DNA of 39,180 nt. Source: Candidatus Fibrimonadaceae bacterium. GTDB taxonomy: Bacteria > Fibrobacterota > Fibrobacteria > Fibrobacterales > Fibrobacteraceae. Positions 1 through 39,180 of the stretch are shown piece by piece. Numbering within the stretch: the first letter of the stretch is position 1; each line of letters opens with the position of its first letter. Under the pieces are notes generated by a model that saw only the letters and a program-made list of their open reading frames with translations, had not been told where the DNA came from and ran no database searches. The stretch lies in the NCBI GenBank assembly GCA_031281155.1, contig JAITFT010000166.1, positions 1 to 39,180 of the forward strand. The letters run 5' to 3'. Both the position numbers and the translations under genes were made by a program.

Positions 1-69
1 GAACCTCCTTTCTTAAACTGTGAAAAATTACCTAAGCTACTCTTGCTAACCCGGGAGGCCAAACTTGCA

Positions 70-86
70 CCCCCCCCCCGCACGTG
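70..86. repeat. C10 homopolymer followed by CACGTG
   Basis: Ten C residues (70-79) are followed by G and CACGTG (81-86), then a run of five G that can pair back with the C run as a hairpin. The flank TGCAC-C(n)-GC is shared with the tract at 21203. Similar C or G tracts occur at 3164 and 26193, all outside intact genes. Confidence 0.7.
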
Positions 87-267
87 GGGGAGTCAAAAAC
101 CATTATGTTCCTAACTACAATCATAACCATGGTCATAATATACATTATTTTTTGGGAAAAGTGACAAAAAATTTGAGAAAAAGCCAAAATATCGCAAAAA
201 AATTTGAGAAATGCTGGTTTTTGGTGAACAAATAAGCAAAGTCTTGATTACAGTTGTTATCACGCCG

Positions 268-530
268 GGCACAGGATGTGCCATTAGGCGAACAGCCTCG
301 CAGGCTGGCCCGAAGGGTGAGGCACAGGACGTGCCGAATAATATTTGGTGATTTTTTTGGAAAAGCGGCGGTGGGGCATAGCAGGCAAGCTACGCCGTAC
401 GGCGGTGGCGGTGATGAAGATGAGATGGCTTCCCAGGCGGCGGTTACGTTTTGCGCTGCTGCCGAGCCTGCCCAGCAGGCTACCGCAAATGCCGCTTGAG
501 AGTGATGCAATTAAAGGACCCTTTAATTGC
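268..530. repeat. Cluster of short REP-like palindromes
   Basis: Five inverted repeats lie in 260 bases: GGCACAGGATGTGCC at 268-282; AGCCT/AGGCT around CGC at 294-306; GGCACAGGACGTGCC at 321-335; AGCCTGC/GCAGGCT around CCA at 465-481; and GCAATTAAAGG with its complement around two bases at 507-530. The stem sequences differ but the design is the same: a 5-11 bp stem with a very short loop. Similar elements sit inside the gene at 6540-10481 and near 26267. They resemble REP elements; no transposase for them is visible here. Confidence 0.65.
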
Positions 531-564
531 GACAGTGGAGTGGCCTCTATTGAATCAAATTTTC

Positions 565-570
565 TACATT
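565..570 (+). promoter_or_regulatory. -10 box of the toxin-antitoxin operon
   Basis: TACATT preceded by AAATTTTC matches the -10 pattern found elsewhere in this window. It lies 32 bases before the antitoxin ATG, so this transcript has a leader carrying the Shine-Dalgarno sequence AAGGAG at 590-595. Confidence 0.5.
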
Positions 571-602
571 ATACATACACTATCACTACAAAGGAGTTGA
601 TT

Positions 603-869
603 ATGTCTGCAACCGTACAAATAAGAGTGGAGCCTGGCTTAAAACAAGAGGTTCAGAGTATTTTTCGCCAACTTGGCGTGGATACGACTACTGCCGTAAA
701 TATGTTTTTTAGACAATGTGTTAGAGAACGCGGAATACCTGTAAATTTGTATTTGAACGAACCAAAAGCAGAATTATTGGAAGCTATTTCCAATGTTGAA
801 AACGGAATAAATCTTTATGGCCCTTTTGCAACGGCAGAAGACGCTGTAAAATCTATGCTGGAGGACTAA
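603..869 (+). CDS. dinJ: RelB/DinJ-family antitoxin
   Basis: This 88-residue protein is the antitoxin of a type II pair. The N-terminal half reads as a ribbon-helix-helix DNA-binding domain (SATVQIRVEP, then VDTTTAVNMFFRQCVRERGIP), typical of DinJ/RelB antitoxins that dimerise, bind their own promoter and neutralise the toxin. The C-terminal half is the toxin-binding tail. I chose ATG 603 because AAGGAG lies 8 bases upstream and family similarity begins there; the reading frame is open further upstream only through the palindromic region. The stop abuts the GTG of the toxin gene, so the two are probably translationally coupled. The family is clear; the exact subfamily name is less certain. 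Confidence 0.85.
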   Translation: MSATVQIRVEPGLKQEVQSIFRQLGVDTTTAVNMFFRQCVRERGIPVNLYLNEPKAELLEAISNVENGINLYGPFATAEDAVKSMLED

Positions 870-1142
870 GTGCTCGCTATTCATTATGAAGGAAAAATGA
901 AAAAACAATTAAAGTTAATGCAAAAACGAGGCAAAGACATAAACAAACTGATTTTTGTACTGAATACTCTAGCAAACGGACAAATTTTACCAGAAAAATA
1001 TAGAGACCATAAATTGACCGGAAATTTTATGGGCTATAGGGAATGCCATATAGAACCCGATTGGCTCTTGATTTATAAGATAATTAAAGAACGATTGATT
1101 TTGGTAGCAACCGCAACGGGAACTCATTCTGACTTATTTTAA
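870..1142 (+). CDS. yafQ: YafQ-family mRNA interferase toxin
   Basis: This 90-residue protein is a RelE-superfamily ribosome-dependent endoribonuclease of the YafQ type. The family's catalytic and substrate-binding residues can be placed: H47 in RDHKL, H60, D64 and W65 in CHIEPDWLLIY, and H86 and F90 at the C-terminus (THSDLF). The usual length is about 90 residues, so it appears intact. It starts with GTG immediately after the antitoxin stop and has no separate ribosome-binding site, fitting coupled translation and low toxin synthesis. Autoregulation by the toxin-antitoxin complex is expected from the family. The pair could be addictive cargo in this repeat-rich segment, but no mobile element is visible beside it. 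Confidence 0.88.
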   Translation: MLAIHYEGKMKKQLKLMQKRGKDINKLIFVLNTLANGQILPEKYRDHKLTGNFMGYRECHIEPDWLLIYKIIKERLILVATATGTHSDLF

Positions 1143-1159
1143 AAAGTCAGGAGGCAAAT

Positions 1160-3127
1160 TTATCTCACGCAGTTTTTGCCGCTTCTTTTTGCTTCGTAGA
1201 GGCGGTTGTCGGCTTGTTTTAGCAGCTCTTCGGCGGTGCTTCTTGGGCTTGGGGCAATGCTGGCTACGCCGGCGCTGATTGTTATCTTAACGAGCGTGCC
1301 TTTGTCAATGTTTATGTCCAAAGCTTCAATCTTTTTTCTGATTTCTTCTGCCAACTGCGTTGTGCTGGCCAGCTCAAGGCCAGGAAGCAGCACGCCAAAC
1401 TCTTCCCCGCCAAGGCGCACAACCATATCCCCTGCTCTCTGTACGGTTGCTCTTAGCGCATTGCTTACTTCCTTCAAAACTACGTCTCCTGCGAGATGTC
1501 CGTAGGTATCGTTGCACATTTTGAAATCATCTATATCTAAAATTATAAATGAAAGCGGTCTTTTTTCTCTCATCATCCTTGCAAATTCTTTATCTAGATT
1601 TTCATTGAAAGCCCTTCTGTTATAGAGCTTTGTAAGCGAATCTGTTACGCTCAGCATTTCTATTATGGCTTTTTGCTTTGCTCCCTGCCTTATTATTTTT
1701 ACCAAAAGCAAGCACATGGCAAGGCTTAAATAAACTATTACGAGAATCGGTGATAAAAAATATTTTTGGATTGCGCTTGAAACCATAGTGCGAATATTTT
1801 CTGCCGGAACAATTGAAATAATGAACTGCTCTCCGCTTTTCAATTTAATAGAACTGAAATAGCCTCTTTCATTTTTAGCGTGAAATTCTTCGTTGTTGAT
1901 AACGGAATCTCTAAAGACCTCAAAGCCTTTGGCAAAAAAATCTTCGCCAATGCTTTCCATGTCTTGGCTGATTAATATTTTTCCGGCACCACAGATAATA
2001 AAACTTTGCTGGCTTTCAAAATTTGTTTTATTCAGTATATTCACTAAATCATCTTTTTCCAATTCTTCGCCAATACTGATACGCAATTTTTCTTTTTTAA
2101 AAATAAAATCTTTTTGCATGGATACATCGTAAGCAACGCTAAATCGGCTGATGAAAATAAATATAATGAGAAAGAGGCAAAGCAGAAGGAAGCCTACGCA
2201 GAGCAAGGCGTAGTGGTCTTCGAAAATACTTTTTTTAATTTGAGCCTCAGGCGTAAACTCAGGCGCGGCTTCTGGTTTTTTAAGTTTAAGCAAAAATAAA
2301 ATTGCAAAAAAGGAAAAGGCAAATGCCAGCAAAAGATTTATGGAAGAGGTATCTAGTTGCTGAATTATGTATAAAGCACACAAAACGCCAAGGCTGCCGC
2401 ACAGGGCGGAATATGCCGTGGCTTTTTTTGAGTAATGACCATGCTTAACGAATTCAATGCTGGTTATGGTTACCGAACAGGCTGTTGCGCACACCGCTAT
2501 GGGGAAAGCCACGGTTGGCGACATTCCCATTGCGGAGATTAAAACTGTGATTGGAGCAAGGGCGCCTACACCCAAGCTGCCAAGCGCGCCAATGATAAAG
2601 CAGCCTACAGCCAGCACCACAAGCTTGCCGCCCGAAAATTCAGTTAAATTTCCGCTTTGAAAAATGCCGAATTCTATGAAAAAGAACTTGATTGCCACTA
2701 TGGCGAGGCCTGTAGCAAGGCAAATTCTGATAACGGATATGGGAACCTTAGCAAGGTGGCGCGGAACAAAGTATGCGCCCAGAGTTTGGGCTATAACAGG
2801 CACGTAAAGCACGGAGAAATCTAAATTGAAATTATAAATTAAAACAAAGGTTACCAAAATAAGCGGTATAACTAAAGATACATTCAATGTTCCGGGCAGC
2901 TTTCTATCGGATACGTATTTTGTTTGCGAATAAAAAATCGCTCCGGTTGCAAAGGCTGAGACTCCAAACACAAGCATTAAAAATTGGAAAAACGAAAATA
3001 TTCCTATGACTATCGGATTACCCTTTTCTTGGTGCAAATCCTTTGGGTTTATATCGTGCATAATCTTCCAAAGGAACACAATGCTCATTACCGCAATAAA
3101 CGAAAGAATAACCCAAGGACCGTTCAT
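1160..3127 (-). CDS. TSUP-like membrane domain fused to a GGDEF diguanylate cyclase
   Basis: This 655-residue protein combines three parts. Residues 1-285 form a multi-helix domain whose second half (LGSLGVGALAPITVLIS, then MSPTVAFPIAV) resembles the TauE/SafE (TSUP) family of anion exporters. Residues about 305-475 form a TM - extracytoplasmic region - TM module like a sensor. Residues 490-655 are a GGDEF domain with an intact GGEEF signature (573-577) and an RxxD inhibitory I-site (R564-D567) five residues before it, so active, feedback-controlled c-di-GMP synthesis is likely. ATG 3127 is preceded by GGGGTGG. A G10 tract sits 37-46 bases upstream of the start. It is divergent from fliD, which suits a role in motile/sessile switching; the input ligand is unknown. 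Confidence 0.85.
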   Translation of the reverse strand: MNGPWVILSFIAVMSIVFLWKIMHDINPKDLHQEKGNPIVIGIFSFFQFLMLVFGVSAFATGAIFYSQTKYVSDRKLPGTLNVSLVIPLILVTFVLIYNFNLDFSVLYVPVIAQTLGAYFVPRHLAKVPISVIRICLATGLAIVAIKFFFIEFGIFQSGNLTEFSGGKLVVLAVGCFIIGALGSLGVGALAPITVLISAMGMSPTVAFPIAVCATACSVTITSIEFVKHGHYSKKATAYSALCGSLGVLCALYIIQQLDTSSINLLLAFAFSFFAILFLLKLKKPEAAPEFTPEAQIKKSIFEDHYALLCVGFLLLCLFLIIFIFISRFSVAYDVSMQKDFIFKKEKLRISIGEELEKDDLVNILNKTNFESQQSFIICGAGKILISQDMESIGEDFFAKGFEVFRDSVINNEEFHAKNERGYFSSIKLKSGEQFIISIVPAENIRTMVSSAIQKYFLSPILVIVYLSLAMCLLLVKIIRQGAKQKAIIEMLSVTDSLTKLYNRRAFNENLDKEFARMMREKRPLSFIILDIDDFKMCNDTYGHLAGDVVLKEVSNALRATVQRAGDMVVRLGGEEFGVLLPGLELASTTQLAEEIRKKIEALDINIDKGTLVKITISAGVASIAPSPRSTAEELLKQADNRLYEAKRSGKNCVR

Positions 3128-3163
3128 AAACTACCACCCCTTTTTTTACCACCCATTCTCATA

Positions 3164-3173
3164 GGGGGGGGGG
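3164..3173. repeat. G10 tract in the leader of the cyclase gene
   Basis: Ten consecutive G (C10 on the coding strand of the minus-strand cyclase gene) lie 37-46 bases before its ATG. An inverted repeat CGCGTG-CA-CACGCG follows at 3183-3196. Slippage here would change promoter or leader spacing rather than reading frame. Confidence 0.6.
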
Positions 3174-3294
3174 TGCGCATTTCGCGTGCACACGCGCATG
3201 GGCGGATCATAGCATAATAGCATCATATTACGAGTAAATATAGCAATTTTTTTAATTAAATTCAATGGTTTTTATTAAAAATTACTGAATATTC

Positions 3295-3310
3295 TGGCAT
3301 ACTTTTTGCA
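3295..3310 (+). promoter_or_regulatory. Sigma54-like -24/-12 promoter of fliD
   Basis: TGGCAT (3295-3300), five bases, then TTGCA (3306-3310) matches the sigma54 consensus TGGCAC-N5-TTGC, with exactly ten bases between the invariant GG and GC. It lies about 110 bases before the fliD ATG. Late flagellar genes are often sigma54-dependent in other phyla; use here is inferred from sequence only. Confidence 0.5.
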
Positions 3311-3356
3311 TGCAACAGCATTATTGTCAGAAAAAACAGTTAATTTGTTGAAAAAT

Positions 3357-3384
3357 TAAAGGTTTTTGTTGATAATACCGATAA
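3357..3384 (+). promoter_or_regulatory. Sigma28 (FliA)-like promoter of fliD
   Basis: TAAAGGTT (3357-3364), twelve bases, then ACCGATAA (3377-3384) resembles the flagellar sigma factor consensus TAAAGTTT-N11-GCCGATAA, with one extra spacer base. It ends 35 bases before the fliD ATG and leaves room for a leader with GAGG as ribosome-binding site. Confidence 0.5.
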
Positions 3385-3419
3385 AAAGAATGTAAATTTT
3401 AAAGAAAAGCGAGGATCTT

Positions 3420-5501
3420 ATGTCATTATCAGTAGGCGGTTTGGTTTCGGGGCTAGATACCAACAGCATAATATCTCAGCTCACCGCACTTGAGCAGGCT
3501 AAGGTCACGCGTGAAGCAAGGAAAAAAGATGCCGCTCAGAGCACCTTGGATAAATTCAAGGACTTAGAGACCAGGCTCGGCAATCTGCAGAACAAAGCAA
3601 AGGCTTTGGAATTGCCAAACGACTTCAATGTTTTCAAAGCTCTTTCCAACCACGATGATGTTGCAGTAGTAAGCGGCAGCGAAGGTGCATTCGCTGGGCA
3701 ATATGAGCTCAAGGTTTATGAACTGGCTACCACACAAAAAGTTGCTTCGAAAGCTTTTGATGCCATAAATACCACTCTTGAAGGAAATAACGGAACAACT
3801 CTAACCATATCCACCAGTGCAGCTGCCCAAAAAGCTGACCGTTCAAAAACAACGGTTGATGTACGAATAGATGCCGGCGATACTTTAAGAGATATTGTAA
3901 ATAAAATAAATGCTGCAGAAGGCACTGGAGTAAGAGCCAGTATAATGACAATGGCAGATGGCGAGAACAGGCTCGTTTTAACTGCGGTAGATACCGGCAC
4001 AAAAGGTTTTTACATTAAAGAAGACGGTGGCTCTGATTTCTTGGGCGAAGTGCTTGGGATTGTAGATAGCGCGAAACTGCAGGCCACTTCAGGCGGAGCT
4101 TTGCTCACGAAAACTGGAGCCGCAAATGGAGATACACTATTTACGGATTTAGATATAGGCTTGGGTAGAAGCCTAGTTGCAACTGATAGAATGGTAATAA
4201 GCATTGGCGACACTGTTGTTAGTGCTGAATTAGAAGGAAAAGACATAAAAACTGTTTTAGATGAATTAAACAACGAATTATCAAGCCTAGGTCTAACTCT
4301 AACTGCTTCGCTCAATTCTTCTGGTGAAATTGTTATTGGCGGGGCTTCCGACAACTTTGATCCAAATATTAAAGTTGAATTTCGTGATTCTGCTGAGGAA
4401 GTAAAAAGAAGCTTGGGCAATTTCAGCGTTGGCAATGTATTTAACGAAAGCAACGTAATAACCACTGCTCATAATGCATTCTACACCATAGACGGAATGG
4501 CAATCGGTTCGCAAAGCAATAGCGATGACAGAACCATAGCTGGCACAACTTTTACGCTGAAAAAGGCAGATCCTAGCGTAACGGTAAAAGTTTCTTTAGA
4601 ATTAGATATGGATGGCTTGGCAAGCAAAATAAATGATTTTATAGAAGAATTCAATGCCCTAATGAAATTCATAGACGAAAACTCAAGAGCAACCATAAAA
4701 GAAGAAACAGATCCAAACACAGGCAGAAAAGTCCCCACTCGCGAAATAGGCGCATTCACAGGCGACAGCAATATTTCCATGTTGCGCGAAAACCTAAGAA
4801 AAATGGTCACTGGAATTATAAGCGAAATAACAAATACTGGAATACATACAGACAGCGGCTTCTCAACCAACTATTCCTCTGCCGCACGCATAGGCATAAC
4901 CACAGACCGAGAAGGCTATCTCTCCGTAAACAGAGATGCGCTAACCAAAGCTCTGAATGCAGATTTTGAAGGCGTTCGCAGGCTTTTCACTGCAAACAGC
5001 TTTAGCGATACTCCAGGGTTCAGCGTTGGCCGTTTCACCAGAGACTCTCAAGCCGGCATGTATGAGCTTGGGATAGATGACAACGGCAGTTGGATCAAAA
5101 TAAACAACGGCGAAAAGATAGATATGGAGCTGCATGGCAGTATCGTTAGCAATATATGGACTTATAAAGGGCTCTCCATTGAAGTTCCGCACGATTTTTC
5201 CAGTAGCAACGGAACCGTAAAAGTTTCGTTTGTGCGCGGCATAGCAAGCCAGCTTTCAAATTTTGTTGAGCAGGCAAAAAGCACTGTAGATGGATATTTC
5301 AAAAAATCAAGAGAAACTTACCAAAAAAGAATAGACGAAATTGAAAAAAGAGTAGATCAGCTGCAAATGCGGGTTGACAGCTATAACAAAAGGCTTACAA
5401 ACCAGTTTACTGCACTTGAAAGAAGCATGGCTAATTTACAAACTCAAACATCTAACATGATGGCTGCGATGAGCACCATGAATAACAACAACAGGAGGTA
5501 A
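3420..5501 (+). CDS. fliD: Flagellar filament cap protein FliD
   Basis: This 693-residue protein is FliD (hook-associated protein 2), the cap that guides flagellin folding at the filament tip. The N-terminus (LSVGGLVSGLDTNSIISQL) is the diagnostic FliD_N signature. A long beta-rich middle follows, and the last 80 residues form a heptad-rich coiled coil (KRIDEIEKRVDQLQMRVDSY onward) ending with ANLQTQTSNM, as in the family. It lies in the upper half of the family's size range. The start is supported by GAGG seven bases upstream. It is first in a cluster with fliS, whose ribosome-binding site overlaps the fliD stop. It is exported by the flagellar type III apparatus, so no signal peptide is expected. 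Confidence 0.95.
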   Translation: MSLSVGGLVSGLDTNSIISQLTALEQAKVTREARKKDAAQSTLDKFKDLETRLGNLQNKAKALELPNDFNVFKALSNHDDVAVVSGSEGAFAGQYELKVYELATTQKVASKAFDAINTTLEGNNGTTLTISTSAAAQKADRSKTTVDVRIDAGDTLRDIVNKINAAEGTGVRASIMTMADGENRLVLTAVDTGTKGFYIKEDGGSDFLGEVLGIVDSAKLQATSGGALLTKTGAANGDTLFTDLDIGLGRSLVATDRMVISIGDTVVSAELEGKDIKTVLDELNNELSSLGLTLTASLNSSGEIVIGGASDNFDPNIKVEFRDSAEEVKRSLGNFSVGNVFNESNVITTAHNAFYTIDGMAIGSQSNSDDRTIAGTTFTLKKADPSVTVKVSLELDMDGLASKINDFIEEFNALMKFIDENSRATIKEETDPNTGRKVPTREIGAFTGDSNISMLRENLRKMVTGIISEITNTGIHTDSGFSTNYSSAARIGITTDREGYLSVNRDALTKALNADFEGVRRLFTANSFSDTPGFSVGRFTRDSQAGMYELGIDDNGSWIKINNGEKIDMELHGSIVSNIWTYKGLSIEVPHDFSSSNGTVKVSFVRGIASQLSNFVEQAKSTVDGYFKKSRETYQKRIDEIEKRVDQLQMRVDSYNKRLTNQFTALERSMANLQTQTSNMMAAMSTMNNNNRR

Positions 5502-5503
5502 CA

Positions 5504-5959
5504 ATGCAAAACGCAACTTATGCACGTCCCGGGCTCGGGCAATATCGCCAAACCTCCGTTGAAACCGCAGACCGCGGCCAACTCGTGATTATGATTTACG
5601 ACCACTGCATAAAGTGGTGCGGAATAGCCAAAGAAGCCCTAGACACAGGCCTTATCGCCCGCAAAGCCGAAGCCTGCCACAAGGTTCAAGCCGGCCTAAC
5701 CGAACTTATGAGCTCTCTCGATGTGCAAAAAGGCGGCGATGTCGCAAAAAACCTTTGGCGGCTCTACGACTTTTACAGTCACCACATTCACGAAGGCAAT
5801 ACAAAAAATATAGGCAAAAATTTCAGCGAAGTTCAAGACATGATGAGCCAGCTAAGAGAATCGTGGCAAAAAGCCCTTGGCGAAGTTCGCCAAGACCGCT
5901 CAGTTGCCGGCAATTTGAGCACTGGCGCAGCTCGCAGCTATGTAAGCATGGTGGGGTAA
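5504..5959 (+). CDS. fliS: Flagellin export chaperone FliS
   Basis: This 151-residue protein matches FliS, the cytosolic chaperone that holds flagellin unfolded before export. The YRQTSVETADRGQLVIMIYD segment near residues 14-33 is the typical FliS start, followed by four helices and a conserved LWRLYDFYSHHI segment. AGGAGG overlaps the fliD stop codon and lies 6 bases before ATG 5504. Its place directly after fliD is the usual arrangement. Confidence 0.93.
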   Translation: MQNATYARPGLGQYRQTSVETADRGQLVIMIYDHCIKWCGIAKEALDTGLIARKAEACHKVQAGLTELMSSLDVQKGGDVAKNLWRLYDFYSHHIHEGNTKNIGKNFSEVQDMMSQLRESWQKALGEVRQDRSVAGNLSTGAARSYVSMVG

Positions 5960-5961
5960 TT

Positions 5962-6408
5962 ATGCGTGAAGATTTAAAAAATTTTATATCAAGAGTAGAT
6001 GCCGCAGTTCAATTGTGCAAGAAAGTTTTGGAATGCGGCGAGAGAATAAAGGAGCTTTCTCCTTTGGAAATCGGCATGGAGGCTTACGCTGAAAAGCTAA
6101 CGAATTTCACCGAAGACAGGGGCCGTGCAACTAGAGCGGCAATTAAGGAGCTTGGCTTTATAAACGGGTGCTTTAACGAATTGGAAAACAGCTCTTCAAC
6201 AAGCGTTGCAGAAAAAGCTTTTTTAGGCGAAAAAATTCGCATAGTTCAAGATATGTCGCCAATGTTCGCAAAGCAGAACGCTATTATCAGAAGAATAATA
6301 GAAACCCACTTGAGCTCTTTGCGCAAAGAATCCGCAGAATTTCACCACAATGTTGGCGTTATAAGGAGCTATCTAAAAACGCCAGATAAAAGAACTTTTT
6401 ACGGGTAG
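5962..6408 (+). CDS. FliT/FlgN-like flagellar chaperone candidate
   Basis: This 148-residue, mostly helical, charged protein has no motif I can assign firmly. It starts two bases after the fliS stop, with GTGGGG as a possible ribosome-binding site. A small helical protein directly downstream of fliDS is usually FliT (FliD chaperone) or a functional analogue, so the role is inferred from position. The frame extends upstream inside fliS, but ATG 5962 is the natural start. Confidence 0.6.
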   Translation: MREDLKNFISRVDAAVQLCKKVLECGERIKELSPLEIGMEAYAEKLTNFTEDRGRATRAAIKELGFINGCFNELENSSSTSVAEKAFLGEKIRIVQDMSPMFAKQNAIIRRIIETHLSSLRKESAEFHHNVGVIRSYLKTPDKRTFYG

Positions 6409-6526
6409 TTAATGTGATCTTGTTCATAAAAAAGCACTTTAAGTTAATGTACAAAGCAATGCGTCAAATTTATTAGCAAAATCGTAAATAAATCGACAAA
6501 AGCTCACTTTTTTTTAAGAGATGTTT

Positions 6527-6532
6527 TATATT
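6527..6532 (+). promoter_or_regulatory. -10 box directly before a GTG start
   Basis: TATATT lies 7 bases before GTG 6540. Transcription would begin at or next to the start codon, giving a leaderless message. This spacing supports GTG 6540 over the internal ATG at 6564, which would also lack the N-terminal charge of a signal peptide. Confidence 0.5.
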
Positions 6533-6539
6533 ATGCGCC

Positions 6540-9500
6540 GTGTGTAGAATCCTCTATTTTGTGATGTTATTTACAGCTCTATTTGCCGCAGAAAGCTGGG
6601 GGCAGGTGTTCGATTATGGTTCTGGTAACCATGGCAATCGGACTTTTAATGATGTAAGCGGTCGCCGTGCGACAATAGAGGTTTATGCTGCCAGCGGTGG
6701 TGGCGGCGGGCAGGGCGGGGCGGTTAATCAATATGCTTGCAATTTTCTTATGCTTGAAACTTGTGAACATTATGGTAGAGGCGGTGGCGGCGGTAGCGGT
6801 GCAATAGCTTCCACGAGCTTTAATGTAACTGGGAGTGTCAGTCTTAATATAAATGTGGGTGCTGGTGGCTCTGGAAGAAGTGATTATTTCTCTTGCAGAG
6901 ATAGGTGTTATTGGCAACATGGTCACAGCGGTGACAATGGCGGCTCAACAAGGGTAGATCGGGTTGGTATAGGCACAATTCTAGCTATGGAAGGGGGACG
7001 AGGAGGAGGCGAAGGAAAACCTAACAATTGCGCTAATGATAATAGTGCAAATGCTGCACCGTGTAGACCGTTCCATGGTGGAGATGGTGGACAGGTAACC
7101 GCAGGTGTAGGATTGAATGGACATAGAGGCGACAATGGAAACTACGGCGGGAACGATTTACCAACTTCACAGGGTAGCGGTGATGGTGGTTCTTCCCGCG
7201 TTCTAGGTCCAATTAGTTCTGGCTACGGTGGTGGTGGTGGCGGTCCGTTGAGCTGGGGTGGCAACGGTGGCAATGGTCATGTTAGAGTTATAGTCACGCC
7301 TTTATACACAGTAATATTCGATTCCAACGGCGGTTCGGTAGTAAATCCGAGTTCCATACTAGACGTTCTGAACAACACAGCAATAGTAGCTCCAACAAAT
7401 CCAACAAGAATAGGCTACATATTCAATGGCTGGTGGACGGCACAGATTGATGGGAGCCAATGGGATTTCATAAGCAACACGGTAACGTCAGATACCACGC
7501 TCTACGCAATATGGGAAGAAATTCCTGCTTTGACGGCAACCTTCGGCGATGCGCTTTCAAGCGTTGAGCTGCCTAAGGGCTGGTCTTGGGAAGAAGGCAC
7601 GGGGACTGTGGGCAATGCGGGAACGCAGGCGCACAAAGCGGCATTTACACGGGCAGATAATATTATTGCAAGCGGCATTGATGTAACGATAACGGTAAAT
7701 AAAGCAGCGGGCAGCGGGACTTTAGCCATTGAAGATTGGATTTACGGCGAGCCGGCAAGCCAGCCATCGGCAAGCTCAGAAACAAATCCCGGATTTCCCA
7801 TACTATACCACTACGCCGGCACGGCAAACAACGGAGAAAGCTACTCTCCCATGCATATCCCGCCCGCAGAAGCCGGCGATTACACAGCAACAGCCACATT
7901 CCCGGAAAGCGACAACTACAAAGAATTAGCACTACCCGAGCCTTTCACAATACACAGAGCAGAAGGCGAGTGCTATGTCAACATGAGAAGCTACAAACAC
8001 GGCGACTCCAACCCGCCAAACCCTGAACCGATAAGCGAAACAAACGGCACGAATCAAGTTGCCTATACGCATACGAATCTTGACGGAGGAATAGCGGGCC
8101 AACCTGGCAAACACAGAGTAGAAGCCATCTTTGAAGAAACAGATAATTACAAAAAATGCATAGCAGCGCCCAAAGAATACTACATCTGCGGCGATGCTAA
8201 TTGCGTGTCTATTCCAGACTCGAGAGAATTCACCTATAACGGCGAAGAACGGACAGGCGTGGATGATTCTGAAGAATACACTATAGAAGGCGATAGCAAA
8301 GCCTCCAATGTCGGCAATTACGCGGCAACCGTCACTCTTGTCGGCAGCGCAGGGGATTTTGTCTGGTCAGACGGAACAACGGAAGCAAAAGAAATTCATT
8401 GGAGCATAAGGCAAGCACCCGGCACCTTCCCGCCACTTACTCCGCTTTCTGGCACCTACTCGCCTTCGCTTACTTTAGCAGACATCGAACTTCCCCAAGA
8501 TTACGCTTGGAGTACGGGCGTATTGAATACGCCCCTAAACGCTGGGCAAAACCAATCATTCCCAGCCACTTACACCTGCCCAAGCGGAAACTACACTCCC
8601 GCAAACGGAAACTTAACCGTCAACGTAGCACAAGCAGAAGGAACGTTCGCCCCAATAGCAGAGCCTATTGAAGTGCTGTATGCTCCCGGGCTTACATTGG
8701 CAAATGCGCCTTTGCCGGCAAACTATAGCTGGAGCATCCCTGCGACTGCGCTCGGAGCAATAGGCAGTGAACCCTATCCGGCAATCTTTACTGACCCAAG
8801 CGGCAACTACACACCAGCAAACGGAACAATCAATGTCAATGTCGCCAAAGGCAACGGCATAGGCTCGGTTCATATATCCGGCTGGGCATATTCCAACAAT
8901 CCGAATACCCCCGTTTCCTTCTCCCACACAAACGGAACAAGTGGAATCTCCTACCACTACACTGGCACAGCTAACAACGGCGAAGCCTACAGCGAATCCG
9001 AACCGCCAACAGAAGCCGGGGCTTACACCATAACCGCAATCTTCTTGGAAAACGACTTCTACAACTCATTTCAAGCAAACTTCGATTTCACAATACACAG
9101 AACAAACGGCACAGGTGCGGTATCAATAGAAGACTGGTATTTCGGTGAAGAACCTATTAATCCCGTTGCTGAATCCGAAACCAACGGCACGGAAGGGGCA
9201 GAATACTGGTATCGCGGCACAGACGGAACAACGTATCCATCATCCAAAACACCTCCCGCAAACATAGGCTCATACATAGTGGAAGCTATTTTCCCCCAAG
9301 CACCGAACTACAACTCCTTCACAAGGCAGGCGAACTTTAGAATAATAGGAGTAACCAATTTAACGGTCGTTTGGAGCGAGCAGCGTACATTTGAATACAA
9401 CAAAATGGTTCAGCATCCCTCAGCAAGCGCAAAAGACGGCGACTTTGACATTCCGCTTATGGTAGTGAACACTAACAGCGCAGCAGGAGTTTATACGAAG

Positions 9501-10481
9501 GAAAAACAGAATACGGTAATGGCAGAAATTATAGATCATGGTACTCGCAGAAGATACAACCTGCTTGAAAATACCATAGACTACGAAATAACAAGAAAAC
9601 CGTTAAGGCCCTACATCACCGAAACCGCCCTCCCCGCCTTCGAAATCAACGCCGCCAAAGACACCCTCAAAGTGCCAACCGAAGCATTCACCGATCCCGA
9701 AACCCTGACAAAAATCCTGGAATCAATAATAAGCTACGAAGGCTTCGCCACCGACACCGAAACGAACGAAAGCGACAACGCCGGAAACTCCCTAAGCGGC
9801 GAGCCCACGATACAGCTATCCTACGAAGCTCCCGCTGCCGCTGCCGCCGTACGGACGCGATTTATCGCGTCCCCTCCCCAAGCCGCGTCCCCTCCATTCC
9901 TCTCCCGCCGCGAGCCCACCACCCAAAAAGCCACAGCCATCATCAGCACCGAAAGCATTGCCTCCGACAACTACATCCTATCCAACCCAACCATAACCAT
10001 ACTTGAAACCATAGACACCGAAACCGCCGCAGACCTCATCTTCTGCCACCGAGGCACCTACTGCACCGAGCTAAGCGAAGAAATCTGCAAATTCATAAAC
10101 GGCACGATAACTGCAAGCTGCGACATAGCGAGAAGCTCTTGCGCAATAGACACCGACCGCTGCATAACAAACATGCTAACCCACTCCTGCCGCGAAATCG
10201 GCGGCATACCCACAGAATCCTGCCAAGCCGGTACGGTCGTATTGAATACGCCCTCGCAAGCCTCACCGCTCCGCATTTGGCGAGCCTCCAACGGTGCAAT
10301 AAACCTAGATTTGGGCTATATGCCAACCGCTCCCGTAGCACTGCGAATTTACAATTTAAAAGGCGAATTGGTAGCATCCGAGCGAGTGAACGCTCGTTTT
10401 GTTAATATTAATGCAAATGTATCAAACGGCGTTTATTTGTTTAAGGTTGGGAATAGAAGTGTGGTTAAGGCAATTCGGTGA
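6540..10481 (+). CDS. Large secreted repeat protein with T9SS-like C-terminal region
   Basis: This 1313-residue protein starts with a signal peptide (about 1-22). A glycine-rich domain follows (about 30-250, with runs of four or five Gly). Residues 255-325 match a Listeria-Bacteroides (InlB/Flg_new) repeat: VIFDSNGGSV, GYIFNGWW, TLYAIWE. Several MBG/YDG-like beta repeats follow (about 340-950), recognisable from recurrent I-x-x-W-x-YG, PPAEAGDYT and FTIHR elements. A Cys-rich stretch (about 1165-1230) precedes a C-terminal region (VALRIYNLKGELV, then NGVYLFKVG) like a type IX sorting domain. It is probably a surface or matrix adhesin; the ligand is unknown. Four palindromic elements lie in frame within it. 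It appears to be transcribed alone. Confidence 0.82.
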   Translation: MCRILYFVMLFTALFAAESWGQVFDYGSGNHGNRTFNDVSGRRATIEVYAASGGGGGQGGAVNQYACNFLMLETCEHYGRGGGGGSGAIASTSFNVTGSVSLNINVGAGGSGRSDYFSCRDRCYWQHGHSGDNGGSTRVDRVGIGTILAMEGGRGGGEGKPNNCANDNSANAAPCRPFHGGDGGQVTAGVGLNGHRGDNGNYGGNDLPTSQGSGDGGSSRVLGPISSGYGGGGGGPLSWGGNGGNGHVRVIVTPLYTVIFDSNGGSVVNPSSILDVLNNTAIVAPTNPTRIGYIFNGWWTAQIDGSQWDFISNTVTSDTTLYAIWEEIPALTATFGDALSSVELPKGWSWEEGTGTVGNAGTQAHKAAFTRADNIIASGIDVTITVNKAAGSGTLAIEDWIYGEPASQPSASSETNPGFPILYHYAGTANNGESYSPMHIPPAEAGDYTATATFPESDNYKELALPEPFTIHRAEGECYVNMRSYKHGDSNPPNPEPISETNGTNQVAYTHTNLDGGIAGQPGKHRVEAIFEETDNYKKCIAAPKEYYICGDANCVSIPDSREFTYNGEERTGVDDSEEYTIEGDSKASNVGNYAATVTLVGSAGDFVWSDGTTEAKEIHWSIRQAPGTFPPLTPLSGTYSPSLTLADIELPQDYAWSTGVLNTPLNAGQNQSFPATYTCPSGNYTPANGNLTVNVAQAEGTFAPIAEPIEVLYAPGLTLANAPLPANYSWSIPATALGAIGSEPYPAIFTDPSGNYTPANGTINVNVAKGNGIGSVHISGWAYSNNPNTPVSFSHTNGTSGISYHYTGTANNGEAYSESEPPTEAGAYTITAIFLENDFYNSFQANFDFTIHRTNGTGAVSIEDWYFGEEPINPVAESETNGTEGAEYWYRGTDGTTYPSSKTPPANIGSYIVEAIFPQAPNYNSFTRQANFRIIGVTNLTVVWSEQRTFEYNKMVQHPSASAKDGDFDIPLMVVNTNSAAGVYTKEKQNTVMAEIIDHGTRRRYNLLENTIDYEITRKPLRPYITETALPAFEINAAKDTLKVPTEAFTDPETLTKILESIISYEGFATDTETNESDNAGNSLSGEPTIQLSYEAPAAAAAVRTRFIASPPQAASPPFLSRREPTTQKATAIISTESIASDNYILSNPTITILETIDTETAADLIFCHRGTYCTELSEEICKFINGTITASCDIARSSCAIDTDRCITNMLTHSCREIGGIPTESCQAGTVVLNTPSQASPLRIWRASNGAINLDLGYMPTAPVALRIYNLKGELVASERVNARFVNINANVSNGVYLFKVGNRSVVKAIR
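8512..8536. repeat. In-frame REP-like palindrome (GTACGG family)
   Basis: GGGCGTATTGAATACGCCC (8516-8534) is a perfect inverted repeat with GTAC before and CT after. Its core recurs at 10238-10250. It lies inside the secreted-protein gene and keeps the frame open, encoding STGVLNTPL. Confidence 0.65.
9849..9876. repeat. In-frame REP-like palindrome (GTACGG family)
   Basis: GGACGCGATTTATCGCGTCC (9853-9872) has GTAC before and CCTC after, the same border design as the copies at 8512 and 10231 but with a different stem. It encodes TRFIASPP, within an Ala/Pro-rich, poorly structured stretch that reads like inserted sequence. Confidence 0.65.
10231..10254. repeat. In-frame REP-like palindrome (GTACGG family)
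   Basis: GTACGGT, then CGTATTGAATACG (10238-10250), then CCCT. The core is identical to that of the copy at 8512. It encodes VLNTPSQ, echoing VLNTPLN of the first copy. A further stem CGAGCG/CGCTCG lies at 10379-10396. Confidence 0.6.
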
Positions 10482-10494
10482 ACAGAGGAGCAAG

Positions 10495-10611
10495 ATGCTT
10501 GAATTGAGAAAGAAAAATATAACATTTATGACTATTGAGCATAAAGGACATTTATTAGAAAATGTTGTAGATAAAGAAATTCAACCAAAATTCGGAGGAA
10601 TCAAAATATGA
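10495..10611 (+). CDS. Small ORF coupled to the substrate-binding protein gene
   Basis: This is a 38-residue ORF with a good ribosome-binding site (GAGGAG, six bases before ATG 10495). Its stop overlaps the next gene's ATG as ATGA, and its last codons contain the GGAGGA that serves that gene. I recognise no domain. It could be a leader peptide that couples translation of the transporter operon, or the tail of a lost gene. The charged sequence, with no membrane segment, argues against a small membrane protein. Confidence 0.4.
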   Translation: MLELRKKNITFMTIEHKGHLLENVVDKEIQPKFGGIKI

Positions 10612-11594
10612 AAAATAATTTTTTCATTAAGCTAGGAGCGATTGCGGCAATTGCAATCGGAATGTTTTTTGTCTCTTGCACAAAAAAGGGCGATCTTGAA
10701 ACCGTAAGGGTAGCTCAATTTAATGAGTTTTTCCTTTATATGCCATTATATTTGGCAGATGCAAAAGGATTTTTTGCAGAAGAAGGGCTGAGGATTGAGG
10801 TTGTCAATACAGGCGGAGACGATAAAACCCTTGCTGCTGTAATGGGCGGTTCAGCCATGTTTGGAATTGCCGATCCAACTTTTGCGGCAATAGCCAAAGA
10901 ACGTGGCGGAGACGGAAAGGTGATTGCGAGTATTGTAAATGGAGTTCCGTTTTGGGGCGTTACCAGAAATCATGAAATCCCGGAAATTACAGACCCTGCC
11001 CAGCTAAGCGGTTACAGTGTCGCGACTTTTCCAGAGCCGTCCACAGCTTTTCTTTTGCAGCGCGATATGTTTGAAAGAGCAGGATTAAGGCCAAATATTA
11101 GGCAAGGAGCTTTTGGTACATTGTGGACTATGGTAGAAGCCGGGCAAGCCGATATTGCTTTGGAGTTGGAGCCTAACGTTTCAATTGCTGCCAATCAAGG
11201 CGGTAAAGTATTGTATTCGCTTGCGGAAGTTTATGGAGATTTTGCAATAACAGGTGTAACCGTGAGGGAAAGAACAACGAAAAAGAGACCTGAAATAGTG
11301 CAGCGTTTTGTAAATGCTTTGCAAAAATCCGCACAATTTGCTCATGCATATCCTGATAGCGTGGCGCTATATGCCGAAAAGCTTTTTCCAAATATTGATA
11401 GGACTGTTAGCGCAAATGCTATCAATCGAGTAATCAGCACTAATACTTTGCCTAAGGATGTTATCATTTCAGAGGAAGCGTGGGAGAAGGCTATACAACA
11501 GAGGCATGGAGTTGGTGAGATTAGGTCATTGGAAACAGCAAGAAGCGTATTGGATATGTCTTTTGCGAAGAAAGCGGTTGAGGGAAGGAAGTAA
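10608..11594 (+). CDS. NitT/TauT-type ABC transporter substrate-binding lipoprotein
   Basis: This 328-residue protein is the periplasmic binding component of an ABC importer in the NMT1/SsuA/TauA family. Residues 1-24 form a lipoprotein signal ending in FVSC, so Cys24 should be lipidated and the protein membrane-anchored. The mature start (VRVAQFNEFFLYMPLYLADAKGFFAEEGL) is the classic family pattern, followed by GIADPTFAAI and a long second lobe. It opens a run of SBP-like genes leading to one ATPase and one permease. Its last 200 residues are highly similar to the C-terminal half of the next protein. The substrate cannot be read from sequence; sulfonates, nitrate-like ions, pyrimidines and aromatic acids are all known in the family. 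Confidence 0.88.
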   Translation: MKNNFFIKLGAIAAIAIGMFFVSCTKKGDLETVRVAQFNEFFLYMPLYLADAKGFFAEEGLRIEVVNTGGDDKTLAAVMGGSAMFGIADPTFAAIAKERGGDGKVIASIVNGVPFWGVTRNHEIPEITDPAQLSGYSVATFPEPSTAFLLQRDMFERAGLRPNIRQGAFGTLWTMVEAGQADIALELEPNVSIAANQGGKVLYSLAEVYGDFAITGVTVRERTTKKRPEIVQRFVNALQKSAQFAHAYPDSVALYAEKLFPNIDRTVSANAINRVISTNTLPKDVIISEEAWEKAIQQRHGVGEIRSLETARSVLDMSFAKKAVEGRK

Positions 11595-11595
11595 A

Positions 11596-13791
11596 ATGGC
11601 ACTTGGGAATAAAGATGTCTTAAAAATAGACATACATATGTCGACAAATTCATTTTTATATCTTCCGATATATATAGCTGAAGATTTAAAAATATTTGAA
11701 ACGGTGTTGGAGCCAGCATTGGAACATTATGAAGAATTGAAAGATCGTAAAATTGAGTTGAGATTTTTTGGGCGTAAGGAAAATATTGGAGATGAAAACT
11801 CAATAATAAATATGTTAAAAGCTAACGATGCTAAAAAATCCAACGTCATTGCAATTGCAATAGGTTCGCCTATAGCATTTTTGAATTCTGCAAAAATTAA
11901 AAAAAAGAATAAAGATAAAGTTAAAATTGTTGGTGCTCTTATCAATAAACCAACTTTTTGGGCAGTTTCAAAAGAATTAATAACAGAAAAAGAAGATCTT
12001 AGTATAAGTGATTTTAAAAAACATTTTAAACAAGTGATTTGCCAAAACGAGGACTTTATAACAGGTTATTATTTAGGTCAAAGAATTAGAAGTAAAGCCA
12101 AATATGACGATAGTAATTTGTGTAAAGTTTCTTTTGGAGACGAACTTGATAAATTAACAGACGGGAATTCAGTTGCCGTTACAGCTGATATAGCAAAAAT
12201 GACAGAAAAAATTGCTAAGAATACTGGGTATATTTGCCATCGTTTTTCTGAATCGCAAGGAGAAATTTTAACAACAGGAATTATTACATCTAAAATATGT
12301 TGTGAAAAATTTCCTGAAATTATAGAAAAAATAATTGAATCAATCCAGATTTCTATTGCGATACTTTATTCATCTCAGAAAAAAGCTATAGAAAGTTGTG
12401 AAAAAATAGCTAAAACCTTATATGGAACAATGACAAGCTCTGTTATAGAAAAAATAATAAAAAGAATGAATGAAGAGCGATTTTATCCTAGCATTGATCT
12501 AAGTATTTCGGAGGGAAGCTGGAATAATGCATCTAAGGCTTTGGTAGAAATACAACGGGCTGTTGTTAAAAAGGACACTTATACAAAATATGTTGACAAT
12601 AGTTTTGTTTTGAAAGCTATTGCGAAACGAACAGGTATTGATTTGAGTACAACTAAGGATAGATGTAAATATAACACTAATAAAAATGAATGTAAGTGCG
12701 TTCATATTAGAGAACTTAGAGAGCGTAATAATTGTGAGGGAATCAAATGTCGTTATCAAAAAGAGTATAAATCTGCGGAATTGCTAATTAAATTTTGTGA
12801 TTTTTTTGAAAAAAAAGCAAAACATTTGCTTATCATACTGCTTGCAATTTTTGCTATTATTTTCATTATCTTGCTGAAAAAAAATGATAATCAAATTGAG
12901 GCAGTGAAAGTGGCTATATTTGGTGATTTTTCTCATTATGTACTGTTATATTTGGCAAATGAAAAAGGTTTTTTTGCTACGGAGAAATTGAAAATTGAAA
13001 TTATTGATACTGACAATGAAAAGAAGGTTTTCGCTGCTGTAATTAATGACCCTGTTACCTTTGGCATTACCGATCCAACTTTTGTTGCAATGGCTGCGGA
13101 GGAAGGTTATGAAGGAAAGGTAATAGCGAGTATTGCGAAAAGAATTCCGCTTTGGGGTATTGCTAAAAAACAAACGCTTTCTGAAGTTACTGATCCAAGT
13201 CAGTTAAGCGGTTACAGCGTAGCGACTTTCCCTTCTCCATCCATTGCGTATATACTGCAATATGATATATTTAAGAAAGTAGGCTTAGAACCAAATATCA
13301 AACAAGGGGCAGTAGGTACGTTGTGGTCTATGGTGGAAGCAGGACATGCTGACATCGCACTGGAGTTAGAACCTAATGTTTCGAGAGCACTCATGCAAGG
13401 TGGCAAAATGCTATACTCGCTTGAGAATTATGGTGATATCGCAATAACAGGCGTCGTTGTAAGTAAAAAGATGACAGAAACGAGTCCTGTATTAGTGCAG
13501 CGTTTTGTAAATGCTTTACAGAAATCAGCACAGTGGGCACTTGCACATCAAGATAGTGTAGTATATTATACTCGCAAACATTTTTCTGACATAGATACGA
13601 CAATTAATGCAAGTGCGATTAATAGAATAATTAGCGCCAAAATGTTACCTGAAAATGTTATGATTTCAGAAGAGGCGTGGGAGAAAGCGATAAAATTAAG
13701 GTATGAAGCTGGTGACATTAAATCGTTGGAAACAGCAAAAAAAGTATTGGATATGTCCTTTGCCAAAAAAGCAATCAAAGGAGGGAAATAA
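11596..13791 (+). CDS. Two-sided protein: cytosolic SBP-like domain, TM helix, periplasmic SBP
   Basis: This 731-residue protein has no signal peptide. Residues 1-400 form an SBP-like domain (STNSFLYLPIYIAEDLKIFE, AIAIGSPIAFLNS, TFWAVSK, YICHRFSESQGEILTTGI). A single hydrophobic helix lies at about 409-427. Residues 436-731 are an NMT1-type SBP close to the preceding lipoprotein (KVAIFGDFSHYVLLYLANEKGFF, GITDPTFVAMA). With the N-terminus in the cytosol, the helix would act as a signal anchor and place the second SBP in the periplasm. ATG 11596 is preceded by GGGAAGGA and follows the previous stop by one base. The first domain recurs alone in the next two genes. I know no standard transporter subunit with this layout; a substrate sensor or regulator of the importer is inferred. 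Confidence 0.8.
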   Translation: MALGNKDVLKIDIHMSTNSFLYLPIYIAEDLKIFETVLEPALEHYEELKDRKIELRFFGRKENIGDENSIINMLKANDAKKSNVIAIAIGSPIAFLNSAKIKKKNKDKVKIVGALINKPTFWAVSKELITEKEDLSISDFKKHFKQVICQNEDFITGYYLGQRIRSKAKYDDSNLCKVSFGDELDKLTDGNSVAVTADIAKMTEKIAKNTGYICHRFSESQGEILTTGIITSKICCEKFPEIIEKIIESIQISIAILYSSQKKAIESCEKIAKTLYGTMTSSVIEKIIKRMNEERFYPSIDLSISEGSWNNASKALVEIQRAVVKKDTYTKYVDNSFVLKAIAKRTGIDLSTTKDRCKYNTNKNECKCVHIRELRERNNCEGIKCRYQKEYKSAELLIKFCDFFEKKAKHLLIILLAIFAIIFIILLKKNDNQIEAVKVAIFGDFSHYVLLYLANEKGFFATEKLKIEIIDTDNEKKVFAAVINDPVTFGITDPTFVAMAAEEGYEGKVIASIAKRIPLWGIAKKQTLSEVTDPSQLSGYSVATFPSPSIAYILQYDIFKKVGLEPNIKQGAVGTLWSMVEAGHADIALELEPNVSRALMQGGKMLYSLENYGDIAITGVVVSKKMTETSPVLVQRFVNALQKSAQWALAHQDSVVYYTRKHFSDIDTTINASAINRIISAKMLPENVMISEEAWEKAIKLRYEAGDIKSLETAKKVLDMSFAKKAIKGGK

Positions 13792-13792
13792 A

Positions 13793-15256
13793 ATGAAATC
13801 TAATAATGTTAACCTTTTAAATATTGATGTATATACATCAACGAATTCACTTTTATATTTACCTGTCTATATAGCCAAAGATTTAGAAATATTAGAAACT
13901 GTATTGAAGCCAGCATTAGAGCATTACGATGAATTAAAAAACCGTGAAATTAATGTAAATTTCCACTCGCCTAAAATTGGCGAAGAAGGAGATGAAAATG
14001 CAATAATAAAAATGCTAGAAGCTAACAAAAAATGCCCTAATGATGTGACTATAGCGATTACGATAGGTTCTCCTGTCGCTTTTTTAAACTCAAATAAAAT
14101 CAATAAGGAAGATAAAGATGATATTAAGGTGATTGGTGCTGTTATTAATAAAGCAACTTTTTGGGCGATTTCAAAAACTCCCATCTTAGGAACAGAAGTT
14201 AAAAACATTAGTTTAGTTGAATTGGGGAAAAATTTCAACAAGGTGATTTATCCTAACGAAAATTTTATAACGGGTCATTATTTAGGTGGAAAATTCAAAG
14301 AGGAAGCCAAAGTAAAAGAAGCATGCGACAAAGCTTCTTTTGGAGAAGAGCTTACGGAATTAAGAAAAAATAACAAATCAATTGCTATTACGGCAGATAT
14401 CCCCAAAATAGCGACTGGAGAGGCTAATGAGTCTGAATATATTTGTTATCGTTTTTCTGAAGCAGAAGGTGATTTTTTAACAACGGGTATTATTACTTCT
14501 AAAAAATGTTGTGAAAAATATCCCCAAGTTATAGAAAAAATAATAGAATCAATTCAAAATTCTATTGAAATACTTTACTCATCAAAAAAAAAAGCTATAG
14601 AAAGTTGCGTATTGTTATCAAATACTTTGTGTAAGGAGCAATTTGTGATGCCGCAAGATGGCGATTTGTCAATAGAATTTGATGAAAGCTCGCTTGTTAT
14701 GAAAAAAATTGTTAATAAAATGTACAAGGAGCGATTTTATCCCAGTATAGACTTAAGTGTTTCGGAAGGAAGTTGGAATAACGCAGTTGAGGCATTGAAA
14801 AAAATACAAGATTTTAGCAGTAATAATGCAGACAAGGAAGTTACTTATGCAAAATATGTTGACAATAGTTTCGTTTTAAGATCTCTTACTAAGCGCTCAG
14901 GTATTGATTTGAGTACATCTAAGGATAAGTGCAAATATGACACTGGCAATTGTATTCGTATTGTAAAGCATATTGGAGAGCTAAAAGGAACAGATAAATG
15001 CATAAGCGGTTGGTGCTGTGAACATCAAGAGAAATATTTAGAAAGAATAAAATTAATTAGAATAAATGAGTTTTTGAGAAAACATATAAAACTCTGGATA
15101 TTACTTTTATCTATTGTTTCGTTTGTTGTTTTAATTTCTAGCAAAGGACTTGGTGAGGCTATTACAGGTGTAGTTGCTATTTTGGGGATTGCCGCAAAAG
15201 ATAAGATAAAAGGATTTCTAGAGGCAATTAAGAATGGGAGTCAAAATGAATCGTAA
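13793..15256 (+). CDS. Membrane-tethered cytosolic SBP-like protein
   Basis: This 487-residue protein is a paralogue of the N-terminal half of the preceding one: STNSLLYLPVYIAKDLEILE at the start, AITIGSPVAFLNS, YICYRFSEAEGDFLTTGI, RFYPSIDLSVSEGSWNNA and YAKYVDNSFVL. It lacks a signal peptide and ends with one or two hydrophobic segments (about 430-470), so the SBP-like domain should be cytosolic and held at the membrane. A short Cys-containing stretch (CKYDTGNC, then CISGWCC) lies before the helices. ATG 13793 follows GGAGGG and starts one base after the previous stop. The periplasmic SBP half is absent. Function unknown; a role in substrate sensing for the importer is inferred from context. 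Confidence 0.75.
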   Translation: MKSNNVNLLNIDVYTSTNSLLYLPVYIAKDLEILETVLKPALEHYDELKNREINVNFHSPKIGEEGDENAIIKMLEANKKCPNDVTIAITIGSPVAFLNSNKINKEDKDDIKVIGAVINKATFWAISKTPILGTEVKNISLVELGKNFNKVIYPNENFITGHYLGGKFKEEAKVKEACDKASFGEELTELRKNNKSIAITADIPKIATGEANESEYICYRFSEAEGDFLTTGIITSKKCCEKYPQVIEKIIESIQNSIEILYSSKKKAIESCVLLSNTLCKEQFVMPQDGDLSIEFDESSLVMKKIVNKMYKERFYPSIDLSVSEGSWNNAVEALKKIQDFSSNNADKEVTYAKYVDNSFVLRSLTKRSGIDLSTSKDKCKYDTGNCIRIVKHIGELKGTDKCISGWCCEHQEKYLERIKLIRINEFLRKHIKLWILLLSIVSFVVLISSKGLGEAITGVVAILGIAAKDKIKGFLEAIKNGSQNES

Positions 15257-15404
15257 CAACTTAATTAATGTCCATAATATAAATTTTTCTTGTATCTTCA
15301 ATGGAAATAAAATTATTTTAGAAGAAGCGTTAGAAAAAATTATAAACCTAAGGTTTGGGATAAGCAAAATTATGTCATTGAAAATGACAAAGTATGCAAG
15401 GTGA
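15246..15404 (+). pseudogene. Remnant of a second ABC ATPase gene
   Basis: A 52-codon frame starts inside the end of the previous gene, just as the intact ATPase gene downstream does. Its start (NLINVHNINFS, then FSC-like and NKII segments) aligns with the ATPase N-terminus (NIINIHNLNFS, FSC, NKII), with roughly nine residues missing in between. The similarity stops before the Walker A motif. It is best read as the stump of a duplicated ATPase gene whose body was deleted when the operon rearranged. Its end overlaps the ribosome-binding site of the next gene. Confidence 0.65.
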
Positions 15405-15411
15405 TACCAGC

Positions 15412-16815
15412 ATGAATATTAAGATATATAGAGCAGCAGATTCGTTTTTATATCTTCCAGCATATATTGCTGAAGATTTGGAAATACTTCAAACAGAATT
15501 AGCGAAAATAGAAAAATATCGCACTACACAATTTAATGTAGAATTTGTTAACCTTGATGCAAATAACAGTACAGGAGATGAAAAGGCAATAGAAGAAATG
15601 TTAAAAAATAGTAGTGATAATACTATTGCAATAGCAATAGGCTCTCCCGTTGCCTTTTTAAACCCTAATATGAGTGAGAATGTGAAAAAAAATATTGTAG
15701 TTGTTGGTGCTATTATTGATAAATTAACCTTTTGGGCAGTTAACAATCATGGTAATACACAAAAATATGATAGTATAGAAGAGATGGGAGGCAATGGTTT
15801 TTCGAAAGTGGTTTATCCCGAAGAAAAGTTCGTAACAGGTTATTATTTGGGCAAAAAAATTCGAAATGAGATCAATATTGATGAATTCCATAATGTTAAT
15901 TTTGGTGATGAGATTAAAATAATAAAAGCACATGGCTCAAAAGAAAATAAGTCAATTGCCATTACTGCCAATATAGCAACATTGGCAAAAGAGACAAAAG
16001 ACATTTGCTCAAAAGAAACAGAGAGAAAGTTTTGTCCAAAAGAAACAGAGGGCATCTCAATGATTCCTAATGCCAGTTCGGAATCTAGCATTGGGTTATA
16101 TATTAATCATTATTTTTCTAAATCACAAGGAGAATTTTTAACAACTGGCATTGTTACCTCAAGAAATTCTTGCAAAAACTTTCCTGAGGTTATAGAAAAA
16201 ATCATTGAGTCAATTCAAAAGTCTATTTCTATACTTTATTCATCCGATAAAACAGCTAGAAAAATTTGTGCTGTAATAGCAAAAGCTAAGTTTGGCGATA
16301 AATTTTGTGAAGTAACTGGTGATGATTGTCAAACGATAAAAAAAATCATACAAATGATGCATGATGAGAAATTTTATCCTGGAGATTTAAATGTTTCAAA
16401 AAAAGCTTGGGATAAGGCTGTAATAGCATTAGCGAAAACAAAAGATTGGAAAGAAAATAAGAAAAATGAAAAAAATGTAAAAGAAATCTTGTCAAAATCT
16501 TTTTATAATTTTGTTGATAATAAATTTGTCCTTGAGTCAGAAAGGCATATTGCAGAACAATTTGGTATTGATCCAAATACTTTCAAAAGTATAAGTATTA
16601 TTAAATACAAATTCAAAAAGATTTTCGAGCTAATATTAGGAATGCTAAAAAAACATCTAACAGTATTTTTATGTATGCTTTTTACTTTAATTATCTTTGT
16701 TTTGCTATTTATATATCAACATACAGGTAAAATCAGCGAGAAGGATGTTATATTTCTGTTCTTAGGTCCTATTTTAGGCACTATTGCTGGAAAATTAGTT
16801 GGTGGAAAGGTATGA
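15412..16815 (+). CDS. Membrane-tethered cytosolic SBP-like protein
   Basis: This 467-residue protein is the third copy of the cytosolic SBP-like domain: SFLYLPAYIAEDLEILQ, AIAIGSPVAFLNP, TFWAVN, VTGYYLGKKI, HYFSKSQGEFLTTGIVTS and FVDNKFVL. It has no signal peptide and ends in two predicted helices (about 418-437 and 447-463), so the domain should sit in the cytosol as a tail-anchored protein. I chose ATG 15412 over the in-frame ATG at 15394 because AAGGTGA then serves as its ribosome-binding site and paralogue similarity begins there. Its stop overlaps the ATPase start as ATGA, which implies coupled synthesis. It carries a Lys/Glu/Cys-rich insert near residues 195-220 that the other copies lack. 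Confidence 0.75.
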   Translation: MNIKIYRAADSFLYLPAYIAEDLEILQTELAKIEKYRTTQFNVEFVNLDANNSTGDEKAIEEMLKNSSDNTIAIAIGSPVAFLNPNMSENVKKNIVVVGAIIDKLTFWAVNNHGNTQKYDSIEEMGGNGFSKVVYPEEKFVTGYYLGKKIRNEINIDEFHNVNFGDEIKIIKAHGSKENKSIAITANIATLAKETKDICSKETERKFCPKETEGISMIPNASSESSIGLYINHYFSKSQGEFLTTGIVTSRNSCKNFPEVIEKIIESIQKSISILYSSDKTARKICAVIAKAKFGDKFCEVTGDDCQTIKKIIQMMHDEKFYPGDLNVSKKAWDKAVIALAKTKDWKENKKNEKNVKEILSKSFYNFVDNKFVLESERHIAEQFGIDPNTFKSISIIKYKFKKIFELILGMLKKHLTVFLCMLFTLIIFVLLFIYQHTGKISEKDVIFLFLGPILGTIAGKLVGGKV

Positions 16816-17543
16816 GTAGTAATATTATCAACATCCACAACCTAAACTTCTCATTCCCCAATAACCCCATATTTATGGATTTTTCCTGTACCTTTGACAA
16901 AAATAAAATCATTACTATTATCGGCAATAGCGGTTGCGGAAAATCTACGCTGTTAAACTTAATTTCTAGATTGCTTGAGCCTGCCTCTGGCAACATCACA
17001 GTTAACGGTTCATTCATTTTTTTAACACAACATCTTACACTATTACCCTACCATACCGCCTACGAAAATGCTTTATTAGCATGTGAACTTCGAAAAGCTA
17101 AAACGAAACAAAAAGAGACAGAAGTTGATGATTTATTTGAGCTGTTCAAGCTGTTTGAAGACTCAAAAACTAAATTTCCGCAAGAATTATCGGGCGGCAT
17201 GCAACAGCGCATAGGGTTGATCCAGACTCTATCAGTTGACGCCCAGATATATTTATTAGACGAACCGCTAAAGGGCGTAGATAGAGTTACAGGATTGATT
17301 ATTCAAGATTATATTTGGCGTAAATTCAAGGCGAACCATATTACAGGGCTTATAGTTACTCACGATATAGAGCAAGCGGTGCTGCTGAGCGACAAAATTC
17401 TTTTCTTATCAGCTAATAATCCAGCAGAAGAATTTGTTTTTGACAAAGATTTTGTTTCTCTGCCGCCAGATAAACGCTTAAAAACTGATTGCTACAAAAA
17501 ATATATGCTGCATATCATAGAAAAGCTTGGAGAATTGAAATGA
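16812..17543 (+). CDS. ABC transporter ATPase (SsuB/TauB type)
   Basis: This 243-residue nucleotide-binding subunit energises the importer. All motifs are intact: Walker A GNSGCGKST (38-46), Q-loop Gln73, signature LSGGM (126-130), Walker B IYLLDE (146-151) and switch His184 in VTHD. The family is that of SsuB, TauB and NrtD. It overlaps the upstream SBP-like gene and the downstream permease gene by four bases each (ATGA), so all three are likely made in step. It has no C-terminal extension, unlike NrtC/CmpC, where an SBP-like regulatory domain is fused to the ATPase; here comparable domains are encoded by separate genes. Confidence 0.92.
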   Translation: MSSNIINIHNLNFSFPNNPIFMDFSCTFDKNKIITIIGNSGCGKSTLLNLISRLLEPASGNITVNGSFIFLTQHLTLLPYHTAYENALLACELRKAKTKQKETEVDDLFELFKLFEDSKTKFPQELSGGMQQRIGLIQTLSVDAQIYLLDEPLKGVDRVTGLIIQDYIWRKFKANHITGLIVTHDIEQAVLLSDKILFLSANNPAEEFVFDKDFVSLPPDKRLKTDCYKKYMLHIIEKLGELK

Positions 17544-18304
17544 AAAAAATAAAAAATTTACTATATCAGATTATTCCCTTGGTTGCTTTTTTAAGTCTTT
17601 GGGAACTTTTTACGATGAACTCTCCAAGAAATACATTTCTGTTTTCTCGACCGTCAAAAGTAATAGCCAAGCTTATTGAAAAGATTTCCGATGGCGAATT
17701 AATACACCATTTCGGTGTTACCGCTTTTGAAGCATTTGCTGGTTTAGTGCTCGGTGTTTTAGTAGGTAGCATAATAGGTTTTTTGCTGTTATATTTTCCA
17801 AAGGTATCAAAAATATCAAAATATTACGTTATCGCATTAAGTTCTATTCCGATATTTGCTATAGCTCCCATGATGATCATTTGGTTTGGCATAGGCATTA
17901 AAATGAAAGTTGCAATGGCTTTTTTTTCTACCGTTTTTGTTGCTATTTTTCAAGCCTATCAAGGCGGACAAAATATTAACAAGCGAGATGCCGAATTTTT
18001 CAAATTAAATGGCGCATCTGACAAACAACGCTTTTGGAAACTGACATTTCCATCGTCTATAGATTGGTTGATACAATCATTAAAATTGAATTCTGGCTTG
18101 GCTGTTTTAGGGGCTTTTATTGGCGAGTTCATTGCTTCTGATAAAGGACTTGGTTTCATAATTATAAGAGCAAGCGGACTATACGATGTATCCTATGTTT
18201 TGGCGGCAACAATTTGCATTATTATTTTAACATTGATTTTTAACTTAGGCGCAACTTTTATAGAGAAAAATAAGTTAAAAATTATTAGGAGAATTTCGGT
18301 TTGA
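17540..18304 (+). CDS. ABC transporter permease (SsuC/TauC type)
   Basis: This 254-residue inner-membrane protein has about six hydrophobic segments and the cytoplasmic coupling loop typical of binding-protein-dependent permeases (FFKLNGASDKQRFWKLTFPS, near residues 150-170). It belongs to the SsuC/TauC/NrtB family and would work as a homodimer with the ATPase. ATG 17540 overlaps the ATPase stop. It is the last intact gene of the operon and the only permease, so the several SBP-type proteins upstream probably all serve one channel. Confidence 0.9.
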   Translation: MKKIKNLLYQIIPLVAFLSLWELFTMNSPRNTFLFSRPSKVIAKLIEKISDGELIHHFGVTAFEAFAGLVLGVLVGSIIGFLLLYFPKVSKISKYYVIALSSIPIFAIAPMMIIWFGIGIKMKVAMAFFSTVFVAIFQAYQGGQNINKRDAEFFKLNGASDKQRFWKLTFPSSIDWLIQSLKLNSGLAVLGAFIGEFIASDKGLGFIIIRASGLYDVSYVLAATICIIILTLIFNLGATFIEKNKLKIIRRISV

Positions 18305-18319
18305 CAAGGAGAAAAAACT

Positions 18320-18421
18320 ATGGAAGATGTAAATAAGCTGATTCAAGATGCAGAGCAAGGTGATGCTGAAGCGCAGTATGGTCTAGATGTTTGTTATTTT
18401 TCCAGTATCTTGGAGATATAG
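18320..18421 (+). pseudogene. Sel1-repeat protein fragment
   Basis: A 33-codon frame with a good ribosome-binding site (AAGGAG) encodes LIQDAEQGDAEAQYGL, the start of a Sel1/TPR-like repeat, and then runs to a stop in unrelated sequence. Intact Sel1 proteins carry many such repeats. This is either a 3'-truncated gene or a fragment left by recombination. A second small frame (18426-18554) follows, with no recognisable feature. Confidence 0.5.
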
Positions 18422-18529
18422 CTTTATGTTTGATATAGATGATTTGTCTGATGCAACTAGGCAAGATAGTGTGGACATACAGTGTAAACTGGATAATCCC
18501 TCGCTTGAAAAACATGAAAAGACTTCAGT

Positions 18530-20135
18530 ATGTTGCCAAACCATAAAAAAATAATTTTATTCGGATTCTTGTTGCTATTTTTTTGCAATAGCTGTGGCGG
18601 TAGCGACAAGGAAAAAGTGTGCAGTGAAAAAAGAATGGCGGATGAAGATACTTTTTGCGATACACGCGAAGGCAGGGCGTATAAATATACTAGTATTAAC
18701 GGCAGAATTTGGATGGCAGAAAATTTAAGGTTTGGCAAAATAACAAAAAATGATGCTAAATATACTTGGGCAGAAATGCTTAAGCTGCATGAAGGCTTTA
18801 ACAAAGAGAGTTATTATAAGCAAATTGAAAATAGGCAAGGCATATGCCCAAAAGGTTGGCATGTGCCAAATTACCATGAATTGAATGATTTAGTAACCTC
18901 AGGCATCCAAGATGAGTTTTCTGTATGGAGTGCCACGCAAAATTCAGCGAGAAGAGCAAATGTATATACTATAGAAAACAATGGTACAGATTTTAAAATA
19001 AATCCTGAAAGAAAAACAGCCGCCTTTGCAGTGCGTTGTATAAAAACCAAAGGCAACATGGCCAGTAAACCTCGCCCTTCGAATACACCAAGTTCGTCAA
19101 GCACATCAACTCCTTTGCCCCAGCCAAGTTCTTCATCTGTTGTTGCATATAGATGCGAGAATATGGATTTAAATAACAGTTCGCCTCTTAGCCTAGAAGA
19201 AAAACGAGTTCAAGAAGAAATAATAATCAGCAATACGGAATATGCAGAAACTATATATACTTCTATTTTCAATAATGCTCCAAAATCTATAAGAAACAAA
19301 GTTACTAATAAGGGTTCCAAACCCCGTAAGGTTATACTCGAATACTGGATAAATGGTTTTAGTGAAAGAGTAACGCAAACAAAAGAAATTCCTCCTGGCG
19401 GTAGCGTTGTATTTGAGCCAAACAAGGAGTTGATTCTTAAAAGAGAGGCCTTTGCAATACAAAATGAAACCAAAGCTATATTGCAGCTTTGCGCTTATGG
19501 CATAGAGGGTAGAAAAATACCGCTGAAGGAACAGCCTTATTTGATTAAACTAATGCCTCCTCAGTTTTTTAGATGGCAGCAGCCTGAATATATAGCGGCT
19601 TTTGTGAATTATAGAATGGATTCCATAGCCACTTTGCAAAGAGAAATAGCTAAAAAAATCGGCTCTATAGAAACGCATGAAGATAATCCTTCAAAGCGGG
19701 AAAGGGTGGTAAAGGCAGCTTACGAAGTTATTGCAGAAAGAAGTTGGCATTATATAAGCGGTTTTTTTACTTCTGGTGTCGGTCAAAGAGTTAGATATCC
19801 AATAGAAACCATGCGAGACAAAAGCGCAAACTGCATTGAAGGTGCATTGCTATTTTCTGCGATTTTTAGAAAGCATGAATATTGAAACTGCTATTATTTT
19901 GGTACCAGGCCATGCATTTTTAGCATGGAAAAGCAAGCCGGGCCCAAATAGTAGATTTGATAAATTCTTGGAAACTACATTGGCTTTTAATATAAATAAT
20001 CGTGTTCCTTATGAATCGGCAGCTTTATCGGGTGGTCAGCAATATGAGAAACATAACAGAGCAAAACAAATTGAGAGAGTTATAGATATAAGAGAAATGT
20101 GGAAATCAGGGGTTACTTTGAATGAAGTACCTTAA
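18530..20135 (+). pseudogene. FISUMP/transglutaminase-like lipoprotein, frameshifted
   Basis: The first part (18530-19885) encodes a lipoprotein signal (cleavage near LFFCNSC), a FISUMP domain (AYKYTSINGRIWMAENLRF; ICPKGWHVPN; FAVRCIK), a Ser/Pro linker, and a C-terminal domain ending in NCIEGALLFSAIF. The second part (19836-20135) continues as ESMNIETAIILVPGHAFLAWK. Removing one T from the T5 run at 19863-19867 joins them as FSAILESMNIET, restoring a transglutaminase-like fold with Cys (CIEG) and His (GHAF). So this is one gene broken by a single-base insertion, or a sequencing or assembly error. Intact, it would be about 534 residues and sit in the outer envelope. It lies downstream of the transporter operon without obvious linkage. 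Confidence 0.75.
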
Positions 20136-20156
20136 CAACAAAACCTATCCAACCAT

Positions 20157-20168
20157 CTATTTAAATAG
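20157..20168. repeat. Perfect palindrome before the protease gene
   Basis: CTATTTAAATAG is a perfect 12-base palindrome ending 6 bases before ATG 20175. It contains TATTTA, a possible -10 box, so it may act as promoter, operator or both. Confidence 0.35.
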
Positions 20169-20174
20169 GCTAAC

Positions 20175-21014
20175 ATGAACTCAGATACACTCATAAACAT
20201 CGCTATAACAATCCTTCAAAATTTCGCCTACCAACTCGTTTTTACAATTGGGCTAATAGCTGCAATTGGGCTTATTGTAGGGCTAACGAATAAAGCTTTT
20301 TTCAAACTTGTTGGTTATAAATTCGGGCGTACCGCTTGCATGGTGACTGGTTTTGTAGGAGTGCCAGTTCATGAAATTGGCCATGCATTATTTTGCATCA
20401 TTTTTAGACATAGAATCATCGAAATAAAATTGTATCAACCGAACAGTGCCGATGGAACGCTTGGCTACGTTCGGCACGCATATAACAGAAAAAGCATATA
20501 CCATCAAATCGGAAATTTTTTCATAGGCTTTGGGCCAATTCTGTTTGGTAGCGCAATGCTGTTGCTGCTGATGTATTGGCTGGTGCCGAACCTTTTTGAA
20601 GCGTTTAAAAACAGTTCGGAGTTTTCCGAAGTGCTAAATCTTGATGTTTTTTCCCTTTCTGCACTAAAATACATTTATAATGTAATGCAAGGAGCATCAA
20701 TTACATTTTATTCATCTTCGGATTTTAGCGATTGGCGGTGGTGGATATTTATGGTTCCAGCCTGCTCAATAGCGTTGCACATGTCGCTAAGCGTGGCTGA
20801 TATGAAATCAAGCTGGATGGGATTCGGTTTTATTGTGATTACGCTCTTAATAGTCAATACAGTACTCTATTTTATAGATATTGACACAATGCTGACACTA
20901 ACGAACTATTGCCTCACTGCGGGTACGTTTATATTGAATTTCTTGACAATATCAGTCGTTTTCTCGCTAATATTGCTTTTGTTTGGAATAATCGTTAGGG
21001 TGATAAGAAGATAA
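20175..21014 (+). CDS. M50-like integral membrane metalloprotease
   Basis: This 279-residue protein has six or seven hydrophobic segments and a zinc-binding HEIGH motif (H66, E67, H70) at the edge of one of them, as in site-2-type peptidases. A later SLSVADMKSSW segment supplies Asp209 as a plausible third ligand, a pattern I associate with M50-like families lacking the classical NPDG motif. No PDZ domain is present. It is preceded by the broken FISUMP gene and followed by a repeat-rich gap. The substrate is unknown. Confidence 0.7.
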   Translation: MNSDTLINIAITILQNFAYQLVFTIGLIAAIGLIVGLTNKAFFKLVGYKFGRTACMVTGFVGVPVHEIGHALFCIIFRHRIIEIKLYQPNSADGTLGYVRHAYNRKSIYHQIGNFFIGFGPILFGSAMLLLLMYWLVPNLFEAFKNSSEFSEVLNLDVFSLSALKYIYNVMQGASITFYSSSDFSDWRWWIFMVPACSIALHMSLSVADMKSSWMGFGFIVITLLIVNTVLYFIDIDTMLTLTNYCLTAGTFILNFLTISVVFSLILLLFGIIVRVIRR

Positions 21015-21088
21015 AGAGCTTTTTATCAAGAAACTGCCAAGAAATTATCAAGAAAAGCAAGAAAAGTGACTAGAAAACGAAAAGAGGC

Positions 21089-21117
21089 TTGACTTTTACT
21101 CGAAAAAATGCTATATT
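21089..21117 (+). promoter_or_regulatory. Canonical -35/-10 promoter
   Basis: TTGACT (21089-21094), 17 bases, TATATT (21112-21117). An ATG follows 7 bases later at 21125 and opens a 21-codon frame that ends at TAA 21190. This is the most complete -35/-10 pair I can see in the window and shows that the frequent TATATT motif behaves as a -10 box. Confidence 0.6.
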
Positions 21118-21202
21118 TGAGCAAATGATATATGATTTGAGCAATGGTTTAAAGGGCAATAGGTCAGTTGCACCCACGTGCGGGATGTAATTTAACTATG
21201 CA

Positions 21203-21212
21203 CCCCCCCCCC
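21203..21212. repeat. C10 tract upstream of the recombinase-like gene
   Basis: Ten C residues sit between ATG 21198 and the open recombinase-like frame. With nine C the ATG would read directly into that frame with no stop; with ten it hits TGA five codons after the tract begins. The flank TGCAC-C(n)-GC matches the tract at 70. Confidence 0.65.
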
Positions 21213-21264
21213 GCGATGTGATGGCTATTTTGGCGAGCAGGGCAATTTTGATATTTTAATTGCT

Positions 21265-22032
21265 TTGGAAAAGCATTTGATTGAAGCGAAAAAAAGCGAG
21301 AAAACAAAAAAGCTTTACCTTCATGTTTATAAAAATTTTGTGGAGCATTTTAAAAACGATATAAATAAAATTACAGAAAAAGATATTGAAAAGTATTTTG
21401 AATTGAAAAAGTTCAATACAAGAAATAAAAACTTGACAATAAGCGCCTTGAAATATTTATTTAAGAACCTGCTGGGAAAAAATTTAAGCTTGGCTAGGCC
21501 GTGCAATAAATTGCAAAAAAATGAAGTGGAAATTTTAACAAAAGACGAGGTATTAAAAATTTTGAATACAGAAAAGAGTATTCATAACAAACTTTTATTT
21601 ATGCTTGTTTATTCCGGTTTTAAAATAAAAAACGCAATAAACTTTAAAAAAGAACAATTAGATCCGCTTAAAATTCCAGCTAAAATTTCAACTCTTATAG
21701 AACAGAATTCATACTTAAAGCACTCGGAATTTATCTTAAGCTTTTCAGCCAAAAAAGCCGAGCAAATCTTTCAAAAAGCGCTTAAAAATGCTCAAATAGA
21801 TAAAAAAGCCAAGCTAAAAAGCCTAAAAATATCTTCTATTGTACACTTGCTGGAAATGGGCGTTTCGCAAGAATTTATTAAAATGCTGCACGGTTTGTCG
21901 AGTAATTTTTCAATAAAACAATATGAATCTTTCGTTAATCACAAAAGCATAATCTTAAACCCTCTGGATAATATTTTTTACTCGCAATGCTTTTCAATGC
22001 GCTGTAAATTTCTATATTCCTCCCATGCGTGA
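21265..22032 (+). CDS. Catalytically degenerate tyrosine-recombinase-like protein
   Basis: This 255-residue protein has the two-domain layout of XerC/D-type recombinases: a helical core-binding domain (about 1-88) and a catalytic-like domain starting LTKDEVLKIL and ending NPLDNIF. At the catalytic positions the usual GLR reads GFK, the HxLRH box reads KSLKI, and the GH box reads HG; only the Tyr (IKQYESF, about residue 219) remains. Strand exchange is therefore unlikely; it could be a decaying gene or a DNA-binding derivative. The only in-frame start here is a TTG; an ATG would be gained if the C10 tract lost one base. It is very Lys- and AT-rich. Its 3' end overlaps the next gene's start. 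Confidence 0.65.
   Translation: MEKHLIEAKKSEKTKKLYLHVYKNFVEHFKNDINKITEKDIEKYFELKKFNTRNKNLTISALKYLFKNLLGKNLSLARPCNKLQKNEVEILTKDEVLKILNTEKSIHNKLLFMLVYSGFKIKNAINFKKEQLDPLKIPAKISTLIEQNSYLKHSEFILSFSAKKAEQIFQKALKNAQIDKKAKLKSLKISSIVHLLEMGVSQEFIKMLHGLSSNFSIKQYESFVNHKSIILNPLDNIFYSQCFSMRCKFLYSSHA
22013..22018 (+). promoter_or_regulatory. -10 box directly before a lipoprotein gene
   Basis: AAATTTC followed by TATATT, then six bases and ATG 22025. Transcription should begin on the start codon. This promoter and the first codons closely resemble those of the ATPase gene at 24934. Confidence 0.5.
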
Positions 22033-23446
22033 AATTAACGTAACCCACCTCTCAAAAACACTGGCGGCAATAGTATGCCTCGCCATTCTATGCCTATCGG
22101 CATGCACTACTGAAGTGGAAGAGCTGGGAGGCAATGGTGGCGGCAACAGTAGTTCCGGCGATGGAGCGAGCAACTCCAGCAACGCCGACAGTGGCTGGAT
22201 CTTTGAGGACTTCTCCGGGTCTGGCACTCCTACAGGGTGGGCATACACCAACTTCTCAAGGCAATCGTCTGGCGGCATTGATAACTCTGCGTGTTTGCTG
22301 GGAGACCTTAGGTGGAATACAACAGCAAGCATAACAACCGCCTTTGCTTCCATGGGCAGAAACCACGTGCTATCGTTCAAGTACAAAGTAACAACTGGTA
22401 GCTCTGCCACATCGGCTGCGGCAGCCTCCAATGCATTGCAATACACCGTATTCATTTCAACAGATGCCGGCGCAACATGGGCGAGTTTGAGCGGATGGAC
22501 AGATGTTCGCAATATTTCTTCCCCAAATTTTGAGACTATCACCGTTGACTTACCTGCCTATGCCAACCAACGGATGCTCAAGGTGCGAGTATCTTTCGAA
22601 AGAATAACCGATACCTACGTATGGATCGATGACCTTGCCCTGGGAACCGTGCCTCCTATCTTCTCTGGCGCAGCAGCACTAGCGGCAGAAACTGTTTACA
22701 ATAATTATTCATCTCCCTTGTCTATCAACACAAGAACATACAGCATTGCTAACAAAGGCTCAATGCCATTGACTTTCAGCAATATCTCAACAACCGGCGG
22801 AATCACGGTTGCAGGCTTGCCAAATGCTACTTTGGCCGCTTTTGAAACAAAAACATTTGCCGTGGAAATAAACGCCTCCAGTTTTTCAACTCACGCAGAT
22901 TATAACGGCAGCTTCACATTTAGCACCAACGCTCCCGATCGGCCAACGGTTGCCGTAAGTGTTACGGGAACAGTAAGGGCTGCGCCGAATGGAGACTCTC
23001 AAGACTTTGCTGGAACAGGCACTCCTGCAGGGTGGACATACTCCAACTTCTCAAGGCAAACATCAGGATGCATTGACAATTCTGCGTGCTTGCTGGGCGA
23101 TCTTAGGTGGAATACAACAACAAGCGTAACATCTTCTCTTGCAGCAATGGGCGCAGATCCTGTGGTATCATTTAGGTACAAAGCTACAACCGGCAGTTCC
23201 GCCACATCGGCTGCGGCAGCCTCCAATGCTTTAGAATACACTCTATCCGTTTCGGCAGATAATGGTGCAACATGGACAAATGTACTAACGGATGAACGCC
23301 ATGTTTCCTCCACCAATTTCGAAACTATTACCGCCAATTTACCCGAATCTTATGCAAACCAAATAATCAGAGTGCGAATAATTTTCACCAGAATAACCGA
23401 TTGCTACGTATGGCTCAATGATGTTGTCATGGGATTAGGCACATAA
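22025..23446 (+). CDS. Lipoprotein with duplicated beta domain
   Basis: This 473-residue protein has a lipoprotein signal (cleavage before Cys27, LSAC) and a Gly/Ser linker. An approximately 150-residue domain occurs twice (about 57-210 and 323-473). Both copies share GTPxGWxYxNFSRQ, IDNSACLLGDLRWNT, TTGSSATSAAAASNAL and a closing YVWxxD. Between them is a choice-of-anchor/HYDIN-like beta domain (about 222-320; NKGSMPLTFSNIS, then TGTV). The layout suggests a surface or carbohydrate-associated protein; the ligand is unknown. The first seven residues (MREINVT) do not look like part of a signal peptide and match the start of the ATPase at 24934. It is co-transcribed with the next gene (TAATG overlap). 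Confidence 0.75.
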   Translation: MREINVTHLSKTLAAIVCLAILCLSACTTEVEELGGNGGGNSSSGDGASNSSNADSGWIFEDFSGSGTPTGWAYTNFSRQSSGGIDNSACLLGDLRWNTTASITTAFASMGRNHVLSFKYKVTTGSSATSAAAASNALQYTVFISTDAGATWASLSGWTDVRNISSPNFETITVDLPAYANQRMLKVRVSFERITDTYVWIDDLALGTVPPIFSGAAALAAETVYNNYSSPLSINTRTYSIANKGSMPLTFSNISTTGGITVAGLPNATLAAFETKTFAVEINASSFSTHADYNGSFTFSTNAPDRPTVAVSVTGTVRAAPNGDSQDFAGTGTPAGWTYSNFSRQTSGCIDNSACLLGDLRWNTTTSVTSSLAAMGADPVVSFRYKATTGSSATSAAAASNALEYTLSVSADNGATWTNVLTDERHVSSTNFETITANLPESYANQIIRVRIIFTRITDCYVWLNDVVMGLGT

Positions 23447-24669
23447 TGAAAATATTTCTCGCTTTGCTTTTTCTTGTCCTTGCCGCTCATGCGCAGCAAG
23501 AGCGAATAGCGATAATAAACACGGTAGATAGCAACGATTCTATCAGCGTTTCCGATTTGAATTTTTTAACCGACAGGCTTCGCGGAATAGCCGTTGATAT
23601 TTTGCCGCAACAACGCTATGGGATTATGACGCAAGAAAGCATAGTCGCCTTTTTAGGTTCTCAGGAACGCGCCGCTAAAGAATGTCAGGAGGCAAGCTGC
23701 TTGGCAGACTTAGGCAGAAGAATAAATGCCGACTACATAGCCCAAGGCCGCATAGGGCGTTTCGGGAGAAATTTGACAATCAAAGTTGAGCTTTACAGCA
23801 GCAAGAGCGCTAATTTGCTAGGCTCTTTTGATGGCTACTCAGAAGATTTATATGATTTGCTTTATATTATAAATGCAAAAACTCCTGAAATGTTCAGAAG
23901 ACTGTCAGATGGCACAGTTGATAACACGCCCGAAGCAGTGCCCCTGGTTCCTGAGCGCAGAACAGTTACAGCTCATGAACCCACGCCTGCACCTACACCC
24001 AAAATTATTCCAACAAATGAGCACGGCGCTTTTTATTTTTCTGTTTTCAAGCCTAGCATTACAAGTGAATATAATCGCAAAAATCAAAAAATAAAAAGAG
24101 AAGGCTTGAGCGTAATGGGCGGGCTTGAGATTATGGATGACATTTCTCAATTTGGTGGCGGGCTTTTTATTGGCGGCGGTTCTTTGGGGGACGATATTGG
24201 AGAATTTATTTTGGGTTTAAGTATTAAGAGATTGCACTGGGTTTTTAAAAATTGGGTTGCTTTGCCGGTTTCGCTTGATTTTGCCTGGCGAGCGCAGTTT
24301 ATGAATATTGAAAATTTCCTTGTTGCAGAATTTATGTCTATTATTGAGCCTAAATTTTTAACCGAATCAGCAGAATACTTGAATAGAGACCGGAGCATAA
24401 CTAAGCATAATTTTGATATTATGCCGGCAATAGATTTGCAGTTTTTTATCGACAAGCACTTTTCCTTGTATGGCGGTTATATGTATCGCCTGGCCTTATC
24501 CGGTGATTGGGGGTTCTTCTATAAAATCCCGGGCAGAAACTATGAACAGCACAGCTCCGGAAGCTATTTTAAAGTTCCCAGCGAGTACGATCCTTTGCTA
24601 AATGCAAAAGAGCGAGTATTTGGAATACCCGGCACTTTAAGATTTGGCATGAAAATTCATTTTATTTAG
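23446..24669 (+). CDS. Outer-membrane protein with CsgG/TolB-like N-terminal domain
   Basis: This 407-residue protein begins with a Sec signal peptide (about 1-16, ending AHA). Residues 20-150 resemble CsgG/TolB-N-type domains (RIAIINTVDSND, YGIMTQESI, DYIAQGRIGRFGRNLTIKVELYSSKSANLLGSF). A Pro-rich linker (about 163-190) follows, then a beta-rich region (195-407) with alternating aromatic and Gly segments ending in RFGMKIHFI, typical of an outer-membrane barrel. Its ATG overlaps the upstream lipoprotein stop (TAATG), so the two are probably made together and may act as one envelope unit. Confidence 0.7.
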   Translation: MKIFLALLFLVLAAHAQQERIAIINTVDSNDSISVSDLNFLTDRLRGIAVDILPQQRYGIMTQESIVAFLGSQERAAKECQEASCLADLGRRINADYIAQGRIGRFGRNLTIKVELYSSKSANLLGSFDGYSEDLYDLLYIINAKTPEMFRRLSDGTVDNTPEAVPLVPERRTVTAHEPTPAPTPKIIPTNEHGAFYFSVFKPSITSEYNRKNQKIKREGLSVMGGLEIMDDISQFGGGLFIGGGSLGDDIGEFILGLSIKRLHWVFKNWVALPVSLDFAWRAQFMNIENFLVAEFMSIIEPKFLTESAEYLNRDRSITKHNFDIMPAIDLQFFIDKHFSLYGGYMYRLALSGDWGFFYKIPGRNYEQHSSGSYFKVPSEYDPLLNAKERVFGIPGTLRFGMKIHFI

Positions 24670-24764
24670 TTTGCTCAGTCCAATCTCTCATCTTAGACCT
24701 TCAGCCACAGGCATAACCGCAATTTTCCCATCATACACAATAAAATACTGCTAATTTTGCATAC

Positions 24765-24786
24765 TTTTTATCATTTATGATAAAAA
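24765..24786. repeat. AT-rich perfect inverted repeat
   Basis: TTTTTATCAT and ATGATAAAAA around two T (24765-24786). It lies just upstream of the -10 box at 24811, where an operator would be expected, and also downstream of the 23446 gene, where a weak bidirectional terminator is possible. Confidence 0.45.
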
Positions 24787-24822
24787 TTGCTCGAAAATAA
24801 AATATTTTTGTATATTATGCTT

Positions 24823-24909
24823 ATGATAAAGCGTGAAAAATATTTAAAGAAAATCAGGCCTTTCTACGATGATAGCCTGATAAAAGTGCTGGTTGGCGTC
24901 ATTTTATAG
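24823..24909 (+). pseudogene. 5' fragment of a DUF4143-type ATPase gene
   Basis: This 28-codon frame encodes a start typical of AAA+ ATPases with a DUF4143 C-terminus: MIKREKYLKKIRPFYDDSLI, then KVLVGV, and stops just where the Walker A loop should begin. TATATT at 24811-24816 lies six bases before the ATG, so its own promoter survives. It is a truncated relic. The region before it (24670-24764) has no gene; on the minus strand there is a short C-terminal-looking frame that I could not assign. Confidence 0.6.
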
Positions 24910-24921
24910 GTAAAAAATTTC

Positions 24922-24927
24922 TACCTT
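24922..24927 (+). promoter_or_regulatory. -10 box directly before an ATPase gene
   Basis: AAATTTC then TACCTT, six bases, ATG 24934. The layout and much of the sequence through the seventh codon match the start region at 22006-22045. Confidence 0.4.
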
Positions 24928-24933
24928 CTCCTA

Positions 24934-26180
24934 ATGCGCGAATTTAACGTAACGGGAATTTGCATTCCATGTGAACATTACATGGTTGATGTTTCAGACA
25001 AAGTCAATCAGATTATAGCTATGGTGGAAAAAGGGCGGTATTTTACCATAAACCGTGCGAGGCAGTATGGGAAAACCACAACGCTTTCGCTGCTGGAAAA
25101 GAGTTTGCCAAAAGAATATACTGTAATTAAAACCAGCTTTGAAGGTATAGATGATAAAGTGTTTGAAACGCCTCAAGGCTTTTGCCAAGGTTTGCTTCGT
25201 ATATGTTCAAAATACTTCAACGAAAGAAATTTGCCAGGTTCCGAAGTTTGGGTGGACAGTTCGGTTATAACTTTTGACATGCTTGATGCTTTTTTAAGCA
25301 AAGTTTGCAAAAATGAAAAAATAGTTTTGATGATAGATGAAGTAGATAAAACATCTAATAATTTAATTTTTCTAAAGTTTCTAGGATTGCTTCGAGATAA
25401 ATTCTTAAAGAAAAAAGACGGTTTAGGAGCCACATTTCATAGCGTTATTTTGTGCGGTGTTTATGATATCAAGAATTTAAAAATGAAAATGGTCCAAGCC
25501 GGCACACATCAACTTCAAGACGGAGAAAAACGATTAAACAGTCCTTGGAATATAGCGGCGGATTTTAAAGTTGATATGTCTTTTTCCGCAACTGAAATAG
25601 CAACGATGCTAAATGAATACGAGAAAGAACACAAAACAGGGATGGATATAGAAGCAATATCAAAAGGGGTTAGAACTTACACTAACGGCTATCCATATTT
25701 AGTTTCTCGCCTTTGCCAAATGATAGATGAAGACTTAAATAAAGACTGGACTTTGAAAGGTTTGCAAGAGGCGACTAAGCTCATTCTAGTTGAGCAAAGC
25801 ACGCTATTTGATGACCTTATCGCTAAGAGGCTCTTGGGATAAGGAAAAAATTCCAACAACGTTGCTTTCATATGTTGTGGAAAAAGGAAAATTCAATATG
25901 GAGCTTGCTATAAAGAAATTTATGCAGCATTATCATGAATTATACAACAAGAGCAGGGAATCGCTTTTGGAAGAAGCTGAGACCCGCAACAAGGAGCGCA
26001 TGGATATTATTGTGGATTATGGCACGTAGCAGTTTATAGTTGAGCTGAAGATATGGCGGGGCGAGCAAAAGCGAAGGCTATCTGCTTACTTTTGATTTCC
26101 GCAAGCGCAGAGCGAAGAAGCCCAGTGCGAAATGGGTAAGAAAGGGCAAGAAGAAGTTTTTGGATTGCTTGTGTGTGTAG
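24934..26180 (+). pseudogene. AAA ATPase-PD-(D/E)XK protein, decayed
   Basis: The first frame (24934-25842) encodes 302 residues of an AAA-ATPase-like protein: MREFNVTGICIP start, Walker A-like RARQYGKTTT (41-50), Walker B LMIDEVDKT, and a GYPYLVSRLCQ helix. A frameshift near 25800-25840 moves it to a second frame (LSYVVEKGKFNME to IIVDYGT), which hits TAG at 26027. Beyond the stop the same frame gives QFIVELKIWRG, the D-ExK core of a PD-(D/E)XK nuclease-like domain. An internal deletion and a second shift then lead to LTFDFRKRRAKKPSAKW, ending at 26180. Such proteins are usually about 500-550 residues and multicopy; this one is broken in at least three places. Confidence 0.75.
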
Positions 26181-26192
26181 AGCGATAGCCAA

Positions 26193-26206
26193 CCCCCCCC
26201 CCCCCC
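26193..26206. repeat. C14 tract
   Basis: Fourteen C residues follow the ATPase pseudogene. CACGTG lies 17 bases further on (26223-26228), as near the tracts at 70 and 21203, and overlaps the palindrome TGCGTTAACGCA (26227-26238). Confidence 0.6.
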
Positions 26207-26266
26207 AGGAATTTAGCAAAGACACGTGCGTTAACGCAACAGCGGTGCCTTGAGCGATACACCAAT

Positions 26267-26294
26267 CGTGTAATTACCCCCCAGCAATTACACG
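26267..26294. repeat. REP-like inverted repeat
   Basis: CGTGTAATT (26267-26275) and AATTACACG (26286-26294) pair around a ten-base C-rich loop. It lies between the ATPase pseudogene and the convergent TetR gene and could serve as a terminator-like or REP element. Confidence 0.5.
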
Positions 26295-26333
26295 GCTTTG
26301 GATTTACTAATCGCCGTTGAAACCTCTGCTGTG

Positions 26334-27023
26334 CTACGCATTAGCCAAACAGAAAGACCGACTAGATATTGTAACCTTATCGTCAGTCCCTTTCTGCGCT
26401 CTCAGCGAAAGCAAAAAATCTTTATCGCACACAAAGGAAAGAAATCCCTTCTCTGCTCCAAGGCTCTTTTCCATTACTTCAGTGAAAGCCACCAACTTGC
26501 TCAAGGTCTCTTCCTCGCTCAATTTGAAAATGCCCGGATCAAAAAGGAAAGCAAATATGCAAACGAAAATTTCTGCAAATTCCTTTGGCATACTGCATTC
26601 AAGAATGCCCTCCTCAACGCCTTGCTCCAGTATCTTCGCCAGTATGGGAGATATGGTCTTCACGAGCTCGGCAAGCACCTTTTGGTGCATGTCCATATTC
26701 TGCGGCAAATGCAGATAATCGTCGAAGGTCAAATCCAGACACTGGCTGTAGTAGGTCTTGAATAAGGTCATTAGCTTTTCTTTCGTGTTAGTTTTGGTAT
26801 CATCCAAAATGAACTCGCAGTTTTTCACAAAACCGTGAAAAGCCCTGTAATAGAGGTCAATCTCAATTTCCCTCTTTGATCTATAATAATAATAAACGCT
26901 ACCTTTTCCTATACCAGCAGTTTTTGCGATTTCACTCACGGTGCAATCGGCTGCTCTACCGCTAATGATAAGTTTTTCCATAGCATCTAGAATTAACCCC
27001 TTTTTTCTTTTCTCTCTATCCAT
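26334..27023 (-). CDS. TetR-family transcriptional regulator
   Basis: This 229-residue regulator has an N-terminal TetR DNA-binding domain with the helix-turn-helix CTVSEIAKTAGIGKGSVYYYYRSKREI (split here for length: CTVSEIAKTAGIGKG at about 27-41, then SVYYYY and RSK). The C-terminal ligand-binding region is all helical and not assignable. A TATATT box lies seven bases before the ATG. No efflux pump or enzyme operon is adjacent except aroD upstream on the same strand, so its target and ligand cannot be read from context. The final 30 residues may be an extension beyond the usual fold. Confidence 0.85.
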   Translation of the reverse strand: MDREKRKKGLILDAMEKLIISGRAADCTVSEIAKTAGIGKGSVYYYYRSKREIEIDLYYRAFHGFVKNCEFILDDTKTNTKEKLMTLFKTYYSQCLDLTFDDYLHLPQNMDMHQKVLAELVKTISPILAKILEQGVEEGILECSMPKEFAEIFVCIFAFLFDPGIFKLSEEETLSKLVAFTEVMEKSLGAEKGFLSFVCDKDFLLSLRAQKGTDDKVTISSRSFCLANA

Positions 27024-27030
27024 ACTGGAA

Positions 27031-27036
27031 AATATA
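27031..27036 (-). promoter_or_regulatory. -10 box directly before the tetR-type gene
   Basis: On the minus strand TATATT is followed by TTCCAGT and ATG. The spacing gives a leaderless transcript. The same TATATTTTCCA sequence precedes aroD. Confidence 0.5.
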
Positions 27037-27104
27037 CAATTTAAAAACGCTTATAACGGAAAAAAAATGAAAAAATTGCATAAACTGCATAAAAAACACG
27101 TTGA

Positions 27105-27797
27105 CTATTGGTTTTTGCTTGTTAAGCATTCAAAAATTTCATCGATGCTCAATTGCCCGGGCGCTAAAGCTCCTTTTATTGAGCCGTAAATTAAATTTGC
27201 TCCCTCTCTCAATGAGCGCAAGCGACTTTCTTTTCCCTGTTCTCCCATTGCGAAAGCAGAAAATAATTCAAAATATTTTTCGTATTTTTTTGTAAAATCA
27301 TATAGAGCATCTGCCTCGTTTTTTGAATGCGCCATTGCGGCAACTTTGCAGCCATGAGCCTTTAAATCAAGGCATTCTTCGGCGAATTTGTTTAGCTCCT
27401 GCTCGCTTGGAACCCTATCGAATAAATGCCATGAGCATATTATTTTTGTATCTAAATTTTCCGTGCCGGAAAACACGCCTCGCTCAAGATCTATCCAATC
27501 CAAGGCTTTGCCGACAAACAAAGGCATTCGTTCAGCAGCTCTTTCATTTTTAAATGCACCGCCGTCTTTTTCCAGGCGAATGGTTCCCAAGCGTAGAGCC
27601 TTTGGGCTAAGGTCTAACGCTCTTTGCGAAAGCGTGCTCCATTCGCTTTCATTTTCAAATAAATCATAGCGTATTTCCAAAATGGAGCATTTCTTTATAG
27701 CGGCTGCCTCTGCCCCCAAAGGATTTCTCTCGGCGTAGCGCAAAACTTCGTTACTGATTAAACCAGCGACAAATTGGTTTTTTGTTGTGTTAGGCAT
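27105..27797 (-). CDS. aroD: Type I 3-dehydroquinate dehydratase
   Basis: This 230-residue enzyme dehydrates 3-dehydroquinate to 3-dehydroshikimate in the shikimate pathway. Active-site positions of the type I family are present: E41 and R43 (LEIRYD), R74, H124 in CSWHLFD, the Schiff-base lysine K151 in GCKVAAMAHS, R192 in MGEQGKESR, and Q215 in APGQLS. The length is normal. The ATG is six bases after a TATATT box. It is divergent from the TPR gene across only 25 bases and lies upstream of the TetR gene on the same strand. Confidence 0.9.
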   Translation of the reverse strand: MPNTTKNQFVAGLISNEVLRYAERNPLGAEAAAIKKCSILEIRYDLFENESEWSTLSQRALDLSPKALRLGTIRLEKDGGAFKNERAAERMPLFVGKALDWIDLERGVFSGTENLDTKIICSWHLFDRVPSEQELNKFAEECLDLKAHGCKVAAMAHSKNEADALYDFTKKYEKYFELFSAFAMGEQGKESRLRSLREGANLIYGSIKGALAPGQLSIDEIFECLTSKNQ

Positions 27798-27803
27798 TTG
27801 GAA

Positions 27804-27816
27804 AATATACTATATT
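27804..27816. promoter_or_regulatory. Divergent back-to-back -10 boxes of aroD and the TPR gene
   Basis: AATATA (27804-27809; TATATT on the minus strand) serves aroD, with six bases to its ATG. TATATT (27811-27816) serves the TPR gene, with six bases to GTG 27823. Both promoters and both start codons are packed into about 30 bases, so neither transcript can have a meaningful leader and initiation at the two should compete. Confidence 0.5.
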
Positions 27817-27822
27817 TATTTC

Positions 27823-29154
27823 GTGGCGAAAAATTCCAACATATTTTTTTCAAGGCTTGCTCCCGGAGACAGGCGGTTTATAAAAAGAGTAGGAATTTTC
27901 TTGTTTATTTTGCTGCTCCTAAGCGCCGGTGCCTGGCTTTTTCATGCATATTTCGTAAAAAAAGGCGCAAGAACAAAAACAGAGCTTGTATTGCCGTCTG
28001 TTCCTGAGTTCCCCGATTTTCCCGAATTTCTTGATTTTCCAGATATGTCAGATACGCTGGAGTTTTTAGCAGAGCTGGAGCTGGAGGAACAGTCGTTCGA
28101 AGAGCCTCAAGAGCTTCCAAGGCATCTAGAAGGTCTAGATAGCGAGTTCGATACCCAAGCGCATTTGCAGTTAATGCGGCAGAACGCAGAAGCGTATAAC
28201 TTTAGGCAAGCACATAGGCATGGCTCCAGGATCCTTGGCTATCTGCTAACCGATCCCGAATTAAGCGTAGAGTGGGGGCGTATTCTGCTCGAGGCAGGCT
28301 TGCCGAGAGAGGCGGTTCCTGTTTTGCAGAGATTAGATGCCAAAGATCTGCTCAAGGGTAAATCTATAATCGATTTGGGTTTGGCAATGCATCGCTCTGG
28401 AAACTCAAATGAAGCTGTTGATTTTTTGGATAATAAAATAAGACAACAAAATAACGCAGACTTTGTTGCAATAAAGGCGGCAATAATAAGCGAGCACAGC
28501 GACATTTCTAAACGCCCAGCGGCAGACCAAATTTTTCAAGACGTGCTAAGAAGAAATCCCTCCTCGCCAATAGCAAACTATTTTTACGGCAGGCACCTTA
28601 TGGAGCGAGGCGACTTTCAAAAATCAAAAACTCATTTGGAACGAGCATTGAAAGCAAAGCCAAACGAGCCACGTTACGTGGCAAGGCTAGGCATGGCGGA
28701 ATTTTATTTAAAACGAGATTCTCAGGCAGAGGCTTTGTACAAAAGGGCCTTAAAGCTAAACCCGCACGACCCGAACACATGGTTCAACCTTGGCGAGCTT
28801 TATTTAAGCCAAGCGAATGAGAGCGGCCGCGCTTCGGAGGTAAGGAAGAAAACGCGTCTTGCTTTGGAATCTTATTTGGAAACCATAGGCATAGACTCTA
28901 CGCATACTAATGCAAATTTCCGCATAGGTTTAATTCTGAACGGAAACGGCGAGCATCGCGAAGCCATTAGGCATTTGGATATAGCCCTTGAGCGAATGCC
29001 GCGCAACATTTCCGTTATGCTGCAACTGAGCTCTGCCTATTTGCATCTTCAAGACACAGCAAAATCCATTGAGCATTTAGAAAAAATTTTGCACATAGAT
29101 CCATTCAACAGAATAGCAGCAACTGAATTGAGGCGACATGAGAAGCAACAATAA
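27823..29154 (+). CDS. Membrane-anchored TPR protein
   Basis: This 443-residue protein has one N-terminal membrane helix (about 25-43, VGIFLFILLLLSAGAWLFHAY) and an acidic Pro/Phe-rich linker. A long array of tetratricopeptide repeats follows (clearest at NPSSPIANYFYGRHLMERGD, KAKPNEPRYVARLGMAEFYL and KLNPHDPNTWFNLGELYLSQ). It should act as a scaffold on the outer face of the inner membrane. I chose GTG 27823 because a TATATT box lies six bases before it; the frame is open to 27787, but that would start inside aroD's start region. The gene overlaps the downstream HU-like gene. Confidence 0.78.
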   Translation: MAKNSNIFFSRLAPGDRRFIKRVGIFLFILLLLSAGAWLFHAYFVKKGARTKTELVLPSVPEFPDFPEFLDFPDMSDTLEFLAELELEEQSFEEPQELPRHLEGLDSEFDTQAHLQLMRQNAEAYNFRQAHRHGSRILGYLLTDPELSVEWGRILLEAGLPREAVPVLQRLDAKDLLKGKSIIDLGLAMHRSGNSNEAVDFLDNKIRQQNNADFVAIKAAIISEHSDISKRPAADQIFQDVLRRNPSSPIANYFYGRHLMERGDFQKSKTHLERALKAKPNEPRYVARLGMAEFYLKRDSQAEALYKRALKLNPHDPNTWFNLGELYLSQANESGRASEVRKKTRLALESYLETIGIDSTHTNANFRIGLILNGNGEHREAIRHLDIALERMPRNISVMLQLSSAYLHLQDTAKSIEHLEKILHIDPFNRIAATELRRHEKQQ

Positions 29155-29440
29155 TGTTACAAAGAAAAAACTAGTAGATGAAATCTCTAGCAGAACCGGT
29201 TTACCGCAGATAGAAACGAAAAAAATAGTGGAATGCTTTTTAGACTCTGTTGCTCGCACTTTGATTGAAGGCAACAACATTGAAATACGCGGCTTTGGCA
29301 GGTTCAAAATACGCAACAGAAACAGCTACAAAGCCCGCAATCCTCGCACTGGCGAGCCAATAGAGGTTCAAGCCGTTAAAAGAGCGGTGTTTGAGCCCAG
29401 CAAGGAATTGAGAAAGGTGTTGAATACAGCAATACAGTAG
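29138..29440 (+). CDS. HU/IHF-family DNA-binding protein
   Basis: This 100-residue nucleoid protein has the family's helical dimerisation half and the DNA-binding arm (RGFGRFKIRNR, then YKARNPRTGEPI), including Pro69, which would intercalate into DNA. A basic N-terminal extension of a few residues is present. Its ATG lies 17 bases inside the end of the TPR gene, with GAGG upstream, so expression is coupled to that gene. Whether it is closer to HU or to an IHF subunit cannot be settled by eye. Confidence 0.9.
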   Translation: MRSNNNVTKKKLVDEISSRTGLPQIETKKIVECFLDSVARTLIEGNNIEIRGFGRFKIRNRNSYKARNPRTGEPIEVQAVKRAVFEPSKELRKVLNTAIQ

Positions 29441-29447
29441 AAATTTC

Positions 29448-29453
29448 TACATT
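29448..29453 (+). promoter_or_regulatory. -10 box in a palindromic GTAGAAATTTCTAC motif
   Basis: TACATT overlaps the palindrome GTAGAAATTTCTAC (29437-29450) and ends ten bases before ATG 29464, giving a leader of only three or four bases. A related palindrome, TAGAAATTTCTA, occurs at the divergent promoter near 36420. Confidence 0.45.
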
Positions 29454-29463
29454 ACTCCCCAAC

Positions 29464-30303
29464 ATGTACTATTTTTTTGTATTTGCATTTGTTATTCTGT
29501 TGGTTTCCTGCTCAAGCACTGGGCCGCAGCCGCAATTGGAACCGCAGGCTCCAGTTGTTATGAGAGATACCGTTCACAGGGTCGATACGCTTAAAATTAC
29601 CGATAGCATTTTTGTTCGGCAAACGGAATCTTTTAGGGCTTTGCAAAAAAGCATCGATTCCCTCATTGCAAGAAAAGAAACGCAAAAGGCTATAGATATG
29701 CTGAAACAACAAGTGCAATACTACAACAATCTAGATCAGCTTGGCTTTCGCACTTTGCAACTGGCAAACCTGCTTTATCAATCGGGGCATGGTGCTGAGG
29801 CTCTTGCTATTTTGGAGAGTTTTGCCGTGTATAAACCCGCCATAAATTTTTGGATAGACAGTGCAAACACTTTCTACGATCGAATTACAGACGCAAATAA
29901 AATAGAACCTGTGCAGCAAATCGATCCAGCAAAGCAGCAAGTCATAAACTCCCTAACCGCTCAAATTCGCAATATGAAAATCACAAACGCAAACCCCGTT
30001 TTAATAACCGAATTAGCAGACAGCCTGCGCTTCCTAGCTCCAGGCGACTCCATTTTATCATGGCTAGATAAACAAGTCCCGTCTTCAACAGAAAGTTCTG
30101 ATTCCTTTTGCGAAGAACAAAGAAAATTCGCCGCAGAAAACTTTGCAAGCTCTCGCAGAAACAGAGCAAGAGCCGAAGCCCTCTTAACCGAAGCCATAGA
30201 AGCCTTGGACAAATGCCTGGCAAGAACACCGTCCGCAGATATGAGAAAGAAAGTTGTGCAGAATAGAGATGTTTTAATGAAAGAATTAAAAACGAGAAAA
30301 TAA
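29464..30303 (+). CDS. Lipoprotein with helical repeats
   Basis: This 279-residue protein has a lipoprotein signal (LVSC, Cys16). A helical region follows with a TPR-like segment (LGFRTLQLANLLYQSGHGAEALAIL, given here in parts: LGFRTLQLANLLYQ, SGHGAEALAIL), then a C-terminal helical part with RNRARAEALLTEAIEALDKC. I do not recognise a named family. Its stop abuts the NlpC/P60 gene start, so the two form an operon, possibly with purU, and it may be an envelope partner of the hydrolase. Confidence 0.65.
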   Translation: MYYFFVFAFVILLVSCSSTGPQPQLEPQAPVVMRDTVHRVDTLKITDSIFVRQTESFRALQKSIDSLIARKETQKAIDMLKQQVQYYNNLDQLGFRTLQLANLLYQSGHGAEALAILESFAVYKPAINFWIDSANTFYDRITDANKIEPVQQIDPAKQQVINSLTAQIRNMKITNANPVLITELADSLRFLAPGDSILSWLDKQVPSSTESSDSFCEEQRKFAAENFASSRRNRARAEALLTEAIEALDKCLARTPSADMRKKVVQNRDVLMKELKTRK

Positions 30304-30843
30304 ATGGCTAGCAGTTGGAAAATCTTGAAAATCCTGATTATCGGGAGTATTGGGGTTCTGACATTTGCTTGCGCTCCTTTGCGGCCTCTCGCTCCGCAAC
30401 CTTCGCCGCATCTGCCTCCAATAGAAGATACGCAAGCCTCTCAAAAACCAGAACCGAAAGGCAATATTCAGAAAATAACCGGAATAGCGGCATGGGACAG
30501 AGTGCTTTCACCTTGGCTTGGCACGCCATATTTATATGGCGGGAACACCAAAAAGGGAACAGATTGCAGCGGCTTTGTGTCTAGCGTGTATTTGGAGAAA
30601 GAAGGATTTCGCCTTCCCAGAACCTCTGCCGAGCAATTTAAAGTAGGAAGCCACATTAGCAAGAGAAATTTGAAAATTAGCGATTTGGTTTTTTTTGGCG
30701 AGCGTGGAAGAGTTAACCATGTTGGTATCTATGTTGGCAAAGGGAATTTCATTCATTCAAGCAGCTCGCGCGGAGTTATTGTAACTGCGTTGAGCGATAA
30801 TTACTGGGATACTCGGTATATGGGAGCCAGAAGATATTTATGA
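30304..30843 (+). CDS. NlpC/P60 peptidoglycan hydrolase (lipoprotein)
   Basis: This 179-residue enzyme would cleave peptide cross-bridges or stems of peptidoglycan. It has a lipoprotein signal (FAC, Cys23), a Pro-rich linker and an NlpC/P60 catalytic domain (about 60-179). The triad is visible: Cys88 in TDCSGF, His139 in NHVGIYVG and a polar third residue, His151, in NFIHSSS. The ATG follows the previous stop with no gap, and the stop overlaps the purU start as ATGA, so three genes are translationally linked. Confidence 0.9.
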   Translation: MASSWKILKILIIGSIGVLTFACAPLRPLAPQPSPHLPPIEDTQASQKPEPKGNIQKITGIAAWDRVLSPWLGTPYLYGGNTKKGTDCSGFVSSVYLEKEGFRLPRTSAEQFKVGSHISKRNLKISDLVFFGERGRVNHVGIYVGKGNFIHSSSSRGVIVTALSDNYWDTRYMGARRYL

Positions 30844-31682
30844 CAGAAAAATTTATTTTGCAAGTTTTGTGCCCCGACCAAAGCGGCCTTATAGCGGCAT
30901 TTACGCAGGGCATAGCGAAAACCGGTGCAAATATTCTGGATTTAACGCAGCATACGGCAAAAGACATAAACACGTTTTTTTTGCGTGCGCTTGTTGAATG
31001 CGAAAGCGATGCCATTCCAAAAATAAAGGAGCATTTTTCCAAACTGGAAAATGAAAAATCCATGCAATGGCACTTGCACGATGCAGAGCGTAAAGTCAAG
31101 CTCGCTCTTTTTGGCTCCACCACAAACCATTGCATTTACGAGCTCCTTCTCTCCCATAAAGATGGTGCTTTGCCTTGCGAATGGACTTGCGTAATTTCCA
31201 ACCACACAGTTTTGGAACCCATTGCCAGAGCTTTCAATTTGCCTTTTTTCTTGGTTCCAAGTGACATTCCAAAACAAGAGCAAGAACAAAGATTCAACGA
31301 AATTCTTCACGCTTCGCAAACCGAGGGAATAATTCTTGCCAGATACATGCAAGTTTTAAGCAAAGAATTTACCGAAGCTTGGAAGCACCGCATAATAAAC
31401 ATTCACCACGGCTTTTTGCCCGCTTTCAAAGGTGCAAAGCCTTATCACCAGGCATGGGCAAAAGGCGTAAAAATAATCGGCGCAACAGCGCATTTCGCAA
31501 CCGCCGATTTAGATCAAGGCCCAATTATCTGGCAAAGCGTTCAGCAGGTTGCAGACACAGGAAGCATTAAGCAATTTATTCAAATTGGCAAGGAAGTGGA
31601 AAAGCGTACATTGCTGCAGGCACTAAAGCTGTATTTGGAACACAGGGTGTTTTTGTGCGGGGAACGGACTTTTATTTTGTAA
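30840..31682 (+). CDS. purU: Formyltetrahydrofolate deformylase
   Basis: This 280-residue enzyme hydrolyses 10-formyltetrahydrofolate to formate and tetrahydrofolate, balancing one-carbon pools for purine synthesis. An N-terminal ACT domain (1-80, CPDQSGLIAAFTQGIAKTGANI in two parts: CPDQSGLIAAFTQ, GIAKTGANI) is followed by the formyl-transferase fold with NIHHGFLPAFKGAKPYHQA. The catalytic Asn187, His189 and Asp225 (LDQGPI) match the family. The length is normal. It overlaps the NlpC/P60 gene by four bases, and its end lies ten bases from the convergent M23 gene. Confidence 0.93.
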   Translation: MTEKFILQVLCPDQSGLIAAFTQGIAKTGANILDLTQHTAKDINTFFLRALVECESDAIPKIKEHFSKLENEKSMQWHLHDAERKVKLALFGSTTNHCIYELLLSHKDGALPCEWTCVISNHTVLEPIARAFNLPFFLVPSDIPKQEQEQRFNEILHASQTEGIILARYMQVLSKEFTEAWKHRIINIHHGFLPAFKGAKPYHQAWAKGVKIIGATAHFATADLDQGPIIWQSVQQVADTGSIKQFIQIGKEVEKRTLLQALKLYLEHRVFLCGERTFIL

Positions 31683-31692
31683 TAATTCCGCA

Positions 31693-33009
31693 TTACAACA
31701 CTACCCATCGCACCGTTGCTTCTACATCATTTTCGCCTTTTATGCTTTTTGGTTCGGCTATTTCGGTTTTTGATAAAATTTCGCGAATGCTTTTTACCTG
31801 TTCGTTTAATGCGGCGAGTTTTGCGCCTTCGAGTTTTGGGGTGGCAATCATTCGTTTTGCAAGCGGGTTCATCCAGTTGCCGTTGGGCTGTTTTATGCCA
31901 AAGTGCAAGTGCGGACCGCTGCTAAGGCCAGTATTTCCGGTTCTGCCTATAACTTGCCGAACCTTAATTTTCTGCCCTTGCTTAACGCCTCTTTGAGATA
32001 AATGCAAGTACCAGCTTTGGCTGTTGTCGGCGTGTTTAAGCGCTATGTAATTTCCGCTGGTTGCGTTGTAGGCAGATTGCAAAACGGTACCGTCTGCTAC
32101 TGCGTAAACAGGGGTGCCAACCGCTGCGCGGTAATCTACGCCATGATGAAATGCCGGCCTGCCTGTAACAGGATGAATTCGGTTCCCATAGCCGCTTGTG
32201 ATGTGCAATCTGTCTAATGGATACCTTAAACCAGAGTGTATAAGGGCTTCGCCGTCTTCGGTGTAATGGGCGTTGAAGGAACTTTTCGGATCTGCTTCTT
32301 CGTATAAAAACGCTTCGTTTAGCTTTACCCTTGAGCCTTCATAGCTGGCATATAAAACTTTTCCGCCTATCCATATAGAATCTTGAAAGCGAGTTTCTTT
32401 AAGCAGAATTCTGAACCTATCTCCAACGCGCGCATCTGTTCTGAAATTCACTCTGCATTCCAAAACTCCTGCCACAACGCCAACCATATTTTGCGGGATA
32501 CCAACATCTCTCAGCGTGTTGTACAAGTTCCCGCCTTCTTGCAAAGTGCCTTCGTACATGGCATAACGAACGTTAACAGGTTTCTCGACTATTTTATAAC
32601 TGAATTCGCCAGTGCTGTCTGCTATTAAAAAATGCAAGGTTGCTGGATTTTCTGCGTACCTGAACAAAACCGCTTTAGATGTATCTTTTGGATCAAAGCC
32701 AACCCAAAAAACTTGCCCTACCCTCAAAACACCCAGCTCCACAGTATCTGCCAAAGTGTTTATTATTTTCAAAGATTGCCTCAGGTCTAGACCCACACCC
32801 TGAAGCGTTTGGAAAAGCCCAAAATTAGGTTCAACAGCAGCGGCCTTCAATACAGGCTGGTTACCTATAAAATTTTCAAGCGAATCAATTCTATGCTGAA
32901 ACTCCGCAAGCCAAGCTTCAGGGCTAGGCTTGCCTCCAACGGTCTCTTGCTCTTTACAAGCAAAAAATAAAAATGCAAAAAATAAAACTAAATAACTTTC
33001 AACTCTCAA
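31693..33009 (-). CDS. M23-family metallopeptidase (lipoprotein)
   Basis: This 438-residue protein should cut peptidoglycan cross-links or activate other hydrolases. It has a lipoprotein-type signal (LFFAC, Cys18), an OapA/LysM-like middle region, and a C-terminal M23 domain. Zinc and catalytic residues are present: H288 and D292 in HHGVD, H336 in WYLHL, and the HLH motif (H367, H369). The only usable start is TTG 33009, inside a run of GAGAGTT-type short repeats; the in-frame codon two positions upstream is a stop. It lies 28 bases after the small secreted-protein gene and probably shares its promoter. Confidence 0.88.
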   Translation of the reverse strand: MRVESYLVLFFAFLFFACKEQETVGGKPSPEAWLAEFQHRIDSLENFIGNQPVLKAAAVEPNFGLFQTLQGVGLDLRQSLKIINTLADTVELGVLRVGQVFWVGFDPKDTSKAVLFRYAENPATLHFLIADSTGEFSYKIVEKPVNVRYAMYEGTLQEGGNLYNTLRDVGIPQNMVGVVAGVLECRVNFRTDARVGDRFRILLKETRFQDSIWIGGKVLYASYEGSRVKLNEAFLYEEADPKSSFNAHYTEDGEALIHSGLRYPLDRLHITSGYGNRIHPVTGRPAFHHGVDYRAAVGTPVYAVADGTVLQSAYNATSGNYIALKHADNSQSWYLHLSQRGVKQGQKIKVRQVIGRTGNTGLSSGPHLHFGIKQPNGNWMNPLAKRMIATPKLEGAKLAALNEQVKSIREILSKTEIAEPKSIKGENDVEATVRWVVL

Positions 33010-33037
33010 CTCTTAACTCTCAACTAATCGCTAGCCA

Positions 33038-33493
33038 CTAATTCTCTTGATTCCGCATCTCCGTTTGTTCGCGGTCGAGCGTATTTCTTAGATAATCGTT
33101 GAAGTTACGGTCTATATTTATGCCGTCGAAAGCATTAGCATCAAGCTCTAGAACGAACACTGCGCTTGGGTTGTCTATCCAGCCCACAACGTCAACTGCA
33201 TCTAGACTCATGCCTCTATCGCCAGGTCCGGCTGCGACCATTTCGACATCTGCATTATTGACCCAGCCTTGCCCACAAGCAGCTCTTACCAAGGTGTGGT
33301 TTGCTTCTCTTCTCAAGATGGTCATTTCATCGTTGAAACTGGCTTGGCAAACTAGTCTGCCGCCTCCAGACGCATCTGTAAGCTGAATATCGCCCCTTTT
33401 GGACTTAACCTTATTGGTAGCGGTAGATCCTCTCTGGCCAAAAGCTGCCGTAGCAACCATGAAAACTAACAAAATGACGAGAATTTTTCTCAT
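33038..33493 (-). CDS. Small secreted SH3-like protein
   Basis: This 151-residue protein has a clear signal peptide (about 1-19, ending FGQ) and a compact domain with two Cys (VCQASF and AACGQGW) whose pattern resembles bacterial SH3-like cell-wall modules (LRREANHTLVRAACGQGWV, in part: TLVRAACGQGWV). The acidic C-terminus is unassigned. GAGAGG lies upstream of ATG 33493. It precedes the M23 gene on the same strand, which fits a wall-related role, but the function is not established. Confidence 0.65.
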   Translation of the reverse strand: MRKILVILLVFMVATAAFGQRGSTATNKVKSKRGDIQLTDASGGGRLVCQASFNDEMTILRREANHTLVRAACGQGWVNNADVEMVAAGPGDRGMSLDAVDVVGWIDNPSAVFVLELDANAFDGINIDRNFNDYLRNTLDREQTEMRNQEN

Positions 33494-33524
33494 AATAAAC
33501 CTCTCAGAATACTCTCTACCTGCA

Positions 33525-33530
33525 AATATA
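33525..33530 (-). promoter_or_regulatory. -10 box with a normal leader
   Basis: TATATT on the minus strand lies 31 bases before ATG 33493, and GAGAGG (33501-33506) serves as ribosome-binding site. It shows that leadered genes use the same -10 box as the leaderless ones. Confidence 0.5.
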
Positions 33531-33580
33531 CAAAAAAAAAATGAAAAGAGGTGAAAAAATGTGTAAAACTGAAGAATTTT

Positions 33581-34654
33581 TCAAAGCATGCCTGCTAAAT
33601 ATGCGGTAAAAACCGCATTCTGCCTTGGCGTTCCCACCGTAACCCTAACCCACTCCGGCATTCCAAAGCTGCGCAAATGCCGAACAATCACGCCCTTGCT
33701 TTCCAATGCAGCCACAATTTCTGCCGCATTTTTTCCGAATTTAACGCAAATAAAATTTGCGCCGGAAGGCAAAACTTCAAAGCCAAGCTTTTGCAAACTT
33801 TGCGTTAATTTTTGCCGCTCAACATTATTCATTTTCAAGGATTTTTCAATAAAGCGAGTATCTTCTAAAGCGGCTGCTGCTGCTATTTGAGCGGGGTAAT
33901 TTGAATTGAATGGAGGTTTTATTTTTTTCAGCGTGTTTATAATTTCTGCGGAAGCAACTCCATAGCCGATTCTAAGGCTGGCAAGCCCGTAGAGTTTGCT
34001 GAAAGTGCGTGTGCATAAAAGATTTGGGAACTGCTTAATCCACTTGTGCAAAGGCGGTTCTTTTTCGCCCGTAAATTCAATGTATGCCATATCCAAAACA
34101 ACTAGGCAACTTTTAGGAAGCTTTTTTAGAAAATCAAAAATAACCCTGTTTGAGTAAAAAGTTCCTGTTGGATTGTTCGGGTTGCAAAGAAAAATTACTT
34201 TAGCGCGTGATGCTTTTAGCAGATTATCTAAGGGGTAACAAAAATTTTCAAGCGGGAAAGCCTTGTACTTTGCACCCGCTATTTGCGTTACAGAGGAGTA
34301 AACCGAAAAGGTGGAATCTGCTCCTGCTGCACAGTCGCCTTTATTTAAATAGGCCCTTGCCGCTAAATCCAAAATTTCATCTGAGCCATTGCCTACAATT
34401 AAATTATCTTGCTTAACTTTATGCTTTACCGCTAATTTCTTCGCAAGCTCCGGTGCGGAACCTCTTGGATACAGGTGCAGTTTTTCAACACACTTTTTAT
34501 AAGCCGCCGCCGCGATGGGGCTTGCCCCGAGCGGGTTTTCATTGGAAGCGAGTTTTATTACGTTGGTGAGCTTGTGCTTTTCCTTGATTTCATCAATGGA
34601 TTTACCAGGGATATATTCCGAAATGCTTTTGATTTCTTTTCTTGGCAGGAGCAT
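33581..34654 (-). CDS. hisC: Histidinol-phosphate aminotransferase
   Basis: This 357-residue PLP enzyme converts imidazole-acetol phosphate to histidinol phosphate in histidine synthesis; relatives can also act on aromatic amino acids. Family features: SNENPLG near the start, GNGSDEILDL (88-97), CNPNNPTG with Asn161, D188 and Y191 (LDMAYIEF), the PLP lysine K220 in RTFSKLYGLASLRIGYG, and R228. Its ATG abuts the stop of the upstream 583-residue protein (TAAATG), so they form one operon. No other his gene is nearby. Confidence 0.92.
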   Translation of the reverse strand: MLLPRKEIKSISEYIPGKSIDEIKEKHKLTNVIKLASNENPLGASPIAAAAYKKCVEKLHLYPRGSAPELAKKLAVKHKVKQDNLIVGNGSDEILDLAARAYLNKGDCAAGADSTFSVYSSVTQIAGAKYKAFPLENFCYPLDNLLKASRAKVIFLCNPNNPTGTFYSNRVIFDFLKKLPKSCLVVLDMAYIEFTGEKEPPLHKWIKQFPNLLCTRTFSKLYGLASLRIGYGVASAEIINTLKKIKPPFNSNYPAQIAAAAALEDTRFIEKSLKMNNVERQKLTQSLQKLGFEVLPSGANFICVKFGKNAAEIVAALESKGVIVRHLRSFGMPEWVRVTVGTPRQNAVFTAYLAGML

Positions 34655-36406
34655 TTATTTACTTTCCAGCACACCTAAATTCTTTTTTAATCTTGCTTTT
34701 TCAATTTCCACCATCGGTGGAATGCTTGCCAGATTTTCGCCGGGGAAAGGTTTTAAATTTGCGATTTCCAAGCAGTAGTCCATACCTTCATCGAAATTTT
34801 TAGCAGCAATGCGCAACCAGTTTGCGTGAGATTTATCGCCGTTGAAATTCTCAACCTGCAATGCAAACCAATCGCCGTACATTTCTACTTCTTTTGCGAA
34901 CATGTGAGGGCGTTCCGGCGGGGTTAAATCTGGAATTCGACCGTAAATGTGGTCTGCCATTTCTTGAAGCGAATAGCAGCGGTTGAACCAAGCAATGTTT
35001 GGGCCTGGGCAAATTGCTTGCGGAACATCGGTTTCTTCTTCTAGGCAAATCAACCCGCTGTTGCCGAGGTGGTCGCAGATGCATTGTTTTACATAAAGGC
35101 TTTTTCGCAAAAGTTCCTTTTGCTCTTCGCTTGCGTCGCTTTCATTGATTTGTTTGAGTTTGCTCTGTTGGTAAAAGCGGCTCGCTTTGCAAACGGGCTG
35201 TTCGCTGAATTCGGTGTTGTTCTGCAAAAAGCCTTTGAGGCAAGGGCTCCCTGGTTTTCCTTTTTCTATTTGTTGCTGGTGCCACTCTGCCGAGCCTGAA
35301 CCTCGCAAATTGTTGAAGTATATATCTAGGGGCGAGGCTTCGCTCATGTATAGATCTTTCGGTGTGGATTTTATCAGTTGGTCTCTTGTTTTAATATCTA
35401 CCGGCGAAGCTTCTGGCACAAGCAAGAATGGGGTGCCCCAACCTGTGCCGTCTATGTTGTAGTATTCTCGCATTCTTAAATCTTCGGCGTGGTTTCCAAT
35501 GCCGCCCTGCACGGTTACTTTTGGTGGCGGCGAGTCTTTGAAGAGGTGCAAGAGTTCGCGCTGCGAGTGCATTTCTTTTAAGATGGCGGGGAGCAGCAGG
35601 CCTTGGCTTGGGAAGGCGTGGCCTCCGCAGTTAAGCCCGGACTCAATGCGGTATTCGCTAACTTCAAGACCTTTGCGTGCCAGGTATTTTCCTTGGATTA
35701 AGGCAGAGCGAAAATCCGATGCTTTTACAATGATTTTTTTGCTGATTTCACCTGCGGCGTTTCTGTAAAATTCTTTGAATTGCGCCATGTAGTTGTAGAG
35801 GCTTTGGTTTATGCCTGCGCTAAAGACAATGGCGGTGTTTCTTAAAGAGGCTTTTGCGTAGCCTTTTAGGGCTGTTTTTGCATCTGTGCATTCGTCGCTT
35901 AGGGGTTCTTTGCCGTTTGGGTTTGGCGGTTTGCGATCTAGCTTTACCATTATATTTACATCGATGGAGCCTTCGACCATGCCGTGCGTTAGGGTGCTTT
36001 CAATTTCTTCTCTTTCGTTTTGCGGCGCATCTTTCATGCCCATTAGTTTGAGGTAGAGGATTCTTAGCGGGTGCCCTGTTGGCAGCATTTCAAAATATTT
36101 TGCTTTGTCGTTTTTTGAGAAGAATGGCTGTTTTTTTATGGCTTCGAAGCGAATTTTCACAACCTCTGCCAGGGTATTTAAGTACGCTGTTATTCTCTTT
36201 GCTCTGCCATCGGGCTCTTTTTGCGGTATAGGTTCATATTCCAGCTGAAATTTTTTCGCATATATTTTGCGAAATCTTTCCAGAAGCAAGTCATCTACCA
36301 AAGATACAACAGATGATATTCCAAACGGAGCAACCCGCGCCGGCGTGTCTGCTGTGTAGGAAGTTCCCATCACAGGAATGTGGAATGTGTGGCTAGTTAA
36401 AGACAT
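34655..36406 (-). CDS. Uncharacterised 583-residue protein coupled to hisC
   Basis: I cannot assign a named family. A long N-terminal region (1-200) is followed by a segment with an enzyme look: NCGGHAFPSQGLLLPAIL and PKVTVQGGIGNHAEDLRMRE, then GTGWGTPFLLVPEA. The latter resembles the flavin-binding end of TIM-barrel enzymes such as nitronate monooxygenases and FabK. The C-terminal third has conserved-looking Cys clusters (PVCKAS, QCICDHLGNSGLICLEEE in parts, AICPGPN, NRCYS) that could bind metal or an Fe-S centre. There is no signal or membrane segment. A flavin- or metal-dependent cytosolic oxidoreductase is a guess. The start is supported by a TATATT box six bases upstream. Confidence 0.7.
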   Translation of the reverse strand: MSLTSHTFHIPVMGTSYTADTPARVAPFGISSVVSLVDDLLLERFRKIYAKKFQLEYEPIPQKEPDGRAKRITAYLNTLAEVVKIRFEAIKKQPFFSKNDKAKYFEMLPTGHPLRILYLKLMGMKDAPQNEREEIESTLTHGMVEGSIDVNIMVKLDRKPPNPNGKEPLSDECTDAKTALKGYAKASLRNTAIVFSAGINQSLYNYMAQFKEFYRNAAGEISKKIIVKASDFRSALIQGKYLARKGLEVSEYRIESGLNCGGHAFPSQGLLLPAILKEMHSQRELLHLFKDSPPPKVTVQGGIGNHAEDLRMREYYNIDGTGWGTPFLLVPEASPVDIKTRDQLIKSTPKDLYMSEASPLDIYFNNLRGSGSAEWHQQQIEKGKPGSPCLKGFLQNNTEFSEQPVCKASRFYQQSKLKQINESDASEEQKELLRKSLYVKQCICDHLGNSGLICLEEETDVPQAICPGPNIAWFNRCYSLQEMADHIYGRIPDLTPPERPHMFAKEVEMYGDWFALQVENFNGDKSHANWLRIAAKNFDEGMDYCLEIANLKPFPGENLASIPPMVEIEKARLKKNLGVLESK

Positions 36407-36412
36407 GGGGAT

Positions 36413-36432
36413 AATATAGAAATTTCTAAATT
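36413..36432. promoter_or_regulatory. Palindromic divergent promoter TAGAAATTTCTA
   Basis: AATATA (36413-36418; TATATT on the minus strand) lies six bases before the 583-residue protein's ATG. On the plus strand AAATTTC TAAATT (36427-36432) lies six bases before ATG 36439. Both share the central palindrome TAGAAATTTCTA (36417-36428). The plus-strand side now faces only the acetyltransferase remnant. Confidence 0.45.
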
Positions 36433-36440
36433 CCCCTCAT

Positions 36441-36599
36441 GAGTTCGGCCCTCATGTGAGCATTTATACGGCAGGGCATCCGATTGAGAACATAAAAAAA
36501 ATGAAGTATGGTAAAGAACTTAAAATTGACAATGTTTTTTTCAAAAATCCATTTATCGGCAATATCGGCAATTTATCGGCAATTTATCGGCAATTTTAA
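36441..36599 (+). pseudogene. LacA/NodL-type acetyltransferase remnant
   Basis: A 52-codon open frame reads EFGPHVSIYTAGHPIENIKK, then MKYGKELKIDN. This matches the left-handed beta-helix segment of maltose/galactoside O-acetyltransferases, including the active-site His of TAGHP. The usual N-terminus and the following VWIGG segment are missing, and after about residue 32 the frame enters short tandem repeats. It is a small internal relic with no start of its own. Confidence 0.55.
36551..36592. repeat. Short tandem repeat, ATTTATCGGCA units
   Basis: Four head-to-tail units of 11, 9, 11 and 11 bases, the second lacking two T. The array directly abuts the 3' end of the AlbA/Schlafen-type gene and the end of the acetyltransferase remnant. 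There are no spacers, so it is not CRISPR; it looks like slippage at a recombination join. Confidence 0.7.
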
Positions 36600-37909
36600 A
36601 AAACATATTTGGACAACTTCTTGTCGTTCTGCTTTTTAAGATACTTTTTTTCTACCAAATCTTTCAAATCATTTCTTGCCGTTCTTTCTGCAACATTGTA
36701 TAATTTCATATATTCCGAAGTCGTAACTTCTCCTTTTGATTTAAAATGAATCAAAGCCTCAATCTGCCTTTCATTTAACCCTTTACTGCTCAAATCGTCT
36801 TTATTGTATGTATCTTTTTTGAAAATAACCCAAAAATCAGAGTTCTCAATTTTGAAATCAGGCGTAGGCAACCCAGCTTGTGAACACTGCTCTCTAATCT
36901 TTGAAATACCTCTACCCCATGATTCTATATAGCCGCTGCGAAAAAATGTATTCGCAATATCAGGATTATAAGGACGTGAAGAATGCTCCTGTAAAAGATT
37001 CTTAATCGTCCAGTTTTCAGGAAGCTGCCCTTCATTCCAAATCTTTATTTTATCAGAGTAAACGCGAATTTGAATAGGTGCGCAACCAGCATAGTCTTTA
37101 TGGGTAACAGCATTTAAAAGTGCCTCTCGCAGAGCAGCTTCAGGATATTCGTATGTTTCAATGCGAGAAAGCCCTTTGTAATCAACCAACGCTCGCGTAT
37201 ATTTGGTCAAAAGCAACTCCATTGTTCGCTCCACCTGTTCAAATAGATTGCCGTGGACTTCGTCTTGAAACTGCAAATCGCTTTCTGAACGGAAAAAACC
37301 GATTTTTATATATGCGCCTGTAATAAATTTTTCCGGATCAGGATGAAAAAGCAACAACGCTGCTCGCTTTAAGCGTCCGTTATCTGTTAAATTCAGATTA
37401 TTCAGCAATTGTTCAGGGGTATCTTTGCGACACTTTTCATCAAGCCGTTTGCTGTCTAAACCCTTCTCTTTGAAAAACTCAAATGTTTCCTGTTTTAATT
37501 CCGATACGGAAACATTGGGAATTGGCACACCATCCCATTTTTTGCCATATTTTTGCAATAAAAACTTGTCTAGAGCCATTCCTTTCAATTCTTGCTTGGT
37601 GCTGCCGCTGCGAAAATGATATTCGCCTTTATAGCTAACCGGATAAGGCTGTGGCTCTACGATGATTTCAATATAATGGCCTTGCGGAGTTTTATGTAAG
37701 TTTACATCTGCTACTATACCCAAGATAGCTGCAATTTTATTTGGTAAATCTTCCAATAGCTTTTTTACATTTTTCACATCAACTACATTGCCATTGTCAT
37801 TTTTACCAATAAATAGTGTACCACCTTGGGCATTGGCAAAGCCACATATCCATTTAAGATATTCGTCTTTCCATTCGGATTTGTACTCTATATTTTGCTG
37901 TTCCAGCAT
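36596..37909 (-). CDS. AlbA/Schlafen-type ATP-binding regulator
   Basis: This 437-residue protein starts with an AlbA_2/Schlafen-like domain (MLEQQNIEYKSEWKDEYLKW, then CGFANAQGGTLFIGKND), common in bacterial regulators of unknown target. A central GHKL-like ATPase part follows (REALLNAVTHKDY, IWNEGQLPE, SWGRGISKI), then a C-terminal winged-helix region (LNERQIEALIHF, TTSEYMKLYNVAERTARNDL). I start at ATG 37909, not the TTG 27 bases upstream: the family begins at MLEQQNIEYK, and a TATTTT box sits seven bases before it. Such genes are multicopy, often near defence or mobile regions; the target is not known here. Confidence 0.85.
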   Translation of the reverse strand: MLEQQNIEYKSEWKDEYLKWICGFANAQGGTLFIGKNDNGNVVDVKNVKKLLEDLPNKIAAILGIVADVNLHKTPQGHYIEIIVEPQPYPVSYKGEYHFRSGSTKQELKGMALDKFLLQKYGKKWDGVPIPNVSVSELKQETFEFFKEKGLDSKRLDEKCRKDTPEQLLNNLNLTDNGRLKRAALLLFHPDPEKFITGAYIKIGFFRSESDLQFQDEVHGNLFEQVERTMELLLTKYTRALVDYKGLSRIETYEYPEAALREALLNAVTHKDYAGCAPIQIRVYSDKIKIWNEGQLPENWTIKNLLQEHSSRPYNPDIANTFFRSGYIESWGRGISKIREQCSQAGLPTPDFKIENSDFWVIFKKDTYNKDDLSSKGLNERQIEALIHFKSKGEVTTSEYMKLYNVAERTARNDLKDLVEKKYLKKQNDKKLSKYVF

Positions 37910-37916
37910 ATTGCAG

Positions 37917-37922
37917 AAAATA
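37917..37922 (-). promoter_or_regulatory. -10 box directly before the AlbA-type gene
   Basis: On the minus strand TTTTTC TATTTT is followed by seven bases and ATG 37909, the same leaderless spacing as elsewhere. Confidence 0.4.
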
Positions 37923-38014
37923 GAAAAATCAAGCAATCAAATTCTACATTACTACTTGAAAAATGCCTGCAACAGAAGCCTCCTTATTGAATCTCCAAAA
38001 AGACATAGAAATAA

Positions 38015-39180
38015 TCACGGTCCAGACTTAACGCAACGAACTGAAAATACGAGTGTTTTGCCATTGTTGTTCCTAGCTATATCGTTATCTAAGTCATATA
38101 TGAATCGGCTCCAAGCACCACTATTGTTGGGACTTTCAGTTGCGCTCCACCAAAAACCGCGAACACCGACATTGTCGAAAAGGCCAACATCGCCGTTACC
38201 GTTGCCACTTGGAAGGGCCGAAAAGCCGTAAGTGTCCTGACCATTGCCGCCATTATCCCAACCGCTCGTTGATTTCAAAGGAGTTGCTGATCCTGTACGG
38301 CCTCCTACTCCAGTTCCGCCTACAGCAGTAGTCAACGCATCCCATTCAGCATCGCTAGGCAAATGCCAACCTTCGGGGCAAACGCCCTGACGGCCGCTAG
38401 GAACGGCGTTCGAGCTTGTTGCGTTATTCATAGCCGCATTCCAGTTGTAAAGACGGCCGTAGGTCGCACAGCGACCGCCTGAGCTAACCAATGTGCCGCT
38501 AGCGCCAGAAGCGTCAACGCACATACCAATGCTGTTTGGGTTGCTAGGCGGACCGCCGTAATTCAAATTCTCGGCCATCCAAGTCTGAGAGCCAATAGTC
38601 ACATAAACATATTTTTGCCCATCACGCTCATCGCAAAATTGAGTTTTTTCCCTTCCATAATGCATTCTTGTTTTTTCATAAGGAATTGCGCATAAGCCAG
38701 TGCCGCACTCTTGCGTTGCCACTGTATATTTACTCGTGCCGCAACAAGCCTCTGTTTCAGGCACGTACTCTACCGTTCCACCGCATTTATCCAAAACATC
38801 GTTCCCGTTGCAGAATTGTGTTGCAGGGGTATGGTAATTTCCTGTTCCGCATCTCGTTTCAACAACGCCGTTTTCACATCGTTGATTCGTAAGATTGTAC
38901 TCTTTTCCACCGCAAAGATCATGAACGCTGGTATTGTTATAGCAGAATTTTATTTCAGAATTATAGAATAAGCCAGCACTGCATCTATCAAACACTATGC
39001 CGTCGTCGCAAATCTGTGGAGGGTTATACCGTTTCCCGTTGCAAAGCTCAACTATCTCGCTTCCTTCGCAACCCTGCGTAGGAGGATTGTACTCTTCGCC
39101 GTCGCATAATCCATAGTGAATGCCATTGCGGCAGAAATGCGTTGCAGGATCGATAAACACGCCCCCACATTCAAGCAAAG
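38015..39180 (-). CDS. Cys-rich repeat protein with C-terminal FISUMP domain (partial)
   Basis: The gene runs off the right edge, so its true N-terminus is missing. The visible 387 residues begin with at least seven Cys-rich units of 20-30 residues (patterns such as LCGGKEYNLTNQRCENG and CDGEEYNPPTQGCEG), probably disulfide-bonded and extracellular. A FISUMP domain follows (about 190-387): KYVYVTIGSQTWMAENLNYG, YGRLYNWNAAM, CPEGWHLPSDAEWDAL, FWWSATE and FSVRCVK. The family is abundant and secreted in Fibrobacter; its function is unknown. The 79 bases to the next gene contain a plus-strand AAATTCTACATT motif without a downstream gene. Confidence 0.85.
   Translation of the reverse strand, partial: LLECGGVFIDPATHFCRNGIHYGLCDGEEYNPPTQGCEGSEIVELCNGKRYNPPQICDDGIVFDRCSAGLFYNSEIKFCYNNTSVHDLCGGKEYNLTNQRCENGVVETRCGTGNYHTPATQFCNGNDVLDKCGGTVEYVPETEACCGTSKYTVATQECGTGLCAIPYEKTRMHYGREKTQFCDERDGQKYVYVTIGSQTWMAENLNYGGPPSNPNSIGMCVDASGASGTLVSSGGRCATYGRLYNWNAAMNNATSSNAVPSGRQGVCPEGWHLPSDAEWDALTTAVGGTGVGGRTGSATPLKSTSGWDNGGNGQDTYGFSALPSGNGNGDVGLFDNVGVRGFWWSATESPNNSGAWSRFIYDLDNDIARNNNGKTLVFSVRCVKSGP

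Follow-up and report, generated by a model that had tools for sequence, protein, structure and literature searches.

A compact ABC-importer operon in Candidatus Fibrimonadaceae encodes, beside an ordinary importer, three membrane proteins whose N-terminal domains (NTD1 to NTD3) are diverged homologues of the substrate-binding protein (SBP) and are predicted to be held on the cytosolic side of the membrane. It is the SBP that marks an ABC importer as a machine working from the outside in, and regulation by an SBP-like domain in the cytosol has been described mainly for NrtC and CmpC, where the mechanism is still unsettled. If the reading proposed below is true, the operon would represent a second, independently built case, with control vested in a separate anchored protein, and recruitment of the binding fold to the inside would be a recurrent route by which an importer receives feedback on substrate level.

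The operon occupies positions 10608-18304 of the window, by which we mean the whole 39,180-nucleotide stretch of DNA that was analyzed. Its six genes all point the same way and overlap or are separated by only a few bases, except for one gap of 155 bases. The features of the operon are as follows.

10608-11594, + strand: SBP1, a canonical NMT1/SsuA-family lipoprotein SBP of 328 aa.
11596-13791, + strand: P0002, 731 aa, consisting of NTD1, a Cys-rich linker, a transmembrane (TM) helix, and SBP2.
11596-12675, + strand: NTD1 of P0002 (approximately residues 1-347), a divergent SBP-type domain without a signal peptide, predicted to be cytosolic.
Approximately residues 409-427 of P0002, + strand: the TM helix, from TM prediction.
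12895-13791, + strand: SBP2 of P0002, a canonical NMT1 domain without a lipobox, predicted to be periplasmic and tethered by the TM helix.
13793-15256, + strand: P0003, 487 aa, consisting of NTD2, a Cys-rich linker, a TM helix (432-450), and a short amphipathic tail.
15246-15401, + strand: a relic open reading frame (ORF) of 52 codons, in which a decayed ATPase N-terminus is joined to a decayed SBP C-terminus.
15412-16815, + strand: P0004, 467 aa, consisting of NTD3, a TM helix, and a second hydrophobic segment (probable hairpin).
16812-17543, + strand: the ATPase, 243 aa, with Walker A (GNSGCGKST), signature (LSGGM), and Walker B (LLDEP) motifs.
17540-18304, + strand: the permease, a BPD_transp_1 protein similar to SaoP, SsuC, and TauC.

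The listed ORFs of P0002 and P0003 open within the preceding genes (at 11458 and 13703, respectively), and their likely starts are at 11596 and 13793. P0004 probably begins at 15412 rather than at the ORF opening at 15394; its TM helix spans residues 422-440 when numbered on the 473-aa ORF that begins at the latter position.

The ordinary importer genes were assigned with Pfam models. SBP1 matched NMT1 (PF09084) with an E-value of 3.1e-23 and starts with a lipoprotein signal peptide, read from the sequence as ending in FVSC (the lipobox) and cut before a T, as expected for the one normal lipoprotein SBP proposed in a first-pass annotation that had been made from the DNA letters alone. The ATPase matched ABC_tran (4.4e-26) and the permease matched BPD_transp_1 (1.7e-30); the best NCBIfam model for the ATPase, ntrCD, remained under its cut-off. 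Because an exported NMT1-family SBP, an ABC_tran ATPase, and a BPD_transp_1 permease are encoded in one operon, the system was categorized as an NMT1/SsuA-type importer. Assignment as an SAO-system importer was rejected, as the NCBIfam scores fell under the cut-offs for SaoP (99.7 of 295 bits), SaoA (123.6 of 360 bits), and SaoX (20.5 of 300 bits). SBP2 also matched NMT1 (3.9e-20) and is 61% identical to SBP1; genome-wide, these two are the only NMT1 proteins over the cut-off. Altogether, five SBP-type domains are found in four proteins, in addition to the relic of a further SBP. The first-pass annotation had listed an ATPase, a permease, and four SBP-like proteins, and all six genes lie where it placed them, but it had omitted the second, canonical SBP of P0002. 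The operon contains no enzyme gene, and no riboswitch was found.

By sequence comparison, the NTDs are full-length, diverged homologues of SBPs. They match no Pfam family and are 46-59% identical to each other, and all three carry the motifs noticed previously (FLYLP-YIA-DL, GSPVAFLN, ATFWA/TFWA, and FSE-G-LTTGI). Within this one genome, tblastn connected an NTD to the operon's own SBP with an E-value of 8e-9. An NTD profile scored SBP1 at 1.5e-8 and SBP2 at 7.5e-6, and hhalign aligned the NTDs with the operon's SBPs at an E-value of 5e-12 across 280 columns. As a control, shuffled SBPs were scored against the NTD profile and reached at most 12.2 bits, versus 39.5 bits for SBP1. Among sequences from outside the window, SBPs of Acuticoccus and Paraburkholderia were matched by BLASTP at up to 48-49 bits. 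NTDs and SBPs align over the full length, beginning at the first strand and reaching the VDNSF motif at the C-terminus; the NTDs contain insertions. A small tree separates the three NTDs, as one clade, from the two SBPs, as a second.

The AlphaFold2 model of the NTD was poor (mean pLDDT 48) and is not independent evidence, as its input alignment included both SBPs; the model of full-length P0002 (mean pLDDT 39) was set aside. A Foldseek search with the pLDDT-48 model returned 33 matches at E ≤0.001, all of them SBP-type folds with TM-scores of about 0.4, and the matches to this low-confidence model were exclusively of the NMT1, Thi5, SsuA, TauA, and PqqT types. When NTD sequences alone were compared with solved structures, low-scoring artificial alpha-repeat proteins were obtained and dismissed as chance matches; with the SBPs added to the query, structure 2x7p was matched at 4e-5. 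The nearest solved folds, Thi5/NMT1 and Candida CA3427 (PDB 2x7p), are unexported proteins of the PBP fold, as is predicted for the NTDs, but they are soluble, eukaryotic, and located outside transporter operons.

The NTDs are under purifying selection (NG86 dN/dS of about 0.30-0.49, with dS near saturation). Invariant positions are more frequent in the loops that correspond to the SBP pocket (22/40) than in the remainder of the domain (86/254, p 0.013), the list of pocket loops being the analyst's own choice, guided by what is known of the family. The NTDs lack the E-P motif found in the ligand loop of SBPs, suggesting that they may not bind the ligand of the SBPs. With pocket loops that are better kept but an E-P motif that is gone, the NTDs likely bind a ligand, perhaps one other than that of the SBPs.

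The topology of the three proteins was assessed from signal peptides, cysteines, and charges. Neither the signal peptide nor the lipobox of an exported SBP is present in the NTD proteins, and no N-terminal hydrophobic segment was found in them, including when translation was begun at upstream in-frame starts. In all three, a TM helix lies C-terminal to the NTD. The segments before this helix contain 12 (P0002), 12 (P0003), and 6 (P0004) cysteines, whereas mature SBP1 and SBP2 contain 0, apart from the lipobox Cys of SBP1. Lys and Arg residues are more numerous on the N-terminal side of the helix than on the other side in P0003 (6 versus 1) and P0004 (4 versus 2), which favors an inside N-terminus for these two; the flanking charges of P0002 are ambiguous (4 versus 3). 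Considering the lack of a signal peptide, the cysteine content, and the C-terminal TM helix, the best reading is that the NTDs are cytosolic and membrane-anchored. The earlier proposal of three divergent, cytosolic SBP-like domains held by a helix therefore stands as to homology, missing signal peptide, and TM helix, and its cytosolic placement draws on the cysteines and flanking charges. Neither of the two results named beforehand as contradicting that proposal, an unrelated fold or evidence of NTD export, appeared.

SBP2 follows the TM helix of P0002, so an N-terminus on the inside would put SBP2 in the periplasm, where SBPs work. If this topology is right, P0002 would expose one SBP-type domain on each side of the membrane. 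Tethering of an SBP through a TM segment is also seen in importers of the GlnPQ/OpuA type, but in those systems every SBP is fused to the permease and points outward, whereas the tether in P0002 also holds an SBP-like domain predicted to face inward. The linkers between NTD and TM helix in P0002 (window 12640-12790) and P0003 (14905-15040) have spaced cysteines in common (C-x6/7-C ... C-x4-C), a pattern that could bind metal and is absent in P0004.

The relic ORF (MNRNNLINVHNINFSCIFNGNKIILEEALEKIINLRFGISKIMSLKMTKYAR), which lies in the single large gap of the operon, offers a readable history of growth and fusion in such a system. By BLASTP, its first half resembles residues 3-34 of the ATPase (P0005) with an 11-codon deletion, and its second half resembles residues 286-312 of SBP1 (P0001). 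None of 2000 shuffled sequences reached either score, and of the six frames only that of the relic scores well. The ATPase-like start of the relic overlaps the end of P0003, as the true ATPase overlaps the end of P0004. Furthermore, the junctions between SBP1 and NTD1 (11592-11598) and between SBP2 and NTD2 (13789-13795) are alike, with a TAA stop, an A, and then ATG. The relic and the matching junctions indicate that SBP, ATPase, and permease were accompanied by the NTD, and the simplest account is that an ancestral SBP-NTD-ATPase-permease cassette existed, with the NTD a member before multiplication. The NTD protein would have arisen by SBP duplication, followed in one copy by loss of the signal peptide and acquisition of a membrane anchor at the C-terminus. 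The cassette would then have multiplied in tandem to at least three units and eroded. One deletion between units may have created NTD1-TM-SBP2 by joining NTD1 in frame with the neighboring unit's SBP, and another may have removed an ATPase-permease-SBP stretch, leaving the ATPase'-'SBP scar; one ATPase and one permease would have been retained. Since SBP1 and SBP2 split, SBP2 has changed about seven times more than SBP1 (branch lengths of 0.51 versus 0.07 in one small tree). Conserved residues of a pocket loop have been lost in SBP2, with FLYMP replaced by SHYVL.

We tentatively propose, at somewhat below an even chance, that the NTDs sense substrate inside the cell and control the importer. 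Placed next to the ATPases on the inner face of the membrane, the binding fold would most likely recognize the substrate after import, or a closely related derivative of it, and gate the transporter through feedback inhibition or activation, much like the SBP-like tail of NrtC in the case of nitrate. The first-pass annotation had arrived at a similar interpretation, which as a whole is partly supported. A broader version, which we consider doubtful, is that the importer reads substrate on both faces with one fold. The anchored cytosolic subunit would then be a regular part of the cassette, and the P0002 chain, linking an inner and an outer SBP, would let transport depend on how much substrate is inside relative to outside.

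The comparison with NrtC and CmpC, also made in the first-pass annotation, holds as a functional analogy. A regulatory role has been reported for their SBP-like domain (PMC6603209, PMC11349869), which is homologous to a periplasmic SBP and lies on the cytosolic side of the importer, as is predicted for the NTDs. In NrtC, whose regulatory domain contains a putative nitrate site, truncation of that domain abolishes the ammonium sensitivity of nitrate uptake (PMC6603209); the role of the CmpC domain is still not fully understood (PMC11349869). In contrast to NrtC and CmpC, in which the domain is fused C-terminally to the ATPase, the operon has separate anchored proteins, in three copies and from the NMT1/SsuA branch, and a plain ATPase of 243 aa with no SBP-like domain fused to it. 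With a separate anchored protein and a different SBP branch, the resemblance is one of function and not of membership, and the design is likely independent of NrtC/CmpC, though it would work alike. In the open-licence papers searched, no SBP-like subunit that is cytosolic, anchored, and separate was described.

Four other explanations were weighed against internal sensing. The first, which we judge unlikely, is that the NTDs act as cytosolic acceptors or relays that catch substrate leaving the permease and block its efflux or pass it to enzymes, while playing no part in control of the transporter. Anchored proteins encoded within a transporter operon and with partly kept pocket loops would suit such a task, and three copies could raise the local binding capacity, but the operon lacks an enzyme gene. 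ABC import is also already near-irreversible, so a sink would add little.

Transmembrane signaling, in which SBP2 of P0002 senses outside substrate and relays this through NTD1 to the ATPase with P0003 and P0004 as partners, appears less likely still. The presence of NTD1, TM helix, and SBP2 in a single chain is consistent with it, and the faster divergence and altered pocket loop of SBP2 fit a changed role. However, a deletion between tandem units also explains the fusion, which may thus be an accident, no output domain is present, and two of the three NTD proteins lack an outer SBP. If the operon is instead an eroding tandem array, the NTDs could be by-products without a present role. The relic and the NTD1-SBP2 fusion do show erosion, and the locus is accessory and confined to one genome, but three intact NTD frames of more than 450 codons each, dN/dS values well under 1, and motifs kept in all three make mere decay improbable. 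That the NTDs are enzymes working on the imported compound is very improbable: Thi5, MqnA, and DszB are enzymes of the PBP fold, Thi5 and other such enzymes are among the Foldseek matches, and the NTDs are cysteine-rich and predicted cytosolic, but neither a cysteine motif like that of Thi5 nor catalytic residues were identified in them, and their sequences are nearer to the SBP lineage than to Thi5.

So far, a single genome is known to carry the system. No NTD relatives were identified in the 167 other genomes of the 168 from Fibrobacterota or in a search of 200 relatives. A pattern scan of 85,000 genomes and searches of viral contigs, plasmids, and phages also returned none, but pattern scans catch only sequences that share short conserved peptides, so the absence outside the phylum is weak. 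SBP1 had no orthologues at an E-value of 1e-10 in 60 relatives, and permease matches in relatives were only generic (22-25% identity). The same gene order, which the first-pass annotation had suggested looking for elsewhere in Fibrobacterota, was thus not encountered, either in the 167 other genomes or at the fliD-fliS flank of 8 congeners. This fliD-fliS-6.4 kb flank is syntenic in 8/8 congeners examined, none of which has the operon next to it. Contamination was rejected: the synteny with 8/8 congeners covers fliD-fliS plus one further upstream gene, so the contig belongs to the genus. A flanking gene encodes a Fib_succ_major domain, one of the grounds for assigning the contig to Fibrobacterota.

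The stretch from 6.5 to 26 kb of the window resembles an accessory region adjoining the conserved fliD-fliS genes. Downstream of the operon, the ORF at 21265-22029 is similar to a tyrosine recombinase (phage-type integrase) but looks damaged and has a weak match to the catalytic domain. The G+C content of the NTD genes is 29-31%, versus 41% for the window. The integrase-like ORF and this low G+C content make acquisition of the operon from elsewhere plausible.

Relatives of the importer are found on plasmids. An NMT1/SsuA importer locus on an Acuticoccus plasmid (L024) has an SBP with 34% identity, an ATPase, and a permease in otherwise the same order, but in the annotated plasmid loci inspected no NTD gene lies between SBP and ATPase; one further locus, L034, carries no annotation. 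Four plasmid relatives of SBP1 (L024, L032, L033, and L035) adjoin acetamidase/formamidase or amidase genes, and most of the annotated plasmid relatives inspected are near amidase or formamidase genes. These neighbors hint at a nitrogen-containing substrate for the SBP1 branch.
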